From: an uncultured Clostridia bacterium
Lineage (GTDB): Bacteria > Bacillota > Clostridia > Christensenellales > Borkfalkiaceae
Direction: 5' to 3'
Assembly (NCBI GenBank): GCA_944367045.1
Contig: CALVWI010000008.1
Location: 21,482 to 85,481 of the forward strand
DNA length: 64,000 nucleotides
How positions within the stretch are numbered: position 1 is the first letter of the stretch; each line of letters begins with the position of its first letter. This document shows positions 1 to 64,000 of this stretch, piece after piece. The notes beneath the pieces are model-generated. The model was not told the origin of the DNA. It did not search any database and saw only the letters and a list, made by a program, of their open reading frames with translations. The position numbers and the translations under genes are program-made.

Positions 1-1083
1 AAGAACAACGGCGTTCTGCCCTTAAAGGCGGGAAGCAAGCTCTCGATGTGCGGGTGGTATGCCCGTCCGTGCGGCTTTGAGTGGAGCAAAAATCCCGAAC
101 TTGTCGTCGGCGGCGGTTCGGGACGCGTCATCCGCCTCACGCCCATGTTCGATATGAAGGAGCTTCTCGAAGAGAAATTCGGGGAGATCGCCTATGAGTA
201 CGCGTTTTCGGATACCGGCGTTGTCGACGGCTTCATGGATCAGGCGGCGGCCGTCAGCAATGCGGGGGAGAGCGATATCAACCTCGTCTTTGCGGGAACG
301 GGTTCGCGCGTCGAGTCCGAGGGCGGCGACCGCACTTCCATGCGCCTTTCGGCGGCACAGGAGCGCACCATTCTCGATACGGCAGAAGTCAATCCAAACA
401 CGGTCGTCGTCATCTTTGCAGGCGCACCCGTTGATATGAGTGCGTGGCTCGACAAGGTCGCGGCAGTCGTCTGGGCCGGTTTCCCCGGGGAGAGGGGTGG
501 CGAGGCGCTCGTCAACATTCTGACGGGAGCGGTCTGCCCGAGCGGCAAACTTTCCGAGACCTTTCCCAAGACATACGAAGATACCCCCGTCTGCCGCGAA
601 TACCGCGACAGTCAGGTCACTCGCTATAATGAGGGGCTTGACGTCGGCTACCGATGGTATGACCGTCACCCCGCGGGCGTGCAGTTCCCGTTCGGCTTCG
701 GCCTGAGCTACACGACGTTCGTCTATGACGGGCTGTGCCTCGAGGCGGACGGTGAGCGCGTAAAAGTGCGCTACGATCTCAAAAACGTAGGAAAATACGA
801 CGCAAAGGAAGTCTCCGAAGTGTATGTGCGGCCCATCTCGCCGATGGTCTACCGCCCGCTCAAGGAGCTCAAAGGTTTTGAAAAGACATTCGTGAAGGCG
901 GGCTCGTCGGAGACCGTGGAAGTCGTCCTCGAGAGAAGCGCATTCGCCTATTGGTCGACGGCGAAGGACTGTTGGACGGTGGACGACGGCGTGTATGAGA
1001 TCGATGTCGGCGCCTCCGCGCAGGATATCCGCCTTGTCGGCAAAGTAAAAGTGAAAAACGGCAAGCTCTCCGTTCTCGGGTGA
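1..1083 (+). CDS. Glycoside hydrolase family 3 beta-glycosidase, C-terminal part (5' cut by window)
   Basis: The open frame enters from before base 1 and gives 360 residues, so the N-terminal TIM-barrel with the nucleophile Asp is missing. What remains is the GH3 C-terminal alpha/beta sandwich, seen in the glycine-rich stretch GFPGERGGEALVNILTG followed by PSGKLSETFPKTYEDTP and the FPFGFGLSYTTF signature, then a fibronectin-III-like domain from about residue 250 (LKNVGKYDAKEVSEVYV). GH3 enzymes release terminal beta-linked glucose, xylose or related sugars. It is the first visible gene of a co-directional glycosidase run; the next gene begins 17 bases after its stop. Family is clear, substrate is not. 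Confidence 0.9.
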   Translation, partial: KNNGVLPLKAGSKLSMCGWYARPCGFEWSKNPELVVGGGSGRVIRLTPMFDMKELLEEKFGEIAYEYAFSDTGVVDGFMDQAAAVSNAGESDINLVFAGTGSRVESEGGDRTSMRLSAAQERTILDTAEVNPNTVVVIFAGAPVDMSAWLDKVAAVVWAGFPGERGGEALVNILTGAVCPSGKLSETFPKTYEDTPVCREYRDSQVTRYNEGLDVGYRWYDRHPAGVQFPFGFGLSYTTFVYDGLCLEADGERVKVRYDLKNVGKYDAKEVSEVYVRPISPMVYRPLKELKGFEKTFVKAGSSETVEVVLERSAFAYWSTAKDCWTVDDGVYEIDVGASAQDIRLVGKVKVKNGKLSVLG

Positions 1084-1100
1084 AACGGCAGGAGGAAAAC

Positions 1101-3239
1101 ATGGCTTACTGCACAAAAGTTTTCGTCACGGAGAACATTCGCCTCGATCTCTTTACCGATACCGCCTTCCGCGTCCGCATTTCGTCGCTCGAGGGGGAGG
1201 CGTTCCCGCCGCAGTACGATATCCCGTTTGCTGTCGGCAAGACGACTCCCTGGAATCCCGTCGCCTATACGACGGACACGAAGGACAGCTCGATGCTTAC
1301 GGTGCTCACCAAGTCGCTCCGCATCTATGTCCGCAAGGAAAATGGCACCTTTCTGGTGGAACGTGCGGATGCGAAGCGCCTCTATCCCGAGGCGGCACCC
1401 AAGTACGGGATGTTCCTCAACCACTGCATCGTGTTCGACAGCGCAAGTTTCCACGGGGAGCCTTCGCTCTGTTCGCGGTTTTCGCATTGGTTCTATTCGG
1501 AGGAAAGCGGCCTTTACGACGTGCATCTCGCCGAGGACGCCCTCTTTGATACTTACTTCATCTACGGGGAGAGCTACCGTTCGGGCTATGCGCAGTTCAA
1601 CGAACTCGTGGGTGCGGAACCGCTGCTCGCCCGCAAGGGGTACGGCTATTATCAGACCCAGCATCTCGCATCGGAGGGCACGCAGGCACGGCTTATGCGC
1701 GTTGCAGAGCTCCTTCGCGAACACGATATTCCCTGCGATACGCTCATTCTCGATTTCGAGTGGGGCGACGGCGGCAGTGACGACGTTCCGTGGGGCTCGC
1801 GGCTGGAGTGGCGGGAGAGCTATCGTTCGCCTCTTTCCCCCAAAGAGATGATCGCAAAGCTCAAAGAGATGCACTACGACGTGATGGTCATCCACCACAA
1901 CGTTCCCGCCTATGAGGGGCGGAGCGACGAGGGTTGGGTGTGCTATGAATATCCCGAGGACGTCTGGTGGGAGAAGATGCAGTCTCTCCTTGCAGACGGC
2001 GTTGCGGGAACGTGGCAGGACACGCGGCAGACGGATGTCTCCAATGCCCGCATCTATCGTGGGCTGGAAGAGAGGACGGGCCGCCGCGTTCGGATGCTCT
2101 GCAACTACGACGTCTACCGCGACTCGAGCTGGACCAAGGAGTGCGTGATGATCCCCTTCAAACAGCGCATCGGCGGAAGGCGGACACCTTTCTCGTGGAC
2201 GGGCGATATGTCGCTCGAAAAGTGGAGTGAACTTGCCTTCCAGGTGCAGGCGATCGTCGGGGAGCAAGGGGCGCTCAAGGGCATTTCCTACCTCACGAAC
2301 GATGCCTCGCGGTTGGGCGAACGGGCGCTTGCGATGCGGGGCGATCAGTTCCTTGCGTTCAATTCGGTCGCGCGCTCACACAACCATAAGCCGTGGCAGC
2401 GGTCGGAGTCCCCGGAAGAATTTGCCGAGCGCATTGCCATCAATAAGGAGAAGGGGGAGACGCGCCGTCAGACGGAAGAGGAGCTCTTGGGACTTGCCCA
2501 TCCCGATCCCGTGCGGGAGGAAAATGCCCGCCGTTACTTAAAGCTCCGCTATCGCCTGTTTCCGTACCTGTATTCAGAGGCGCGGGAAACGTACGATACG
2601 GGCCTACCCGTGACGCGCCCTCTGATGGTGGCGTTCGAAGAGGACGAGAACTGTAACGCGGGGCAGTATCCGAAGGAATACATGTTCGGTGACAGCCTGC
2701 TCGTCTGCCCCGTGTTGAGTCCCGAACCCAAAATGAAGGCGTACTTCCCCAAGGGGGAGTGGATCGGATTCTTCGACGGGAAGCGCTTCTTGGGCGGGTG
2801 CGAGCGGGAGCTCGACGTGAGCGATGCCTCCGTCCTTCCGCTCTTTGTGAAAAGCGGCTCGGTTCTTCCCATGCGAACGCCCTGCAGCTACCTCGATGAA
2901 GCGGACGAAGTCCTCGAACTTCACATCTTCGGCGAGGGAGAGAGTACGTTCAACCTCTATGAGGACGACGGCGACTCGCTCGGCTATCGCAGCGGAGAGT
3001 ATGCCTTCACGCGCATCCGCTCTTCCGTAAAGGAAAACGAGGTTTGCCTCACGATCGGCGCCGCGGAGGGCGACTACCGCGGAAAACTTGCAGAACGGAA
3101 AATCAAGTCCGTGTGGCACGGGAGAGAGACAATGCCCAAAGCCGCACCTTCCGACGTGACCCTTCGCATGGAGGATTGTCTCGTCGCAGAATTTACCATG
3201 AATACAGAGAAAGAAAGGGAGATCCTTCTTTCCTTTTGA
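1101..3239 (+). CDS. Glycoside hydrolase family 31 (alpha-glucosidase/alpha-xylosidase type)
   Basis: A 712-residue GH31 enzyme. The start is the ATG at 1101, placed 5 bases after GGAGGA; an upstream in-frame GTG at 1080 has no such site. The nucleophile is probably Asp307 in GTWQDTRQTD and the acid/base Asp369 in SWTGDMS, both matching the two GH31 catalytic motifs. A C-terminal beta-sandwich with the LYEDDGDS motif (DUF5110-like) closes the protein. No signal peptide is visible, so it should act in the cytoplasm on imported alpha-linked oligosaccharides. It sits between a GH3 and a second GH31 gene with a 13-base gap, as in one operon. The exact linkage it cleaves cannot be read from sequence. 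Confidence 0.9.
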   Translation: MAYCTKVFVTENIRLDLFTDTAFRVRISSLEGEAFPPQYDIPFAVGKTTPWNPVAYTTDTKDSSMLTVLTKSLRIYVRKENGTFLVERADAKRLYPEAAPKYGMFLNHCIVFDSASFHGEPSLCSRFSHWFYSEESGLYDVHLAEDALFDTYFIYGESYRSGYAQFNELVGAEPLLARKGYGYYQTQHLASEGTQARLMRVAELLREHDIPCDTLILDFEWGDGGSDDVPWGSRLEWRESYRSPLSPKEMIAKLKEMHYDVMVIHHNVPAYEGRSDEGWVCYEYPEDVWWEKMQSLLADGVAGTWQDTRQTDVSNARIYRGLEERTGRRVRMLCNYDVYRDSSWTKECVMIPFKQRIGGRRTPFSWTGDMSLEKWSELAFQVQAIVGEQGALKGISYLTNDASRLGERALAMRGDQFLAFNSVARSHNHKPWQRSESPEEFAERIAINKEKGETRRQTEEELLGLAHPDPVREENARRYLKLRYRLFPYLYSEARETYDTGLPVTRPLMVAFEEDENCNAGQYPKEYMFGDSLLVCPVLSPEPKMKAYFPKGEWIGFFDGKRFLGGCERELDVSDASVLPLFVKSGSVLPMRTPCSYLDEADEVLELHIFGEGESTFNLYEDDGDSLGYRSGEYAFTRIRSSVKENEVCLTIGAAEGDYRGKLAERKIKSVWHGRETMPKAAPSDVTLRMEDCLVAEFTMNTEKEREILLSF

Positions 3240-3252
3240 AAGGAGTAATGAA

Positions 3253-5763
3253 ATGGAACAGATCATTTATGGCGGCATCCGCGTACAGATCTTGAGCGAA
3301 GATGTCGTCCGCATCGAGGCTGCCCGCAAGGGAACATTCTGCGATGAAAACACCTTCTTTATCCCCGATCGCAGTCAATACGCGGGGACAAAGACCGCCT
3401 ATACCGTCGAAGGGAACGTCATTTGCTTCGGGGAGTACGAACTCTATCTTCCCGAGGACGGCAAGTCGCTCAAGGGCGTGCACCTCGAGAAGAACGGCAG
3501 GCGCGTCTACACCTACCGCAAGAAGGAGCTCAGCGGGGAACTTCCGCCCGTCTGCAATACCCCCGAAGTGTTCCCCGTCTTTGACTGCCCGCGCGTCCTT
3601 TTGCCCGAGGGCGGCTATTCCGCCCATCGCAAGGGGGAATACGTCGTGGAGGAAGGCGTTCAGGACGTCTATCTCATCCTGTGCGGAAAGGACTATAAGA
3701 AGCTGCGCCGCCTGTATGTGGAGCTGACTGGAAGAAGCGAGCTGGTGCGCCTTTCGACGCTCGGCGGCTGGGAGAGCAAGTACTATCCCTATACCCAAGA
3801 GGAAGCGAAGGAGCTCATCCTCACTTACGATAAGTACGGCATTCCGCTCGACAATATGGTCATCGACACCGACTGGCGGGACTGCGCCGACGGGTGGGGA
3901 TACGACATCAACACCAAACTCTTCCCCGATATGAAGGGCTTCTTTGACTTCGCGCACGAGCACGGCGTCGAGATCATGTTCAACGATCACCCCGAGCCCG
4001 TCGCGGGCACGAAGAGCGTGTTCGATCCCGCCGAGATCGCCTACCGCGAGGAAAAACTGCAGGGCCTTCTTTCCCTCGGCCTCGATACCTGGTGGTACGA
4101 CCGCAACTGGGGCACCCATCTTTTCTCGCCCACCGAAAAGGTGTATTGGGAGACCTTCGGACTCTACCTCTTCACGGACATCACGCGGCACTTCTATGAA
4201 AGGAAGGCCGAGGGGAAGCCCTATCGCCGTCCCGTCATCATGGGCAATGTCGTCAACATCGCCAACGGCGGCTATCAGGGCATCAAGGACACGGCGAGCC
4301 ACCGTTACTCCATTCAATGGACGGGCGACATCTTCTGCGACGGCAACTCGCTCGCCCGCGAAGTCGCCTCGCTCGTCAGGGCTTCCTTAAACTGCATTCC
4401 CTACATCAATTCCGACTGTGGCGGGCATCTGGGTAATCCCGATAAGGAGCAGTTCATTCGCTGGATGCAGTTCGGCACGCTCTCGCCCGTGTTCCGCCCG
4501 CACTGCACGAACGTCGTCAAGCGCACGCGCGACCCGTGGGCGTACGACGAGGAGACGCTTTCGATCGTGCGGGAGTATAACCTTCTCAGATATCGCCTTT
4601 TGCCCGTGCTCTACCGCGCGGCACATGAGAGCTATCAAGAGGGCGCGCCGCTCTGCCGTCCTCTCTCGTGGAACTATCCCGACGACCGCCGCGCGAGGAC
4701 GCAGCGGAGCTATATGCTCGGCGAAAATATCCTCGTGCAGCCCGTGGCGGGCATTCCTCCTTCAGACAGCGTCTCGAAGAAGAACTTTGTCGGCCCCGTC
4801 AAGGCGACGTACTTTGCGGGCAGAAAGTTGGAGGGAGAACCTATCGCGAAGAGGGAGTACCGCACGCTGAATATGGTTTTGGAGCGCACTTCGCCCGAAA
4901 AGGGGGTGCCTATCAACGATTTCTCGGCGCGCTTCGAGGCGACGGTGCAGTTCAATCAGGATACGCCGCTCTTCTTGTGCGTCGACGACGGCGCGACCGT
5001 CTGGGTCGACGGAGAAAAGGTGCTCGAGGATGACACGCTCCACTCCGCCATGACCTTCGCCTTAAAGACCGTCGAGGGCGGGAAACCTCACGATGTGCGC
5101 GTCGACTACTTCCAGGCGAACGGCGAGGCATGCTGCAAGCTGCAGTGCGGTGCCTTCAATGAGGGCGATAACGACGCCATCTATCTTCCTGCAGGAAGAT
5201 GGCTGGATGCGTTCGACGGCAAGATCTACACGGGCCGCAGGAAGATCGAAAAAAAGTACGGCCTTAAGGAGATGCCGCTCTTCGTGCGTCTCGGCGCCGT
5301 CATTCCGCTCGCGTACGAGGCGCAAAACACCAAACAGCAGAAGTGGGATAAGCTCGTGTTCGACTGCTATCCCGATCGGGAGAGCTTGGACCGCGGCTAT
5401 CTCTACGAGGATGACGGCGAGACGGTCGCCTATCAGAAGGGCGCCTTCCGCACGAGCGAATACGAAGGGCACTTCGACGAACGGGAGAACGCCTATATCC
5501 TGACGCTTTTCCCCGCAGAGGGCACGTTTGAGGGCGAGCGCGCCGTTTCGGAGCGCGACATCAAGGTGAAACTGCACGCCCTTCCCAAATTCGGGAACGT
5601 GAAAAAGGTCACCGTCAACGGCGAGGAAATTGCCTTCCGGAAGGCAAATCGCGACGGCTCATTCCCGCTGAACACGGGGGACGGCGCACCCGATCATGAT
5701 GTCGTTTCCGCTGTATTCCGTGCGGACGTTCAGCAGCAGACCACGATAAAATTTTATTTGTGA
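3253..5763 (+). CDS. Glycoside hydrolase family 31 with inserted PA14-like domain
   Basis: An 836-residue GH31 enzyme starting at an ATG 7 bases after AAGGAG. Asp283 in WWYDRNWG is the expected nucleophile and Asp359 in QWTGDIF the acid/base. Between the barrel and the C-terminal sandwich, about residues 550-635, lies a segment (LCVDDGATVWVDGEKVLEDD, later VRVDYFQANGEACCKLQ) that looks like a PA14 carbohydrate-binding domain. The LYEDDGETVAY motif marks the distal sandwich. It has only modest similarity to the GH31 just upstream, so the two probably act on different substrates. No signal peptide is visible. It is 13 bases from its upstream and 7 bases from its downstream neighbour. Confidence 0.92.
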   Translation: MEQIIYGGIRVQILSEDVVRIEAARKGTFCDENTFFIPDRSQYAGTKTAYTVEGNVICFGEYELYLPEDGKSLKGVHLEKNGRRVYTYRKKELSGELPPVCNTPEVFPVFDCPRVLLPEGGYSAHRKGEYVVEEGVQDVYLILCGKDYKKLRRLYVELTGRSELVRLSTLGGWESKYYPYTQEEAKELILTYDKYGIPLDNMVIDTDWRDCADGWGYDINTKLFPDMKGFFDFAHEHGVEIMFNDHPEPVAGTKSVFDPAEIAYREEKLQGLLSLGLDTWWYDRNWGTHLFSPTEKVYWETFGLYLFTDITRHFYERKAEGKPYRRPVIMGNVVNIANGGYQGIKDTASHRYSIQWTGDIFCDGNSLAREVASLVRASLNCIPYINSDCGGHLGNPDKEQFIRWMQFGTLSPVFRPHCTNVVKRTRDPWAYDEETLSIVREYNLLRYRLLPVLYRAAHESYQEGAPLCRPLSWNYPDDRRARTQRSYMLGENILVQPVAGIPPSDSVSKKNFVGPVKATYFAGRKLEGEPIAKREYRTLNMVLERTSPEKGVPINDFSARFEATVQFNQDTPLFLCVDDGATVWVDGEKVLEDDTLHSAMTFALKTVEGGKPHDVRVDYFQANGEACCKLQCGAFNEGDNDAIYLPAGRWLDAFDGKIYTGRRKIEKKYGLKEMPLFVRLGAVIPLAYEAQNTKQQKWDKLVFDCYPDRESLDRGYLYEDDGETVAYQKGAFRTSEYEGHFDERENAYILTLFPAEGTFEGERAVSERDIKVKLHALPKFGNVKKVTVNGEEIAFRKANRDGSFPLNTGDGAPDHDVVSAVFRADVQQQTTIKFYL

Positions 5764-5770
5764 GGAAAGT

Positions 5771-7954
5771 ATGATCATCTTTTCAGAGCACCAAAACTCT
5801 TTTCTGCTCTCGGGCAAACATTTCTCTTATGCGATGTATGTGAACGGGGCGGGCTTTTTGCAGCACCTCTACTACGGGAAGAAACTTGCTCCCGAAGATA
5901 TTCCCGTTCTCATCGCCTCCCACGGCAAGGCGTCGGAGCCCAACCTCAACGATCGGGACATGGACATGTACACGAGCGACATGCCCTCGGAGTGCGGCAG
6001 CTTCGGAAGGGGAGATTTTCGCTCGGCAACCGTCATCGTAGGGCGGGAAGACGGCGCGGCGATGAGCAGCTTCCGATATGTTTCGCATCAAATCGTAAAG
6101 GGGGCGCTCGCCCTGCCCGGCATGCCCTGTGCGAGAAGGGCGGACGAATCGCTCATCATTACCCTTAAGGACAGCTGTTCGGATACCCAAGTCGACCTCA
6201 ATTATTCGGTGTCGGAGGACTCGGATATCCTCGTTCGCAGTCTCACCGTGCGAAACGTCGGAAAGGAGAAGTATGCGATCAAAAAGGCATTCTCCTTCTG
6301 TACCGATTTTCCGGATACCTGCGGGACGTATTCCGCGATGCGCCTTTCGGGAGCGTGGGCAAGGGAGCGCGCCCCCGTCACCACGCCGCTTGCGGAGGGC
6401 ACCCTTCGCATCGAATCGATACGCGGATATTCCTCCCATCAGATGAACCCGTTCCTGGCGCTTCTTTCGGAGGGGTGCGGCGAAGAGAGCGGGGAGTGTT
6501 ACGGCTTTGCGCTCCTCTACAGCGGCTCGTTCGCCATCACGGCGGAAGTGACGCACAACCGCTATATACGCGTTCAGGGCGGCATCAACGACTACCTTTT
6601 CGGCTGGCAGCTGAAGGGGGGAGAGAGCTTTTCCACTCCGCAGGCAGCGCTGTGCTACTCCGAAAGCGGGATCGGCGGCATGTCGCGGGCGTATCACGAT
6701 TTCTTCCGCGACTACATCATCGACCCGAAGCGCGCGCATGAACGCCGTCCCGTCGTCATTAACAACTGGGAAGCGACGTACTTTGATTTCGACAACGAAA
6801 AGCTCTTTGCCATCATCGACGAGGCGGCAAAGCTCGGCATCGACACCTTCGTCTTGGACGACGGCTGGTTCGGCAAGCGGGTGAACGATACCGCGGGGCT
6901 CGGTGATTGGTATGTCAACGAGAGCAAGCTCAAAGGCGGCTTAAAGGCTGTCATCGGCCGCTGCAAGGAGAGAGGGCTGAAATTCGGCCTTTGGTTTGAG
7001 CCGGAGATGGTGAACGAGGACAGCGACCTCTTCCGCGCGCATCCCGATTGGGCGATCGCAAAGGCAGGCATTTCGCCCTGCCGCAGCCGCAGTCAGCTCG
7101 TGCTCGATTTCACGCGGAAGGAAGTCGTCGACTATATCTTTGAAGCGGTGAGCAAAGTGCTTCGCGAGAACGACATCTCCTATGTCAAGTGGGATAAGAA
7201 CAGGGATATCACGGAGAACTTCTCCGCAAGCCTTCCTCCGGACCGGCAGGGTGAGTTCCTGCACCGCTATACCTTGGGATTCTACGACCTTGCAGACCGG
7301 CTCACCAAGGCCTTCCCCGATGTCCTCTTTGAGGACTGCGCGGGCGGAGGCGGACGGTTTGACGGCGGGGCGCTCTACTATTTCCCGCAGATCTGGACGA
7401 GCGACGATACGGACGGACTCGAGCGCACGAAGATCCAGTGGGGCACCTCGATGTGCTACCCGCTCTCTTCCATGAGCTGCCATGTATCTGCCTGCCCCAA
7501 TCATCAGACGCATCGCACGACGCCCTTTGCAACGCGCGGGGCTGTGGCTTCGCTGGGTGCGACGGGGTATGAGCTCGACCTCACCAAGCTCTCCGACGAG
7601 GAGAAAGAGCAAGTCAAGGCGCAGATCAACAACTATAAGCGCATCGATGAACTTGTGTTAAAGGGCGACCTCTACAGGCTGAGCGATCCGTTCAAGAGCA
7701 ATTATTTCTGCGAAATGCTCATCTCCAAGGACAAAAAAAAGGCATATCTCGTCGGCGAGCGCTTCCGCGGCGATCCATGCGACCACGACAGGGTACTCAG
7801 GCTTCGCGGTCTTCAAGAGAATAAGCGGTACATGATCGAAGAACTTCACATCACGATGAGCGGTGCGGCGCTGATGAGCGCGGGCGTCTTGTATCCCCGC
7901 CTTGCCGACTGCGGCAGCTGGAGCTGGCATATCAGGGAGGAAGAGGATGCCTGA
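5771..7954 (+). CDS. Alpha-galactosidase, glycoside hydrolase family 36
   Basis: A 727-residue protein of normal GH36 length, starting 8 bases after the previous stop with GAGGAAAG upstream. The N-terminal third is the GH36 beta-supersandwich. The barrel carries the nucleophile motif VKWDKNRD (Asp475) and the acid/base motif WTSDDTDG (Asp545), with the family signature CAGGGGRFD between them. GH36 enzymes hydrolyse terminal alpha-galactosides such as raffinose, melibiose or galactomannan side chains. It is cytoplasmic by the absence of a signal peptide. Its last 8 bases overlap the following GH2 gene, so the two are very probably translated together. Confidence 0.94.
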   Translation: MIIFSEHQNSFLLSGKHFSYAMYVNGAGFLQHLYYGKKLAPEDIPVLIASHGKASEPNLNDRDMDMYTSDMPSECGSFGRGDFRSATVIVGREDGAAMSSFRYVSHQIVKGALALPGMPCARRADESLIITLKDSCSDTQVDLNYSVSEDSDILVRSLTVRNVGKEKYAIKKAFSFCTDFPDTCGTYSAMRLSGAWARERAPVTTPLAEGTLRIESIRGYSSHQMNPFLALLSEGCGEESGECYGFALLYSGSFAITAEVTHNRYIRVQGGINDYLFGWQLKGGESFSTPQAALCYSESGIGGMSRAYHDFFRDYIIDPKRAHERRPVVINNWEATYFDFDNEKLFAIIDEAAKLGIDTFVLDDGWFGKRVNDTAGLGDWYVNESKLKGGLKAVIGRCKERGLKFGLWFEPEMVNEDSDLFRAHPDWAIAKAGISPCRSRSQLVLDFTRKEVVDYIFEAVSKVLRENDISYVKWDKNRDITENFSASLPPDRQGEFLHRYTLGFYDLADRLTKAFPDVLFEDCAGGGGRFDGGALYYFPQIWTSDDTDGLERTKIQWGTSMCYPLSSMSCHVSACPNHQTHRTTPFATRGAVASLGATGYELDLTKLSDEEKEQVKAQINNYKRIDELVLKGDLYRLSDPFKSNYFCEMLISKDKKKAYLVGERFRGDPCDHDRVLRLRGLQENKRYMIEELHITMSGAALMSAGVLYPRLADCGSWSWHIREEEDA

Positions 7955-9656
7955 ACGCACCGAATATCCCCGCCCGCAGTTTCGGCGGGAGGCGTGGCAG
8001 CCTCTCAACGGGGATTGGGAGTTCGGCTTCGGCGAGCAGGATGAGCGCTCCCTCGTGCTGCCGCTCACCATTCGCGTGCCGTTTGCCTATGAGTACCCTG
8101 CGAGCGGCATCGGGAAGCCCTCCATGGAAGAGACGGTATGGTACCGCCGCACCTTCTCTGTTTCGGACGGGAACCGCCATATGCGCGCGCTTCTGTGCTT
8201 CAACGGCGTCGACTATGAGGCCGACGTTTGGCTCAACGGGCGGCACGTCATGTGTCATATCGGCGCCTATACGCCCTTCTCCGTCGACATTACCGAGTAT
8301 TTGAAGGACGGGGAGAACGAGCTCGTCGTGCGGGCGCGCGATCCCTTCAGGGACGATATCCCCCGCGGAAAGCAGAGCTGGACGGGCAAGCCGTTCGCAT
8401 GCTGGTACACGCCTTCGACGGGCATTTGGCAGAGCGTCTGGCTGGAATTTTTCGGCGAGGACTGTGTCAAGGAATACTCGCTCTTCCCCGACTTTGATCG
8501 CTCGGCCTTCTATGGGGAGGTCGCCTCCCTTCGCGAAAGAGCGGACAGGCTGGAGATTTCAGCCTCCTTCAAGGGAGAGGAAGTGGCACGGCAGAGCGTC
8601 GCTCTTCACGGCGGAAAAGCCGAATACTGCGTGTATCTTCCGCACGATTTCCGCTCCGACTACGCGTGGTCGCCCGAAAACCCGCAGCTCATCGATGTCG
8701 ATTTTGCTCTCTATTGCGGAGAGCAGCGCGTCGATCTCGCGCACACGCGGTTCGGGATGCGCAAGATTTCGGTGGACGAGTACGGCAGGGTGTGCCTCAA
8801 CGGCAGGCCGTACTTTGAGAGGCTGGTGCTCGATCAGGGGTATTGGAAGGAGAGCGGTCCCACGCCGCCCTCCGCCGAGGCGTTCAAACAGGATATCCTT
8901 CTTGCCAAAGAGATGGGCTTCAACGGCGCGAGAAAGCATCAGAAGCTCGAAGATCCCTACTATTACTACTACGCGGAGGAGCTGGGCTTCCTCACGTGGT
9001 GCGAGCTGCCGTCCGCCTACCGATTCTGTGCGGAGGAGACGGTGGCGCTCACGAGAGAGTGGCAGGAGATGGTGCGTATTGCGCGCAATCAGACGAGCAA
9101 CATCTGCTACGTTCCCCTCAACGAGAGCTGGGGCGTGAAGGAGATTTCCTCGGACGGACGTCAGCGCGCGTTTGCTCGCTCGCTCTATTATCTTACGAAG
9201 GCTCTCGATCCCACGCGGCTCGTCTCCACCAACGACGGGTTTGAAGTCGTCCAACCGACGGACATCGTCGGCGTGCACGACTACGACGCAGGAAAGGAAG
9301 AGGACTTTTCGAAATATGACGGCGACCGCTTCGACGGGCTGCATCCGCAGGGGTTTGCGCTGTTTGCTCCCGGGGAGATGTACGAGGGGCAGCCCGTTCT
9401 TTTGACGGAGTTCGGCGGCAGAGCGATCTTAAAGGATGCCACGGGCGACGCATGGGGATACAGCGGCGGCGCGGCCGATGAGGAACAGTTCCTAAATCAG
9501 CTCGCCTCCATCATGCGCGGCGTCCGTTCCTGCTCCTTTCAGGGGTTTTGCTATACGCAGCTCACCGATGTGCAGCAGGAGGTCAACGGCCTTCTCACGG
9601 AGGAGAGGACTCCAAAGGCTGATATGAAGCGTTTGAAAGATCTCTTCCAACTGTAA
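7947..9656 (+). CDS. Glycoside hydrolase family 2 (beta-galactosidase/glucuronidase type)
   Basis: A 569-residue GH2 protein. The ATG at 7947 follows GGGAGGAAGAGG and overlaps the GH36 stop; a longer reading from 7902 would run into that gene. The sugar-binding jelly-roll (WQPLNGDWEFGF, TVWYRRTF) comes first, then the immunoglobulin-like domain and the barrel. Glu393 in VPLNESWG is the acid/base and Glu488 in LLTEFGG the nucleophile. It is short compared with LacZ, lacking the extra C-terminal domains. It ends the glycosidase operon, followed by a strong hairpin. The substrate (galactoside, mannoside, glucuronide or arabinoside) cannot be settled from sequence. Confidence 0.9.
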   Translation: MPERTEYPRPQFRREAWQPLNGDWEFGFGEQDERSLVLPLTIRVPFAYEYPASGIGKPSMEETVWYRRTFSVSDGNRHMRALLCFNGVDYEADVWLNGRHVMCHIGAYTPFSVDITEYLKDGENELVVRARDPFRDDIPRGKQSWTGKPFACWYTPSTGIWQSVWLEFFGEDCVKEYSLFPDFDRSAFYGEVASLRERADRLEISASFKGEEVARQSVALHGGKAEYCVYLPHDFRSDYAWSPENPQLIDVDFALYCGEQRVDLAHTRFGMRKISVDEYGRVCLNGRPYFERLVLDQGYWKESGPTPPSAEAFKQDILLAKEMGFNGARKHQKLEDPYYYYYAEELGFLTWCELPSAYRFCAEETVALTREWQEMVRIARNQTSNICYVPLNESWGVKEISSDGRQRAFARSLYYLTKALDPTRLVSTNDGFEVVQPTDIVGVHDYDAGKEEDFSKYDGDRFDGLHPQGFALFAPGEMYEGQPVLLTEFGGRAILKDATGDAWGYSGGAADEEQFLNQLASIMRGVRSCSFQGFCYTQLTDVQQEVNGLLTEERTPKADMKRLKDLFQL

Positions 9657-9684
9657 AAAGATTTTTCCGAAAGACTCATGATAA

Positions 9685-9716
9685 AACTTCCCCGCGGCGA
9701 AAGCTGCGGGGAAGTT
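9685..9716 (+). terminator. Hairpin terminating the glycosidase operon
   Basis: A 14-base stem (one G-T pair) with a GAAA tetraloop lies 28 bases after the GH2 stop. The following tract is only moderately T-rich, so efficiency is uncertain. Confidence 0.65.
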
Positions 9717-9752
9717 GTCAAGTTTTGGCGAAAGAGGGCATACAATGATAGC

Positions 9753-10088
9753 GTGGAAACGAGCTTTCAGGAATTGAGACAAAAGCAGGTCATAAATTTG
9801 TGTGACGGAAAGCAGCTGGGAAAGACTTCGGACGTCGTCTTTACCTATCCCGAAGGGCGGGTGCTTGGCATCGTGGCACCGGGCGGAAAGGGGTTCCGCT
9901 GGGGCAAGTCGGACGTCTATATCGACCTCAAGTGCGTCACCAAAGTGGGGGTGGACGTCATCTTCGTCGAGCTCAAGAGCGCACCCCGCATCGAACGGAA
10001 GAAGGGGCTCTTGTCGCGCGGGAAGGAGCAGTACTCGCCGCCAAATTCCTGCCCGCCTCCCCGTCGTGATTACGGCGAATATGAATAA
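9753..10088 (+). CDS. ylmC: YlmC/YmxH-family PRC-barrel sporulation protein
   Basis: A 111-residue protein whose N-terminal 80 residues match the YlmC/YmxH PRC-barrel family (RQKQVINLCDGKQLGKTSDV, then GRVLGIVAPG). Members are small proteins conserved in spore-forming Firmicutes with a poorly defined role. The start is taken as GTG 9753 because the homologous region begins there; reading upstream would run through the preceding terminator hairpin. No clear ribosome-binding site is visible, so the start is uncertain. The last 25 residues are basic and proline-rich and are not part of the domain. TACAAT at 9741 may be its -10 box, but no well-spaced -35 was found. Confidence 0.75.
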   Translation: METSFQELRQKQVINLCDGKQLGKTSDVVFTYPEGRVLGIVAPGGKGFRWGKSDVYIDLKCVTKVGVDVIFVELKSAPRIERKKGLLSRGKEQYSPPNSCPPPRRDYGEYE

Positions 10089-10090
10089 TC

Positions 10091-10136
10091 AATCGCGAAA
10101 TTTGTCCGTTTGCATAGTACTATGTCAGACATAATA
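10091..10136 (+). repeat. Dispersed palindromic intergenic repeat, copy 1
   Basis: Contains TGCATAGTACTATG followed by TCAGACATAATA. It matches the copy at 43411-43456 at 36 of 46 positions without gaps, and the core recurs at 48261. It begins just after the ylmC stop and lies upstream of a terminator hairpin. Confidence 0.75.
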
Positions 10137-10179
10137 GCCTGTTTATGTCAGAAACATTATAATTTATTCGAAAAAATAA

Positions 10180-10200
10180 GCCCGCAAGTTTCTTGCGGGC
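10180..10200 (-). terminator. Terminator between convergent ylmC and dnaD-like gene
   Basis: Perfect stem GCCCGCAAG/CTTGCGGGC with a TTT loop. On the minus strand it is followed by a run of T (TTATTTTTT), so it mainly ends the dnaD-like gene; it may also stop plus-strand transcription. Confidence 0.8.
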
Positions 10201-10215
10201 GTTTGTATTTGACGA

Positions 10216-11946
10216 TTATTTCGTTTGACCCGGGTAACAGTCGCACGCTCTGCCGTCGGGCAGGAAGCCCGTGTCCGAGCATTTCCTGCAGCGGTATTCG
10301 GGCTGAAGGCTCGCTTCGGTGAGGGAGAGCCGCGTGAGTGCTCTCTTGCGCTTTTGCTGCCATTCCTGAAGTTCGCGGCGGATATTTTCTGCTCGGTCGG
10401 GGGAGAACACCTCCGCGCGTGCAAGCTCGATTTCACCCCGCTTGATGGCGGTGTCGGCCTCCGCAAATTCTTTGTCGCTCTCGGCAAGGCGGCGATTGCC
10501 CTCCGCTTTCTCCTGCGCCTTTTGGCGGAGGACGGCGTAGTAGTGCTCCCTGTCGCTGCGCATATCCGCGGCGATGTCCTTCTCGCTCTTGAAGGTGGGG
10601 CGCGCCTGAACGCCGGCGTTCGTCTGTGCGGTGCGCTCGGGAATGGAGGAAACATCCTTCACGCCCGTCCGCTTCCATTCGGAGAGAAGTTTGTTCATGT
10701 ACGAGAGGGGTGCGCTCGCCCCCGTGCTGCGTTTGGCGGCCTCCAAGATCATCTTGTCGGAGAACTCCCAGCTCCGCCATGCGGCGACCATGTCGAGCGC
10801 GTTCATCGTCTTCTTGACGACGCCGCACACCGACTGGATGCTCTCGAGCAGTTTGAGCTCTCTCTCACGCGATGCGAGGTAGTTTGAAACACCGTCCTCG
10901 TCGACGATGCCTGTCTCGTAAAGCGACTTGACAACGCCGTTCATGCCCTGAAAGTCATAGCCGAGCTTGAAGCAGAACCCTGCGAGTTTTACAAGGCTCT
11001 CGGGCTCATAGCCGCGCTCCAGCCACTTCTCGGCGTACTCCTCGATGTAGGCGCGCGGGTTCTGCACCTTGACGCCCAGCTTCCGCGCGACGGCGAACAC
11101 GAGCTCTGCCGTCATCGCCCGTCTTGCAAGATATTCCTTGGCGTCCTTCTCGGAGAGGGCGCCCTTTTCGATGAGCTCGGAGACGAGCGCATCGAGCGTC
11201 TTGACCGTTCCCTTGCCGAGGGCGCTCGCGGCGGCATAGACGGCCTTCTCGCTCATGCCCGCTTCCCGCCACCTGTCGAGGTAGACGTAGTCGCTCTCCT
11301 GCGGCTTGCGGTAGATGCCTAAAATGCTGTAGATGCGCGAGAGTTCGCGCTCGTTCTCGTTGAAGTCGGCGAGCTCGCGCTCCACTTGTTCGAAGGTGTA
11401 CTTGTGCTCGTCGCACAGCTTCTTTGCCTTGTTGAGGATGTGCTGCGAGGAGAGCTTCTCGCCGTCCTTTTTCGCGCAGTATTCGGAGATGAGCAAAAAC
11501 GCCTGCTGCTCCATGGGATAGTTCTCGAGGAACTCCAGGATGCGCTGGTGCTCGTAGGGCTTGAAGTCCTTGCCGACCTTACTTAGCTGTTTCAAAAGCT
11601 CGCGGTTGAATTCGGAATACTTCTCGGCCTTGAGCGGCTTGGGTCTCCCCACGGAGGAGCTCACGGGAAGATACTCGACGAAGAGGGGGTCCTTGGAGAG
11701 CACGCGAACTAAATCGCACTCCTCCCAGAAACCGAAGATCTCCTGAAGGCGGGGATAGTCGATCTTGAGAAGCTTTGCCATGGCGTGCGCATCGAAGTCG
11801 TCCTTGACGCCGCACAGATACAGCCCGTAGAGATAGGCTCTGACGGCGTCGCCGTCCGCCTGCGGGAGGTACTTCGTGATGAACTTATTCTCCACGGTGG
11901 TGTACATATTTGCGGTAAATTCCTTGGAATAGGCACTGAAGGACAT
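10216..11946 (-). CDS. DnaD-domain primosome protein with DnaI-type C-terminal zinc region
   Basis: A 576-residue protein. Residues 1-115 resemble the DnaD winged-helix region (VRAYLYGLYLCGVKDDFDA). From about 120 to 430 there are several helical DnaD/DnaB2-like blocks, including the typical ending of YVYLDRWREAGMSEKAV. The last about 100 residues are a helical segment followed by Cys553-x2-Cys556-x11-Cys568-x-Cys570 (YRCRKCSDTGF, ACDCYPG), which looks like the N-terminal helicase-binding domain of the loader DnaI/DnaC. No AAA+ ATPase follows; a terminator comes 15 bases after the stop. It probably acts in helicase loading at replication restart or initiation. GGAG lies just upstream of the ATG. 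It is divergent from sbcD. Confidence 0.85.
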   Translation of the reverse strand: MSFSAYSKEFTANMYTTVENKFITKYLPQADGDAVRAYLYGLYLCGVKDDFDAHAMAKLLKIDYPRLQEIFGFWEECDLVRVLSKDPLFVEYLPVSSSVGRPKPLKAEKYSEFNRELLKQLSKVGKDFKPYEHQRILEFLENYPMEQQAFLLISEYCAKKDGEKLSSQHILNKAKKLCDEHKYTFEQVERELADFNENERELSRIYSILGIYRKPQESDYVYLDRWREAGMSEKAVYAAASALGKGTVKTLDALVSELIEKGALSEKDAKEYLARRAMTAELVFAVARKLGVKVQNPRAYIEEYAEKWLERGYEPESLVKLAGFCFKLGYDFQGMNGVVKSLYETGIVDEDGVSNYLASRERELKLLESIQSVCGVVKKTMNALDMVAAWRSWEFSDKMILEAAKRSTGASAPLSYMNKLLSEWKRTGVKDVSSIPERTAQTNAGVQARPTFKSEKDIAADMRSDREHYYAVLRQKAQEKAEGNRRLAESDKEFAEADTAIKRGEIELARAEVFSPDRAENIRRELQEWQQKRKRALTRLSLTEASLQPEYRCRKCSDTGFLPDGRACDCYPGQTK

Positions 11947-11975
11947 ACAAAATCTCCGAACTTCCGGTTATCCGC

Positions 11976-12004
11976 TTGCTTTTTTAGGCTTGCGGTTGTA
12001 TAAT
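11976..12004 (+). promoter_or_regulatory. Sigma-A promoter for sbcDC
   Basis: TTGCTT at 11976 and TATAAT at 11999 are separated by 17 bases, 87 bases before the sbcD start. Confidence 0.75.
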
Positions 12005-12091
12005 AGTATATCATATCTTGCCGCCAAAAGCAAGGCTTAAGCCCGCACAATGCGGGGCGTTTTTGCGGCAGAGAAGGACGCATTTTTCAGG

Positions 12092-13243
12092 GTGAACATT
12101 CTCCACACATCGGATTGGCATATCGGGAAGCGGCTCATGGACAGGGACCGCCTCCCCGAACAGATCGACACCCTCCGCGAGCTTACCAAAATCGCGGAGG
12201 AGAAGGACGTCTCCGTCGTGCTCGTCGCGGGGGACGTGTTCGATACCTATCTGCCGCCCGCAGAGGCGGAGGAGGTCTTCTTCCGTGCCGTCAAGGAACT
12301 GGCGGGGGAGAATCGCGCGGTCGTCGTCATTCCGGGGAACCACGACGACGGCGTCCGTCTCGCAGCGTCCGCACCCATTGCCGAGGAACACGGCGTCTAC
12401 CTCTTCGGGAGCAGGAGCGGGCACTTCGCGCTCGGAAGCTCCCGTCCCGTCTGCGCCGTGGAGGCGGGGGAGAACTACCTCGTCATCGAAAATGAGAGGA
12501 GCGAAAAGCTCTATATCAACGCACTCCCTTACCCCAATGAGGCGCGCCTCAAAGAGGAGAAGACGGAGGAGAGCTATCCCGAGAAGGTCGCGCGCTGGAT
12601 CGCGGGCGGCGAGACGGGCTTTCAAGGCGTCATGCCGCACATTCTCCTTTCTCATCTCTTTGTCGTGGGAGGCAAGACGAGCGAGAGCGAGCGAGGCATC
12701 GACCTCGGCGGAGCGCGTGCCGTGCCCTTATCCCTCTTTGAAAATTTCGACTATGTCGCCCTCGGGCATCTGCATAAACCGCAGAAGATGAAGAACGTCC
12801 GCTACAGCGGCTCTCTTCTGCAATACTCCTTCGACGAGGCGGGCATGGAGAAGTCCGTCGTCCTGCTCGAAACGAAGGGGGAGCGCGTCGAAGTCAGGGA
12901 GACCATTCCGCTGACGTCGGGAAAACAGCTCGTGCGCCTCGAATGCAACGGGGCGGAGGAAGCGGAGGCGCTGCTAAAAAAGTATGAGAATTCCTTCATC
13001 GAACTCACGCTGCACTTGAAGTCGCCGCTTTCGTCGGAGGAGACCAAGAAGCTCCGCGCCGCCAACGAGGGGCTCGTCTCCCTCATCACGCGCGTGGAGG
13101 GGGCTATATCGTCGCCCTTCGTGTCGCGGGCAAAGCTCTCGTCGGAGGAACTCTTCACGCAGTACTATCAGAGCATCTATAACACGGAGCCGTCGGAAGA
13201 GCTCAAGACCGCCTTCCTCGAGCTCTTGGGGGAGGGCGCATGA
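12092..13243 (+). CDS. sbcD: Nuclease SbcCD subunit D (Mre11-type exonuclease)
   Basis: The nuclease subunit of SbcCD, which opens DNA hairpins and processes double-strand ends. The metallophosphoesterase motifs are all present: HTSDWHIGKRL at the N terminus, VLVAGDVFDT, IPGNHDD near residue 85, and LLSHLFVVGG and ALGHLHKPQ later. The GTG at 12092 is chosen because MNILHTSDWH is the family N terminus; an in-frame ATG at 12050 would add 14 residues without homology. It gives 383 residues, normal for the family. The final bases overlap sbcC by 4, so the two subunits are translationally coupled. Confidence 0.93.
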   Translation: MNILHTSDWHIGKRLMDRDRLPEQIDTLRELTKIAEEKDVSVVLVAGDVFDTYLPPAEAEEVFFRAVKELAGENRAVVVIPGNHDDGVRLAASAPIAEEHGVYLFGSRSGHFALGSSRPVCAVEAGENYLVIENERSEKLYINALPYPNEARLKEEKTEESYPEKVARWIAGGETGFQGVMPHILLSHLFVVGGKTSESERGIDLGGARAVPLSLFENFDYVALGHLHKPQKMKNVRYSGSLLQYSFDEAGMEKSVVLLETKGERVEVRETIPLTSGKQLVRLECNGAEEAEALLKKYENSFIELTLHLKSPLSSEETKKLRAANEGLVSLITRVEGAISSPFVSRAKLSSEELFTQYYQSIYNTEPSEELKTAFLELLGEGA

Positions 13244-15816
13244 GACCGCTCCTTCTCGACTTCTGCGGCATCAACTCCTTCTCGGAGCCCGCGCACATCG
13301 ACTTTTCCAAACTGCTCGAATACGGCATCTTCGGCATCTTTGGCGATACGGGTTCGGGCAAGAGCACTATTCTGGACTGCATCGGCTTTGCGCTCTACGG
13401 CAACGTCGCGCGGTCGCGTTCGGGCAGCATCGGCGACGTCATCAACTTTTCCGTCGAGAAAGCCTACGTCAACTTTGAATTTGAGATCTCCTTTGAGGGC
13501 AAGCGGCGCATCTTCCGCGTGGAGCGCGAACTCAAGCGCAAGAATGCGGCGCAGTCCTGCAAGGTCTACGAAAAAACGGGCGACAAGTTCGTCGTCGTCA
13601 AGGACGGCGTCAGAGACTGCAACGCGTTCCTTCTCGAGGTCATCGGCCTTGAACAGCGCGACTTTGAAAAGTGCATCGCCCTCCCGCAGGGGGAGTTCGC
13701 CCAGTTCGTGCGCTCGACGCGTGCGGACAGGCTCAAGCTCGTCTCCCGTCTCTTCGATCTCGAAGAGTACGGCGAACAGCTCGTCAGGCGCGCCAATGCG
13801 GGGTTTGCACAGGCCGAAGAAGCGCTGAGGCTTTCCGAGACCCGCCTCGAACCCTTCGCGGACGTCTCCGAAGAGAGCAACGCCGCCGTTCAAAAGCGGC
13901 TCACGCAACTCGAGGAGGAGGAAACCCGCCATTCCGCGGAGCTTGAAAGGGCACGCGAGGAGGAGAAGCGGCTCTCCGCCCTCTTCGACAGGGCGACGGA
14001 GAAGGCCTCCCTCGACGAAAGAAAACGAAAGCTCGATGAAGTTCGCCCCGAGATGCAGACGCTCGAGAGAGAGCTTCATCGCATCGAACGGGCAGCTTCC
14101 GCCGTCACCGCAGAGCGGGACCGCCTGCGCTCGGAGCGCGACGTGGCGCTCTCCCTTGAAGCGCTCGAGACCGCGAAGAAACGGCTCGTCTCCGCAGGGC
14201 AAAGGAGCGAGGAGCTCTCCCGCTGGGACGAAAGGGCTGCAGACGAGGAACTTTCCGCCCTTCAGACCCGCCTCACGCTCTCGGAAGAGGCGGAAAAGAA
14301 GGAAAAGCGCAGAAAAGAGCTCGAGGAAAAACTTCTCTCCGCCCGCAGCGAGTACGCGGAAGAGAACAAGCAGTTCAAGGGCTTCTCCTACGAAACCGAG
14401 CGCGCCGAACTCGATCAAAAGGTGCAATCTCTCGGCAGCGGGGACTACCTCTCCTTCCTCGAAGAGAAGGGCAAGGCCGCTCTCTTAAAGGGGGAGTACC
14501 GCACCTTTGCGGCGGAGCTTACCGCCGTCTACAGAGCACATCCCGAGGCGGAGGAACTCTCCGCGCTCATCGATAAATACACCGCCCTCTCGGAGGGGAA
14601 GGACGAACTTTCCGCCCTCCGCGAGGAATACGCTTCCCGCGAACGCGAGAGAAAGCAGCTCTCCGAGCAGCTTCTCGAGCTCGAGAAGAAGCACGGACTC
14701 TACAAGGCGCATCTTCAGCTTCTCATGAGCTTGCAGGATAAGGGACTTCGCATCAAGGAGGAACTTGAGAGCATCGCCCCTCCCGCAGGGGAGACCGAGA
14801 GCGCCTCGGACCTTCAGAAGCGCGTCAATGCCAAGAAGCGGGAGCGCGCCGAGATGCTCGCCTCGCGCGAAAGGGCGGGGAAGGAGCTGAGTGCCGCCGA
14901 GACCGCCAAGGCAGCCGCAGAGGACAAGCTCTCCCGCGCAAAGAACGCCCTCAAAGAGGCGGAGGAACGGGCGAAGGAGACGCTTCAAGCCGCAGGGCTT
15001 TCCTTCGCGGAGGAAGCGAAGGCGCTCACTCAAAAGTACGGCGACGGCGCTGAAGCGCGCAAGAAGCTCGAAGGCTTCAAGGCGGAGGATTCGGTCGTCT
15101 CGGCGCGGCTTTCGGATCTCTCGAAAGAGGACCTCTCCGAAGGCACGCGGGAGAGGGTGGAAGCGGCCCGGGCTGCCCTCCTCGAAAAACAGACGAAGTT
15201 CGGCGAGACCGCCAAGGCCGCGGCGCTCGCACGCGAGGAACTCAAGCGCGGCGAGGAAGCGCTCGAAAAGAAGCGCACCCTCGAACAGGAGCATAAAAAG
15301 GCCGTCAAAAAGGCGGAGATCGCCGAAAAGCTCAAAAAGCTCCTCGAGGGCAACAAGTTCATGGATTTCGTGGCGGAGGAGTACCTCCAGAACGTCGCTC
15401 AGAACGCGGGCGGAAGGCTTCTCTCCCTCACGGACGGCAGGTATTTCCTCCGCTATGAGGGCGGCGCGGTCGGCTTCACGGTGGGGGACAACCTCAACGG
15501 CGGCAAGACGCGCGCCGTCTACACACTCTCGGGCGGCGAGACCTTCCTCGTCTCCCTCTCGCTGGCGCTCTCGCTCTCTGCCGAGATCTGTCTCCGCTCC
15601 CTGCGGCCCATCGAGTTCTTCTTCCTCGACGAGGGATTCGGCACCCTCGACGAGCACCTCGTCGACACGGTGATGGACAGCCTCGAACGCCTCAAGAGCG
15701 AGAACTTCTCCATCGGCATCATCTCGCACGTCGAGGAGCTCAAGCACCGCATCGACAAAAAACTCATCGTCAAAAAAGCGACCGAAACGCACGGTTCGCA
15801 GATCATAGCTGAATGA
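13240..15816 (+). CDS. sbcC: Nuclease SbcCD subunit C (Rad50-type ATPase), no zinc hook
   Basis: ATPase partner of SbcD. Walker A is GDTGSGKST at residues 35-43, the ABC signature is LSGGETFLVS and Walker B is FFFLDEGFGTLDE near the C terminus. The region between, about 190-690, is Glu/Lys/Arg-rich coiled coil. At 858 residues it is shorter than the 1000-1150 typical of bacterial SbcC, and the expected apex near residues 505-525 reads SIAPPAGETES with no CxxC; there is no CxxC anywhere in the protein. The arm is therefore short and probably does not use a zinc hook to dimerise. It starts within the sbcD stop codon. Confidence 0.93.
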   Translation: MRPLLLDFCGINSFSEPAHIDFSKLLEYGIFGIFGDTGSGKSTILDCIGFALYGNVARSRSGSIGDVINFSVEKAYVNFEFEISFEGKRRIFRVERELKRKNAAQSCKVYEKTGDKFVVVKDGVRDCNAFLLEVIGLEQRDFEKCIALPQGEFAQFVRSTRADRLKLVSRLFDLEEYGEQLVRRANAGFAQAEEALRLSETRLEPFADVSEESNAAVQKRLTQLEEEETRHSAELERAREEEKRLSALFDRATEKASLDERKRKLDEVRPEMQTLERELHRIERAASAVTAERDRLRSERDVALSLEALETAKKRLVSAGQRSEELSRWDERAADEELSALQTRLTLSEEAEKKEKRRKELEEKLLSARSEYAEENKQFKGFSYETERAELDQKVQSLGSGDYLSFLEEKGKAALLKGEYRTFAAELTAVYRAHPEAEELSALIDKYTALSEGKDELSALREEYASRERERKQLSEQLLELEKKHGLYKAHLQLLMSLQDKGLRIKEELESIAPPAGETESASDLQKRVNAKKRERAEMLASRERAGKELSAAETAKAAAEDKLSRAKNALKEAEERAKETLQAAGLSFAEEAKALTQKYGDGAEARKKLEGFKAEDSVVSARLSDLSKEDLSEGTRERVEAARAALLEKQTKFGETAKAAALAREELKRGEEALEKKRTLEQEHKKAVKKAEIAEKLKKLLEGNKFMDFVAEEYLQNVAQNAGGRLLSLTDGRYFLRYEGGAVGFTVGDNLNGGKTRAVYTLSGGETFLVSLSLALSLSAEICLRSLRPIEFFFLDEGFGTLDEHLVDTVMDSLERLKSENFSIGIISHVEELKHRIDKKLIVKKATETHGSQIIAE

Positions 15817-15826
15817 GGTAACTTCA

Positions 15827-17506
15827 TTGGCGAACACCATCTTAACACCCATCACACTCTGGAAAGATTTCGACGACACCCTCCCTTTAAATTCGGAGTT
15901 CCTCTCCGAAAAGACGCTCGAGGGCGCCAGGATGCGCGACGTCTACTTCCTCGGCCGTCAGACGGAGTACGGCAGGGTCAAGATCTACGGGAAGTACTAC
16001 ACCCCCGCAGGGCTTGACAATTTTCCCGCCGTCCTCATCTTGTTCGAGGCGGGGTATCCCTGCGACGAGAAGCTCGTCATGCACTTTATCAGGAAGGGCT
16101 GCGCCGTCCTCGGCATCGACTACAGCGGCGACCTCGGCGACGGCAGACACACCATCTACCCGCGCGACATCGACTACGCCAACCTCGCCCGTGCGGGCAG
16201 ACGCATGGACTATGTGGACGACACCGCCCGCGAGACGAGCTGGTACGAATGGGCGGCCGTCGCCCGCTATGCGGCGCGCTGGCTCAGGGAGCGCGAGGAA
16301 GTCACCGCGGTGGGGGCGATGGGCCTGAGAACGGGCGGCGAGGTCCTCTGGAAGATCACGCCCTATGCGCCCATCGACTGCTTCATCTCCATCGGTGCGG
16401 CGGGCTGGCTCGCCTACCGCGACATCGAGAAGTTCTCCGAGCAGGGCAGCGGCATCTTCTCGGAGGAGCGGCACCGCTTCATCGCGGGGCTCGACTCGCA
16501 GAGCTATGCGCCGCATGCCAAGTGCCCCGTCATGATGATCTGCGCCATCAACGACAAGAAGTGCAACTACGACCGCGTCTACGACACCTTCTCGCAGATC
16601 AACCCCGAAGTGGAGAAGGCCATTCTCTACTCGGCGCACGGAAATGGGCTCATCGGCCGCCATTCCTTCGTCAACATCGATCTCTTCCTCGATAAATTCT
16701 TAAAGAAGCACTCGGTGTTCTTAAGCAAGCCCGTCCAGATCTCCGTCGTCAATGAGGGGGGCGACTTCAAGGTTCGCGCCGCCTACGACCCCATGGGCGA
16801 AGTGGCGGAGTGCGGCATCTTCTTCACGGAGAACACGGCGACCTTCAAGGCGCGCGACTGGACGCGCACCCTCGGCGACATCCGCACCAAGGGCAAGGAC
16901 AACACCTTCGTCTTCCCGCTCGACGTCTATGAAAAGAGCGAGAAGGCGCTCGTCTATACCTTCGTCCGCTACAGCAACGGCTTCTCCGTCACCTCGAAGA
17001 TCCAGGAGGTCAGCCTCGGCGAAAAGCATAAGGGCTGCCGGAAGAGCCGCATCCTCTACACCAGCGAGAACGGCACCATCGGCTTTGCCGCCTTCCGAAG
17101 AAGGACGGCGAGCGTTGCCGACTGCTTCTCCGACTCCGATCACGTCGATCTCGAAACGCTGCCCGGCTACGGCGGCATCCGCGGCGTGACGACGCGCACG
17201 GGCATCATCACCTACCGCGTCAGCGAGCCCCGCTTCGAGCCCTCGGAGGGCGCTTCTTTCCGCTTCGACGCATGGTCGGAAAGAGACGCCGTCTTAAAGG
17301 TCACCTTCTATACCGACGTCGAAGAGGAGGCGGGCTATACCGAGACCTTCTTCGTCGCGGGCGGCGGCAAGTGGAAGAGCTTCCTTTCCGACCCCGTCGA
17401 CTTCAAATCGGAAAAGGGCGCGCCGCTCTCCTCCTTCCTCGGCACCGTGTCCGTCGTCTTTCAGGGCGAGGGGGACGTCCTCGTCAACAATCTCTTATGG
17501 CTTTGA
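15827..17506 (+). CDS. Alpha/beta-hydrolase-fold protein with substituted nucleophile
   Basis: A 559-residue protein starting at TTG 15827, 7 bases after GAGGT. Residues 60-300 read like an acetyl-xylan-esterase or dienelactone-hydrolase fold: [28 protein letters not shown], then the nucleophile elbow. That elbow is GLRTGG (166-171), with Arg168 where Ser normally sits. A plausible acid Asp (CAINDKKC) and His (RHSF) remain. Residues 400-559 form a beta-rich, possibly carbohydrate-binding domain ending VLVNNLLWL. No signal peptide is seen. It may be a non-catalytic binding protein or use another nucleophile. It follows sbcC by 10 bases, a likely fortuitous partnership. Confidence 0.65.
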
Positions 17507-17688
17507 CATTTTCTCTCGGCGATATCCTCGAGACGAAGAAGCCGCATCCCTGCGGCGGCACGAAGTGGGAAGTCGTGCGCACGGGTGCGGACTTTAAGAT
17601 CAGGTGTTTGACCTGCGGGCGGGTGGTCATGCTAACGCCCGACGAGCTCAGAAAGCGGGTGCGCCGCACCCTCCCCAAGGAGGAGTGA
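17497..17688 (+). CDS. DUF951 family small zinc-ribbon-like protein
   Basis: A 63-residue protein of the DUF951 family, recognised from [39 protein letters not shown]. Cysteines at CGG and CLTCG may bind a metal. Family members are small basic proteins widespread in Firmicutes and are often encoded near chromosome-partition or ribosome genes; their role is unknown. The ATG lies within the last codons of the preceding gene, without an obvious ribosome-binding site, and its stop overlaps the lepB start by one base, so it is probably translated by coupling. Confidence 0.85.
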
Positions 17689-18302
17689 TGGCTAAGCGAC
17701 CCGAAATGCTGAACGTCCGCGAGGGGCGTGAGCGGCGGTTCGGCACTCTCTTCTTTGCGATCGTCCTCGCCCTCATCCTGCTCATTTTTGCGGCCGATAT
17801 CTGGTTCACGCAGAACTATATCCTCGTCATCGTGGACGGCACGTCGATGGAGGACACCCTCCAAGACGGCGACGCCCTCTACGTGAGCGTGCGGCAGGAA
17901 GTGGAGCGCGGGGATATCATCGTGCTGAACGTTACGTCGCGTCCCGACCTCTTTCCGCACGAGGCGGGGGAGGAGCGCTTCATCATCAAGCGTGCGATCG
18001 CCCTCGAAGGCGACGAGATATATGCCGAGGACGGCACCGTCTATCTGAAAATGGCGGGCGAGAGCGATTTTTCGGTCCTTGAAGAGCCCTATATCAAGGG
18101 CGAGACCCGCGACTTCGGGCCCGTCACGGTGGGGGAAGGGGAAGTCTTTTTCCTCGGCGACCACCGCACCGTGAGCGACGATTCCAGCCTCGTGGGGACA
18201 TTCCCGCTTTCGGACGTTCTCGGCGTCGCGACCGACTTCACGCTCTCTCACATCGATCTCATTACGGGTTGGGTGCGCTTCTGGCGCCTCGGACTCGTTT
18301 GA
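17688..18302 (+). CDS. lepB: Signal peptidase I
   Basis: A 204-residue membrane-anchored type I signal peptidase, which cleaves signal peptides of exported proteins on the outer face of the membrane. One N-terminal membrane segment (about 20-40) is followed by the catalytic Ser53 in DGTSMEDTL and Lys101 in RFIIKRAIA, and by the conserved FFLGDHRTVSDDS box. The ATG at 17688 is preceded by AAGGAGGAG and overlaps the DUF951 stop by one base. Length and motif order are normal for Gram-positive SipS-type enzymes. Confidence 0.95.
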   Translation: MAKRPEMLNVREGRERRFGTLFFAIVLALILLIFAADIWFTQNYILVIVDGTSMEDTLQDGDALYVSVRQEVERGDIIVLNVTSRPDLFPHEAGEERFIIKRAIALEGDEIYAEDGTVYLKMAGESDFSVLEEPYIKGETRDFGPVTVGEGEVFFLGDHRTVSDDSSLVGTFPLSDVLGVATDFTLSHIDLITGWVRFWRLGLV

Positions 18303-18330
18303 ATATGTTACAAAGATATGGAGGAATACT

Positions 18331-19173
18331 ATGGACATTCAGATCACGGCGGACAGCACCTGCGATCTCGGCGAAAGCGTACAAAAGCGCGGCATCGGCA
18401 TCGTGCCGCTCTGCGTCATTTTGGGCGAGACGACCTACCACGACGGTGTGGACATCACCCCGCAGGACATCTTCGCGTATGTGGAAAAGACGGGGCAGCT
18501 GCCCAAGACGTCGACGCCTACCATCGCGGACTATGAGGACTTCTTCCGCACCTATGTGGAGGCGGGCAAGACGGTCATCCACTACAACATCTCCGTCAAG
18601 GCGTCGTCGGCGCACCGCTATGCCGTCGAGGCTGCCAAGGCGTTCCCCGGGAAAGTCTATGTCGTCGACTCGATGAACCTTTCGACGGGGCAGGGGCTCG
18701 TCATCATGAAGGCGTGCGATCTGAGAGATGCGGGCAAGAGTGCCGAGGAGATCGTCGAGGAGACCAAGCGCATCGCGCCCATGGTCAACACCTCCTTCGT
18801 TCCCGACCGCCTCGATTACCTCTACAAGGGCGGCCGCTGCTCGCGCATGACGATGTACGGGGCGAACCTCCTCAAGATCCATCCCATGATCGAGATGAAG
18901 GACGGCCAGCTCATCGCCGAAAAGAAGCTGCGCGGCAGCATGGAGAAGTGCATCGCGAGCTACATCGACGACCTTCATGAAATGTATCCCAAGTACGACA
19001 AGACGCGCTGCTTCATCACGCACAGCTATGCGGACGAGAGCGTCGTCGAAGTCGCAAGAAAGAAGGTGAAGGAGCTCTTTACCTTCGACGAAGTGCTCGA
19101 GACGGTGGCGGGGTCCGTCATCACGGGCCACTGCGGCCGCAACACCCTCGGCGTACTGTTCATTACGGAGTGA
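18331..19173 (+). CDS. DegV family fatty-acid-binding protein
   Basis: A 280-residue DegV-family protein. The N-terminal motif ITADSTCDLGE, the mid motif TSTPTIADYEDFF and YKGGRCSRM followed by LLKIHPMIEM are diagnostic. Members (FakB in staphylococci) hold a fatty acid so that FakA can phosphorylate it; a fakA gene is not in this window. TGGAGGAA lies 7 bases before the ATG. The next gene begins one base after its stop. The bound fatty acid cannot be predicted. Confidence 0.9.
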   Translation: MDIQITADSTCDLGESVQKRGIGIVPLCVILGETTYHDGVDITPQDIFAYVEKTGQLPKTSTPTIADYEDFFRTYVEAGKTVIHYNISVKASSAHRYAVEAAKAFPGKVYVVDSMNLSTGQGLVIMKACDLRDAGKSAEEIVEETKRIAPMVNTSFVPDRLDYLYKGGRCSRMTMYGANLLKIHPMIEMKDGQLIAEKKLRGSMEKCIASYIDDLHEMYPKYDKTRCFITHSYADESVVEVARKKVKELFTFDEVLETVAGSVITGHCGRNTLGVLFITE

Positions 19174-19174
19174 T

Positions 19175-19783
19175 ATGATCAAACTTTATTCCGACCGCGA
19201 CCTTCTGGACGCGCACAAACAAAAGAGAAAGCTCTTCCTCATCTTCTGGCTCGTCACGGCATTCGTCGCCGCGGGCTTCATCGCCTGCGTCGTCTGCTAT
19301 CTGCTTCTCCCTTATCACGACGAGCGGGGCAACATCATCGTCGCCGTCACGAGCGTCCTCGTCGCGCTCTACATGTTCTTCGCCTTCCCGTACTGCGGCA
19401 TCAGCTTAAAGCGCGTGCGCGCCTACTGCAAGATGCTCGGGTTCATCTCGGAGGGTCTCAAGGAGAGCGCTGTTCTTCCCTTCGAGGACATCGAGGACTG
19501 GACGACGCGCGACAACGTGGATGTCAACGTCGCGGTGTTCGGCGTCAAGAACATCAAGCGCGACGAGATCATGCACCGCCACATCTATGTGGACGGCGAG
19601 AAGGACTTCCCGCCCTTCGAGGTGGGGGACATGGTGCGCATCGTGACGCAGGGGAACCTTTTGATCGAGTACGAAATTCTTCCCCGCACGCCCAAGACCT
19701 TGAAAGCGGCCGAGGAAGCGGAGGAACTTGCCGAGGCGGAAGAAGCCGTCGAAGAAACTTTACAAAAAGAAAATAACCTTTAA
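19175..19783 (+). CDS. Unrecognised two-helix membrane protein
   Basis: A 202-residue protein I do not recognise. Two membrane segments (about residues 20-45 and 54-78) are followed by a soluble domain of about 90 residues with beta-strand character (HIYVDGEKDFPPFEVGDMVRIVTQ), which could be an OB-like or small beta-barrel fold, and an acidic Glu/Ala-rich tail. It begins one base after the DegV-like gene and ends 13 bases before the ACT-domain gene, so it belongs to the same transcription unit. The soluble domain should face the cytoplasm if the N terminus is inside. Confidence 0.7.
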   Translation: MIKLYSDRDLLDAHKQKRKLFLIFWLVTAFVAAGFIACVVCYLLLPYHDERGNIIVAVTSVLVALYMFFAFPYCGISLKRVRAYCKMLGFISEGLKESAVLPFEDIEDWTTRDNVDVNVAVFGVKNIKRDEIMHRHIYVDGEKDFPPFEVGDMVRIVTQGNLLIEYEILPRTPKTLKAAEEAEELAEAEEAVEETLQKENNL

Positions 19784-19796
19784 GGAGAATCATACT

Positions 19797-20066
19797 ATGC
19801 GTGCAGTCGTTACGGTCACGGGGACCGACCGCCGCGGCATCATTGCCAAGGTGAGCGGCTTCCTCTATGAACGCAACATCAACATCGAGGACATCTCTCA
19901 GACCATCTTGGGCGAGCAGTTCGCCATGATCATGATGGTGGATACCTCGGAGTCCAAGGAAAACTTCGTCTCCCTCGCGTCGGCGCTCGAGGAGATGGGC
20001 AAGGAGATCGGCATGAGCGTGCGCATCCAGCACGAGGACATCTTCAACGCCATGCACAACATTTAA
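19797..20066 (+). CDS. ACT-domain protein, UPF0237 family
   Basis: An 89-residue stand-alone ACT domain, recognised from AVVTVTGTDRRGIIAKVSGF and NINIEDISQTI. ACT domains bind amino acids or similar small ligands and regulate partners. UPF0237 genes are typically found directly before a UPF0210 (DUF711) gene, as here with a 9-base gap, suggesting that the two proteins work together. The ATG is 8 bases after AAGGAG. Confidence 0.92.
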   Translation: MRAVVTVTGTDRRGIIAKVSGFLYERNINIEDISQTILGEQFAMIMMVDTSESKENFVSLASALEEMGKEIGMSVRIQHEDIFNAMHNI

Positions 20067-20075
20067 GAGGGCGGT

Positions 20076-21431
20076 ATGTTCAGCAAATTCGACGTCATTG
20101 AAACCATCGACATGGTGGAGAAGGAGCACCTCGACATCCGCACGGTGACGATGGGCATCTCCCTTCTCTCCTGCATCAGGGGGAGCGCGAAGGAGACCGC
20201 CGACGCCGTCTACGACCGCGTCATGAAGAAGGCGGAACACCTCGTTCCAACCGCGGAGCAACTCTCCCTCGAATACGGCATTCCCATCGTCAACAAGCGC
20301 GTCTCCGTCACGCCCGTCTCGCTCATTACGGCCTCCTTTCCCGAAGAGAGCGCCCTCATCGGCCGCGCGCTCGACAGGGCGGCAGGGGAGCTCGGCATCG
20401 ACTTTTTGGGCGGTTATTCCGCGCTCGTCCACAAGGGCACGGCGGACTACGAGGAAGTGTTCTTAAAGACCATTCCCGAAGTTCTCGCCTCGACGCAGCG
20501 CCTCTGCTCGTCCGTCAACGTCGGCTCGTCCCGCTCGGGCATCAACATGGACGCCGTCCGCACGATGGGCCAGATCTTCCTCGATACCGCATACCTCACC
20601 CGCGACAACGACTCTTTGGGCTGCGCCAAGCTCGTCGTGTTCTGCAACGCGGTGGAGGACAACCCCTTCATGGCGGGCGCCTTCCACGGCACGGGCGAGG
20701 CGGACACCGTCATCAACGTGGGCATCTCGGGCCCGGGCGTCGTCAGTCACGCCTTGAAGTTCGTGCCCGATGCAGACCTCACGGACGCGGCGGAGACCAT
20801 CAAGCGCACGGCATTTAAAATTACGCGCGCCGGCCAGCTCATCGCAAGGGAGGCTTCGAAGCGCCTCAACGCGCGCTTCGGCATCGTAGACTTGTCGCTC
20901 GCTCCCACGCCCGCGCGGGGGGACTCGGTCGCCCGTATCCTTGAAGAGCTTGGCCTCGAAGTCGTCGGCTGCCACGGCACGACGGCGGCGCTCGCCATGC
21001 TCAACGACGCGGTCAAGAAGGGCGGCGTCATGGCGTCCTCGCGCGTCGGCGGCCTCTCGGGCGCGTTCATTCCCGTCTCGGAGGACATCGGCATGATCGA
21101 AGCGGCAGAAGCCGGCAAGATTTCCATCGACAAGCTCGAGGCGATGACCTGCGTCTGCTCGGTGGGCCTCGATATGATCGCCATTCCCGGCGACACGCCC
21201 GCGTCCACCATCTCCGCCATCATCGCGGACGAGGCGGCCATCGGCATGATCAACAACAAGACGACGGCCGTGCGCGTCATCCCCGCTTACGGCAAGAAGG
21301 TGGGGGACATGGTGAGCTTCGGCGGCCTTTTGGGGCGCGCTCCCGTCATGCCCGTCCACACGGGTTCGGCGGAGAAGTTCGTCTCGCGCGGCGGGCTCAT
21401 CCCCGCTCCCATCCACAGCTTCAAGAACTGA
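20076..21431 (+). CDS. UPF0210 (DUF711, PFL-like) family protein
   Basis: A 451-residue protein of the UPF0210 family, identified by the N terminus ([20 protein letters not shown]), the Gly/Ser-rich [16 protein letters not shown] and the long conserved C-terminal half with [20 protein letters not shown]. Its overall fold is related to pyruvate formate-lyase-like proteins, but the biochemical role is not known. The upstream ACT protein is a likely ligand-sensing partner. Length is normal for the family and the reading frame is intact. Confidence 0.92.
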
Positions 21432-21472
21432 AATTACCCGCGCTTTTCGCGGCATATCCATAGGAGGAATTT

Positions 21473-23242
21473 ATGAAAAGAAACGAAGTAGAGACCAAAT
21501 ACAAGTGGGCGGTGGAGGACGTATTCCCCTCCGACGAGGCATGGGAGGCGGCATTCAACGCGCTCGCTCCCAAGGTGGACTTTGCAAAGTACCGCGGCAC
21601 GCTCAACACCGCAGAGAACCTTCTTTCCTACTTCAAGGCGGAGGAAGAGCTCGCCATCGAAGTCATGCGCGTCTACCTCTACGCCTTTTTAAAGCACGAT
21701 GAGGACGTCTCCAACACCAAGTATATGGCATACATGGGCAAGATGATGAGCCTCATGACCAAGTACTCGACGGAGACCGCCTTCGTCACGCCCGAGCTCA
21801 CCGCCCTCCCCGAGGAGACCTTGAAGGCCTTCGCCGAGGACGAGCGCCTCAAGGACTACGACTACATGCTCACCCGCCTCATCAAGGAGAAGAAGTACAT
21901 CCTCTCCGAGGCCGAGGAGCGCATCCTCGCGCAGACCGCCGAGCCGCTCTCCGTCTCCAATGATGTGTTTGGGATGCTCGACGACGCCGAGCTCAACGCG
22001 CCCGAGATCGAGTTCGATGGCAAAAAGCAGCCCATCACCAACGGGCTTTATTCCATGATCATGAGCGGCAAGGACCGCGAGAAGCGCAAGGAGGCATTCA
22101 AGCTCTTCTACTCTGCCTACGGCAAAATTCTCGGGACGCTTGCGACGACTTACTACGGCAACGTCAAGAAGGACATCTTCTATAAGAACGTCCGCGGGTA
22201 CGAGAGCTGCCTCAAGAAGTCGCTCATGGCCGAGGACGTCGACGAGAGCGTCTACCGCACCCTCATCAAGTGCGTCAACGACGCGACGCCCATTATGCAC
22301 CGCTATATGCACGTCAGAAAGCGCGTCTTGGGCTACGAAGAGATGCATATGTACGACATCTATCCCTCCCTTGTCGAGGACGCGGAGCTCAGATTGAGCT
22401 ACGAGGACGCCTTTGAGCTCGTCTTAAAGGGCCTTGCGCCCCTCGGTGAGGAATACATTTCGCTCCTCAAGAAGGGCCGCGACGAGCGCTGGATCGACGT
22501 CTGCGAGACGGAGGGCAAGCGCAGCGGGGCATATTCCATCGGCATCTACGGCTGCCACCCGTACGTCCTTTTAAACTATCAGCCCACGACGCACAACGTG
22601 TTCACTATCGCGCACGAGATGGGCCATTCGCTGCACAGCTACTTCTCCAACAGCCGCCAGCCCTACGCGAAGGCCGACTACACGCTGTTCGTCGCCGAAG
22701 TCGCAAGCACGGTCAATGAAGTGCTGCTTTTAAAGTACCTTCTCAAGACCACCGAGGACAAGGCGCTCAAGAAGTACCTTCTCAATTACTTCATGGACAT
22801 GATCAGGACGACCCTGTTCCGTCAGACGCAGTTCGCGGAGTTCGAGGAGAAGGCGCACGAGATGGCGGAGGCGGGCGAGCCCCTCAACAAGGACAATCTC
22901 TCCGCGCTCTACGACGGACTCAACAGGAAGTACTACGGCGACGCGGTCACCTACGATCCCGAGATCGCCACCGAGTGGGCGCGCATCCCGCACTTCTACC
23001 GCTCCTTCTACGTCTACAAGTATGCGACGGGCATCACTGCGGCCATCTGCATCGCCAATAAGATCTTGACTGAGGGCGCTCCCGCCATCGAGAAGTACTT
23101 CACCTTCCTCTCGGGCGGCGGCAGCACCGATCCCGTCTCCCTTCTCAAGGGCGCGGGCGCGGACCTCACCAAGGAGGAGACCTTCCTCTCCGCCATGAAG
23201 GAGTTCGAGGACGCCCTCAATTCCTTCGAGGCGATGCTCTGA
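21473..23242 (+). CDS. pepF: Oligoendopeptidase F (M3 metallopeptidase)
   Basis: A 589-residue PepF, a cytoplasmic zinc peptidase that degrades short peptides. The zinc site is His381-Glu382-x2-His385 (IAHEMGHSLH), with the third ligand in FVAEVASTVNE about 27 residues later. The N-terminal helical domain and the C-terminal IPHFYRSFYVYKYATG motif are typical. TAGGAGGAA lies 5 bases before the ATG. It is followed 10 bases later by dnaB, a co-directional but functionally unrelated neighbour. Confidence 0.95.
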   Translation: MKRNEVETKYKWAVEDVFPSDEAWEAAFNALAPKVDFAKYRGTLNTAENLLSYFKAEEELAIEVMRVYLYAFLKHDEDVSNTKYMAYMGKMMSLMTKYSTETAFVTPELTALPEETLKAFAEDERLKDYDYMLTRLIKEKKYILSEAEERILAQTAEPLSVSNDVFGMLDDAELNAPEIEFDGKKQPITNGLYSMIMSGKDREKRKEAFKLFYSAYGKILGTLATTYYGNVKKDIFYKNVRGYESCLKKSLMAEDVDESVYRTLIKCVNDATPIMHRYMHVRKRVLGYEEMHMYDIYPSLVEDAELRLSYEDAFELVLKGLAPLGEEYISLLKKGRDERWIDVCETEGKRSGAYSIGIYGCHPYVLLNYQPTTHNVFTIAHEMGHSLHSYFSNSRQPYAKADYTLFVAEVASTVNEVLLLKYLLKTTEDKALKKYLLNYFMDMIRTTLFRQTQFAEFEEKAHEMAEAGEPLNKDNLSALYDGLNRKYYGDAVTYDPEIATEWARIPHFYRSFYVYKYATGITAAICIANKILTEGAPAIEKYFTFLSGGGSTDPVSLLKGAGADLTKEETFLSAMKEFEDALNSFEAML

Positions 23243-23252
23243 GGCAAAGGAA

Positions 23253-24695
23253 ATGGCCACCAACCAAATGCCGCACAACCTCGACGCGGAGGCGGCGCTC
23301 CTCGGCTGTATCCTCATCGATGAGGAGATCCAGTCCGAACTTTTGGAGCAGCTCCGCGAAGAGGACTTCTATCAGGAGTCACACCGCGAAATTTTGAGCG
23401 CGATGCGCGCCGTCTACGGCAGCCGCGTCCCCGTCGACGTCGTGACGCTCACCGACCGCCTCGACCGCGACGGCAAGCTCGAGCGCGCGGGCGGCATCCA
23501 ATACATCACCGACCTCGCGCAGATCACGCCGTCCTCTGCAAACTACAAGCAGTACCTCGCCATCGTGCGCCGCGATGCCGTCAACCGCGCCCTCATCCGC
23601 GCCGCGAAGGACATCATCGAGAACAGCATGAAAGGGGAGGAGGAGCGCGAAGCCATCGCCTTTGCGGAGAAGTCCGTCTACGACATCTCCAAGCGCGAGG
23701 ACAACAACGCGCTTTCCGGCATGGCGGACGGCGAGACCATTCAGGAGGTCCTCGGCAAGTTCGAGAACATCCAGTCCGACCCCGACGCCTTCCGCGGCGT
23801 GGAGACGGGTTTCAAGCACTTCGACCGCATCACCAACGGCCTTCAGAAGTCCGACCTCATCGTGCTTGCGGCGCGCCCCGGCATGGGCAAGACGTCGCTC
23901 GCGATGAACATCGTCGAGAACGCCTGCCTGCACAAGAACGGCGTCGCGGCGGTGTTCTCCCTCGAGATGCCCCGCGTGCAGATCGTCCAGCGTCTCATGT
24001 GCGCGTATGCGAATGTCAGCATGGAGAAGGCGCTCTCGGGCAAACTGCAGCAGTCCGACTGGAAGAAGCTCATGCTCGCCTCCGACCGCATGCAGAAGAG
24101 CAAGATCTTCATCGACGACTCCTCCCGCGTCACGCCCGCGGAGATCCTCTCCAAGTGCCGCCGTTTAAAGAGCAGCGAGGGCGCGCTCGACCTCATCATG
24201 ATCGACTATATCCAGCTCATGGGGGGAGAGAGCAAGACGACAGAGAACCGCCAGCAGGAGATCGCCTCCATCACGCGCGAGCTCAAGATCATGGCGAAGG
24301 AGCTGGACGTGCCCGTCATCGCGCTCTCGCAGCTCCGCCGTATCCAGACCAAGGAGCCGCAGCTCTCCGACCTGCGTGAATCGGGCGCCATTGAGCAGGA
24401 CGCGGACATCGTCATCTTCATCAACCGCCCCGACGTCACCGCGACCGCGGAAGAGCTCGCCAAGAACGAAGTCGTCAAGGGCGCGGCCGAGCTCATCATC
24501 GCCAAGCACAGAAACGGCAGCACGGGCAGGGTGCAGCTCCGCTTCATCGGCGAGTGCACCAAGTTCGTCGACGTGGACGCACAGGGCGCTCCCGAGGAGG
24601 AGCCGCAGTACTCCCGTCCCGCGCCAGAACCCTATCCCGAGGACGAAGCGCCCAAGTACGACGGCGAACCGCCCGAAGAACTTCCCTTCGATTGA
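23253..24695 (+). CDS. dnaB: Replicative DNA helicase DnaB
   Basis: A 480-residue hexameric replicative helicase (called DnaC in Bacillus). The N-terminal primase-interacting domain begins MPHNLDAEAALLGCILIDEE. The RecA-like domain has Walker A ARPGMGKTSLA, Walker B LIMIDYIQLM, and the arginine-finger region KHRNGSTGRVQLRF near the end. The C-terminal tail is acidic and proline-rich. It moves along the lagging-strand template at the fork and should need a loader; the DnaD/DnaI-like protein at 10.2-11.9 kb is a candidate partner. Confidence 0.96.
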   Translation: MATNQMPHNLDAEAALLGCILIDEEIQSELLEQLREEDFYQESHREILSAMRAVYGSRVPVDVVTLTDRLDRDGKLERAGGIQYITDLAQITPSSANYKQYLAIVRRDAVNRALIRAAKDIIENSMKGEEEREAIAFAEKSVYDISKREDNNALSGMADGETIQEVLGKFENIQSDPDAFRGVETGFKHFDRITNGLQKSDLIVLAARPGMGKTSLAMNIVENACLHKNGVAAVFSLEMPRVQIVQRLMCAYANVSMEKALSGKLQQSDWKKLMLASDRMQKSKIFIDDSSRVTPAEILSKCRRLKSSEGALDLIMIDYIQLMGGESKTTENRQQEIASITRELKIMAKELDVPVIALSQLRRIQTKEPQLSDLRESGAIEQDADIVIFINRPDVTATAEELAKNEVVKGAAELIIAKHRNGSTGRVQLRFIGECTKFVDVDAQGAPEEEPQYSRPAPEPYPEDEAPKYDGEPPEELPFD

Positions 24696-24697
24696 CT

Positions 24698-25690
24698 ATG
24701 ACCACCCAAATCATGGGCGTGAGCGATGTCTCGCTCCGCCTTGCAAAACAATATATCTTAGCGGGAGACGTCGTCGCCTTCCACAGCGAGACGGTGTACG
24801 GCCTCGGCGCAGATGCGCGCTCGGACAGCGCCGTCAGGCACATCTTTGAGCTCAAGGGCCGTCCGCAGAACAACCCGCTCATCGTCCATGTGCATCGGGA
24901 CTTCGACATCTCGACGCTTGTCGACAGCATCCCGCCCTACGCAAGGGCGCTTGCAAAGGCTTTCCTTCCCGGGCCCTTGACGATGGTGTATCCCTCGACG
25001 GGCAAGGTGAGCGCGCTCGTCTCGTGCGGGCTCAACACGCTCGCCGTGCGGGTGCCGTCCTCCGAGACCGCGCAGGCCTTCCTGCGGGCGGTGGATATCC
25101 CCATCGCCGCCCCCAGTGCCAACGTCTCCAAGCACATCTCGCCCGTCACCGCGCAGCATGTTTTCGAGGACTTCGAGGGGCGAATCCCGCTCATCCTCGA
25201 CGGCGGCAGGTGCGAGGGCGGCATCGAAAGCACCGTTTTGGACTGCACAGGCGAGGAGCCGCTCATCCTGCGCGCGGGCCTCGTGACGCGGGAAATGATC
25301 GCCTCTGTCGCGGGCAGCTGCGGGGTGTACGTCCCGAGGAAGGGCGAACAGCCCAGAAGCCCCGGCATGGCGTATAAGCACTACGCGCCCAAGTGCCGCA
25401 CGGCGTTCTTTGCGCCCGAGGAGCTGGAACAGGCCAAGTCGCTCTACCGCGAAGAGGAAGAGAGGGGAGGCGTTCCCTGTTTCTTCTGCGAGGACGCGCT
25501 CGCCCGCACGCTCGAAGGCTTCCGCGTGCTCGATCTAGGAAGTTCGGGCGAGGAGATGGCCAACCGTCTCTACGAACTGCTGCACCGTGGCGAGGAGGAG
25601 GCGACGCTGCTCATCGGCGTCTGTCCCGAAGAGCGGGGCGGCGTGTATGAGGGGGTATTGAACCGCCTCACGCGCGCCTTCGGCGGATAA
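24698..25690 (+). CDS. ywlC: L-threonylcarbamoyladenylate synthase (Sua5/YwlC type)
   Basis: A 330-residue Sua5-type enzyme that makes threonylcarbamoyl-AMP from threonine, bicarbonate and ATP, the first step of t6A37 modification of ANN-decoding tRNAs. The catalytic YrdC domain occupies about 1-210 (ETVYGLGADARSD, KGRPQNNPLIVHV, APSANVSKHISPV); the C-terminal Sua5 domain follows the linker SPGMAYKHYAPK. The ATG at 24698 lies 2 bases after the dnaB stop; a second ATG at 24713 is also possible. It heads the same ywlC, ywlE, rpiB order found in Bacillus subtilis. Confidence 0.93.
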   Translation: MTTQIMGVSDVSLRLAKQYILAGDVVAFHSETVYGLGADARSDSAVRHIFELKGRPQNNPLIVHVHRDFDISTLVDSIPPYARALAKAFLPGPLTMVYPSTGKVSALVSCGLNTLAVRVPSSETAQAFLRAVDIPIAAPSANVSKHISPVTAQHVFEDFEGRIPLILDGGRCEGGIESTVLDCTGEEPLILRAGLVTREMIASVAGSCGVYVPRKGEQPRSPGMAYKHYAPKCRTAFFAPEELEQAKSLYREEEERGGVPCFFCEDALARTLEGFRVLDLGSSGEEMANRLYELLHRGEEEATLLIGVCPEERGGVYEGVLNRLTRAFGG

Positions 25691-25753
25691 GAGCTCACAA
25701 ACATACGGCGGCGAAAGCCTGCCATCGGAAATTTACAAAGGAGGAAGGGGAGC

Positions 25754-26251
25754 ATGCCCACGCCCACGCAAAAGGTACTCTTTGTCTGTACGGGCAATAC
25801 CTGCCGTTCGCCCATGGCGGAGGCGGCGCTTCGGCGCGAGCTCAAGCGGCGGAAACTTTCGGGCTTTTCCGTGCGCTCCGCAGGGCTGAATGTCCAACCT
25901 GGCAGCGCTTTGAGCGCCAACAGCGCACAGGCCTTGAAGGAGGCCAAGATCCCCGTCCTCAAGTCTTTCAAACCCCGCCAGCTCACGCAGAAGATGGTGA
26001 AGGAGAGCGTCCTCGTCGTCTGCATGACGGAAAAGCACCGCGAGATGCTCAAGAACTTCCCCAACGTGACGAGCTTTTTTGAGCTCTGCGGCAGGGAGAT
26101 CCCCGACCCCTATGGCCTCGACATCGATGCCTACCGCGTGACGCTCCGCCGCATCCGCGAGTGCATCCCGCGCGTCATCACGGTCCTTGAGACCCTGAAA
26201 AAAACCGATAACGACGTTCCCGCGAAGGGAACGCAAGGAGGAAAAGTATGA
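25754..26251 (+). CDS. ywlE: Protein-arginine-phosphatase-type low-MW phosphatase (YwlE)
   Basis: A 165-residue low-molecular-weight phosphatase. The P-loop is VCTGNTCRSPMAEA with Cys12 and Arg18; Thr16 occupies the position where YwlE has the threonine that favours phospho-arginine, while tyrosine phosphatases have isoleucine. The catalytic acid is in IPDPYG. YwlE reverses McsB arginine phosphorylation, which marks proteins for ClpCP. GAGGAAGGGGAG precedes the ATG and the stop overlaps rpiB by 4 bases. Contrast the second low-MW phosphatase at 51598, which has Ile at this position. Confidence 0.9.
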   Translation: MPTPTQKVLFVCTGNTCRSPMAEAALRRELKRRKLSGFSVRSAGLNVQPGSALSANSAQALKEAKIPVLKSFKPRQLTQKMVKESVLVVCMTEKHREMLKNFPNVTSFFELCGREIPDPYGLDIDAYRVTLRRIRECIPRVITVLETLKKTDNDVPAKGTQGGKV

Positions 26252-26700
26252 AGATCGCTGTTTGCTGCGACCACGGCGGCCTGACCTTGAAACAGGCGGT
26301 GGTCAAGTACCTCACCGAAAAGGGGTACGAAGTCGAAAATTTCGGCACGGATTCCTTTGATTCGTGCGACTATCCCGACTTTGCCTTGAAGGCCGCGGAG
26401 GCCGTTGCCTCGGGCGCGTGCGAGAAGGGCGTGTTCGTCTGCACGACGGGCATCGGCATCTCCATCGCCGCCAACAAGGTGCCCGGCATCCGCTGCGCGC
26501 TCTGCTCCGAGCCGCTCTCCGCCAAGATGACCCGCCTTCACAACGACGCCAACGTCCTCGCGATGGGCGGAGGCATCATCGGCGTGAATATGGGATTGGA
26601 GATCGTGGAGACCTTCCTTACGACGCCCTTCTCGGGTGAAGCCAAACATCAGCGCAGGATCGACAAGATCACCGCCATCGAACAAAAGTACTCCAAGTAA
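26248..26700 (+). CDS. rpiB: Ribose-5-phosphate isomerase B
   Basis: A 150-residue RpiB/LacAB-family isomerase interconverting ribose-5-phosphate and ribulose-5-phosphate in the pentose phosphate pathway. Motifs: CCDHGGLTLKQAV at the N terminus, CTTGIGISIAANK around the catalytic cysteine, and LHNDANVLAMGGG. The start codon overlaps the ywlE stop. Gene order matches ywlE-ywlF in Bacillus. Allose- or galactose-6-phosphate isomerase activity is an alternative within the family but less likely in this context. Confidence 0.93.
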   Translation: MKIAVCCDHGGLTLKQAVVKYLTEKGYEVENFGTDSFDSCDYPDFALKAAEAVASGACEKGVFVCTTGIGISIAANKVPGIRCALCSEPLSAKMTRLHNDANVLAMGGGIIGVNMGLEIVETFLTTPFSGEAKHQRRIDKITAIEQKYSK

Positions 26701-26735
26701 AAATACCCGCCTTGCAGGCGGAAGGGAGGTGCCGT

Positions 26736-28271
26736 ATGACCCAGGCACTCAAAGATAAGATCATAGAATCGCTCACCTCCATCCTGCCCATCGCACTCAT
26801 CGTCATCGTGCTTGCGATGACCTTTACGCCGTTGAGTTCGGGGACGTTCGTCCTCTTTACGGTGGGGGTGGTGCTCCTCATCCTCGGCCTTGGCTGCTTC
26901 ACGCTGGGCGCCGACATGTCCATGCTCGTCATCGGCGAAAAGATCGGTTCCGCAATGACGCACTCGCGCAAGATCTGGCTGATCGCGCTCCTCTCGTTCG
27001 TCATCGGCATCATCGTGACGGTCGCCGAGCCCGACCTTCAGATTTTGGCTGAGCAGGTCCCCGCCATTGCCGAGAAGGTACCCGCGCTCGGGAACTACCT
27101 TCTCATCGGCACGGTCGCCATCGGCGTCGGCATCTTCCTGATGTTCGCCATGCTGCGCATCGTGCTCCGCATCAGGCTCTCCATTTTGCTCATCGTCTTC
27201 TATGTCGCGGCGTTCATTTTGAGCATCTTCGTCTCCCCCGAATTCTGGGCGGTGTCCTTCGATTCGGGCGGCGTGACGACAGGGCCCATGACCGTGCCGT
27301 TCATCATGTCCCTCGGCGTCGGCGTCGCGTCCATTCGCGGCGACAAGGGCGGCCAGGACGACTCCTTCGGTCTCGTCGCGCTCTCGAGCGTCGGGCCCAT
27401 CATCGCCGTCCTCGTCTTAGGCATCGTCTTCGACATCTCGGGCGTTGAGTACGAAGTCACGACTGCCGCCACCGTCGATACGACGCGGGACGTGCTCTTC
27501 CAGTACCTCCACGGCTTCGGCGACTACGCGCTCGAAGTGATCATCGCATTGAGCCCCATCATTGCGTTTTTCCTGTTCTTCCAGCTCATCTCGCGCTCCT
27601 TCCACAAGAAGCAGATCATCCGTATCATCGTCGGCTTCTTATATACGTTCGTCGGGCTCGTCCTCTTCCTGACGGGCGCGAACGTCGGCTTCATGCCCGT
27701 GGGCAGCGAGATCGGAAGCACGCTCGCCTCCCTCTGGGGCGGCTGGCTGCTCATTCCCATCGGCATGCTCATCGGCTACTTCGTCGTCTCGGCGGAGCCT
27801 GCCGTGCACGTCTTAAACAAGCAGGTCGAGCGCGTCTCCGCGGGCGCCATCAGTTCGTCCGCGATGAACAAGGGCCTGTGCATCGGCGTCAGCTGCGCCA
27901 TCGGCCTTGCCATGCTGCGCATCCTGCTCGGCATCAACATCATGTACTTCCTCATTCCGGGGTACGTCATCGCCTTGGGCCTCACCTTCTTCACGCCTCC
28001 CATGTTCACGGGTATCGCGTTCGACTCGGGCGGCGTCGCAAGCGGCGCGATGGTCTCCTCCTTCGTGCTGCCCATGGCCATCGGCGCGTGCAGTACGGTG
28101 CAGGGCACGGGCTCCATCATGACGCTCGCGTTCGGCTGCGTCTCCTTCGTCGCGCTCGCCCCGCTCATCTCCATTCAGATATTGGGCATCGTCTATCGGC
28201 ACAAGAAGCACCGCATCAAGCGCAACTTCCTCACGGTGGAGGATAAGATCATCGAATACGAGGTGTACTGA
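26736..28271 (+). CDS. DUF1538 family multi-pass membrane protein
   Basis: A 511-residue integral membrane protein with about 12 hydrophobic segments arranged as two similar halves; each half carries a VSFDSGGVTTGPMTVPF- or AFDSGGVASGAMVSSF-type motif, the hallmark of DUF1538. The repeat implies an inverted-repeat transporter or channel fold. The ATG at 26736 follows GGGAGG. The next gene, encoding a tandem PII-like protein, overlaps its stop by one base. PII proteins commonly control transporters, so this is plausibly a PII-gated transporter; its substrate is unknown. Confidence 0.88.
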   Translation: MTQALKDKIIESLTSILPIALIVIVLAMTFTPLSSGTFVLFTVGVVLLILGLGCFTLGADMSMLVIGEKIGSAMTHSRKIWLIALLSFVIGIIVTVAEPDLQILAEQVPAIAEKVPALGNYLLIGTVAIGVGIFLMFAMLRIVLRIRLSILLIVFYVAAFILSIFVSPEFWAVSFDSGGVTTGPMTVPFIMSLGVGVASIRGDKGGQDDSFGLVALSSVGPIIAVLVLGIVFDISGVEYEVTTAATVDTTRDVLFQYLHGFGDYALEVIIALSPIIAFFLFFQLISRSFHKKQIIRIIVGFLYTFVGLVLFLTGANVGFMPVGSEIGSTLASLWGGWLLIPIGMLIGYFVVSAEPAVHVLNKQVERVSAGAISSSAMNKGLCIGVSCAIGLAMLRILLGINIMYFLIPGYVIALGLTFFTPPMFTGIAFDSGGVASGAMVSSFVLPMAIGACSTVQGTGSIMTLAFGCVSFVALAPLISIQILGIVYRHKKHRIKRNFLTVEDKIIEYEVY

Positions 28272-29113
28272 TGGCTGAGAATATCGTAGAAAAGAAAAAC
28301 CCTGCGGCGACCGCCGTCGAAGCGGTGGAAAAGCTCGTAAAAGGCGTGGGGAGCGTCATCGGCGTCAACTCCAAGAGCGGCCCGCAGAAACTTCCCAACC
28401 GCACGAAGGCGCTCGTCAGCATCGTCAACCGCGACGACGAGGACGAACTCAAGGAAATTCTGGACGACGTCTCCGTCGCCCTGAGCTTCACCTTTGCAGG
28501 CACGGGCACGGCGCGTTCCGCCGTCCTCGACTACCTCGGCATCGGCAGCGCGGAGAAGTCCGTCATCGTCTCTCTCATTCCCGAGAGCGACGAGGAGACC
28601 GTTATGCGCGAGTTGAGGACGCGGATGTCCCTCTACCTCGTGGGGCGCGGCATTTCCTTCACCGTACCCATGACCGCCGTCTCGGAGATCGTCGCAAACG
28701 GCCTCCAGAGCGCGGCGACTGAAAAGACTAACGACGGGAGTAAGATCATGAAAAACGAACAGCGGCAATATGACCTCATCATCGCGGCAATGGCCGCCAA
28801 CTATGTGGACGACGCGATGGAAGCGGCCCGTTCGGCGGGCGCTGCGGGCGGCACCGTCGTGCGCGGGCGCTCTCTTTCCAACGAGAAGGCCGAGCAGTTC
28901 ATCGGCATCTCGCTCACGCACGAGCAGGAGCTGCTCTTTATCCTGACGGCGCGCGAGCACAAGCTCGACATCATGCAGGCGCTCTCCGAAAAGGTGGGCC
29001 TCAAGACGGAGGCGGGCGGCGTCATCTTCTCGCTTCCCGTCGACAGGACGGCGGGCATCGCCGTCGCAGCCGAGGCCTCCGAGCTGCAGGAGCAGAAAGG
29101 GGAGACCAAGTGA
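28271..29113 (+). CDS. Tandem PII-like (GlnB-type) signalling protein
   Basis: A 280-residue protein with two PII-like ferredoxin-fold domains. The first is about residues 44-150 (TKALVSIVNRDDEDELKEIL to RGISFTVPMTAV), the second about 160-265 (YDLIIAAMAANYVDDAMEAA, GAAGGTVVRGRSL, GGVIFSLPVDR). The second looks more canonical. PII proteins bind nucleotides and metabolites and regulate transporters and enzymes. It overlaps the DUF1538 membrane gene by one base and the S51 peptidase by four, so the three form a tight operon. The duplicated form would trimerise differently from single-domain PII. Confidence 0.82.
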   Translation: MAENIVEKKNPAATAVEAVEKLVKGVGSVIGVNSKSGPQKLPNRTKALVSIVNRDDEDELKEILDDVSVALSFTFAGTGTARSAVLDYLGIGSAEKSVIVSLIPESDEETVMRELRTRMSLYLVGRGISFTVPMTAVSEIVANGLQSAATEKTNDGSKIMKNEQRQYDLIIAAMAANYVDDAMEAARSAGAAGGTVVRGRSLSNEKAEQFIGISLTHEQELLFILTAREHKLDIMQALSEKVGLKTEAGGVIFSLPVDRTAGIAVAAEASELQEQKGETK

Positions 29114-29790
29114 GCCGTCTCATTCTCATCGGCGGCGGCGAACTCAAGAACCGCGAGACGCTCAAGATCGACGAGTACATCGCGCAGGAGGCCAAGAAGG
29201 CAGCGGGGGAGAGAAGGGCATGCGGGCTCTTTCTCCCCACCGCGAGCCACGACTGCATGCCTTACTACAACACCTTCCACAAGGTCTATACGGGCATCTT
29301 CGACATCAAAACGGACGTCGCCCTCACCGTGAACAGAGACATCGACCTCGACAAGATGAAGGGGAAGTTCGAAAAGGCGGACTTTCTCTACGTCGGCGGG
29401 GGAGACACCGTCTACATGATCGAGCAGTGGAAAAATAGCGGCCTCTTGCCCCTCATCGAGGAGTTTTATAGGGCCGGCAAGCTCGTCTGCGGCCTTTCGG
29501 CGGGCGCCATCTGCTGGTTCGAGACGATGTATTCCGATTCCGTCGTTGAGGGTGCGTTCGAGATTTTCCCCGGCCTCGGGTGGGTGAAAGGCAAAATTTC
29601 TCCTCATTACGATGAAAGAATGCTTGACTTTGACGAGATCGTGCTGTATAATAGGTGGTGCGCTTGGGGGTTGGAGAACAATTCGGCCCTCGAAATGCAG
29701 GACGGCGAGCCCGTCAAAAGCATTTCCGCGGGAGGCAGGGTGATGATGCTCGACGCCTCTTCGGGCGACCTTCATAAGACGGTCTTTTGA
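29110..29790 (+). CDS. Peptidase S51 family protein (cyanophycinase/peptidase E-like)
   Basis: A 226-residue protein with the S51 fold: the N terminus LILIGGGELKNRETLKID, the YVGGGDTVYMIEQW strand and the nucleophile elbow GLSAGAICW with Ser130. A His is in ISPHYDERM. S51 enzymes cleave Asp-X dipeptides or cyanophycin-type peptides. GTG 29110 overlaps the previous stop. Being coupled to a PII protein and DUF1538 membrane protein suggests a role in nitrogen handling, but this is inference. Confidence 0.85.
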   Translation: MSRLILIGGGELKNRETLKIDEYIAQEAKKAAGERRACGLFLPTASHDCMPYYNTFHKVYTGIFDIKTDVALTVNRDIDLDKMKGKFEKADFLYVGGGDTVYMIEQWKNSGLLPLIEEFYRAGKLVCGLSAGAICWFETMYSDSVVEGAFEIFPGLGWVKGKISPHYDERMLDFDEIVLYNRWCAWGLENNSALEMQDGEPVKSISAGGRVMMLDASSGDLHKTVF

Positions 29791-29801
29791 TCGTCCCGCA
29801 A

Positions 29802-29884
29802 GCGGACGTGGCGAAATTGGCAGACGCGCAGGTTTCAGGTTCCTGTGGGAGACCATGGGGGTTCAAGTCCCTTCGTCCGCACCA
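29802..29884 (+). tRNA. tRNA-Leu (anticodon CAG)
   Basis: A class II tRNA with 7-base acceptor stem GCGGACG/CGTCCGC, long variable arm, TTCAAGT T-loop and encoded CCA. Anticodon loop TTCAGGT gives CAG. The base pair next to the loop is T-T. Confidence 0.95.
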
Positions 29885-29921
29885 AAAAATCCGAGTGGTT
29901 TTTTAACCCCTCGGATTTTTT
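29885..29921 (+). terminator. Terminator after tRNA-Leu
   Basis: AAAAATCCGAG pairs with CTCGGATTTTT, followed directly by more T. It lies immediately after the tRNA CCA. Confidence 0.85.
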
Positions 29922-29934
29922 CTTGCCGAACGAC

Positions 29935-29962
29935 CGAAGGGACTTGAGGGTGGAGGCGCAAG
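29935..29962 (+). repeat. Direct repeat, copy A (inverted copy of tRNA T-arm)
   Basis: CGAAGGGACTTGAGGG then TGGAGGCGCAAG. Differs from copy B by one substitution and one missing base. The first 13 bases are complementary to the tRNA-Leu T-arm. Confidence 0.75.
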
Positions 29963-30095
29963 CGAGAGCTTGCGGTTTGCGCGCGAATTGCAGGGAAACA
30001 GATAGGTTCGGCGCAACCTGAACAGCCCGGTGGGCTGTTCACCGGGGCGCGCCGCCAAAGGCGCAAGTCCCTGCTGGTTTAACAAACAACTTTTA

Positions 30096-30122
30096 CGAAG
30101 GAACTTGAGGGGGAGGCGCAAG
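30096..30122 (+). repeat. Direct repeat, copy B
   Basis: CGAAGGAACTTGAGGG then GGAGGCGCAAG, 161 bases downstream of copy A. Confidence 0.75.
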
Positions 30123-30241
30123 ATAAAAAGGCGGTTTTCGCCCCTTTGAGGAAGGTTTGCAGCCCCATTGAGACGGGTATTCGTCCCATTCACTTTGTCG
30201 TATAAATATATTTAATACATATCATAACAAGCTATCTTTCA

Positions 30242-30250
30242 TGATATAAT
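30242..30250 (+). promoter_or_regulatory. Extended -10 promoter for DUF975 gene
   Basis: TGATATAAT, an extended -10 element, 43 bases before the start; no clear -35. Confidence 0.5.
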
Positions 30251-30292
30251 ACCGAGTGAGAAACGGCTTTAAGCCGAATATAAGGAGTGAAT

Positions 30293-30952
30293 ATGAAAAG
30301 AGCAAAAGAATTGAGAGAAAGTGCTTGGGAACACAAGCGCGGGCAGTGGGGTCTCTTGGCGGCCATTTGGTTCGTGTACGCCGTCATTGTCGGAGCTATC
30401 GGCAGTCTGTCGGCGACCGCCATCATCCCCGTCATCGGGTCGATCATCGTGTTTGTCTCGACCGTCGCGGTGCTGCTCATCTCGGGGCCGTTCATGCTCG
30501 GCCTCTCGACGGCCTCCCTCGAAGTCTCCGAGGGCAAGCACACCAGTTTCAACAAACTTTTCTCGGGCTTCAAACAGTTCGGGACAGCCTTCCCGCTCAT
30601 GATCCTCATCAGCATCTTTACCTTCCTGTGGTCGCTGCTCCTTGTCATCCCGGGCATCATCAAGACGTATTCCTATTCGATGAGCTGGTTTGTCCTCGCA
30701 GACCGCCCCGACCTCACCGCCAATGAGGCGCGCAAGCGCTCAATGTACCTCATGCAGGGCCGCAAGTGGAGACTGTTCTGCCTCGACTTCTCCTTCATCG
30801 GGTGGTACATTCTGAGCATTCTCACGCTCGGCATCCTCTCCTTCTGGGTGATGCCGTACCACCTGACCGCCCGCGCCGAGTTCTATCAGGAACTTTTAAG
30901 GGAGGAAAAGGGCGCCGCCAACCCCTTGAACGCACCCATCTCTTCCAACTGA
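30293..30952 (+). CDS. DUF975 family membrane protein
   Basis: A 219-residue membrane protein matching DUF975: N-terminal RAKELRESAWEHKRGQW, five or so membrane segments, SGPFMLGLSTASLEVSEGK and the family motif YSYSMSWFVLADRPDLTANEA with LMQGRKWRLFCLDFSFIGW. Function is unknown; members are common in Firmicutes. The ATG follows AAGGAG by 5 bases; a GTG at 30287 overlaps that site and is rejected. A strong terminator follows. Confidence 0.88.
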   Translation: MKRAKELRESAWEHKRGQWGLLAAIWFVYAVIVGAIGSLSATAIIPVIGSIIVFVSTVAVLLISGPFMLGLSTASLEVSEGKHTSFNKLFSGFKQFGTAFPLMILISIFTFLWSLLLVIPGIIKTYSYSMSWFVLADRPDLTANEARKRSMYLMQGRKWRLFCLDFSFIGWYILSILTLGILSFWVMPYHLTARAEFYQELLREEKGAANPLNAPISSN

Positions 30953-30964
30953 ATCGAGCGCTGT

Positions 30965-30992
30965 AGCCCCCTCGCAAGAGGGGGCTTTTTTG
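30965..30992 (+). terminator. Terminator after DUF975 gene
   Basis: AGCCCCCTC, GCAA loop, GAGGGGGCT, then TTTTT: a strong intrinsic terminator. Confidence 0.9.
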
Positions 30993-30996
30993 GGGC

Positions 30997-31025
30997 TTGA
31001 AATCATGCCCGAAAGGTGTTATAAT
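30997..31025 (+). promoter_or_regulatory. Sigma-A promoter for CGGC-domain gene
   Basis: TTGAAA and TATAAT with a 17-base spacer, 32 bases before the start codon. Confidence 0.8.
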
Positions 31026-31057
31026 GGGGATAAGATCGATGAAGGGAGAAAACACAC

Positions 31058-31387
31058 ATGAAAGTCGGCATCATCCGCTTTATGCAGACGGAGGATTACT
31101 GCCCCGGAACGAGCGACTTCCGCGCCATGCGCGAGTACACGGGCGTCTTTGAGGGCGCGGGGGAGATCGAGCTCGTCGGGTTTATCAACTGCGGCGGCTG
31201 CCCTGGGAAGAAAGCCGTCCTCAGGGCACGGGAACTTTTAAAGCGCGGCGCAGACACCATCGTGTTCGCAACCTGCATCGGGAAGGGGACGCCCATCGGC
31301 TATCCCTGCCCGTTCGCCCTCAAGATGAAGGCACTCGTTCGGAAAGAGGTCGGCGAGAACGTCCGATTTTTGGACTACACCCACTAA
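31058..31387 (+). CDS. CGGC domain-containing protein
   Basis: A 109-residue protein of the CGGC family, named after the motif seen here in INCGGCPGKKAVLRARELLKRGADTI. Other cysteines at YCPGT, ATCIGKG and YPCPF suggest metal or Fe-S binding or a thiol-dependent role. Family function is not established. GAAGGGAG precedes the ATG and it has its own promoter and no operon partner. Confidence 0.88.
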   Translation: MKVGIIRFMQTEDYCPGTSDFRAMREYTGVFEGAGEIELVGFINCGGCPGKKAVLRARELLKRGADTIVFATCIGKGTPIGYPCPFALKMKALVRKEVGENVRFLDYTH

Positions 31388-31526
31388 GCAGGCGGCATTT
31401 TTCAGCGCAAAGGAAAGTTCTCCCGCATGGATCTGAGGAATTTATCAAAGCAAATTTAGAGGTTTTCGGAGGGTTTTCGGCGAAAAAATTTTTTCGGGAA
31501 AAAATGTATTTTTCTTGTAAAATCGT

Positions 31527-31555
31527 TTGACTTTCTTTCCGAGATTTGCTATTAT
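31527..31555 (+). promoter_or_regulatory. Promoter of the six-tRNA array
   Basis: TTGACT at 31527 and TATTAT at 31550 with a 17-base spacer, 18 bases before the first tRNA. Confidence 0.8.
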
Positions 31556-31573
31556 AGTCGAGCGTTAAGCGAT

Positions 31574-31647
31574 GCGGGTGTAGTTCAGTGGTAGAATCCC
31601 AGCCTTCCAAGCTGGTCGCGTGGGTTCAATTCCCATCACCCGCTCCA
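31574..31647 (+). tRNA. tRNA-Gly (anticodon TCC)
   Basis: GCGGGTG acceptor stem pairs with CACCCGC; anticodon loop TTCCAAG; encoded CCA. First of six tRNAs in the array. Confidence 0.95.
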
Positions 31648-31695
31648 AGTGCTAATTGCCGAAGAGCGTAAGAAAAGAGATCGCTTGCAGGATAT

Positions 31696-31772
31696 GCGCC
31701 TGTAGCTCAGGTGGATAGAGCAACGGCCTTCTAAGCCGTGTGTCAGGAGTTCGAATCTCTTCAGGCGCACCA
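31696..31772 (+). tRNA. tRNA-Arg (anticodon TCT)
   Basis: GCGCCTG acceptor stem, anticodon stem ACGGC/GCCGT with loop CTTCTAA, encoded CCA. Reads AGA. Confidence 0.95.
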
Positions 31773-31780
31773 AATTATAT

Positions 31781-31858
31781 GGCGGGTGTAGCTCAGTTGG
31801 TTAGAGCGCCAGATTGTGGCCCTGGAGGTCGTGAGTTCGATTCTCGTCGCCCGCCCCA
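31781..31858 (+). tRNA. tRNA-His (anticodon GTG)
   Basis: Acceptor stem GCGGGTG preceded by an encoded G(-1) opposite C73, characteristic of tRNA-His; loop TTGTGGC; encoded CCA. Confidence 0.95.
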
Positions 31859-31864
31859 CTTTAA

Positions 31865-31941
31865 TGGGGTGTAGCCAAGAGGTTAAGGCACCGGATTTTG
31901 ATTCCGGCATTACGTTGGTTCAAATCCAGCCACCCCAGCCA
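31865..31941 (+). tRNA. tRNA-Gln (anticodon TTG)
   Basis: TGGGGTG acceptor stem pairs with CACCCCA; anticodon stem CCGGA/TCCGG with loop TTTTGAT; encoded CCA. Confidence 0.95.
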
Positions 31942-31944
31942 CCC

Positions 31945-32020
31945 GGCCCATTAGCTCAGTTGGCAGAGCACTTGACTTTTAATCAAGGTGTCCCGAGTTC
32001 GAATCTCGGATGGACCACCA
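31945..32020 (+). tRNA. tRNA-Lys (anticodon TTT)
   Basis: Anticodon stem CTTGA/TCAAG with loop CTTTTAA; encoded CCA. Acceptor GGCCCAT against ATGGACC leaves a C3-A70 mismatch. Confidence 0.93.
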
Positions 32021-32028
32021 ATTTATAT

Positions 32029-32104
32029 GCACTTTTAGCTCAGTTGGTAGAGCAATTGACTCTTAATCAATGGGCCCAGGGTTCGAGTCCCTGAAAGTGC
32101 ACCA
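32029..32104 (+). tRNA. tRNA-Lys (anticodon CTT)
   Basis: GCACTTT acceptor stem pairs with AAAGTGC; anticodon loop CTCTTAA gives CTT; encoded CCA. Last of the array. Confidence 0.95.
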
Positions 32105-32106
32105 GG

Positions 32107-32138
32107 AAAAATGACCTCCCTTTCGAGGTCATTTTTTT
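32107..32138 (+). terminator. Terminator of the tRNA array
   Basis: AAAATGACCTC pairs with GAGGTCATTTT followed by further T, directly after the last tRNA. Confidence 0.9.
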
Positions 32139-32139
32139 C

Positions 32140-32480
32140 TCCTTATTTTGGGGAGCACACGAGCTTCTTCGCCGAAAATCGCCTAAATTCGGCAAAGTTC
32201 CGAAGGGGGATTTTAAAGGCCGCCGACACCCTTTGTTTTAGACGGACCGCTCCGTTTTCGCTCTGTTCGGCGCTGAGCCCTGTTTGGCGCATCTTGCCGG
32301 CATCGTGTTCGGTTTGTGAATATTCTTTCATTTATTGGCCGTATTGTCAGTTCTTGTCGAACAAACACGAATGATCGCACCCTCTTTTTCGGCACTTGTT
32401 CGCAAATCGTGTGAATGCCGTTCATTTTAACTGCACCTCAAATAGTATTTCGTGGAAAAGAGAAGTTTTTGCCCCTCTTG
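32140..32480. other. Intergenic stretch without a recognised gene
   Basis: About 340 bases between the tRNA terminator and the HAD promoter. Short open frames on both strands lack ribosome-binding sites and family signatures. TTCGCCGAAAA near 32169 is an inverted match to sequence just left of the tRNA array (about 31479-31489). Confidence 0.5.
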
Positions 32481-32489
32481 TGGTATAAT
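32481..32489 (+). promoter_or_regulatory. Extended -10 promoter for HAD hydrolase gene
   Basis: TGGTATAAT, an extended -10 element, 72 bases before the start; no good -35. Confidence 0.5.
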
Positions 32490-32561
32490 GAAACAGGAGC
32501 GGTTTAAGCTCCGTCATTGAAATCTGAAAATCTCATCTGAGTGTCCGACCACAAGGAAATC

Positions 32562-33389
32562 ATGAAGACTTTATATGTGACCGATCTCGACGGTACGCTG
32601 CTCACGCACGAGGAGCGCATCTCCGAGTACAGCCTCGAAAAACTCAATTCCCTCGTCGATCGCGGCCTTTTGTTTACCTATGCCACAGCCCGTTCTGCGG
32701 CAAGCGCCGACCGCGCGACCCGAGGTCTCAAACGAAACATTCCCGCCGTTCTCTATAACGGCGCGCTTATCTATGACGATGAACTCAATAAACCCCTGTA
32801 TGCCTCGTACTTCGACGACGAGGGCAAGCGTTACGTTCTGCACGTGCTGCGCTCCTTCGGGATCTGTCCCTTCATCTACGGGGCGACGCGGGAGAGGGAG
32901 CACATCAAGTGGATCCCCGAGCGTGCCTCCGAGGGCATGAAGCGCTATCTCTCGCGAAGAGAAGGGGACACACGCCTCGTGCCCGTCCAAAACGACGATG
33001 AACTTTTAGACGGCTACGTCTTTTACTTCAAATGTATCGGCCCTGGCGACCAGATCGGCGAGGCATGGAACGTTTTAAAATACGACCCCCGCTTCGTGTG
33101 CATCTACCATCAGGAGATGTATCAGAACGACTTCTGGATGGAGATCTCGACGAAGGGTGCCAACAAGGCGAAGGGCGTGCTGTTCCTCAAAGATTATTTG
33201 AAGTGCGACAAGGTCGTCTGCTTCGGCGATACCTCCAACGACTCCGATATGTTCGACGTTTGCGACGAGAAGTACGCCGTCAAGAACGCCGACGAATGGC
33301 TCAAGGAGAAGGCGACGGGCGTCATCGGCTACTGCGAAGAGGACGGCGTCGCGAAATGGCTTGAAGAGCATTTCCACCCCGACGAATAA
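32562..33389 (+). CDS. Cof-type HAD-superfamily hydrolase
   Basis: A 275-residue HAD phosphatase of the Cof/IIB type. The nucleophile motif is VTDLDGTLL near the N terminus; FTYATARSAASA is motif II; KGVLFLKDYLKCDKVVCFGD with TSNDSDMFDVCDEKYAVKNA forms motifs III and IV. These enzymes dephosphorylate sugar phosphates, flavin or pyridoxal compounds in the cytoplasm; the substrate here is unknown. The ATG at 32562 follows AAGGA; a GTG at 32541 would add 7 residues. It converges with the next gene with no gap. Confidence 0.92.
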   Translation: MKTLYVTDLDGTLLTHEERISEYSLEKLNSLVDRGLLFTYATARSAASADRATRGLKRNIPAVLYNGALIYDDELNKPLYASYFDDEGKRYVLHVLRSFGICPFIYGATREREHIKWIPERASEGMKRYLSRREGDTRLVPVQNDDELLDGYVFYFKCIGPGDQIGEAWNVLKYDPRFVCIYHQEMYQNDFWMEISTKGANKAKGVLFLKDYLKCDKVVCFGDTSNDSDMFDVCDEKYAVKNADEWLKEKATGVIGYCEEDGVAKWLEEHFHPDE

Positions 33390-33692
33390 TTATATAAGCC
33401 CCGTGATGCCGCGGTATCCCAAATAGAAGCAGTATCCGTTGAGGACGGCGATCAGGGGGAGCGCGATCATGAGGAGCGCGTTCCCGAGGCGGAATTTAAG
33501 GACGAGCATGGTGACAAACACCGCCGCCGCGCCGCCCAAGACGGCCGCAAGCAGGAGGCGCACGTCCTCGCGCCGAAGGCTGTCTCCCTCCTCGCCCGTG
33601 TCGGCTTCCGACTTGACGAGGCGGAAGGCATAGAAGTTCACCGCCAAGATATAGACGGTGAGAAGCACATAGAAAAGAAGGGTCCCGCGCAT
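33390..33692 (-). CDS. Small membrane protein, DUF1294-like
   Basis: A 100-residue protein with three hydrophobic segments. LLLAAVLGGAAAVFVTMLVL followed by a Lys/Arg pair and GNALLMIALPLIAVLNGYCF resembles the DUF1294 pattern, but the match is by eye. The start is taken at ATG 33692; a TTG at 33740 would add 16 residues, and neither has a clear ribosome-binding site. It is divergent from the purH-like gene and converges on the HAD gene. Confidence 0.6.
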   Translation of the reverse strand: MRGTLLFYVLLTVYILAVNFYAFRLVKSEADTGEEGDSLRREDVRLLLAAVLGGAAAVFVTMLVLKFRLGNALLMIALPLIAVLNGYCFYLGYRGITGLI

Positions 33693-33742
33693 ATTGCAAG
33701 CAGTATGCGCAGGAAATAAAAGATTTTTACAGGATGGCAATC

Positions 33743-35269
33743 ATGAACAGTAAGAAGAGAGCATATGTGAGTGTCTACAACAAGGACCGCATCGTCGAGT
33801 TCTGCCAGTATCTCATCGAGTACGGGTACGAGATCGTCGCCACGGAGGGGACGTGCAAGGTATTGACCGAGGCGGGCGTCAAGGCCATCTCCGCCCATGA
33901 GCTGACGGGCTATCCCGAACCTCTCGGCGGCAAGGTGCGCGCGCTGCACCCCTCCATCTATACGGGCATCATCGCCAACGAACTCACCGAGGAACAGCTT
34001 TCCGAGCTGGACGACAAGGACGTCTATCCCATCGAGCTCGTCGTCGTCAACTGCTATCCCTTCGTCGAGGACATGGAGGCGGGCGTCGACTTTAAGGAGG
34101 CGGCTTCGCACATCGACAGCAACGGCGTCGCGCTTCTGAACGCCGCGGCGAAGAACTACCTCCACACGGTGGTCGTATGCGATCCCGACGACTATGAGCG
34201 CGTCCTGTGCGACCTCGCGGCGGGCGCCATCTCCGAGGACGAGCGCCGCTACTTCATGTATAAGGCGTTCTCCTACACGGCGAGCTACGACGCCCTCGTC
34301 GCGCAGTACCTCTCCCTCGAGGTCTCCATTCCCTTCCCCAAGATGTTCACGGTGACCTACGAGAAGACGCACGACATGCGCTACGGCGAAAACCCGCACC
34401 AGCGCGCCGCTGTCTATCACGAGCCCTTCTTAAAGGAGGGTTCGCTCGCCCGCGCCCGTCAGCTTGCAGGCGGCCAGACGACATACAACAACATCAACGA
34501 CGCAAACACCGCTCTTGAGCTCGTCAAAGAGTTCGACACGCCCGCGGCGGTCTCGGTCAAGCACTGTGCCGTCAGCTCCGTCGGCACGGGCGAGAACGCG
34601 TTTGAGGCCTTCACAAAGGCATATGAGACGGACGAGCACCGCATGAAGGGGTGCATCCTTGCCATCAACGGCATCGTGGACGCCCGCCTTGCGGAAAAAC
34701 TGCGCGGCGTGGAGTGCGAGCTCGTCGTCGCCGTCGGCTTCACCCCCGAGGCGATGGACTTCCTGCGCTTCCGCAAGGAGCTCATCCTCTTCGAGATGCC
34801 CGATATCCGCTCCAAGGTGCAGTTCTCCACCTTCGACATGAAGAAGGTCTACGGCGGTCTTCTCGTGCAGTCCTACGATACCGAGCTCTACCGCAATATC
34901 GAGTGCGTGAGCGACAGAAAGCCCACCGAGGACGAGAAGGCGGCGCTCCTGTTCAACTACCGCGTCGTTAAGCACGCGCGTTCGAGCGCCATCGTCATCG
35001 GCGAAAAGGATGTGACGCGCGGCATCGGAACGGGGCAGACCCTGCGCGAGCGGGCGGTCGATCTCGCTATCTCTCTGGCAGGTCCCTGTGAGGGCTGCGT
35101 GATGGCCTCCGAAGCGGCGCTCGTCTCGGCGGAGTGCGTCGAACATGCGGCGGATGCCGGCATCACGGCCATCATCCAGTCGGGCAACCCCACGGACGAA
35201 GTCGTCGCCGCCTGCAACGAACGCGGCATCGCGCTCGTCGTCACCGATATGCGTCACTTCAAGAACTGA
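33743..35269 (+). CDS. PurH-like protein (divergent AICAR transformylase/IMP cyclohydrolase)
   Basis: A 508-residue protein with the two-domain PurH layout: an MGS-like cyclohydrolase domain (KRAYVSVYNKDRIVEFCQYL, GGKVRALHPSIYTGII, VNCYPF) and an AICAR-transformylase domain (YGENPHQRAAVYH, VKHCAVSSVGTG, RGIGTGQTLRERAV). PurH makes IMP in the last two purine steps. Here the usual SNAIV reads SSAIV, the GAGQMSRVDS block reads GTGQTLRERA and the DAFFPF block reads EAALVS, so transformylase activity is doubtful. No other pur gene is nearby. The ATG at 33743 lies 8 bases after AGGA; an ATG at 33734 overlaps that site. Confidence 0.82.
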   Translation: MNSKKRAYVSVYNKDRIVEFCQYLIEYGYEIVATEGTCKVLTEAGVKAISAHELTGYPEPLGGKVRALHPSIYTGIIANELTEEQLSELDDKDVYPIELVVVNCYPFVEDMEAGVDFKEAASHIDSNGVALLNAAAKNYLHTVVVCDPDDYERVLCDLAAGAISEDERRYFMYKAFSYTASYDALVAQYLSLEVSIPFPKMFTVTYEKTHDMRYGENPHQRAAVYHEPFLKEGSLARARQLAGGQTTYNNINDANTALELVKEFDTPAAVSVKHCAVSSVGTGENAFEAFTKAYETDEHRMKGCILAINGIVDARLAEKLRGVECELVVAVGFTPEAMDFLRFRKELILFEMPDIRSKVQFSTFDMKKVYGGLLVQSYDTELYRNIECVSDRKPTEDEKAALLFNYRVVKHARSSAIVIGEKDVTRGIGTGQTLRERAVDLAISLAGPCEGCVMASEAALVSAECVEHAADAGITAIIQSGNPTDEVVAACNERGIALVVTDMRHFKN

Positions 35270-35277
35270 GGCAAACC

Positions 35278-36480
35278 ATGCACTCTCTCAGAGAACTCTA
35301 TAAGATCGGGCGCGGTCCTTCGAGCTCCCACACGATGGGTCCCGAGCGCGCCGCCCGCGATTTTCAGGGCCGCTGTCCTTCGGCGGCCCGTTATCGTGCC
35401 GTGCTGTACGGCTCCCTTGCGCATACGGGCAAGGGGCATTTGACCGATGTCGCCATTCTCTCCGTCCTCGGCGAGGAGCGCACCGAAGTCGTCTTTGACA
35501 GGGAAAAAAAGGACCTCCCGCATCCCAATACGATGACCTTCTATGCCTATGACGGAGAGGGTAACGTGCTTGAAGAGCGCACCTATCTCTCGGTGGGCGG
35601 GGGCGTCATCCGCGCGCTCGGCGAGAAGGAAGGGGAGGGGAAGGACGTCTATCCCTTCAAGGACTTCTCCGAGATCAAGGCATATTGCGAGAAGGAGGGC
35701 ATCGGCCTCGACGAGCTTGCCTTCCGCTATGAGGACGCCGAATTCCGCGACTTTTTGCGCGAGGTGTGGGAGACCATGCGCTCGACCATCGAGGCGGGCC
35801 TGAGGGAATCGGGCGAACTTCCCGGGGGGCTTCACGTCGTGAGGAAGGCCAAGACGCTCTCGCAGCGTCAGCCCAATGAGAGCCCCGAGGAGCGCGAAAA
35901 GCGGGAGATCTGCAGCTACGCCTTTGCGACGTCCGAGGAGAACGCGAGCTGCGGGCTCGTCGTCACCGCGCCCACCTGCGGCGCAAGCGGCGTGCTGCCC
36001 GCCGTCCTGTACCACCTCTCCAAGAAGTATCACCTCGCGGAGAACGCCGTTTTAGCCGCCCTTGCCGCGGCGGGGATCGTGGGCAACGTCGTCAAGACGA
36101 ATGCCTCGGTGAGCGGTGCGGAGGCGGGCTGTCAGGCGGAGATCGGCACCGCCACCTGCATGGCCGCAGCGGCCGTCTGCCGCCTCTATGGCTACTCCCT
36201 CGAGGAGACCGAGTACGCCGCCGAGATCGCGCTCGAACACCAGTTGGGCCTCACCTGTGATCCCGTGGGCGGGCTCGTGCAGATCCCCTGCATCGAAAGG
36301 AATGCCGTTGCCGCCATGCGCGCCCTCGATTCTGCCGAGCTTGCACACGTCCTTCACGGCACGAGGAAGATCTCCTTCGACACCATCGTAAAGACGATGT
36401 ACGAGACGGGCAAGGACCTTTCCGAGCGCTACCGCGAGACGAGCGAGGGCGGCCTTGCCGTCACTTACCGTGGCTGCTGA
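35278..36480 (+). CDS. sdaA: L-serine dehydratase (L-serine ammonia-lyase), single chain
   Basis: A 400-residue Fe-S L-serine dehydratase converting serine to pyruvate and ammonia. The beta domain begins with IGRGPSSSHTMGPERAA; the alpha domain contains TAPTCGASGVLPAVLYH, GAEAGCQAEIGTATCMAAAAVC and LTCDPVGGLVQIPCIERNA, which hold the cysteines that ligate the 4Fe-4S cluster. Fused beta-alpha arrangement and length are normal for the single-chain type. The ATG is 9 bases after the purH-like stop. Confidence 0.93.
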   Translation: MHSLRELYKIGRGPSSSHTMGPERAARDFQGRCPSAARYRAVLYGSLAHTGKGHLTDVAILSVLGEERTEVVFDREKKDLPHPNTMTFYAYDGEGNVLEERTYLSVGGGVIRALGEKEGEGKDVYPFKDFSEIKAYCEKEGIGLDELAFRYEDAEFRDFLREVWETMRSTIEAGLRESGELPGGLHVVRKAKTLSQRQPNESPEEREKREICSYAFATSEENASCGLVVTAPTCGASGVLPAVLYHLSKKYHLAENAVLAALAAAGIVGNVVKTNASVSGAEAGCQAEIGTATCMAAAAVCRLYGYSLEETEYAAEIALEHQLGLTCDPVGGLVQIPCIERNAVAAMRALDSAELAHVLHGTRKISFDTIVKTMYETGKDLSERYRETSEGGLAVTYRGC

Positions 36481-36535
36481 GGCCGATTCGCCGCCAAACG
36501 CTGCAGTATTTTCCAAACTTTTCCAATTTCAAAGC

Positions 36536-36572
36536 AAAAAAGAGCGCTCTCTGTATGGAGGGCGCGTTTTTT
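36536..36572. terminator. Bidirectional terminator
   Basis: Stem GCGCTCTC/GGAGGGCGC flanked by A6 and T6 lies between the convergent serine dehydratase and TSCPD genes. Confidence 0.8.
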
Positions 36573-36593
36573 CACATATGAAATTGTTCGGAC

Positions 36594-36839
36594 TCAACCC
36601 GCGACCTGTTCTTCGAGGGCCTTTGCGAGCTGATCGGGGCAGGACGTGTTGTTTCTGCAGCGGATGCCCTTGAGAAGGGGAATGATGTCCTCTGCCTTCT
36701 GGCCTTCGCAAAGTTTGGAAATTCCCTGCAGGTTGCCGCTGCAACCGCCGATGAATTTCAGATTGTGGATCCTGTGTTCGTCATCCAGTTCAAATACGAT
36801 CTGTTTGGAACACGTTCCCTTGGTCGAGTATGTGATCAT
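36594..36839 (-). CDS. TSCPD-domain protein (TIGR03905 type)
   Basis: An 81-residue protein with four conserved cysteines: KGTCSKQIVFELDD, FIGGCSGNLQGISKL, LCEGQKAEDII and RCRNNTSCPDQLAKAL, matching the small stand-alone TSCPD family. The domain is related to the C-terminal metal-binding part of some ribonucleotide reductases; the stand-alone role is unknown. TAAGGAGG precedes the ATG. It lies 10 bases downstream of the DUF4364 gene on the same strand. Confidence 0.88.
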   Translation of the reverse strand: MITYSTKGTCSKQIVFELDDEHRIHNLKFIGGCSGNLQGISKLCEGQKAEDIIPLLKGIRCRNNTSCPDQLAKALEEQVAG

Positions 36840-36849
36840 GATAGCCTCC

Positions 36850-37374
36850 TTAATCTACAAGCGTCTCGCTCACGACGGAATATAGCTCGGCCGCCTTGTC
36901 CTCCCACTGTTTGTAGATGTAGTTCGCCGTCTTCTTGTCGGGCACGACGAACTTCAGCTCCAAAATGGGCTGGACGTTTCCGAGGATCTTCAAAAATACG
37001 GTATAGGAGCCGTCCTTGTTCTGGTAGTAGTCGGACTTGCATTCCTGCCGCTTGCGGTATTTGACGCTGTTGGTCTTGATGAAACGAGAGATCTCTTCCC
37101 GCCTGCTCTTGGGGATGTTGATATAGAAGTTGGCGAGCGTCTCTCTCCCTTCCGGGGTGATGGTATAGAGGGGGTCGTCGGACGTGGGGATCTCGCAGAT
37201 GAACCCGTCCTGCAGCATCTTCTGGATGAGCACCATGCAATCCATGTAGTTGAGCCAGTCGTTGGACGAAGTGCACATATCGACGATCGTGCGTTCGGAA
37301 AGGGGACACTCCATCTTATCGAACACAAAGAGAAGTATTAACTTGTTGACAGATGTTTCGCCTCTAACCAGCAT
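36850..37374 (-). CDS. DUF4364 family protein
   Basis: A 174-residue DUF4364 protein, with N-terminal winged-helix-like residues 1-75 (NKLILLFVFDKMECPLSERT, YTITPEGRETLANFY) and a C-terminal mixed domain. The winged-helix pattern suggests a PadR- or MarR-like regulator, but DNA binding is not shown for the family. AGAGGCGG lies upstream of the ATG. It is followed by the TSCPD gene in a two-gene unit. Confidence 0.85.
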   Translation of the reverse strand: MLVRGETSVNKLILLFVFDKMECPLSERTIVDMCTSSNDWLNYMDCMVLIQKMLQDGFICEIPTSDDPLYTITPEGRETLANFYINIPKSRREEISRFIKTNSVKYRKRQECKSDYYQNKDGSYTVFLKILGNVQPILELKFVVPDKKTANYIYKQWEDKAAELYSVVSETLVD

Positions 37375-37451
37375 AAAATGGCCGCCTCTTTTGTGGAATA
37401 TTTGAAAAACGGGGGCGCTTTTCGTGCGCCCTGACCGCCTCGTGAACAGAA

Positions 37452-37489
37452 CACAAATCGCCGCTTAAAATCTTTAAGCGGCTATTTGT
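37452..37489 (-). terminator. Terminator after the HPr-like gene
   Basis: Long stem GCCGCTTAAA/TTTAAGCGGC extended by ACAAAT/ATTTGT, 17 bases after the stop on the minus strand; T-tract only moderate. Confidence 0.75.
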
Positions 37490-37505
37490 GTTGTTTTGCT
37501 TGATG

Positions 37506-37733
37506 TTACGCTGCGAAAGGCGCGAGCTTTGCAAGAAGGTCTGCGCAATCGTCGCTGTAGATCTCGACGGTGAGAGGCTTGCTCAGGTCAAGGCTGAAGA
37601 TACCGAGGATGGACTTTGCATCGACGACATACTTGCCGCTCTTGAGCAGGATCTCATAGTCGCACTCCTGCGTGATGGCAACGAACTCCTTGACGCGCTG
37701 CGCCTGTTCCAACGAAATTTTGATAGACTTCAT
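37506..37733 (-). CDS. HPr-like protein lacking the active-site histidine
   Basis: A 75-residue protein with the HPr fold pattern. SGKYVVDAKSILGIFSL matches the HPr region around regulatory Ser46. The phosphorylatable His15 region (LHARPA) is replaced by EQAQRVKEF and the whole protein has no histidine. It therefore cannot carry phosphate between PTS enzyme I and EIIA, but could be phosphorylated by HPr kinase on serine, like Bacillus Crh. GGAGGGAAAA lies before the ATG. It has its own promoter and terminator. Confidence 0.85.
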   Translation of the reverse strand: MKSIKISLEQAQRVKEFVAITQECDYEILLKSGKYVVDAKSILGIFSLDLSKPLTVEIYSDDCADLLAKLAPFAA

Positions 37734-37765
37734 AGAATTTTCCCTCCACGAGTTATTTTTCCTGT

Positions 37766-37794
37766 ATTATAGCGAAAATCGGTGATAAAATCAA
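37766..37794 (-). promoter_or_regulatory. Promoter of the HPr-like gene
   Basis: On the minus strand TTGATT and TATAAT with a 17-base spacer, 33 bases before the start. Confidence 0.8.
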
Positions 37795-37813
37795 GATGTT
37801 TTTGAAAATTTTC

Positions 37814-37842
37814 TTGGCCAAATTTTCTTTTTGTGCTATAAT
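37814..37842 (+). promoter_or_regulatory. Promoter of the hypothetical gene at 37896
   Basis: TTGGCC, 17-base spacer, TATAAT with an extended TGC. Divergent from the HPr-like promoter 20 bases away. Confidence 0.75.
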
Positions 37843-37895
37843 ACCTCTAAACAGGTAAAATGCTGGTCATTTTGCATTAAACATCGGGAGGAACC

Positions 37896-38603
37896 ATGCA
37901 AGACAAGTACGCACAGATGCAGCGCTTTTTCACCGCCTGCGACGAGCTCATCTCCGGCAAGTATATCTTGGCCGATACAAAAATAAGCGACGTGCTCAAG
38001 GCCATCGCCGCGAGCGAGGAACTCACCGGTCTCTTTACCGCCGTCACCGAGCGGTTCGACTATCCCGCCGCCAAGCAGGCGTACCTTCGCTATCCCGCGG
38101 AACCGGGCGGAACGAGAGGGGCTGCCTACCTTCCCGCAGAGCGGGGGGACATCATCGCCTTCGTGTTCTGCCTGCTCGTCGACTTCGATTCAGGCAACAT
38201 GCGCCTCAACGACTTTCTTCGCAAGTTCTTCAACGAGGACGGCAGCTATACGGCGAGCTACACGCTCTTCGTCGAGCGTATGATCCGTCCCTTCCGCGAC
38301 ATCGTGCGCGACTGCTTCCCCGAACTCGCCCGCCCCGGCTCCGTCTCTCGTGACAGGGAGGAGGCGCTCGACAAGATCGGCGAGATCATCAACTTGGAGC
38401 GCGGCAGGATGCTCAAGGCCAACCTCGACAAGGTGGATGCCGATGCGTGCGAGCTCATCCTCTCCGAACTCTACGCCGCGGCGGGGAGAAGGGACACCGC
38501 CGAACTCAAGGCGCTCCTGTGCGGATACTCCTATTTCCTCAACACGGTGGGGTATCTCAACGAGGAGAGCAGGACGCTCTTCGAACTCAGCGCAAAGCTT
38601 TGA
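37896..38603 (+). CDS. Hypothetical protein, soluble and helical
   Basis: A 235-residue protein I do not recognise. It is predicted soluble and mainly helical, with no signal peptide, membrane segment or metal motif. Features are an N-terminal helical region (MQRFFTACDELISGKYILADTKISDVLKA), a central hydrophobic FVFCLLVDFDSGNM and a C-terminal ELSELYAAAGRRDTAELK-like helix pair. GGGAGGAAC precedes the ATG. It has a good promoter and is followed 10 bases later by the Nudix gene, so the two are cotranscribed. Confidence 0.8.
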   Translation: MQDKYAQMQRFFTACDELISGKYILADTKISDVLKAIAASEELTGLFTAVTERFDYPAAKQAYLRYPAEPGGTRGAAYLPAERGDIIAFVFCLLVDFDSGNMRLNDFLRKFFNEDGSYTASYTLFVERMIRPFRDIVRDCFPELARPGSVSRDREEALDKIGEIINLERGRMLKANLDKVDADACELILSELYAAAGRRDTAELKALLCGYSYFLNTVGYLNEESRTLFELSAKL

Positions 38604-38612
38604 GGTGAAAGG

Positions 38613-39143
38613 ATGGACTTAGAAGAAAAGACCGTCAAAGTCAACTACATCTACAAGGGCAAGATCGTCAATCTCCGGTGCGACGAGGCCGTGCTTCCCG
38701 ACGGCAGGCCGTGCAAGCGCGAGATGATCGAGCATCCGGGCGGTGCCGCCGTCTTCTGCGTGCATGAGGGGAAGGTCGCCCTCGTCCGCCAGTTTCGCTA
38801 TGCCTACGGCGAGGCGCTGCTGGAGATCCCTGCGGGAAAGCTCGAGAAGGGGGAGGACCCCATGCTCGCAGCAAAGCGCGAACTCGAGGAGGAGACGGGG
38901 CTGGAGGCCGAGAGCCTGAAACACCTCTTCACGCTCTATCCGACGCCCGGCTACACCAACGAGAAGATCTACATCTACGAGGCCGTCAACGTCAAAAAGG
39001 GGCGCCAGCACCTCGACGAAGGGGAGTTTTTGAACGTCGTCTACCTTCCCGTTGAGGAGGCCGCAAGGATGGTCGAAGAGGGGGAGCTGTGCGATGCGAA
39101 GACCATCGTCGCTCTGCAGCACTATCTCCTCCAACAGAAATAA
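38613..39143 (+). CDS. nudF: Nudix hydrolase, ADP-ribose pyrophosphatase type
   Basis: A 176-residue Nudix hydrolase. The box from GKLEKGEDPML to RELEEETG fits G-x5-E-x7-R-E-U-x2-E-E-x-G-U. Upstream CKREMIEHPGGAAVFCVHEG and downstream LYPTPGYTNEKIYIYEA are typical of the ADP-ribose pyrophosphatase group, which recycles free ADP-ribose into AMP and ribose-5-phosphate. Gene starts after AGGTGAAAGG and ends at a strong terminator. Confidence 0.92.
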   Translation: MDLEEKTVKVNYIYKGKIVNLRCDEAVLPDGRPCKREMIEHPGGAAVFCVHEGKVALVRQFRYAYGEALLEIPAGKLEKGEDPMLAAKRELEEETGLEAESLKHLFTLYPTPGYTNEKIYIYEAVNVKKGRQHLDEGEFLNVVYLPVEEAARMVEEGELCDAKTIVALQHYLLQQK

Positions 39144-39148
39144 GAGAG

Positions 39149-39176
39149 AAACGCCGAGGCTTTCGGCGTTTTTTTG
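39149..39176 (+). terminator. Terminator after nudF
   Basis: AAACGCCGA pairs with TCGGCGTTT followed by further T. Confidence 0.9.
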
Positions 39177-39177
39177 T

Positions 39178-39212
39178 GCAAAAAAAGAGACCTCGGGCGA
39201 GGCCTCTTTTCA
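39178..39212 (-). terminator. Terminator for the minus-strand small membrane protein
   Basis: AAAAGAG and CCTCG pair with CGAGG and CTCTTTT; on the minus strand the stem ends in a T-run. Confidence 0.7.
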
Positions 39213-39231
39213 GGGAACGGAGGGCGGGACG

Positions 39232-39429
39232 TCAGTTGTTGCAGCCGCCGAATGAATTGAAAAAGGATGCGAGCGTACCGTTCTTGCTCAGCACATAGAG
39301 GGCGGCGATGAGCATCGGCCAGCCCGCGCCCGTGAAGGCACTCGAGGAGAACACTTGGGAATTTGTTCCCAAGAGAAACAGGATGACTAAGATCCAGAGA
39401 TAGCTGTTTGAGGTCGTACAGCAGTTCAT
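39232..39429 (-). CDS. Small single-span membrane protein with terminal cysteines
   Basis: A 65-residue protein starting MNCCTTSNSYLWILVILFLL and ending SFGGCNN. One or two hydrophobic segments (9-24, 33-46) are bracketed by cysteines at both ends. It has a strong ribosome-binding site (AAGGAGGA) and its own terminator, so it is probably real. I do not recognise the family; small hydrophobic proteins like this are often sporulation or envelope stress products in Firmicutes, but nothing here shows that. Confidence 0.65.
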   Translation of the reverse strand: MNCCTTSNSYLWILVILFLLGTNSQVFSSSAFTGAGWPMLIAALYVLSKNGTLASFFNSFGGCNN

Positions 39430-39537
39430 AGCTTTTCCTCCTTGACCGCGGACACGGAGTATGTAAAATTGTTCCGTTCCGCTTCTCTAAATTGTATGTA
39501 TATCGGGCGAAAAAGTGTTCCCGAGCCCGTCATTTAC

Positions 39538-39566
39538 TTGCAAACAGGGCGCGTTTTTGGTATAAT
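39538..39566 (+). promoter_or_regulatory. Promoter of ECF-coaX unit
   Basis: TTGCAA and TATAAT with a 17-base spacer and extended TGG. Confidence 0.8.
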
Positions 39567-39681
39567 ATCAGGGATAGCCGCGGAAAAACACGTCTAAAAT
39601 ACGGTTTTATCCGACAAGCGGCAAAGAACATTTTTTTTCTACGGATATTCCGCTTAAGGAAATCCGATGGAGGTCAATTTC
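39567..39681 (+). promoter_or_regulatory. Possible regulatory leader before ECF gene
   Basis: A leader of about 110 bases holds GCCGC (near 39577) complementary to GCGGC (near 39619), followed by an eight-T run at about 39632. This could be an attenuator or riboswitch expression platform. No known riboswitch class was recognised. Confidence 0.35.
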
Positions 39682-40392
39682 ATGAAACGTAAACCCTTTT
39701 TCTCGGCAAGAAACATTGCTTATCTTGCCATCCTCACGGCACTCGTCATTGTGTTGCAGCTGTTTGCCTCGGTAATCCCCGTAGGGCAAACTGGAGTAAC
39801 TCTTAACTTTTCTCTCATTCCGATCGTGTTGGGTGCCATTTTACTGGGTCCGATGGCGGGAGCTTTCCTTGGGTTCCTATGCGGAATAATCATCTTTTTC
39901 CAAGTCGTCTTTATTCCCAATGCGTTTTATACTATAATTTGGGCAACGAGCCCTGTTGTCACCTTTTTTACCTGTATTGTTAAAACAACGGTCGCGGGAC
40001 TTGCGGCAGGGTTTCTCTATCGCCTTATCGCAAAGAAAAGTCGTTTAGGTGCAACGTTTGCGGCTTCTGCAGTCGTTCCGATCATCAATACTGCTCTCTT
40101 TATATTGGGCTGCCTGTGCATGACGGACGCAATTTTTGAATTTCAGAACAAATATCCAAGCGCATCGGACAGCTCAAACATCTTAATTTATATATGCGTT
40201 GTACTTGTTACATTTAACTTTTTTATTGAACTGGCGATCAACCTTGTGTTCGCGCCCGCGATCTGCCGCATCGAGCACGTCGTCAACAGCAAACTCACCC
40301 GCTACCGCGCAGACCGCGAGGGAAGCAAGGCCATCGAGGCAAAACACGAAGTCAGAGAGGAAGAGATCCATACGCCAACGGAGGAACCATGA
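39682..40392 (+). CDS. ECF transporter S component (probably pantothenate)
   Basis: A 236-residue membrane protein with six hydrophobic segments and the S-component pattern IAYLAILTALVIVLQLF, LIPIVLGAILLGPMAGAFLGFLCG-like region and a hydrophilic C-terminal tail. S components bind vitamins and pair with shared EcfA/EcfT subunits, which are not in the window. Overlap by 4 bases with coaX makes pantothenate the likely substrate; this is inference. ATG 39682 follows GGAGGT; an ATG at 39667 lies before that site. The membrane part is visibly AT-richer than the flanking genes and than its own tail. Confidence 0.85.
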   Translation: MKRKPFFSARNIAYLAILTALVIVLQLFASVIPVGQTGVTLNFSLIPIVLGAILLGPMAGAFLGFLCGIIIFFQVVFIPNAFYTIIWATSPVVTFFTCIVKTTVAGLAAGFLYRLIAKKSRLGATFAASAVVPIINTALFILGCLCMTDAIFEFQNKYPSASDSSNILIYICVVLVTFNFFIELAINLVFAPAICRIEHVVNSKLTRYRADREGSKAIEAKHEVREEEIHTPTEEP

Positions 40393-41171
40393 TCATCTGC
40401 ATCGACGTCGGCAATACCAATATCAAATACGCCGTCTTTGACGGGGATACGCTCAAATTCTCCTTCCGCGTCGCGACGGACTTGAAGCGCACGTCGGACG
40501 AGTACGGCTCCCAGCTCATCGGGATGCTCGACTTCAACGGCGTCAAGGCGGACGCCTTCACGGGGGGCATCATCTCCTCCGTCGTCCCGTCTCTCGACTA
40601 CACCATCGAGCATATGCTCAAGATGTACTTAAAGATCGACCCGCTGCAGCTTGCACCCGGGCTCAAATCCGGCCTTAAAATGCACGTCGACAACGCGCGC
40701 GAAGTGGGTGCGGACCGCATCGTCAACAACGTCGGCGCGCTCCACAAGTACGGCAGGGGCAAGCCGATGATCATCGTCGACTTCGGCACTGCGACCACAT
40801 TCAACATCTTAAGTGCGGAAGGGGAGTTCATCGGCGGCGTCATCGCACCCGGTATCCGCGGGAGTCTGGACAGCCTCGTGAGCGGCACCGCGAAACTTCC
40901 CCGCGTGGAGATCGAGGCCCCGAAGAGCATCATCGCCACCAATACGACCACCAATATGCAGGCCGGCATCGTCTTCGGCTTTGCGGGGCTCGTGGAATAT
41001 ATCATCAAAAGAATCAAGAAAGAACTCAAGGCGGACGACGTGTTCACCATCGCGACGGGCGGATTTTCCGAGACCATCGCCAAGGAGACGAGGTGCATCG
41101 ACGTCATCGACAAGATGCTCACGCTGGACGGCCTGAAGTACTTATATGATCTGAACTGTTCGGAGGAATGA
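40389..41171 (+). CDS. coaX: Type III pantothenate kinase
   Basis: A 260-residue type III pantothenate kinase, which phosphorylates pantothenate in the first step of coenzyme A synthesis. The ASKHA phosphate-binding motif IDVGNTNIKYAVF is at the N terminus; GADRIVNN and IVDFGTATTFN carry catalytic and metal-binding residues, and GGVIAPGI completes the site. GGAGGAACC precedes the ATG, which overlaps the ECF S-component stop, linking uptake and phosphorylation. Confidence 0.95.
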   Translation: MIICIDVGNTNIKYAVFDGDTLKFSFRVATDLKRTSDEYGSQLIGMLDFNGVKADAFTGGIISSVVPSLDYTIEHMLKMYLKIDPLQLAPGLKSGLKMHVDNAREVGADRIVNNVGALHKYGRGKPMIIVDFGTATTFNILSAEGEFIGGVIAPGIRGSLDSLVSGTAKLPRVEIEAPKSIIATNTTTNMQAGIVFGFAGLVEYIIKRIKKELKADDVFTIATGGFSETIAKETRCIDVIDKMLTLDGLKYLYDLNCSEE

Positions 41172-41172
41172 T

Positions 41173-42453
41173 ATGAAGAAAGTCGGAATCGCCATTCTCG
41201 GGCTGGGGGTCGTCGGCGGCGGCACCTATGAGATCTTGCGGGATCACCGTGAATTTTACAAGAAGACGCAGGACGTCGATCTCGAAGTCGTCAGCGTGCT
41301 TGAACTGCGCCGTGACCGCATCGAAGCGCTCGGCATCCCCGAAGAGAACGTCGCTTCCAACATTGCGGAGGTCGTCTCCAACCCCGACGTCAACATCGTT
41401 GTCGAAGTGATGGGCGGTGTCGGCAAGGCGCGTGAGTTCGTCCTCGACGCGCTCAACGCGGGCAAGACCGTCGTTACCTCCAATAAGGAGCTCGTCTGCA
41501 AGTACTCGCACGAGCTCGAGCGCGCCGCAAAGCGCCACAACGCGGGCCTCTATTTCGAGGCGAGCTGCGTGGGCGGCGTTCCCATCATCCGCACCCTTTT
41601 GGACGGCGTGCAGGCCAACCACATCTCGTCCATGATGGGCATCATCAACGGCACGACCAACTACATCCTCACCAAGATGACCAACGACGGGGCGAGTTAT
41701 TTGGACGTTCTCAAAGAGGCACAATCTCTCGGCTATGCGGAGGCAGACCCCACGGCCGACGTCGAGGGCTTCGATGCGGCGTATAAGCTGTCTATTCTCT
41801 CCTCGCTCGCCTTCCACACCAAGGTTCCCTTCTCCAAGATCTTCCGCGAGGGCATCACGACCGTCACGCAGGACGACATCGCCTACGGGAAGGAGCTCGG
41901 GTATTGTCTGAAACTGCTCGCCATCGGCAAGCAGACGGAAGAGGGCATCGAGGTGCGCGTGCACCCCGCGTTCATCAAGAAGGAGCACCCGCTCGCTTCC
42001 GTCAACGACAGCTTCAACGCCGTGTACCTCACGGGTGACGCCGTGGACGACGTCATGCTCTACGGCCGCGGTGCGGGCGCACTTCCCACGGGCAGCGCCA
42101 TCGTCAGCGACATCATCTATGCCGCCACCCATTCCGAGAACAAGTACTCCACCTTCAAGAACAACGCGACGGCAGAGAAGGACGTCAAGTTCGTCTCCAA
42201 CTTCAAGAGCGCTTACTACCTGCGTCTGACCGTCAACGATGAGGCGGGCATGCTCGCCAAGATCGCCGCTGTGTTCGGCAAGCAGGACATCTCCATTCAG
42301 GAGATGGTGCAGAAGGAGAATGCCCAGGATGGCAAGGCGACACTGGTGCTCGTCACCCATGCGACGCGTGAACTTTCGCTGCGTTCGGCCGTCTCCAAGA
42401 TCGCATCTTTGGGCATCGCCACCGTCGATTCCGTCCTGAGAGTGGTCTCTTAA
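41173..42453 (+). CDS. hom: Homoserine dehydrogenase
   Basis: A 426-residue enzyme of the aspartate pathway, reducing aspartate semialdehyde to homoserine with NAD(P)H for threonine and methionine synthesis. The Rossmann motif is LGLGVVGGGTYEIL; the catalytic domain has GIINGTTNYILTKM and AEADPTADVEGFDAAYKL with the catalytic lysine region after it. A C-terminal ACT domain (LRLTVNDEAGMLAKIAAVFG) points to amino-acid feedback, usually by threonine. It starts one base after the coaX stop. Confidence 0.95.
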   Translation: MKKVGIAILGLGVVGGGTYEILRDHREFYKKTQDVDLEVVSVLELRRDRIEALGIPEENVASNIAEVVSNPDVNIVVEVMGGVGKAREFVLDALNAGKTVVTSNKELVCKYSHELERAAKRHNAGLYFEASCVGGVPIIRTLLDGVQANHISSMMGIINGTTNYILTKMTNDGASYLDVLKEAQSLGYAEADPTADVEGFDAAYKLSILSSLAFHTKVPFSKIFREGITTVTQDDIAYGKELGYCLKLLAIGKQTEEGIEVRVHPAFIKKEHPLASVNDSFNAVYLTGDAVDDVMLYGRGAGALPTGSAIVSDIIYAATHSENKYSTFKNNATAEKDVKFVSNFKSAYYLRLTVNDEAGMLAKIAAVFGKQDISIQEMVQKENAQDGKATLVLVTHATRELSLRSAVSKIASLGIATVDSVLRVVS

Positions 42454-42470
42454 ATTCATGATAACAGCGG

Positions 42471-42488
42471 GGCCGCCTTCGGGCGGCC
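42471..42488 (+). terminator. Hairpin after hom
   Basis: GGCCGCC, TTC loop, GGGCGGCC; no good T-run, so it may be a weak terminator. Confidence 0.5.
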
Positions 42489-42507
42489 TTCGTCATTCGG
42501 AGGAACT

Positions 42508-43389
42508 ATGCGCGCCGTCGTCGTCATCAATGCCTACACCTCGCTTCAAAACGAACTTCATCAGCCGTATGCGGTTGCCGAGGCCCTCCGTGTCCGCGGC
42601 GTTGAGACGGACGTCCTTCGGAACGGCCTCTTTCCTGCCCGGCTCGAACGGGAGAGCGTCGCCTCGGAATGGGCGGAAATGTACGATTTCTGTGTCTATC
42701 TCGACAAGGACAAGTACCTGAGTAAGCTCCTTGAAAAGAAGGGGATGCGGCTTTTTAATTCGTCGGACGCCGTGGAGGTCTGCGACGACAAGCTCTTGAC
42801 GTCCATCGCGCTCACGGGCATCGTGCCCATGCCCAAGACGCTCCCCGCGCCGCTCTGTTATACCCCGTCTGCGCCCGTGAACGGGGAGATGCTCGACCGC
42901 GTCGAGACGCTCTTAAATTACCCCGTGGTGGTCAAGGAGTGCTTCGGGTCTCTCGGGAAGGGTGTGCACCTCGCGCGAGGCAGAGGGGAGCTTGAGGCCC
43001 TCGCAGAGCGTCTGAAGGGTATGCCGCATCTCTTTCAGGAATTTATTTCGGAGAGCGCCGGGCGGGACCTCCGCGTCATCTGCATCGGCGGCAAGGCCGT
43101 CTGTGCGATGGAGCGTCGCTCGGAGACCGACTTTCGTTCCAATGCCGAGCTGGGCGGAAAGGGGACGGCCGTTGCAATTTCCGACGAGGCAAGAAAGCTC
43201 TCCGAACGCGCGGCAAGGGCGTTGGGGCTCGATTATTGCGGCGTCGATCTCCTCTTCGGGAGGGAAGGGCTGCTCCTTTCCGAGGTCAATTCCAACGCCT
43301 TCTTCGGCACGATCGAACGCGTGACGGGCGTGGACGTTGCCTCTCACTATGCGGATTATTTGGTCGAAACGGTCTCCAAGAGGGCATAA
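42508..43389 (+). CDS. RimK-like ATP-grasp ligase
   Basis: A 293-residue ATP-grasp protein of the RimK/LysX group. Recognisable parts are the N-terminal pre-ATP-grasp domain, VVVKECFGSLGKGVHLARG (ATP-binding lysine and Gly-rich loop), FQEFISESAGRDLRVICIGG and the metal-binding EVNSNAFFGTIERVTGVDVA. Such enzymes ligate amino acids or other carboxylates to an acceptor; the substrates here are unknown. CGGAGG lies before the ATG. It stands alone between hom and rnhA. Confidence 0.88.
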   Translation: MRAVVVINAYTSLQNELHQPYAVAEALRVRGVETDVLRNGLFPARLERESVASEWAEMYDFCVYLDKDKYLSKLLEKKGMRLFNSSDAVEVCDDKLLTSIALTGIVPMPKTLPAPLCYTPSAPVNGEMLDRVETLLNYPVVVKECFGSLGKGVHLARGRGELEALAERLKGMPHLFQEFISESAGRDLRVICIGGKAVCAMERRSETDFRSNAELGGKGTAVAISDEARKLSERAARALGLDYCGVDLLFGREGLLLSEVNSNAFFGTIERVTGVDVASHYADYLVETVSKRA

Positions 43390-43410
43390 ATCGCTCAAAA
43401 ATTAATGAGA

Positions 43411-43456
43411 AATCTCAGAATTTGCCGCTTTGCATAGTACTATGCGTGACATAATT
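43411..43456 (+). repeat. Dispersed palindromic intergenic repeat, copy 2
   Basis: Contains GCATAGTACTATGC, a perfect 14-base palindrome, followed by GACATAAT. It lies 22 bases after the ATP-grasp gene stop and upstream of a terminator. Confidence 0.75.
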
Positions 43457-43485
43457 TTCTATTTATAATATAAGAAAATGAAAAA

Positions 43486-43507
43486 GCCGCCCCGATCACG
43501 AGGCGGC
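43486..43507. terminator. Bidirectional terminator
   Basis: GCCGCC/GGCGGC stem flanked by A5 and a T-rich tract, between the convergent ATP-grasp and rnhA genes. Confidence 0.8.
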
Positions 43508-43520
43508 GTTATTTTTGCGT

Positions 43521-43982
43521 TCAGGCCTGTCCGTTCATGCGGAGGGCGTTGATGGCGGCGCGGGCGAGCTCGTCGCAGCGGTTGTTGAGTTCGTTGTCGG
43601 CGTGCCCCTTTACTTTATGGAAGACGACCTCGTGCTGCCGCGTGAGGGCGAGCAGCTGCTTCCAGAGATCGTCATTTAAGACGGGCTTCTTGTCGGCCTT
43701 CTTCCATCCGAGCTTCTCCCAGCCGTACACCCACCCTTGAAGAAAGCCATTGACGGTATAGGCGGAGTCGCTGTAGACGTCCACATGGCAGGGGAACTTG
43801 AGGCGGTTGAGCCCCTCGATGACGGCGGTGAGCTCCATGCGGTTGTTGGTGGTCTGCGCTTCGCCTCCCGAGATCTCGCGGCGGTGCTCCCCGAAGATGA
43901 GGATGGCGCCCCAGCCGCCCGCCCCGGGATTTCCCGAACAGGCCCCGTCCGTGTAGAGGGTGACACTCTTCAATTCGCTCAT
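43521..43982 (-). CDS. rnhA: Ribonuclease HI
   Basis: A 153-residue RNase HI, which degrades RNA in RNA-DNA hybrids. The catalytic acidic residues are visible: Asp12 in LYTDGACSGNPG, Glu in NRMELTAVIEG, Asp in YSDSAYTVNG and Asp in GHADNELNNRCDELA. The start overlaps the proC stop by 4 bases, so it is the second gene of a proC-rnhA unit. Confidence 0.95.
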   Translation of the reverse strand: MSELKSVTLYTDGACSGNPGAGGWGAILIFGEHRREISGGEAQTTNNRMELTAVIEGLNRLKFPCHVDVYSDSAYTVNGFLQGWVYGWEKLGWKKADKKPVLNDDLWKQLLALTRQHEVVFHKVKGHADNELNNRCDELARAAINALRMNGQA

Positions 43983-44782
43983 CTGGAGAGTTCCTCGGCT
44001 CTCGTATTGGCAGCCTGCATTGCGCGGACGACCGTCTCGGGCATCTCGTTACGGCGCAGCACTTCGAGCGCAGCGAGCGTCGTTCCGCCCTTGGACGAGA
44101 CGGCTGCAATGAGCTGTTCGAGTGGAGTATCCGAATGTGCTTCTGCCATGGCGGCGCCGCCCTTGAGCGTCTGAATGGCGAGAACACGCGCGTCCTCCTC
44201 GTCGAGCCCGCACCTCACGCCGCCGTCGATGAGCGCCTGCAAAAAGAGGTAGACGTAGGCTGGCCCGCTTCCCGAGAGGGCAGTGACGGCGTTGAGCTTT
44301 TCCTCGTGCATAGGGAGGACGGTGCTCGTCGCTGCGAAGAGCCCGAATACGAAGTCGGCGTCGTCTGGCGCGAGGTCATACGCGTCGATCGCGGCAGCAC
44401 CCATTCCGACCGAGCAGGGCAGGTTGGGCATCACGCGGGCGATGGCGGCGTTCGTCTCGAGCGCCTGTTTGATCTTTCCCTTTTGCATCCCCGCCATGAT
44501 GGAGATGACGGTGGGAAGGACGACGTCCTTGAGCCCGTCTGCAACTTCGGGGAAGGTCTGCGGCTTCACGGAGAGGAGCAAATACCTGCTTCTCTCGGCG
44601 GCGATGCGGTTTAAGATAGTCGTTTGAAAGCCGCGGGCTGCGAAAAAGTCGCGGCATGCGTCCGAGGGATCGCTCACGATGACTTCGTCGGGTGAGAGAA
44701 AGCGGTGCTCCACGGCACCGAGAATGATGGCGCGCGCCATAAAGCCGCCGCCGATAACACCGATCTTGCATTGTTTTTCCAT
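43979..44782 (-). CDS. proC: Pyrroline-5-carboxylate reductase
   Basis: A 267-residue P5C reductase, the last step of proline synthesis. The NAD(P)H-binding motif IGVIGGGFMARAII is at the N terminus, with LLSVKPQTFPEV, RVMPNLPCSVGMG, TALSGSGPAYVYLFLQALIDGG-like and the C-terminal VSSKGGTTLAAL typical of the family. The start is placed at ATG 44782, about 11 bases after AGGA; ATG 44794 would add 4 residues and overlaps that site. rnhA follows with a 4-base overlap. Confidence 0.94.
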   Translation of the reverse strand: MEKQCKIGVIGGGFMARAIILGAVEHRFLSPDEVIVSDPSDACRDFFAARGFQTTILNRIAAERSRYLLLSVKPQTFPEVADGLKDVVLPTVISIMAGMQKGKIKQALETNAAIARVMPNLPCSVGMGAAAIDAYDLAPDDADFVFGLFAATSTVLPMHEEKLNAVTALSGSGPAYVYLFLQALIDGGVRCGLDEEDARVLAIQTLKGGAAMAEAHSDTPLEQLIAAVSSKGGTTLAALEVLRRNEMPETVVRAMQAANTRAEELSR

Positions 44783-44823
44783 AAAAATTGCCATCCTAAT
44801 TTTGGTTTTCGAGCAAAAATTTC

Positions 44824-44852
44824 TTGACGAAAGGGGGAAGATACGCTATAAT
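44824..44852 (+). promoter_or_regulatory. Promoter of tRNA-Trp
   Basis: TTGACG and TATAAT with a 17-base spacer, 12 bases before the tRNA. Confidence 0.85.
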
Positions 44853-44864
44853 ATGAAAAGTCAC

Positions 44865-44939
44865 AGGGGAGTGGCTCAACGGTAGAGTAGCGGTCTCCAA
44901 AACCGTAGGTTGCGTGTTCGAATCGCGTCTCCCCTGCCA
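44865..44939 (+). tRNA. tRNA-Trp (anticodon CCA)
   Basis: AGGGGAG acceptor stem pairs with CTCCCCT; anticodon loop CTCCAAA gives CCA; encoded 3' CCA. Confidence 0.95.
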
Positions 44940-44942
44940 AAG

Positions 44943-44970
44943 GCAGTCCGAATCGTCGGGCTGCTTTTTT
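44943..44970 (+). terminator. Terminator after tRNA-Trp
   Basis: GCAGTCCGA, ATCG loop, TCGGGCTGC, then six T. Confidence 0.9.
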
Positions 44971-45095
44971 GTTTTCTTGCGAAGGGCCGCTCCTCGCCTT
45001 ACGCTGAATATCCCCCGTGGGGGCGCATCTCTTTCCTTATCTTATCAAAAGAGGGGAGAAAAGTCAAATAAATGAGACGGCCGTGAGCACGCCGC

Positions 45096-45124
45096 TTGAC
45101 CTTGCATTGCAAGTGGTATATAAT
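45096..45124 (+). promoter_or_regulatory. Promoter of the VTT-domain gene
   Basis: TTGACC and TATAAT with a 17-base spacer. Confidence 0.8.
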
Positions 45125-45228
45125 GGTGATAAGGGCAGATTTTTGCGCCTTGTTCCCGTTCGATGATATTTTGCCGTGCGGCGAGATATACTGATAGTAT
45201 GCAGCAGGCGCGGCCCTCCATAAAGACA

Positions 45229-46299
45229 ATGCAAGTAAAGAACAGTGTCCTCATTCAAATATTGCTCCTGACCGCGGCGGCCGTTGCGCTGCAGGTCTTT
45301 ATCGTGCTTCTCGCGTTCCTTCCCGATATCTCGGCGAAGGAGTGGCTCTACCTTCTGCTTCTTGCGGGAGGCACCATCCTCAACATTGCGCTCTACGTAC
45401 TCGGCATTGTGTTCAGCGTGCGGGGCAAGGAGACGCTCGGCAAGGGCAGTTTCTTGGCGGAGGTACTCCTTCTCATCGCGGCGATCGTCTTTTATGTCGT
45501 CCTTAAGACGGGATTTTGGAAGATCGTCTCGGATGAGCAGCTCTTCCGCGAATTTCTCGAGCGGGCGGGCGTATGGATGAGCATCGTCTTTATCGCCCTG
45601 CAATTTCTGCAGGTCGTCATCCTTCCCATTCCGAGCACCGTCACCGTCGTCGCGGGGAGCGCGCTCTTCGGCCCGCTGCTTGGCAGTGTCTACAGCCTCA
45701 TCGGCATCCTCTTGGGCTCCTTCACGGCATTTGCCATCGGGCGGCTCGCGGGGTACCGCGTCGTCGCGTGGCTTGTCGGTAAGGAGACGCTCGACAAATG
45801 GCTCTCAAAGGTCAAGGGCAAGGATAAGATCTTTCTCTCGGCGATGTTCCTTTTGCCCGTCTTTCCAGACGATGTCCTGTGCTTTGTGGCGGGGCTCTCG
45901 ACGATGAGCTTCGGACTGTTCGCGATCGTCATCGCCATCTCCCGCGTCCTTGCCGTCTTTACGACGAGCTACTCCGTCTCCCTCATTCCCTTCGATACCT
46001 GGTGGGGCATTCTCATCTGGGTGCTCATCGCCGCGGCCGTCATCGCCGTGTTCTTCCTGCTCTATAAGAAGTCGGACGCCATCTTAAACTTCATCCACAA
46101 GCTCTTTCATCGAGAAGTGCGGGTCAAGGAGAAGTCGGAGGGGAACGTGGAGCTCAAGGTCGTCTCGCCCGAGGGGCACATCGTCGAGAAGGGCGGAAAG
46201 CAGGGGGAGAATACTCCTTCGAAGGGAAAAGACGAGGTCGTTTCTCCGCCCGACAAAGGCGGTCCTGCCGACACATCGGGGGAGCCTCATACAAAATAG
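45229..46299 (+). CDS. VTT-domain (TVP38/TMEM64, DedA-like) membrane protein
   Basis: A membrane protein of about 356 residues with an N-terminal set of three hydrophobic segments, then the VTT/DedA-type core: LPIPSTVTVVAGSALFGPLL, GSFTAFAIGRLAGY, and LLPVFPDDVLCFVAGLSTMS. Such proteins move phospholipids or lipid carriers across the membrane, or act in membrane stress. The C-terminal 75 residues are charged and low-complexity (KGGKQGENTPSKGK). Start is uncertain: ATG 45229 was chosen, with 45199 and 45163 also in frame and no clear ribosome-binding site at any. Confidence 0.82.
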   Translation: MQVKNSVLIQILLLTAAAVALQVFIVLLAFLPDISAKEWLYLLLLAGGTILNIALYVLGIVFSVRGKETLGKGSFLAEVLLLIAAIVFYVVLKTGFWKIVSDEQLFREFLERAGVWMSIVFIALQFLQVVILPIPSTVTVVAGSALFGPLLGSVYSLIGILLGSFTAFAIGRLAGYRVVAWLVGKETLDKWLSKVKGKDKIFLSAMFLLPVFPDDVLCFVAGLSTMSFGLFAIVIAISRVLAVFTTSYSVSLIPFDTWWGILIWVLIAAAVIAVFFLLYKKSDAILNFIHKLFHREVRVKEKSEGNVELKVVSPEGHIVEKGGKQGENTPSKGKDEVVSPPDKGGPADTSGEPHTK

Positions 46300-46309
46300 T
46301 TATAATCAA

Positions 46310-46341
46310 CCTCGGGGAAGCGCTCTCCGAGGGATTTTTTT
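46310..46341 (+). terminator. Terminator after VTT-domain gene
   Basis: CCTCGGGGA, AGCGC loop, TCTCCGAGG, then seven T. Confidence 0.85.
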
Positions 46342-46372
46342 GCGGTTTTTTTATGGGGAGAGGCCGTTTTTG

Positions 46373-46401
46373 TTGTAAATTCCGCGAAAATGTATTAAAA
46401 T
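46373..46401 (+). promoter_or_regulatory. Promoter of typA
   Basis: TTGTAA and TAAAAT with a 17-base spacer, 31 bases before the start. Confidence 0.75.
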
Positions 46402-46432
46402 AGGCGACGGTAAATATTTTTAGAGGTTTTAT

Positions 46433-48262
46433 ATGGTCAGAGAAGATTTAAGGAATATCGCCATCATCGCGCACGTCGACCACGGCAAGACGACCCTCGT
46501 CGACCAGCTCTTGAAGCAGAGCGGCACGTTCCGCGCCAATCAGGCGGTGGAGGAACGCGTGATGGACAGCGGCGATCTGGAACGGGAGCGCGGCATCACC
46601 ATCCTTGCCAAGAACACGTCCGTTCACTACAACGGCGTCAAGATCAACATCGTCGATACCCCCGGCCACGCCGACTTTTCGGGCGAGGTGGAGCGTTCGC
46701 TCAAGATGGTCTCGGGCGTGCTGCTTCTCGTTGACGCCGCCGAGGGGCCCATGCCGCAGACGCGCTTTGTCACGCAGAAGGCGCTCGAGCTCGGGCTCAA
46801 ACTCATCATCGTCATCAACAAGATCGATCGCCCCGATGCGCGCGTCAAGGAAGTCATCGATGAAGTTTTGGAACTTCTGATGGACCTCAACGCGACGGAC
46901 GAACAGCTCGAGAGCCCCTTCCTGTTCTGCTCGGGCAGAGAGGGCACGGCCTCGACCGATCCCGACGTCAAGGGCACCGACTTAAAGCCCCTGTATGAAG
47001 CCATCCTCTCGCACTTCCCGCCCCTCGACATGGACACGGAGGGTGAGCTTCAGATCCTCGTCTCGTCCATCGATTACAACGAGTATGTCGGGCGCATCGG
47101 CATCGGCCGCATCGAGCGCGGCGTCGCAAGACCCAATGCGGACGTCACCGTCTGCAACTACAACCACCCCGCCGTCAACACGCGCGGCAAGCTCGTCGCT
47201 CTCTATGAGATCGAGGGCCTCAACCGCGTTCCCTGCGAGAGCGCCATGGCGGGCGACATCGTCTGCTTTGCGGGCCTCGAGAAGATCAACATCGGCGACA
47301 CGGTGTGCGCCTCCGCCTGCGTGGAGCCCGTGCCCTTCGTCAAGATCTCCGATCCCACAGTGGAGATGATCTTCTCCGTCAACGATTCTCCCTTCGCGGG
47401 CAAGGAGGGCAAGTTCGTCACGACCCGTCACCTCCGCGAGCGGCTGTACCGCGAACTTCTTCGTGACGTCTCCCTTCGCGTGGAGGACACCGACTCGACG
47501 GACGCCTTCCGCGTGAGCGGCAGAGGAGAGATGCACCTCTCCATCCTCATCGAGACGATGCGCCGCGAGGGCTACGAATTCCAGGTCAGCGCCCCGAAGG
47601 TGCTCTATAAGGAGATCGACGGCGTCAAGTACGAACCCGTGGAGCGCCTCATTGTGGACGTTCCCGAGACGACGACCGGACCCGTCTTTCAGAGCATGGG
47701 CGAGAGAAAGGGCGAGCTCCTCCACATGAGCGCCATCGGTTCGCGCATGCGCCTCGAATTTTTGGTCCCTTCGCGCGGCCTCTTCGGCTACAAGAGCGAA
47801 TTTTTGACGGACACCAAGGGCGAGGGCGTCATGAGCTCGGTGTTCTTTGAGTACCAGCCCTACAAGGGCGAGATCGATCGCAAGACGGTGGGCTCTCTCG
47901 TCGCCTTTGAGACGGGCGAAGCTGTCACCTACGGTCTCTTCAACGCGCAAGGCAGAGGCGTCCTGTTCATCACGCCCGGCACGCCCGTCTATGAGGGCAT
48001 GGTGGTGGGGTATTCCCCCAAGGACGAGGACATCAACGTCAACGTCTGCAAGACCAAGCACCTCACGAACACGCGTTCCTCCTCGTCGGATGAAGCGCTC
48101 CGCCTCATTCCGCCCAAGAAATTAAGCCTTGAGGAAGCGCTCGAATTCATCGGCGACGACGAACTTCTCGAGATCACGCCCAAGAATGTACGCATCCGCA
48201 AGCGCATCCTTGACTCCGAACTGCGCGCAAAGGCACGCGCAAAGGCGAAAGCAGGGCTTTAA
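46433..48262 (+). CDS. typA: GTPase TypA/BipA
   Basis: A 609-residue ribosome-associated translational GTPase. G1 is AHVDHGKTTLVDQLL, G3 DTPGHADFSGEVER, G4 NKIDRPDAR. The EF-G-like domains II, III and V follow, and the C-terminal TypA domain contains GTPVYEGMVVGYSPKDEDINVNVC-type sequence and KHLTNTRSSSSDEALRL. It helps ribosome assembly and stress adaptation. AGAGG precedes the ATG. The stop codon lies at the start of a dispersed repeat copy. Confidence 0.96.
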   Translation: MVREDLRNIAIIAHVDHGKTTLVDQLLKQSGTFRANQAVEERVMDSGDLERERGITILAKNTSVHYNGVKINIVDTPGHADFSGEVERSLKMVSGVLLLVDAAEGPMPQTRFVTQKALELGLKLIIVINKIDRPDARVKEVIDEVLELLMDLNATDEQLESPFLFCSGREGTASTDPDVKGTDLKPLYEAILSHFPPLDMDTEGELQILVSSIDYNEYVGRIGIGRIERGVARPNADVTVCNYNHPAVNTRGKLVALYEIEGLNRVPCESAMAGDIVCFAGLEKINIGDTVCASACVEPVPFVKISDPTVEMIFSVNDSPFAGKEGKFVTTRHLRERLYRELLRDVSLRVEDTDSTDAFRVSGRGEMHLSILIETMRREGYEFQVSAPKVLYKEIDGVKYEPVERLIVDVPETTTGPVFQSMGERKGELLHMSAIGSRMRLEFLVPSRGLFGYKSEFLTDTKGEGVMSSVFFEYQPYKGEIDRKTVGSLVAFETGEAVTYGLFNAQGRGVLFITPGTPVYEGMVVGYSPKDEDINVNVCKTKHLTNTRSSSSDEALRLIPPKKLSLEEALEFIGDDELLEITPKNVRIRKRILDSELRAKARAKAKAGL

Positions 48263-48286
48263 CATAGTACTTTTTCAGACATAGTA
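48261..48286 (+). repeat. Dispersed palindromic intergenic repeat, copy 3 (degenerate)
   Basis: ACATAGTACT, TTTTTCA, GACATAGTA: agrees with copy 1 except that the second palindrome arm is TTT instead of ATG. It overlaps the typA stop codon and precedes its terminator. Confidence 0.65.
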
Positions 48287-48302
48287 TTTCGAATTATCTT
48301 GA

Positions 48303-48330
48303 AAACCGCTCTTATATGGGCGGTTTTTTC
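48303..48330 (+). terminator. Terminator after typA
   Basis: AACCGC...GCGGTT stem around a TCTTATATGG loop, followed by TTTTTT. Its T-run abuts the -35 of the yabP promoter. Confidence 0.85.
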
Positions 48331-48357
48331 ATAAAAAAGATGCCTTCTTCATACAAT
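48329..48357 (+). promoter_or_regulatory. Sigma-E-type promoter of yabP
   Basis: CATACAAT at 48350-48357 matches the sigma-E -10 consensus exactly; TCATAAA at 48329-48335 is a plausible -35 with a 14-base spacer. The ATG of yabP is only 6 bases after the -10. Confidence 0.75.
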
Positions 48358-48362
48358 TTACC

Positions 48363-48611
48363 ATGCAGGAAGGAACGAACTGTCTTTTAACGTTGGAAAA
48401 CAGGGAGAAGCTCACTTTGACGGGCGTGGAGAGCGTCGACGCCTTTTCCGACCGCTCGATCCGACTCACGGTGTGCGGGGAGAAGCTCACCATCGAGGGC
48501 GAAAAGCTCAAGATCCTTGCCTTTTCCGAGGGCAGCGGCAACTTCACCGCCTCGGGAGAAGTTAACTCTCTGCGCTGGGGGAAGAGCGCGAAAAAGGGGC
48601 TGTTCGCTTGA
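48363..48611 (+). CDS. yabP: Sporulation protein YabP
   Basis: An 82-residue YabP-family protein (LENREKLTLTGVESVDAFSD, LTIEGEKLKI, NFTASGEVNSLRW). YabP and YabQ are made in the mother cell and are needed for normal cortex/coat stages in Bacillus. No Shine-Dalgarno sequence precedes the ATG and the sigma-E-type -10 ends 5 bases before it, so the mRNA may be leaderless. Family homology begins around residue 7, which leaves little room for a later start. The stop overlaps yabQ. Confidence 0.88.
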   Translation: MQEGTNCLLTLENREKLTLTGVESVDAFSDRSIRLTVCGEKLTIEGEKLKILAFSEGSGNFTASGEVNSLRWGKSAKKGLFA

Positions 48612-48988
48612 CGCAGCTCAAAGAGTTCTGCCTTGTCCTTTTATTCGGTGTCGCGGGAGGGGCTTTATACGAACTCTTTCGCCTTCCCAAGCACGCAAGG
48701 GAGCGCGCATGGTTGCGCATCGCGCTTGATATTCTCTTCTGTCTCGTCTTTGCGGCGGGGTATGTGTTTTTCGCGCTGAATGCAGGGTTTTCGGGATTTC
48801 GTCTGTATCATGCGGCGGCGCTCATATCAGGTCTTTTCCTCTACGAGAAAACTTTCCACAAAACCGTTGCTTTTTTCGCTCAAAGGGTGTATAATGCTGC
48901 ATATAAGGAAATCATACGCAAAAAGGAACGTAAAGCATGGCAGACAAGAGACCGCTCTCTCCCGAAAAAGCAACGAGGATCGCCGTAG
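48608..48988 (+). CDS. yabQ: Spore cortex protein YabQ
   Basis: A 126-residue YabQ-family membrane protein with four hydrophobic segments (about 5-22, 38-58, 66-80) and a charged C-terminal tail. LVLLFGVAGGALYELFRLP is the family motif. TTG start at 48608 overlaps the yabP stop by 4 bases, indicating coupled translation. YabQ localises to the outer forespore membrane and is needed for cortex formation. Its tail overlaps the divIC-like gene by 52 bases. Confidence 0.85.
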   Translation: MTQLKEFCLVLLFGVAGGALYELFRLPKHARERAWLRIALDILFCLVFAAGYVFFALNAGFSGFRLYHAAALISGLFLYEKTFHKTVAFFAQRVYNAAYKEIIRKKERKAWQTRDRSLPKKQRGSP

Positions 48989-49203
48989 GAGCAACCGTCG
49001 GCGGGGTTTTGCTCGTGCTCTTTCTCATCGTCGTGCTCATCATTCAGTTTGTGCAGATCGGCGTCCAGAACCGCACGGAGGACGAGCTCAACGAGCAGAT
49101 CGCCCGTTATGAGCAGATGATCGCGGACGGTGAGGACAAGATCACCTATTATGAGGAAGGCAACGGGCTGTACTATCTCGCCCGCAAACATGGTTGGCAG
49201 TAA
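48937..49203 (+). CDS. divIC: DivIC/FtsB-type septum-formation protein
   Basis: An 88-residue bitopic membrane protein: short cytoplasmic N terminus, one membrane segment (about 17-40), then a coiled coil (RTEDELNEQIARYEQMI) and the end EGNGLYYLARKHGWQ. Size, topology and its place after yabP-yabQ match divIC in Bacillus, a divisome protein acting with FtsL and DivIB. AGGAACG lies before the ATG. The ATG is internal to yabQ, and the stop overlaps the ppx start. Confidence 0.85.
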   Translation: MADKRPLSPEKATRIAVGATVGGVLLVLFLIVVLIIQFVQIGVQNRTEDELNEQIARYEQMIADGEDKITYYEEGNGLYYLARKHGWQ

Positions 49204-50066
49204 TGAAATTTGCAGTCATCGATATCGGTTCCAATTCCGTTCGTCTCATGCTTTGGGCGGACGGAAAAGTTTTATATAAGACGCTTTCGACCACCCGCCT
49301 CGGCGAGGGGACGGCCTTTCAGCCTGTCTTAAAACCCGAAGCCTTAGAGCGCACCGCGCTCGCCGTCCGTGACTTTTACGAGCGTGCGAAGGGGGAGGGT
49401 GCGGAAGTCGTCTTTGCCTATGCGACGGAGGCAGTCCGCTCTGCCAAAAACGGCGGCGATTTTACGGCGCGCGTAAAGGAGCTCACGGGGCTCGATGTCG
49501 AGGTGCTCTCGGGGAATACCGAGGCGGAACTCGGCCTTTTCGGAGCTTTGGGCGACCGCGAGAACGGCGGCATGATCGACGTCGGCGGTGCGAGTACCGA
49601 GGTGTGCTTTCGCAAGGACGGCCGCCTTGCGTTCTCCGTCAGCCTCCCGCTCGGCGCGGTGCGGCTCTTCGACCTCTGCCACGACGACGAGGGCCTTCTC
49701 GAAAAGACGCTCGCCCCGCAGCTCGAAAAGCTTAAGGATGCGCCCCGTCTTTCGCCCGTATTCGGCGTTGGGGGGACGGCGACGACCATCGCCGCGCTCC
49801 ACTTGCAGCTCAAGGAATATTCGAGCGCCGCGGTGCAGGGCTGCCGCATTTCGCTTGAAGAGCTCGAGGCCCTCACCCAAAACCTTCTATCTCTTAATGT
49901 GGAAGAACGCAAGGCGCTTCCCGGCATGGACGCGCGCCGTGCCGACATCATCGCGGGCGGGGCGTTCCTTCTCTCGAGTGTTTTAAGGACGCTGGGAGAG
50001 AAGGAGCTCATTGTCTCCGATTCGGACAACTTAGAGGGCTACCTCGCCTACAAGGGGATCCGATGA
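49203..50066 (+). CDS. Ppx/GppA phosphatase-family protein
   Basis: A 287-residue protein with the Ppx/GppA N-terminal ASKHA domains only: VIDIGSNSVRLMLW, AYATEAVRSAKNG, MIDVGGASTEVCF, and FGVGGTATTIAALHL. Members hydrolyse polyphosphate or pppGpp; the short form lacks the C-terminal HD-like domain of E. coli Ppx. The start is ATG 49203, overlapping the divIC stop by one base; the next gene overlaps by 4. Confidence 0.9.
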   Translation: MKFAVIDIGSNSVRLMLWADGKVLYKTLSTTRLGEGTAFQPVLKPEALERTALAVRDFYERAKGEGAEVVFAYATEAVRSAKNGGDFTARVKELTGLDVEVLSGNTEAELGLFGALGDRENGGMIDVGGASTEVCFRKDGRLAFSVSLPLGAVRLFDLCHDDEGLLEKTLAPQLEKLKDAPRLSPVFGVGGTATTIAALHLQLKEYSSAAVQGCRISLEELEALTQNLLSLNVEERKALPGMDARRADIIAGGAFLLSSVLRTLGEKELIVSDSDNLEGYLAYKGIR

Positions 50067-51112
50067 AGGGAAAGAGCTATCGCATTCTCAACTACATTCT
50101 GCTCGCGTTGGCGCTTGCGGCGACCATCTTTTTCATCGTCAAGGGCGATGCGGGAGGGGGCAACCGCGGTGTCGTGTGCGCGCTCGTCTGCGTTGCCGCT
50201 GCCGTCGTTCAGGTGCACTATTTTGTGCATGAGCTGGGGCATCTCCTTGTCGGGCTTCTCGTGAACTTCCGCGCCGTATCCTTTTCGGTCGGGTTCTTGC
50301 GCCTCTCGCGGATGGGCAGAAAGCTCTCGTTCATTCCCAATGCGGCGGTCGCGGGTGCGTGTGAGATGTACCCCGTCGAAGAAAAACGCCTCAAGGGCCG
50401 CGTCATTGCCTATTCTTTGGGCGGAGCGGCGTTCAATTTCCTCTTTGCGGCGGCCGCGCTCCTTTGTTACTTTTTACTGCCCGCCTCGTGGGGGATGCTT
50501 CTTTTCGCGGCGCTCGCGCCCCTCAACCTCTATGAGGGCATTATGGAACTGCTACCCGCAGATCTTTCCGCCGGCAAGACGGACGGCTGCCTCGTCAGGG
50601 ATATCATGAAGGGCGAGTCGACGGCGACGGTCACGCTTGCCGTATTCCGCGCGCAGGGCATCCTCGCAAGGGGGAGCTTTTCCGACCTCCCCCGCCAAGT
50701 CCTCTACGACGTTCCCGTCATCCGCGAGGACGAGCCCGTCTTTTTGTCCCTCCTTCAGCTGCGCATGATGAAGGCGACGCTCGACGGTGACAGTGAGGAG
50801 GCGATCGCCTCGGCCCGTCGGCTCATGGGGCTTTCCGAGTATCTTCCTGCGTTCGAGGCGGGGGAACTCGCCGCGGACTGTGCGTCCGTTTTGTGGCTGT
50901 TCGGCGAAGAGACCGAGCTTTCCGAAGACCTTCTCAAAGCTGCAAAGGGGAGCTGCGCCGTCCTTCGCATTCGCACGCTCTCGGGCGAAGAGAGCGCTCT
51001 TGAAAAGTGGAAAAAAGCCGCAAAAAAACTCCCGATGAAGGGTCAGCGGGAGTGGGAAGCGTTCTTTAAGGCGCGCCTAAAGGAGAGCGGACTTTCGGCA
51101 GACGAAAAATAA
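50063..51112 (+). CDS. M50-like membrane metalloprotease
   Basis: A 349-residue protein with about four membrane segments. His56-Glu57-x2-His60 in HYFVHELGHLLVGLL gives a zinc site inside the second segment, and NLYEGIMELLPADLSAGKTDG resembles the N-x-x-P...DG motif of site-2 proteases. From about residue 210 a soluble helical domain (LLQLRMMKATLDGDSEEAI) replaces the usual PDZ domain. It may cut membrane regulators or division proteins. Coupled to the ppx gene by a 4-base overlap; not assigned to SpoIVFB specifically. Confidence 0.78.
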   Translation: MKGKSYRILNYILLALALAATIFFIVKGDAGGGNRGVVCALVCVAAAVVQVHYFVHELGHLLVGLLVNFRAVSFSVGFLRLSRMGRKLSFIPNAAVAGACEMYPVEEKRLKGRVIAYSLGGAAFNFLFAAAALLCYFLLPASWGMLLFAALAPLNLYEGIMELLPADLSAGKTDGCLVRDIMKGESTATVTLAVFRAQGILARGSFSDLPRQVLYDVPVIREDEPVFLSLLQLRMMKATLDGDSEEAIASARRLMGLSEYLPAFEAGELAADCASVLWLFGEETELSEDLLKAAKGSCAVLRIRTLSGEESALEKWKKAAKKLPMKGQREWEAFFKARLKESGLSADEK

Positions 51113-51175
51113 AGAGAGACGCAGATAAGCGAACTCTCTTTGAGAACAAATTAACAAATTATGCACGGAGAGTAA

Positions 51176-51202
51176 AATTCTGTCCGAAAAAAGGACAGAA
51201 TT
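51176..51202. terminator. Hairpin between M50 gene and XRE gene
   Basis: Perfect 10-base stem AATTCTGTCC/GGACAGAATT with a 7-base loop; weak T-tracts on both sides. Confidence 0.5.
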
Positions 51203-51281
51203 ACCCTGAAAGGGACCTCGGTTCACGAGGGGACAATGAGCGCCGTGCGCTGTAAGATAAAATATGAAGTTGTAATTAAAC

Positions 51282-51485
51282 TCAATCGGAAAGTCCGAGC
51301 AGATAGTCGGCGGAGACGTTGAAGTAACGCGCCACCTTGGCGATGTTCGAAGCGGTGGGATCGCTCTTATTGGTTTCCCAATAGCAGACGATGCCGAGGC
51401 TTACGCCGAGATCCTTCGCGACCGTAGCCTGCGAGAGACCTCTCTCTTTTCTGAGTTCCATGAGTCTTTCGGAAAATGCTTTCAT
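51282..51485 (-). CDS. Small XRE-family transcriptional regulator
   Basis: A 67-residue HTH protein: FSERLMELRKERGLSQATVA, LGVSLGIVCYWETNKSDPTA, VARYFNVSADYLLGL, the full XRE helix-turn-helix with almost nothing added. ATG 51485 is chosen since homology starts there, and the promoter -10 ends only 6 bases before it, so the mRNA is probably leaderless. A longer frame to 51554 would pass through the promoter. Its target is unknown; the divergent phosphatase gene is a candidate. Confidence 0.82.
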   Translation of the reverse strand: MKAFSERLMELRKERGLSQATVAKDLGVSLGIVCYWETNKSDPTASNIAKVARYFNVSADYLLGLSD

Positions 51486-51491
51486 ACTGTC

Positions 51492-51520
51492 ATTATAACA
51501 TAGCCTAAAAATAATTGCAA
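51492..51520 (-). promoter_or_regulatory. Promoter of the XRE gene
   Basis: Minus strand TTGCAA, 17-base spacer, TATAAT, 6 bases before the ATG. Confidence 0.8.
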
Positions 51521-51597
51521 GTGGTTTTATTAAAATTTCGAGACGTCTTACCATTTTATTTTTATAAATTCACAAATTAAGCCAATTCGGAGCAATC

Positions 51598-52062
51598 ATG
51601 ACCAATATATTGTTTGTTTGTCACGGCAATATTTGCCGTTCGCCTATGGCTGAGAGCGTTTTTACCTATCTGTGCGAAAAAAGCGGTGTAAAAACGATTG
51701 CCTGTGCCTCTGCAGCCGCTCATACAGATGAGATCGGAAACCCGCCGCACTACGGAACGCGCGAAAAATTGAGAAGAGAGGGTATCCCGCCCGTGCCGCA
51801 CAGGGCACGGCTCATGACGAAGGCGGACGGCGAAAAGTTCGACCTTCTCATCGGCATGGATGAATATAATGTACGCGATATGAAGCGCATCGTCGGCGAA
51901 AAGAACGCGCATAAAGTACATCTCCTTTTAGAGTATGCGGGAAGTTCGCGCGCCATCGCCGATCCCTGGTACACGGGCGACTTCGACGCGACGTTTGAGG
52001 ACGTCATGACGGGCTGCACGGCCCTTCTTCAAACCCTCGAACGCGGCGGTCTTTCAAATTAA
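51598..52062 (+). CDS. Low-molecular-weight protein-tyrosine-phosphatase
   Basis: A 154-residue LMW-PTP: FVCHGNICRSPMAES gives Cys8 and Arg14 of the P-loop, and DPWYTGDF holds the acid Asp. Ile12 is at the specificity position, as in tyrosine phosphatases, unlike the YwlE-type protein at 25754 with Thr. GGAG lies before the ATG. The first third is visibly AT-richer than the rest. GH127 follows 24 bases after its stop. Confidence 0.9.
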   Translation: MTNILFVCHGNICRSPMAESVFTYLCEKSGVKTIACASAAAHTDEIGNPPHYGTREKLRREGIPPVPHRARLMTKADGEKFDLLIGMDEYNVRDMKRIVGEKNAHKVHLLLEYAGSSRAIADPWYTGDFDATFEDVMTGCTALLQTLERGGLSN

Positions 52063-52086
52063 GAAAAATATATCTTGGAGCAACAT

Positions 52087-54402
52087 ATGACCATCAACGG
52101 AACGCGGCTGAAGCCCCTTGAACTTGAAAATGTGCGCATCGAGGACGAGTATCTCCTCAACGCGGTGGAACAGGAAGCGGAGTATCTCACCTCTTTGGAA
52201 GAGGGGCGGCTGCTTGCGGGGTTTTACGAGAACGCGGGTATCAAAACGCCCTATTTGCGCTACGGCGGCTGGGAGAGCGGGCTCATCGGCGGGCATACGC
52301 TCGGCCACTACCTCACGGCCATCGCTCAGATGAGCGTGCAGCCCGCCATCTCCGAGCAGCAGCGCGCCTTCTTCAAAAACCGCTGTGCGCGCATGATAAA
52401 CGCCCTCTCTGAATGTCAGGAGCACGCAAACACGGGCTTTTTGTGGGGCGCACCCATGATCGAGGGCGGTCCCGAGGCGCAGTTCGACCATGTGGAGGAA
52501 GGCAAGCTCAACATCATGACGGAGGCGTGGGTGCCGTGGTATACCATGCATAAAATTCTGCAGGGGATCATCGACGTCTACCGCTTCACGGGCGAAGAGA
52601 CCGCACTCACCGTCTCTAAGTGCCTCGGCGACTGGGTCTTTTCGCGCGTCTCGAAGTGGGACGACGCCCTTGACGAGAAGGTGCTCGCCGTCGAATATGG
52701 CGGCATGAACGATTGCCTCTACGACCTCTATGCGTTCACGGGGGAGGAGAAGTACGCCCTCGCCGCCCACAAGTTCGACGAGGAGCCGTTCTTCGATCGC
52801 ATTTTGAGCGGGGAGAAGGACGTTTTGAAGGGCAAGCACGCCAACACGCAGATCCCCAAAATTTTGGGCGCACTCAACCGCTATCTGACGCTGCACGGGA
52901 AGGTGCTTTCGGGCGAGAAGGTGGACGCGACCCGCTATCTCAACGTCGCCGAGAGCTTCTTCCGCATGGTGCTGGAGCGGCACACCTATGTGACGGGAGG
53001 CAACTCGGAGTGGGAGCACTTCGGGCCCGACTACGTCCTCGACGCTCGCCGCACCAACTGCAACTGCGAGACGTGCAACGCCTATAATATGTTAAAGCTC
53101 GCGCGCGGGCTCTTCTCCGTGACGGGCAACGACTACTATACCGACTACTACGACAACGCCTTCACGAACTCCATTCTGCCCTCGCAAAACCCCGAGACGG
53201 GCATGACGACCTACTTCCAGCCCATGGCGAGCGGCTACTTCAAGGTGTTCTCCCGCCCGTACGACAAGTTCTGGTGTTGCACGGGCAGCGGTATGGAGAG
53301 CTTCTCCAAACTCGGCGACGGCATCGCCTACACGGACGGCACGCGACTCTATCTCGAGACCTACTATTCCGCGCGCCTCACGGCGGGGGTGAGCGAGGTG
53401 GAGATCTCCTGCAATTTCCCGCTCTCGGACAGGGGAGAGGTTAAAGCCCTTCGCGGAGAAACGAAGCTCGCGCTCCGCATTCCCGACTGGGCGGACGGCG
53501 AACCGGAACTCTCCATCGGCGGTAAAAAGCTGCCGCCCCTTGCCGTCAACGACCATATCCTCGTGACCCTTCGGGAGGGGGAGACGCTCACCTTCCGTAT
53601 TCCGCTCACCGTGACCATGCATGGCCTGCCCGACGGCAAGGACGCGTTTGCCTTCCGCTACGGCGGCGCGGTTTTGAGCGCAGACCTCGGCAAAGAGGAC
53701 ATGGAGGAGAAGGAGACGGGTGTGGACGTCACCATTCCCGCAAAGAAGGTGCTCGACAGCGAGCGCATCTACTTCCCGTCGCTCTTTAAGCTCTTCGACC
53801 GTCCGCAGAACTTTTTGGTCCGCGAAGGGGACAAGTTCGTCCTCAAGGGCGGCGACCGTGAATATACCTTCGGCCTGCATTATAAGCGCTACGAGGAGCG
53901 CTACGGCATCTACTTCCGCTTCCGCGAGGGCGAGCGTGAACCGGAGGGGGAGACGCGCACCCCGCTCGATACCGTCCAGCCCGGCTACGGCCAGTACGAG
54001 ACGGACGAGCTGCACGCCCTCCGCGAGAAGGATACCGTGAGCATCACCTCGGAAGGCACTTCCCGCTATGCGCTCCCCGGCGGGTACTTTGAATACGACT
54101 TCCTCGTCGACCCCGACAAGACCTGCTCACTCTCCGTCGAGCTTCTCGCGGCCGACAACGGCAAACCGCTCTTCATCTCCGTCGAGGGGGAGCCGCTCTA
54201 TGCAAACGACTACCTCCGCTACACCGAAGGCGAGGAGAGCTATCGCATCGAGGTGGAGATCCCGAAGGAACTTCTTTCGCGCCATGCCCGCAAAAAGTGC
54301 GTGAAGGGGGAGGAGGTGACCGTGCTTCCCGTCCGCTTTGAGGGTACGAAGGATCGTGAGAGCGCGCGCGTTGCGGAGTTCATTTACCTCTTTGTGAAAT
54401 AA
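52087..54402 (+). CDS. Glycoside hydrolase family 127 (beta-L-arabinofuranosidase type)
   Basis: A 771-residue GH127 (former DUF1680) protein. The (alpha/alpha)6 barrel spans roughly 1-420. The expected zinc-thiolate site is complete: Glu308 in NSEWEHF, Cys325 and Cys327 in NCNCETC, and Cys397-Cys398 in WCCTGSG. Family members release beta-L-arabinofuranose from plant glycoproteins or related sugars. No signal peptide is visible. ATG 52087 follows TTGGAG, itself the site of a rejected TTG start. It is not adjacent to the other glycosidases. Confidence 0.92.
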   Translation: MTINGTRLKPLELENVRIEDEYLLNAVEQEAEYLTSLEEGRLLAGFYENAGIKTPYLRYGGWESGLIGGHTLGHYLTAIAQMSVQPAISEQQRAFFKNRCARMINALSECQEHANTGFLWGAPMIEGGPEAQFDHVEEGKLNIMTEAWVPWYTMHKILQGIIDVYRFTGEETALTVSKCLGDWVFSRVSKWDDALDEKVLAVEYGGMNDCLYDLYAFTGEEKYALAAHKFDEEPFFDRILSGEKDVLKGKHANTQIPKILGALNRYLTLHGKVLSGEKVDATRYLNVAESFFRMVLERHTYVTGGNSEWEHFGPDYVLDARRTNCNCETCNAYNMLKLARGLFSVTGNDYYTDYYDNAFTNSILPSQNPETGMTTYFQPMASGYFKVFSRPYDKFWCCTGSGMESFSKLGDGIAYTDGTRLYLETYYSARLTAGVSEVEISCNFPLSDRGEVKALRGETKLALRIPDWADGEPELSIGGKKLPPLAVNDHILVTLREGETLTFRIPLTVTMHGLPDGKDAFAFRYGGAVLSADLGKEDMEEKETGVDVTIPAKKVLDSERIYFPSLFKLFDRPQNFLVREGDKFVLKGGDREYTFGLHYKRYEERYGIYFRFREGEREPEGETRTPLDTVQPGYGQYETDELHALREKDTVSITSEGTSRYALPGGYFEYDFLVDPDKTCSLSVELLAADNGKPLFISVEGEPLYANDYLRYTEGEESYRIEVEIPKELLSRHARKKCVKGEEVTVLPVRFEGTKDRESARVAEFIYLFVK

Positions 54403-54411
54403 AATACCCCC

Positions 54412-54440
54412 TTGACAGCGGGGAGAATTGGTGTTATACT
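54412..54440 (+). promoter_or_regulatory. Promoter of rubrerythrin
   Basis: TTGACA, 17-base spacer, TATACT with an extended TGT: close to full consensus, suggesting strong expression. Confidence 0.9.
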
Positions 54441-54496
54441 CAAACAGAGGCGGCGTGCGACGGCATCGCAGAATATTGCCGCAACAAGGAGACACC

Positions 54497-55039
54497 ATGG
54501 AACAGAACAAGTATGCTGGCACCCAGACCGAGAAGAACCTCGAAGCGGCATTTGCGGGGGAATCTCAGGTGAGAAACAAGTACACCTATTTTGCATCCGT
54601 TGCCAAGAAAGAGGGCTATGAGCAGATCGCCGCACTCTTCTTAAAGACCGCCGACAACGAGAAAGAGCACGCCAAGATGTGGTTCAAGGAACTCAACGGC
54701 ATCGGCAACACGGCGGAGAACCTCGCTGCCGCAGCTGCCGGCGAGAACTACGAGTGGACGGATATGTATAAGGAGTTCGCAGAGACCGCCGAGAAGGAGG
54801 GCTTCACGCAGCTCGCCGCCAAGTTCCGCCTCGTCGCCGCCATCGAGAAGCACCACGAGGAACGCTATCGCGCCCTTCTCAAGAACATCGAGCTTGCCGA
54901 AGTGTTCGCGAAGTCGGAAGTCAAGATCTGGGAGTGCAGGAACTGCGGCCACATCGTCGTCGGCACCAAGGCGCCCGAGATCTGCCCGACCTGCGCTCAC
55001 CCGCAGAGCTATTTCGAGATCCACGCCGAAAACTATTGA
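54497..55039 (+). CDS. rbr: Rubrerythrin
   Basis: A 180-residue rubrerythrin, a peroxide-reducing di-iron protein of anaerobes. The four-helix part has the di-iron ligands in [24 protein letters not shown] and [11 protein letters not shown]. The C-terminal rubredoxin-like domain carries CRNCGHI and [11 protein letters not shown], two CxxC knuckles for one iron. AAGGAG precedes the ATG. A near-consensus promoter and strong terminator make it a single-gene unit. Confidence 0.95.
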
Positions 55040-55050
55040 TAACCTGACCG

Positions 55051-55080
55051 AAAGGCCCGCTTGCATGGCGGGCCTTTTTG
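55051..55080 (+). terminator. Terminator after rubrerythrin
   Basis: AAAGGCCCGC pairs with GCGGGCCTTT, followed by T. Confidence 0.9.
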
Positions 55081-55135
55081 CTGCAAAGAACGTGGCGGCG
55101 CGTTGATTTTTCCTTCGGAGATAGTGCCGAAATGT

Positions 55136-55165
55136 TTGTGCTTTCCTTTGCCCCTGTGCTATAAT
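55136..55165 (+). promoter_or_regulatory. Promoter of the LysR gene
   Basis: TTGTGC, 18-base spacer, TATAAT with an extended TGC. Confidence 0.7.
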
Positions 55166-55199
55166 CTATCTACCAAGAGTTGATACGGGAGGAGAGACG

Positions 55200-56090
55200 A
55201 TGTTCGACGGACGGCTGGAGACATTCATCAAAGTTGCCGAGTGCGGGAGTTTTACCAAGGCGGCGGAGGAACTCTACATCACCCCGACAGCCGTGATGAA
55301 GCAGATAAACGCGCTCGAGGGAGAGATTACAGCAAAGCTCTTCGAGCGCACCAACCACGGCTTAAAGCTCACCAAGGCGGGCGAGAGTTTTTTGGAGGAC
55401 GCGCGCTATCTCCTCGACTACGCCTCGCGCGCCGCCCAAAAGGCGCGGGAGATCGACGAGGGGGAAAACCGCAAGTCCATCCGCATCGGCACCTCGGTGA
55501 TGACGCCTGCGAAGTTCGTCCTCGATGTGTGGTCGCAGATCCAGAGCCGCATGCCGACTTTAAAGATCGAACTCATTCCCTTCGACAACAACCCCGTCAC
55601 TTCGGTGGAGATCTTGAAGAATTTAGGGCGCAACATCGACGTCGTCGCGGGGCTCTATGACGACAATTTTCTCAAAGAGCGGGGCTGTCTTGCGGCGCAT
55701 CTCTACGAAAAACGCATTCTTCTCGCCGTGCCCGTGACGCACGCCCTGAGCGCGGAGCAGCTCATCTCGTGCAGGAGCCTGAAGGGCCGCCGCGTCCTGT
55801 TCATCCGCCGCGGTTGGAACGTTTACATCGATACCCTGCGCGACCGCCTGGAGGCGGCGGGCGTGGAGACCGTCGACTTCCCACAGTTCACCATCAACGC
55901 TTACAACCGCGCCGTCTCGGAGAACATTCCCATCATCACGGTGGAGGGCTGGGAGGACGTGCACCCGCTCCTCAAGATCATCCCCGCCGAGTGGGAGGAC
56001 AGTATTCCCTTCGGCGTGTTCTATTCGCCGAAACCGACGGCGCTCGTTAAAAAGTTCATCGGCATTTTGAGCGAGCTCGCCGCAAACTGA
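55200..56090 (+). CDS. LysR-family transcriptional regulator
   Basis: A 296-residue LysR regulator. The winged helix-turn-helix is at 1-60 (LETFIKVAECGSFTKAAEEL, TPTAVMKQINALE, LFERTNHGLKLTKAG). The effector-binding domain follows from about 90. LysR proteins often control the genes beside them; here the next gene is an aldo/keto reductase about 150 bases downstream, the first of a redox-enzyme run. A strong terminator separates them, so the link is regulatory at most. Confidence 0.92.
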   Translation: MFDGRLETFIKVAECGSFTKAAEELYITPTAVMKQINALEGEITAKLFERTNHGLKLTKAGESFLEDARYLLDYASRAAQKAREIDEGENRKSIRIGTSVMTPAKFVLDVWSQIQSRMPTLKIELIPFDNNPVTSVEILKNLGRNIDVVAGLYDDNFLKERGCLAAHLYEKRILLAVPVTHALSAEQLISCRSLKGRRVLFIRRGWNVYIDTLRDRLEAAGVETVDFPQFTINAYNRAVSENIPIITVEGWEDVHPLLKIIPAEWEDSIPFGVFYSPKPTALVKKFIGILSELAAN

Positions 56091-56106
56091 CTGAATCTTA
56101 CGGTTC

Positions 56107-56142
56107 GGCCGCGCGCCCCAATTCGGGGCGCGCGGCCTTTTG
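56107..56142 (+). terminator. Terminator after LysR gene
   Basis: GGCCGCGCGCCCC pairs with GGGGCGCGCGGCC, followed by four T. Confidence 0.9.
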
Positions 56143-56199
56143 TATCTACTTCAAGTTCATGCCGTCAACCAAACGGCTATTCCCTTTTGCCGCGCGGCG

Positions 56200-56208
56200 T
56201 GCTATCAT
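56200..56208 (+). promoter_or_regulatory. Extended -10 promoter of the redox run
   Basis: TGCTATCAT 30 bases before the aldo/keto reductase start; -35 is weak, as expected for an activator-dependent promoter. Confidence 0.45.
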
Positions 56209-56238
56209 AGAGGCACAAACAAACAGGAGGTAACTTTT

Positions 56239-57123
56239 ATGGAATATGTAACGCTTTCCAACGGGGTAAAGATGCCCCAGCTCGGCTACGGGGTGTATCA
56301 GGTGACGCGCGAGGAGTGCGAGCGCTGCGTTTCGGACGCGCTCGCCGCAGGATACAGGCACATCGACACGGCGCAGTCCTACTTCAACGAAGAGGAAGTG
56401 GGAAACGCCATCAAGAAGTCCGGTATTCCCCGCGAGGAACTCTTCGTGACGACCAAGGTGTGGATCGAGCACTACGGCGAAAAGGAGTGCAGAAAGTCCG
56501 TCCTTGAGTCCATGCGCAAACTGCAGATGGACTACATCGACCTCGTGCTCCTGCATCAGCCGTTTTCCGACTACTACGGCGCATGGCGTGCGCTTGAGGG
56601 GCTGTACGCCGAGGGGAAACTTCGGGCCATCGGTGTCTCCAACTTTGCGCCCGACAGGCTCGTCGATTTATGCTCCTTCTCGCGCATCAGGCCGATGGTC
56701 AATCAGGTGGAGACGCACCCGCATGACCAGCAAAAGACGGCGCACGAGTGGATGAAGAAGTACGGCGTCGCGCACGAGGCATGGGCGCCCTTCGGCGAGG
56801 GCAGAGGCGGCCTCTTCACCGACTCCGTCCTCACGAAGATCGGCGAAAAGTACGGCAAGACGACGGCGCAGGTCATGCTCCGCTGGCACCTTCAAAGGGG
56901 CGTCGTCGTCATTCCCAAATCGACGCACAAAGAGCGCATGGAAGAGAACTTCAACGTGTTCGACTTCACCCTTTCGGACGAGGATATGAAGGCGATCGCC
57001 GCGCTCGATAAGGAGCAGTCGTCCTTCTTCTCGCACACCGACCCCGCCACGGTGGAGATGTTCGTGCGCATGGTGGAGGAGCGCCGCGGCAAGAGCAGCG
57101 ACACCGCCAAGAAAAATTGGTAA
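56239..57123 (+). CDS. Aldo/keto reductase (AKR5-like), first of three
   Basis: A 294-residue NADPH-dependent aldo/keto reductase. The catalytic tetrad is complete: Asp43, Tyr48, Lys73 and His106. IPKSTHKERMEENFNVFDF near residue 235 is the coenzyme-binding motif of this group. It reduces aldehydes or ketones to alcohols; substrate unknown. AGGAGG precedes the ATG. Next gene is a flavodoxin lipoprotein 11 bases on. Confidence 0.93.
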   Translation: MEYVTLSNGVKMPQLGYGVYQVTREECERCVSDALAAGYRHIDTAQSYFNEEEVGNAIKKSGIPREELFVTTKVWIEHYGEKECRKSVLESMRKLQMDYIDLVLLHQPFSDYYGAWRALEGLYAEGKLRAIGVSNFAPDRLVDLCSFSRIRPMVNQVETHPHDQQKTAHEWMKKYGVAHEAWAPFGEGRGGLFTDSVLTKIGEKYGKTTAQVMLRWHLQRGVVVIPKSTHKERMEENFNVFDFTLSDEDMKAIAALDKEQSSFFSHTDPATVEMFVRMVEERRGKSSDTAKKNW

Positions 57124-57134
57124 AGGGGGATATT

Positions 57135-57866
57135 ATGAGAAAGTTATTGATCATGATTTTGAGCCTCGTGCTCGCATCGGGCCTTGCGGCACTCGCGGCG
57201 TGCAATTCTGCCGCCGATGACCCTGCCGATGATCCCGTTGACGGCCCCTCGGGCGGCACGCAGACGGGTGAACCCGATGAGCCATCGGAACCGGAAGAAC
57301 CAGACGAGCCCGATGAGCCAAGCGGCGGAGAGGAACAGCCAGATGAACCCGATGAACCCGTGGCGGACGGCAGCGTCCTTGTCGTGTACTTCTCGGCGAC
57401 GGGAAATACGGAACAGGTCGCAAATTACATCGCGGAATACACGGGCGGAGACATCTTCGAGCTCGTTCCCGTCGAGCCCTACACCTCGGCGGACCTGCGC
57501 TGGACGGACGACAATAGCCGCGTCGTGCAGGAATATGCCGAGAAGCAGGCGGGCACGCTTGAGACGGTCGAGCTCGAAGACGTCACGGTGGAGAATTGGG
57601 AGAACTACGACACCGTCTTTTTGGGCTTCCCCATCTGGTGGTATGAGGCGGCTTGGCCTGTCTATGACTTCGTCGAGACCAACGACTTCACGGGAAAAAC
57701 GATTTATACCTTCTGCACGTCTTCGAGCTCGGGCCTCGGGGGCAGCACCGAGGTGCTCGAAGCAATGGCGGGCGGGAACGGTACTTGGCTGGACGGCCGC
57801 AGGTTCCGCTCGAGCGCCTCTCAAAGCGACGTCAAGAGCTGGATCGACACTCTCAACATCATCTGA
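57135..57866 (+). CDS. Lipoprotein flavodoxin (tandem copy 1)
   Basis: A 243-residue exported lipoprotein. The signal peptide ends in the lipobox ALAAC (Cys near residue 23), followed by an acidic proline-rich linker of DEP repeats to about residue 80, then a flavodoxin domain. VVYFSATGNTEQVANYIAE is the FMN phosphate-binding loop. The domain would sit on the outer surface of the membrane. It is a tandem duplicate of the N-terminal half of the next gene: TDDNSRVVQE and RFRSSASQSDV occur in both. The ATG at 57135 follows GGGGGA. Confidence 0.88.
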   Translation: MRKLLIMILSLVLASGLAALAACNSAADDPADDPVDGPSGGTQTGEPDEPSEPEEPDEPDEPSGGEEQPDEPDEPVADGSVLVVYFSATGNTEQVANYIAEYTGGDIFELVPVEPYTSADLRWTDDNSRVVQEYAEKQAGTLETVELEDVTVENWENYDTVFLGFPIWWYEAAWPVYDFVETNDFTGKTIYTFCTSSSSGLGGSTEVLEAMAGGNGTWLDGRRFRSSASQSDVKSWIDTLNII

Positions 57867-57880
57867 AAGGAGAAAGCGCC

Positions 57881-59398
57881 ATGAAAAAGGGTTTGAGCGC
57901 ACTTTTGGCCGCCTGCATCGGCTTGAGCGGCGCGATGGGCCTTGCTGCGTGCAGGGAGAGCGAGCCCATTGGCGACCCCGGTAACGTTCTCGTCGTGTAC
58001 TTTTCGGCAACGGGCAATACCGAGCAGGTCGCAAATTACATCGCAGAGGCGACGGGCGGGGACATCCTCGAGCTCGTGCCCGTCGAGCCCTACACCGCGG
58101 ACGACCTCCGCTGGACGGACGATAATAGCCGCGTCGTGCAGGAACACGAAAACGAGGAACTGCAGAACAGCGTGGAGCTCGTCACCGTCACGCCCGACGG
58201 TTGGGAAAATTACGACACCGTCTTTCTCGGCTATCCCATCTGGTGGGGCATTGCGGCGTGGCCCGTCAACGGCTTCGTGACGGGGAACGACTTTTCGGGC
58301 AAGACGGTCATTCCCTTCTGCACGTCCTCGAGCTCGGGTATCGGCGAAAGCGGCGATCTCCTCACCGACATGGCGGGTACGGGGGAGTGGCTTTCGGGGC
58401 ACAGATTCCGCTCCTCCGCCTCTCAGAGCGATGTCGTGGGGTGGTTAGAAACGCTCGGAAACTTTTCGGGCGGCGATATGGGCAACGCGGGCGGCACGGT
58501 GACCCCTGATCCGGGCGATACGGACGAAGAGCAGCCGGACGGCGGGTATATGCCGCCTCCCGAGACGGGCGACGGCCCTGCGGAGAACGCTCCGACCGCC
58601 GACATCGCCGTTCCCACGCCCGACGTGCGCCAGACCATCCTTTTATGGAACGAGGGCAATATTCCCGCGTATAACGAAAGCTATCAGGCGGCGAGTGCGG
58701 ACGGCCTCGGCTTCATTCCCTACATCGAGAGCTTCCCCGCGCAGGGCGAGGTGAAGGGCGCGGTGCTCATCTGTCCGGGCGGCGCCTTTCAATTCCGCAG
58801 TACGGTGAGCGAGGGGTACAACGTCGCCGAGGAACTCTCCGCGCGCGGCTATCAATGCTTCGTGGTGAGCTACCGCCTTCGCCCCTATTCACAGGAGGTG
58901 AGCGCGCTCGATCTCGCCCGCGCCGTGCGGTACGTCCGCGCCAATGCCGAGGCGTACGGCATCAACGAAAATGACATCGCCGTCGTCGGCTTTTCGGCGG
59001 GCGGCATTCTCTGCGGCGAGCTGCTTCTGCACAGCGATGGCTATCAGCTGCCCACGGAGTCAGACCCCGACTATGTGCCCGACAGCTTGGACTATGTCTC
59101 CGCGGAGGCTTCGGCCATCGGGCATATCTATTCCTTCTACGGGCGGCTGTCCGTTTCGGACAACAATGTGGAGACGCTGCGTGCGGGAAATCTGCCGCCG
59201 ACGTTCTATGCCTACGGCACGCGCGATCCCTTCTATCGCCAATTCATTCAGAATGCCGACGCGGTGCGCGAGGCGGGCGTTGAAGTTGAGGAACACGTCT
59301 TTGAAAACGTCGGGCACGGCTTCGGCGCAGGCAATGCTTCCTGTGACTGGATCCCGTCCTTCGATACCTTTTTAACGAATATCTTTGAAGAAAACTAA
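57881..59398 (+). CDS. Lipoprotein flavodoxin fused to alpha/beta-hydrolase
   Basis: A 505-residue lipoprotein with lipobox GLAAC (Cys near residue 25). Residues 34-190 are a flavodoxin domain (VVYFSATGNTEQVANYIAE) closely similar to the preceding gene. A proline-, glycine- and acid-rich linker (about 195-240) leads to an alpha/beta-hydrolase domain: VLICPGGAFQFRS oxyanion hole, nucleophile in GFSAGG, acid in YGTRDPFY and histidine in VGHGFG, the pattern of acetyl-esterase-type enzymes. The fusion puts a flavin carrier and an esterase on the same surface protein. AAAGGAG lies before the ATG. Confidence 0.9.
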   Translation: MKKGLSALLAACIGLSGAMGLAACRESEPIGDPGNVLVVYFSATGNTEQVANYIAEATGGDILELVPVEPYTADDLRWTDDNSRVVQEHENEELQNSVELVTVTPDGWENYDTVFLGYPIWWGIAAWPVNGFVTGNDFSGKTVIPFCTSSSSGIGESGDLLTDMAGTGEWLSGHRFRSSASQSDVVGWLETLGNFSGGDMGNAGGTVTPDPGDTDEEQPDGGYMPPPETGDGPAENAPTADIAVPTPDVRQTILLWNEGNIPAYNESYQAASADGLGFIPYIESFPAQGEVKGAVLICPGGAFQFRSTVSEGYNVAEELSARGYQCFVVSYRLRPYSQEVSALDLARAVRYVRANAEAYGINENDIAVVGFSAGGILCGELLLHSDGYQLPTESDPDYVPDSLDYVSAEASAIGHIYSFYGRLSVSDNNVETLRAGNLPPTFYAYGTRDPFYRQFIQNADAVREAGVEVEEHVFENVGHGFGAGNASCDWIPSFDTFLTNIFEEN

Positions 59399-59410
59399 GG
59401 AGGTTTTGCT

Positions 59411-60262
59411 ATGGAATACGTTTATCTGAACAATGCCGTCAAGATGCCCGCTTTGGGGCTCGGGACCTTTCTGCTCTCCCCCAAGGACGCCGAAAACGCG
59501 ACGTACAGCGCGCTTTTAGGCGGCTATGAGCTCATCGACACGGCGAATGCCTACATGAACGAGCGCGGCGTCGGAAGAGGCATCAAGCGCAGCGGCGTGG
59601 AACGGGATAAGATCTTCCTTTCGACCAAGCTGTGGCCCTCCGAATACGAGGACGGCGATATCGCCATCGACGATACGCTGAGGCGGCTTGATACGGACTA
59701 TATTGACCTTCTCATTCTCCACCAACCCGTGGGCGAATTCCAAAAGGCCTACAAGGCGATGGAGCGGGCATTTAAGGCGGGCAAGGTGCGGGCACTCGGC
59801 CTTTCCAACTTCCCCGAAGAACTCATTCAGACCATTGTGGACGACTGCGAGGTCATGCCGCAGATCGTGCAGGTGGAGGCGCACCCGTACTTCCCGCAGA
59901 CGGCACTCAAAGAGTACTTGAAAAAGTACGACATCAAGCTCATGGCGTGGTACCCGCTGGGTCATGGCGACAAGGCGCTCTTGAAGGAGCCCGTGTTCGG
60001 GGACCTCGCCCAAAAGTACGGCAGGACGCCCGCGCAGATCATTTTGCGCTGGCACGTTGAGAGCGGCAACGTCGTCATCCCCGGTTCTAAAAATCCCGAC
60101 CACATCGCCGCCAACCTCGACATCTTCGATTTCTCGCTCACCGACGAGGAGATGGGGGAGATCAATAAGCTCGACAAGAACACGCGCTACTACAATATGC
60201 CCTTGGAGCAGGCGGCAAAGACGTATCTTTCTATCCGCCCCGACTTCAACGCGCAGGAGTGA
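59411..60262 (+). CDS. Aldo/keto reductase (AKR5-like), second of three
   Basis: A 283-residue aldo/keto reductase similar to the one at 56239. The tetrad is Asp43, Tyr48, Lys73 and His104; VIPGSKNPDHIAANLDIFDF is the coenzyme-binding motif. It differs from the first in the substrate-loop regions, so it is a diverged paralogue. AAGGAGG lies before the ATG, and the Fe-S flavodoxin-family gene follows 3 bases after the stop. Confidence 0.92.
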   Translation: MEYVYLNNAVKMPALGLGTFLLSPKDAENATYSALLGGYELIDTANAYMNERGVGRGIKRSGVERDKIFLSTKLWPSEYEDGDIAIDDTLRRLDTDYIDLLILHQPVGEFQKAYKAMERAFKAGKVRALGLSNFPEELIQTIVDDCEVMPQIVQVEAHPYFPQTALKEYLKKYDIKLMAWYPLGHGDKALLKEPVFGDLAQKYGRTPAQIILRWHVESGNVVIPGSKNPDHIAANLDIFDFSLTDEEMGEINKLDKNTRYYNMPLEQAAKTYLSIRPDFNAQE

Positions 60263-60265
60263 CAC

Positions 60266-60802
60266 ATGAAAAAGGTTTTGATTTTATCGGGCAGTCCGCG
60301 GAAGGGCGGCAATTCGGATATCCTTTGCGATGAGTTCGCAAAGGGCGCAAGAGAGGCAGGCAACGAGGTGGAGAAGATCCGCGTCGCTGAGAAGAAGATC
60401 GGCTATTGCCGCGCCTGCTACTACTGCCGCGACCACGGCGGCGAGTGTGCCGTCAAGGACGACATGGCGGAAGTGCTGCAAAAGATGATCGACGCGGACG
60501 TCATCGTGCTCGCAAGCCCCGTCTACTTCTATTCCATCGACGCGCAGCTCAAAGCTGTCATCGACCGCACGGTTGCGCGTTGGCTGGAAGTCAAGAACAA
60601 GGACTTCTACTACATTGCGACCTGTGCCGAGGACGACAAGGGCGCGACGCTCACCACGCTCGACTGCTTCCGCGGCTATGCAGAGTGCGTGGAAGGCGCG
60701 AAGGAGTGCGGCGTCATCTACGGCACGGGCGTGTACGAAAAGGGCAAAATTACCGATACGCCCGCCTATCGAAAGGCCTACGAGATGGGCAGGAGCGTTT
60801 AA
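60266..60802 (+). CDS. Iron-sulfur flavoprotein-like NADPH-dependent FMN reductase family protein
   Basis: A 178-residue cytoplasmic flavodoxin-fold protein. ILSGSPRKGGNSDIL is the FMN-binding loop and Cys48-x2-Cys51-x2-Cys54-x6-Cys61 matches the compact cysteine motif of Isf-type iron-sulfur flavoproteins, which carry one 4Fe-4S next to FMN. LASPVYFYSIDAQLKAVIDR completes the flavin site. Such proteins move electrons from ferredoxin or reduce quinones and FMN. Coupled to both flanking aldo/keto reductase genes (gaps of 3 and 1 base). Confidence 0.9.
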   Translation: MKKVLILSGSPRKGGNSDILCDEFAKGAREAGNEVEKIRVAEKKIGYCRACYYCRDHGGECAVKDDMAEVLQKMIDADVIVLASPVYFYSIDAQLKAVIDRTVARWLEVKNKDFYYIATCAEDDKGATLTTLDCFRGYAECVEGAKECGVIYGTGVYEKGKITDTPAYRKAYEMGRSV

Positions 60803-60803
60803 A

Positions 60804-61784
60804 ATGAGACAAGTTGTTTTAGGGAAAGATCTGCGTGTCTCCGCGATGGGCCTCGGGTGCATGGGCTTTTCGCATGCGTGCGGACTGCCCACCGAGGAAG
60901 GCGAGGCCGTCAAAGCAATCCGCGCGGCGTATGACGCGGGCTATACCTTCTTCGATACCGCCGAGTGTTACATCGGCACGAATGCGGACGGCACGCCCTC
61001 CCTCAACGAGGAGCTCGTCGGAAAGGCACTCAAAGAGGTGCGCGGGAATGTCGTCATTGCGACCAAGTTCGGCGTGAAGCACGAAGGCGTTCGCCTCCAC
61101 ATGGACAGCCGCCCCGAAGTCATCCGCCGCTCCGTCGAAGGCAGCTTAAAGCGGCTGAATACCGACCACATCGACCTCTACTATCAGCACCGCATCGATC
61201 CGAATGTCCCTGCGGAGGAAGTCGCCTCCGTCATGGCGGAGCTCATCAAAGAGGGCAAGATCACCCATTGGGGCATCTCGGAAACGGACGAGGAGTACCT
61301 TCGCCGCGCGCACGCCGTCTGCTCCGTGACTGCCATTCAGAACAGGTATTCGATGATGTATCGCAGTTACGAGCGCCTGTTTCCTGTATTGGAGGAGCTG
61401 AAGGTGGGCTTTGTCGCCTTTTCACCGCTTGCAAACGGGGTGCTCTCCGCCGCCTACAATGCAGAGAGCAAGTTCAACGAGGCGGGCGATTACCGCGCGA
61501 ATATGCCGCAGTTTCAGCCGCAGGCATACGCCGAAAACGCGCAGCTCTTCGGGCTCTTACAGGAACTTGCAGAGCGCCATCACGCAACGCCCGCGCAAAT
61601 TTCCCTCGCATGGATGATGAATAAGCAGCCACATGTCGTGCCCATTCCCGGGTCCCGCAAGATCGCGCGCATCCGCGAGAATGCGAGGGCGGCTGAGATC
61701 AAAATGACGAAAGAGGAAGTCACCCGCATCGACGAGGCACTAAGCGTCGTGAAGATGTCGGGCGTGTTTGGCGGTCATAGGTAA
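60804..61784 (+). CDS. Aldo/keto reductase (AKR13-like), third of three
   Basis: A 326-residue aldo/keto reductase of a different subgroup from the other two. Asp51 and Tyr56 (FFDTAECY) and the Lys in IATKFGVK are tetrad members, and the His is in LYYQHRID. VVPIPGSRKIARIRENARAA near the C terminus is the coenzyme motif. The tetrad is intact. AGGAG precedes the ATG, which lies one base after the previous stop. MATE exporter follows 2 bases later. Confidence 0.92.
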   Translation: MRQVVLGKDLRVSAMGLGCMGFSHACGLPTEEGEAVKAIRAAYDAGYTFFDTAECYIGTNADGTPSLNEELVGKALKEVRGNVVIATKFGVKHEGVRLHMDSRPEVIRRSVEGSLKRLNTDHIDLYYQHRIDPNVPAEEVASVMAELIKEGKITHWGISETDEEYLRRAHAVCSVTAIQNRYSMMYRSYERLFPVLEELKVGFVAFSPLANGVLSAAYNAESKFNEAGDYRANMPQFQPQAYAENAQLFGLLQELAERHHATPAQISLAWMMNKQPHVVPIPGSRKIARIRENARAAEIKMTKEEVTRIDEALSVVKMSGVFGGHR

Positions 61785-61786
61785 AC

Positions 61787-63160
61787 ATGGAGCTATCGGA
61801 AAGGGAACTGTTTGAAAAGGTACCCGTTCCCCGCGCCGTCGCGCGCCTTATCGTACCGACCATCATCAGCCAGATCGTCACCGTCATCTACAACCTCGCG
61901 GATACCTTCTTCATCGGTAGGATCGGCGACCCCGCCATGGTCGCGGGCGCGACGCTCGTCTCCCCGTGGTTCAATCTTCTGACGGCGCTCTCCAACCTCG
62001 TCGGCATCGGTGGGCTGTCCGTCATGGATAAGCTGCTCGGCATGCAGAGGCTCGAAGAAGTCAAGAAGGTATCTTCCTTCAGCTTTTGGGCGGGCGTCGT
62101 CATTGCCGCACTGTTCTCGGGGCTGACCTTCGTCTTTTCGGACGGCCTTTTAGCCCTTCTCAGCATTGCGGGCGGGGGAGGGGACGACGGCGCCTTGGGC
62201 TATGCTTACACCTATCTATTATGGACGGTGATAATAGGCGGCGTTCCCACCATGCTCGCGATGACACTCGCGCACTTTCTGCGCGGCGAGGGACAGGCAA
62301 AGAAGGCGAGCGCGGGCATGATGCTCGGCGGCATTTTGAATATCGGGTTAGACCCATTATTCATGTTCGCTTTCCGGATGGGCTTTGTCGGCGCGGGCAT
62401 TGCCACGGCGCTTTCCAACTTTATCTCCTTTATATTTCTGCTCGCAGTCTTTCTCGCGGGGAGGAAGAAGTCTGAAATGTCGCTCTCGCCCAGATATTTT
62501 TCCTTCCGCTATGCTCTCAAGGTGCTCTCCGTGGGGCTGTCCGCGGCCCTTACGACGCTGCTTGCCAACGTGTCGTTCATGGTCATCAACATTCTCTCCT
62601 ACGGCTACGGCACGCAGGCGGTGTCGGCGTACGGCATCGTCAAGCGGCTCGATCAGATCCCGCTCGGAATAAGCCTCGGGCTTTCGCAGGGCGTCATGCC
62701 GCTCATTGCCTACAACTACGGCTCGGGCGATTATACCCGCCTTAAAAAAGTGTCCGTCTTTTCGTGGATCCTCGCCGCGTGCATGACGGCGGTGTGCGTG
62801 GTGCTGTTTGAGACGCTCGCGCCCTATATCGCGCGGCTGATGCTCGACGACGAGGAGACGGTGCCGCTCACGACTAATTTTTTGCGCATCGCCTGCACGG
62901 CCGTGCCGTTCACATCCATCAACGCACTCGTCATGTATTTCTTCCAGGCGATGGGCAAGGGCACGCAGGCGACCATCCTCTCCGTCTGCCGCCAGGGTGC
63001 GCTCAACATTCCCATTCTCTTTCTGATGAACGCGCTCGTCGGTCTCTATGGCATGATTTGGGTGCAGCTCATCATCGAGCTCATCATGCTTCCGTTCATG
63101 CTGGGAATGTATCTTGCCACAATGAAAAAGCTCAACGCCAAAAGGGAGGAGGGAGGTTGA
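61787..63160 (+). CDS. MATE-family efflux transporter
   Basis: A 457-residue integral membrane protein with 12 predicted segments and the MATE pattern PTIISQIVTVIYNLADTFFIG near the N terminus and a second matching half around SFMVINILSYGYGTQAVSAY. MATE proteins export drugs or metabolites using sodium or proton gradients. Placement after three reductases suggests export of a product or detoxified compound, which is inference. Confidence 0.93.
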   Translation: MELSERELFEKVPVPRAVARLIVPTIISQIVTVIYNLADTFFIGRIGDPAMVAGATLVSPWFNLLTALSNLVGIGGLSVMDKLLGMQRLEEVKKVSSFSFWAGVVIAALFSGLTFVFSDGLLALLSIAGGGGDDGALGYAYTYLLWTVIIGGVPTMLAMTLAHFLRGEGQAKKASAGMMLGGILNIGLDPLFMFAFRMGFVGAGIATALSNFISFIFLLAVFLAGRKKSEMSLSPRYFSFRYALKVLSVGLSAALTTLLANVSFMVINILSYGYGTQAVSAYGIVKRLDQIPLGISLGLSQGVMPLIAYNYGSGDYTRLKKVSVFSWILAACMTAVCVVLFETLAPYIARLMLDDEETVPLTTNFLRIACTAVPFTSINALVMYFFQAMGKGTQATILSVCRQGALNIPILFLMNALVGLYGMIWVQLIIELIMLPFMLGMYLATMKKLNAKREEGG

Positions 63161-63167
63161 TTATATT

Positions 63168-64000
63168 ATGAAGCAATTTATCGCGGCGCTCTGCGCCATC
63201 GCTTTTTTGTGCGTCGCCGCTTTTAGCGGTTGTGCGCCCGCGGACAGGGAAAATTCAACCGAACAGAACGCTTCGATCGGGGATATTACCGCACCGACCG
63301 ACGACATCACGCCGGGCGCGGAGAGCTACCGCGGGTTTACGCTGGACAGCGTCTATCACTCGGACGAGGGCGAAATTCATTACAACGTCTATTTTCCCGA
63401 AAGTTACGACGGCACGGCGGCTTACGCGCTCTTCATGACGCTTCCCGGCTACGAGGGACTTTACCGCTTCGGCGCGGGGGCAAACCTTCGCTCGGAGGAA
63501 TTCGCCTTCGAGGCGCAGAACTACATCGAAGATATGATCGTCCTCGCTCCGCAGCTCAATGACTGGGGTATGACTTCGGCGCGGCAGGCAGTGGCGCTCC
63601 TTGACTACTTTCTTGCGCACTACGACATCGACCCCGCGCGCATCTACGCCGAGGGGTTTTCGGGCGGCGGGGAGACGCTCTCATTCGTCATGCAGCTTGC
63701 GCCCGAACGCTTTGCGGCCGTCCTGCACGTAAATTCTGTGTGGGACGGGGAGCTCGCTCCGCTCATTCAAAGCCGCACGCCCGTCTATCTCGTCATCGGC
63801 GAGAGCGACGAATACTACGGCTCTGCACGCATTTCGGCAACTTATCAGGAGATCGTCTCCCTGTATGAGGCCGAGGGGCTTTCCGAGGAGGAGATCGACG
63901 AGCTCGTCGTCCTCGATATCAAAGACGCTGCCTATTTTGAGGCGGTCGGGGCACAAAATCAGCACAGCGGCGGCGGGTACTACGCCTTCGACGAGGAGAT
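63168..64000 (+). CDS. Lipoprotein alpha/beta-hydrolase (3' cut by window)
   Basis: The frame starts at ATG 63168, 11 bases after GGGAGG, and remains open to the window end, giving 277 residues. A signal peptide ends in the lipobox FSGC (Cys near 22). An alpha/beta-hydrolase follows: MTLPGYEGLYRF, nucleophile in AEGFSGGGETLSF, acid candidate in IGESDEYYG, and NQHSGGGYYAF likely carrying the histidine. It resembles secreted polyhydroxybutyrate-depolymerase-like or feruloyl-esterase-type enzymes (PET-hydrolase-like) rather than the fused hydrolase domain at 58.6 kb. Likely an extracellular esterase. Confidence 0.85.
   Translation, partial: MKQFIAALCAIAFLCVAAFSGCAPADRENSTEQNASIGDITAPTDDITPGAESYRGFTLDSVYHSDEGEIHYNVYFPESYDGTAAYALFMTLPGYEGLYRFGAGANLRSEEFAFEAQNYIEDMIVLAPQLNDWGMTSARQAVALLDYFLAHYDIDPARIYAEGFSGGGETLSFVMQLAPERFAAVLHVNSVWDGELAPLIQSRTPVYLVIGESDEYYGSARISATYQEIVSLYEAEGLSEEEIDELVVLDIKDAAYFEAVGAQNQHSGGGYYAFDEE

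Follow-up and report, generated by a model that had tools for sequence, protein, structure and literature searches.

A predicted lipoprotein joining a flavodoxin to an esterase-type hydrolase in a LysR-headed gene cluster of an uncultured Clostridia bacterium

Two adjacent genes for predicted flavodoxin lipoproteins

The window, which is the whole stretch of 64,000 nucleotides analysed here, carries on its forward strand two adjacent genes that are predicted to encode surface lipoproteins within one cluster headed by a LysR-type regulator. Gene A (57135..57866, 243 amino acids) begins with a signal peptide and the lipobox LAA-C, read from the sequence with its cysteine at Cys23 (57135..57203), and continues through an acidic, proline-rich linker into a Flavodoxin_4 domain (residues 81-239; 57375..57851), which has the PDB relatives 4ici, 3klb and 4j8p. 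Gene B (57881..59398, 505 amino acids) follows after 14 bases, and an RBS-like sequence lies 5' of the ATG in both genes. In gene B, a signal peptide with the lipobox LAA-C at Cys24 (57881..57952, likewise read from the sequence) and a short linker are followed by a Flavodoxin_4 domain (residues 35-191; 57983..58453), a second linker (residues 192-248; 58454..58624) and an esterase-type alpha/beta-hydrolase (residues 249-505; 58625..59395). The second linker contains DGGYMPPPETGDGPAE, which is also found in the related locus L038 and, with one change, in L039.

An earlier note on this DNA had described two neighbouring flavodoxin lipoprotein genes, and the sequence bears this out. The Pfam profile Flavodoxin_4 (PF12682) matches A with 127.1 bits and B with 125.2 bits, against a cut-off of 24; by its sequence, A is an FMN-type flavodoxin. 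The motifs VVYFSATGNTEQVANYIAE and RFRSSASQSDV, said to be common to the two proteins, were both located in A and in B. Nevertheless, the wording "nearly identical" for the two flavodoxin domains goes too far, as their identity is 71% across 159 codons and they are not sisters in the tree.

On the profile evidence, B combines in one reading frame a paralogue of the flavodoxin of A with a putative serine esterase of the Abhydrolase_3/BD-FAE kind. Its hydrolase half scores 56.3 bits with Abhydrolase_3 (PF07859, Pfam cut-off 25) and 47.6 bits with BD-FAE (PF20434, cut-off 26.8). The full hydrolase with an intact triad that had been read there is confirmed by Ser372, Asp449, His479 and the oxyanion motif GG at residues 300-301. 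In the hydrolase alignment, which excludes L046 and L047 and beside which L118 was checked apart, the serine and GG are kept in 14 of 14 rows, and the aspartate and histidine in all 13 rows reaching them. Esterases of the BD-FAE and Abhydrolase_3 families (6a6o, 7bfr, 4q3k; PMC8165983, as far as its accessible text goes) are likewise alpha/beta-hydrolases with Ser-Asp-His, whereas B has low sequence identity to them and is a predicted lipoprotein fused to a flavodoxin. The accessible text of PMC8165983 describes BD-FAE as a feruloyl/acetylxylan esterase. The subfamily of the B hydrolase is sparse, being found at E <= 1e-40 in 5 of 396 genomes of the order and 2 of 398 genomes of the phylum, with the window's own genome included. 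In the AF2 model of the window protein, the hydrolase half is poor (ten-residue means of 35-88).

The join and its forms in homologous loci

A sequencing or assembly error that fused two genes would agree with L039, a locus of the same genus in which the parts are separate genes. However, the reading frame of B is open throughout, inspection by eye shows no signal peptide separating its domains, and the hydrolase is under purifying selection. As the independent assembly L038 has the same kind of join, the join is not a chance product, and with further related joins in L118 and L040-L043 an artefact is hardly credible and was ruled out. The in-frame fusion reported in the earlier note is thus upheld.

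Sixteen hydrolase loci, mostly from metagenome assemblies, were compared (the window, L038-L043, L046, L054-L057, L098, L099, L108 and L118), with L099 and L108 being two contigs of one genome. In 14 of the 16, the hydrolase either has a flavodoxin-type domain on the same chain or stands next to the gene for one; L046 and L056 have a flavodoxin gene at most a few genes away. The layout of the window is a flavodoxin gene followed by a flavodoxin-hydrolase gene. L038, from another MAG, has flavodoxin, flavodoxin and hydrolase on one chain, and L039 encodes these as three separate lipoproteins in the same operon, keeps the order from LysR to MATE and has a hydrolase 90% identical to that of the window. 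The flavodoxin-hydrolase order, proposed earlier as something to look for in other genomes, therefore recurs on one chain in L038 and with a degenerate flavodoxin in six loci, but is split into separate genes in L039. In L054, L055, L098, L099 and L108, a separate hydrolase lipoprotein lies beside flavodoxins that are fused to leucine-rich repeats (LRRs), to each other or to an aldo-keto reductase (AKR). Only a short hydrolase fragment is left in L046 (6330-6881), near a flavodoxin-flavodoxin lipoprotein gene, and the gene looks broken. Outside the 16 loci, L047 (Geofilum) has a related but more distant hydrolase that is internally repeated or rearranged, together with AKR genes and no flavodoxin match in 12.8 kb.

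In the six loci L040-L043, L057 and L118, the hydrolase is fused to a degenerate flavodoxin that lacks the FMN phosphate loop (SATGNT), and the hydrolase triad is intact in all six. The degenerate domain, in an alignment from L040-L043, aligns to flavodoxin with a probability of 95.8 in a profile comparison. Of the PDB matches listed for such a fusion, nearly all are confined to its hydrolase half. This arrangement bears on a direct coupling on one chain, in which a substrate freed or bound by the esterase would be reduced by the FMN of that protein. B does retain both the FMN loops and an intact catalytic triad, and the same pairing exists in L038; flavin-dependent reduction of an ester-linked substrate was indeed one role that had been suggested. 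Such coupling has nonetheless become clearly unlikely, since the fused flavodoxin lacks its phosphate loop in 6 of 16 loci, the parts of L039 are separate proteins, and serine esterases need no redox cofactor to work. The strongest evidence on this point is that six loci retain the hydrolase triad behind a decayed flavodoxin, and the fusion therefore probably does no flavin chemistry on the ester.

When 122 flavodoxin domains are placed in a tree, the bootstrap of which is not fully settled, A and B belong to a group of 19 domains with support 100/100. Of these, fifteen are from loci that have the hydrolase, and the other four (L044, L045, L060 and L061) are from loci in which this hydrolase is absent from the piece compared; the flavodoxins of L054, L099 and L108 belong to other types according to the tree. 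A forms a pair with the middle flavodoxin of L038 (support 100/99), and B lies outside that pair. This pairing rules out a recent tandem duplication of A as the origin of B, and it implies that the joins of L038 and the window use different paralogues, or that one paralogue was replaced after the join. The simplest history would be that B arose when two adjacent lipoprotein genes became joined; the same-genus relative has them as separate genes.

Predicted flavin binding and the proposed envelope setting

Residues of the FMN loops are largely conserved. The P-loop SATGNT (residues 42-47 of B), the WW loop and the CTSSSSG loop align with those of 3klb, 4ici and 4j8p. Among 87 lipoprotein-class domains, Thr47 is kept in 85 and Trp121 in all 87, and the more variable positions Trp122 and Gly153 in 64 and 49, respectively. 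The third FMN loop has a cysteine (Cys147 of B, 58319-58321; Cys194 of A, 57714-57716) in 73 of the 87, and alanine instead in 30 of 35 unsignalled domains, under a rough, automatic split of signalled from unsignalled domains that misfiles at least L044 (cut), L057 and L111. The unsignalled proteins, of about 160 amino acids, form a second flavodoxin class that looks cytosolic. In A, Cys194 and the lipobox cysteine are the only cysteines. The loop cysteine could conceivably help to hold the flavin. In contrast to Cys147 of B, alanine occupies that place in all three Bacteroides proteins 3klb (an FMN complex), 4ici and 4j8p, whose solved chains span 159-171 residues and, unlike B, have no fused enzyme. 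The numbering of 4ici and 4j8p begins at 32 and 23, respectively; an N-terminus, perhaps a signal peptide, may have been removed, and these proteins may be exported.

Extracytosolic Flavodoxin_4 proteins flavinylated by ApbE were described in 2024 in mSystems (PMC11334425). According to the accessible portion of that article, they carry an insert with the ApbE motif and their covalent flavinylation was shown experimentally; signs of flavinylation occur in extracytosolic flavodoxins and not in cytosolic ones, and clusters with apbE and DUF4405 often encode a flavinylated Flavodoxin_4 too. As presented there, these proteins belong to the same PF12682, are extracytosolic, come mostly from Firmicutes and act in envelope electron transfer. 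A and B also look extracytosolic, yet they have neither the insertion between strand 1 and helix 1 nor the [S/T]GA[S/T] motif, and ApbE lies outside their cluster. No strict motif match occurs in A or B and no loose one inside their domains; a single loose match in A is located in the linker. Flavinylation of A or B was ruled out on the absence of the motif from the domains, and because the insert is missing as well, A and B would represent a non-covalent variant.

The words esterase, hydrolase, aldo, lipoprotein and fusion are all absent from the main text of PMC11334425, and no mention of a flavodoxin-esterase or flavodoxin-AKR lipoprotein was found among the titles, abstract starts and passages listed in searches of one open-access library. 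The earlier suggestion of something undescribed may thus stand, within that library, for the flavodoxin-esterase lipoprotein, and fails for surface flavodoxins as such. What seems new is an enzyme-fused branch of Flavodoxin_4 without the flavinylation motif, extracytosolic Flavodoxin_4 being already known.

An ApbE-like motif does occur in flavodoxins of three loci, in strict form in L042 (DAISGAS), a locus of the cultured relative Catenibacillus scindens DSM 106146, and in loose form in L041 and L052/L057. DUF4405 cytochrome genes are found in L054 (8565-9257), inside the cluster, and in L041 (1051-1779), where the gene is next to the flavodoxin with the motif, about 4 kb ahead of the flavodoxin that belongs to the hydrolase cluster. 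Further genes of L054 encode a Cyclophil_like2 lipoprotein, a flavin-reductase-like protein and a RibD_C protein. Because DUF4405 and motif-bearing flavodoxins are present in homologous loci, the cluster of the window seems to be related to the electron-transfer type set out in the accessible text of PMC11334425. In the own genome, the sole ApbE match is on contig C10 near Rnf genes, and not in the cluster. FMN_bind gives one weak match, within the Rnf gene run, and the frame tested at that site as a possible FMN_bind carrier has no Pfam match at 1e-5. With DUF4405 in or near two homologous loci and Rnf and ApbE in the own genome, electron transfer at the cell surface, the other suggested role, is plausible. 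A search of 101 genomes of the window's genus found DUF4405 in none, which rules out this cytochrome as the donor there, and as ApbE and Rnf lie on another contig, the donor for the window's proteins is a guess.

Surface flavodoxins might instead be mainly binding or docking modules, for flavin capture or as protein-protein plugs, and not electron carriers. The retention of degenerate flavodoxins in six loci would suit such a role, as would the 31 of 49 fused proteins that join a flavodoxin to LRR_5, often with Flg_new surface repeats. This reading is unlikely, however, since the non-degenerate lipoprotein class keeps the main FMN-loop residues and the three loci with an ApbE-like motif resemble the flavinylated class of PMC11334425, as the accessible text defines it.

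The best explanation, held tentatively with a probability of about 0.45, is that envelope flavodoxins acting as electron carriers and a surface esterase are co-located by the fusion, with the flavin not acting on the ester. The flavodoxins, holding FMN non-covalently, would carry electrons in the envelope, and these would come from a membrane donor, possibly Rnf in the own genome and a DUF4405 cytochrome in some relatives. By analogy with BD-FAE, the esterase would cleave an acyl ester of the acetyl or hydroxycinnamoyl type outside the cell, and cytosolic AKRs and an FMN reductase would process the imported products. The fusion would keep the esterase beside the flavodoxins by co-location or docking, in other words by proximity. 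Against this explanation, retention of a predicted non-covalent FMN outside the cell is hard to account for when the flavinylation motif is absent. The variable Trp122 and Gly153, the poor hydrolase half of the AF2 model and the lack of a flavodoxin match in L047 also speak against it.

The surrounding cluster and flavodoxin fusions in the genus

All genes of the cluster lie on the forward strand. The LysR-type regulator (55200..56090; Pfam HTH_1 and LysR_substrate) is followed by the reductase AKRa (56239..57123; Aldo_ket_red), A, B, AKRb (59411..60262; identified by Pfam), a protein of the NADPH-dependent FMN reductase family (60266..60802; FMN_red, 88.6 bits), AKRc (60804..61784; Pfam 250.5 bits, start codon read), a MATE-family exporter (61787..63160; MatE) and a third lipoprotein (63168..64000). 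AKRa, AKRb and the FMN reductase have no signal peptide. The third lipoprotein is a Peptidase_S9-type alpha/beta-hydrolase with GFSGGG and the lipobox FSG-C, read from the sequence, and is cut by the end of the window and contig; its homologue in L039 (12522-13829) lies downstream of MATE and an FMN_red gene.

AKRa and AKRb are DkgA-like and AKRc is methylglyoxal-reductase-like, with NCBIfam matches below the cut-offs (for AKRa, 274 bits against 425 for the DkgA model). A counterpart of AKRa occupies the same place in L038 (91% identical) and L039 (89%), and one of AKRb in L039 (85%). LysR homologues head the clusters of L039, L054, L061 and L099; the LysR gene of L039 (3671-4726) is in two frames (124 and 218 amino acids), perhaps through a frameshift in that assembly. 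MATE genes are also present in the clusters of L039, L040, L041, L042, L057 and L118. For the window exporter, NCBIfam gives MepA and other MATE models, all below their cut-offs; by analogy with Bfe of Shewanella it might conceivably be a flavin exporter, a role that was set aside.

MATE, the AKRs and LysR would suit a cytosolic operon for carbonyl stress as well, which counts against the best explanation. Under this alternative, a LysR-controlled operon for carbonyl or electrophile stress would combine AKRs, FMN reductase, MATE, surface flavodoxins and esterases in the detoxification of reactive carbonyls, quinones or esters; yqhD-dkgA of E. coli offers a parallel. The grouping of AKRa, AKRb, AKRc, FMN_red and MATE in one cluster agrees with it, and so do alcohol-dehydrogenase homologues in L040-L043, L056 and L057, confirmed by Pfam as Fe-ADH for L040 only. 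It is a possible reading, though a doubtful one, for it leaves the lipoprotein nature and the repeated fusion of flavodoxins and esterases unexplained by itself, and the NCBIfam matches fall below the cut-offs.

Upstream of the regulator lies a gene for a GH127 beta-L-arabinofuranosidase (52075-54402), which is suggestive beside a feruloyl-esterase-like protein, and a rubrerythrin gene stands between it and the LysR gene. A role in arabinoxylan breakdown was dropped, because rubrerythrin intervenes and the open frames of the other panel loci contain no GH127 homologue at 1e-10.

Of 101 genomes from the window's genus, at least 90 carry PF12682. Before L118 was added, 49 fused flavodoxin-type proteins were found, among them B of the window. 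The flavodoxin is joined to BspA-type LRRs in 31, to an AKR in 8, to a second flavodoxin in 3 and to the hydrolase in 2, and a degenerate flavodoxin is joined to the hydrolase in 5. These counts are not frequencies, because the loci were picked mainly for long open frames among the matches listed. A simple sequence rule for the lipobox was passed by 44 of the 49; L050 and L108 are cut at the 5' end, L066 and L072 look lipoprotein-like by eye, and L070 is an exception. The last of these (5525-7333) has Amidohydro_2, LRR and flavodoxin in one frame without a signal peptide, and may be real or an assembly chimera. Lipoproteins combining Flg_new repeats, BspA-type LRRs and a flavodoxin, such as L063 (5988-7781) and similar proteins in L062-L093, L097 and L103, are common in the window's genus.

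The own genome also encodes a flavodoxin-AKR lipoprotein (L058, contig C2, 10701-12167) and another lipoprotein flavodoxin (L059). The Asp-Tyr-Lys-His tetrad of AKRs and the C-terminal nucleotide-site motif, whose roles we assume to be the usual ones, are intact in the aligned L058, L064 and L068. The flavodoxin-AKR lipoprotein would then be a nicotinamide-dependent enzyme outside the membrane, as predicted from its motifs, which is hard to explain. One speculative and improbable extension is an exchangeable flavodoxin plug with non-covalent FMN outside the membrane, repeatedly fused to esterases, AKRs with intact NADP(H)-site and catalytic residues, and surface repeats in a joint redox-and-hydrolysis assembly, in which reduced flavodoxin could recycle AKR-held NADP(H).

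The window's family represents a large flavodoxin branch without the flavinylation motif that is fused to esterases, AKRs and LRR surface repeats. Such fusions suggest which proteins may be partners in electron transfer at the surface of Clostridia, supply proteins for probing carrier roles, and point to a little-studied set of redox and digestive enzymes that would be kept together beyond the cell membrane. Flavodoxin-AKR lipoproteins are found in L064, L068, L072, L088, L094 and L095 as well, and in L044 (2111-3223) an AKR without a flavodoxin domain is itself a predicted lipoprotein with the lipobox FAA-C.
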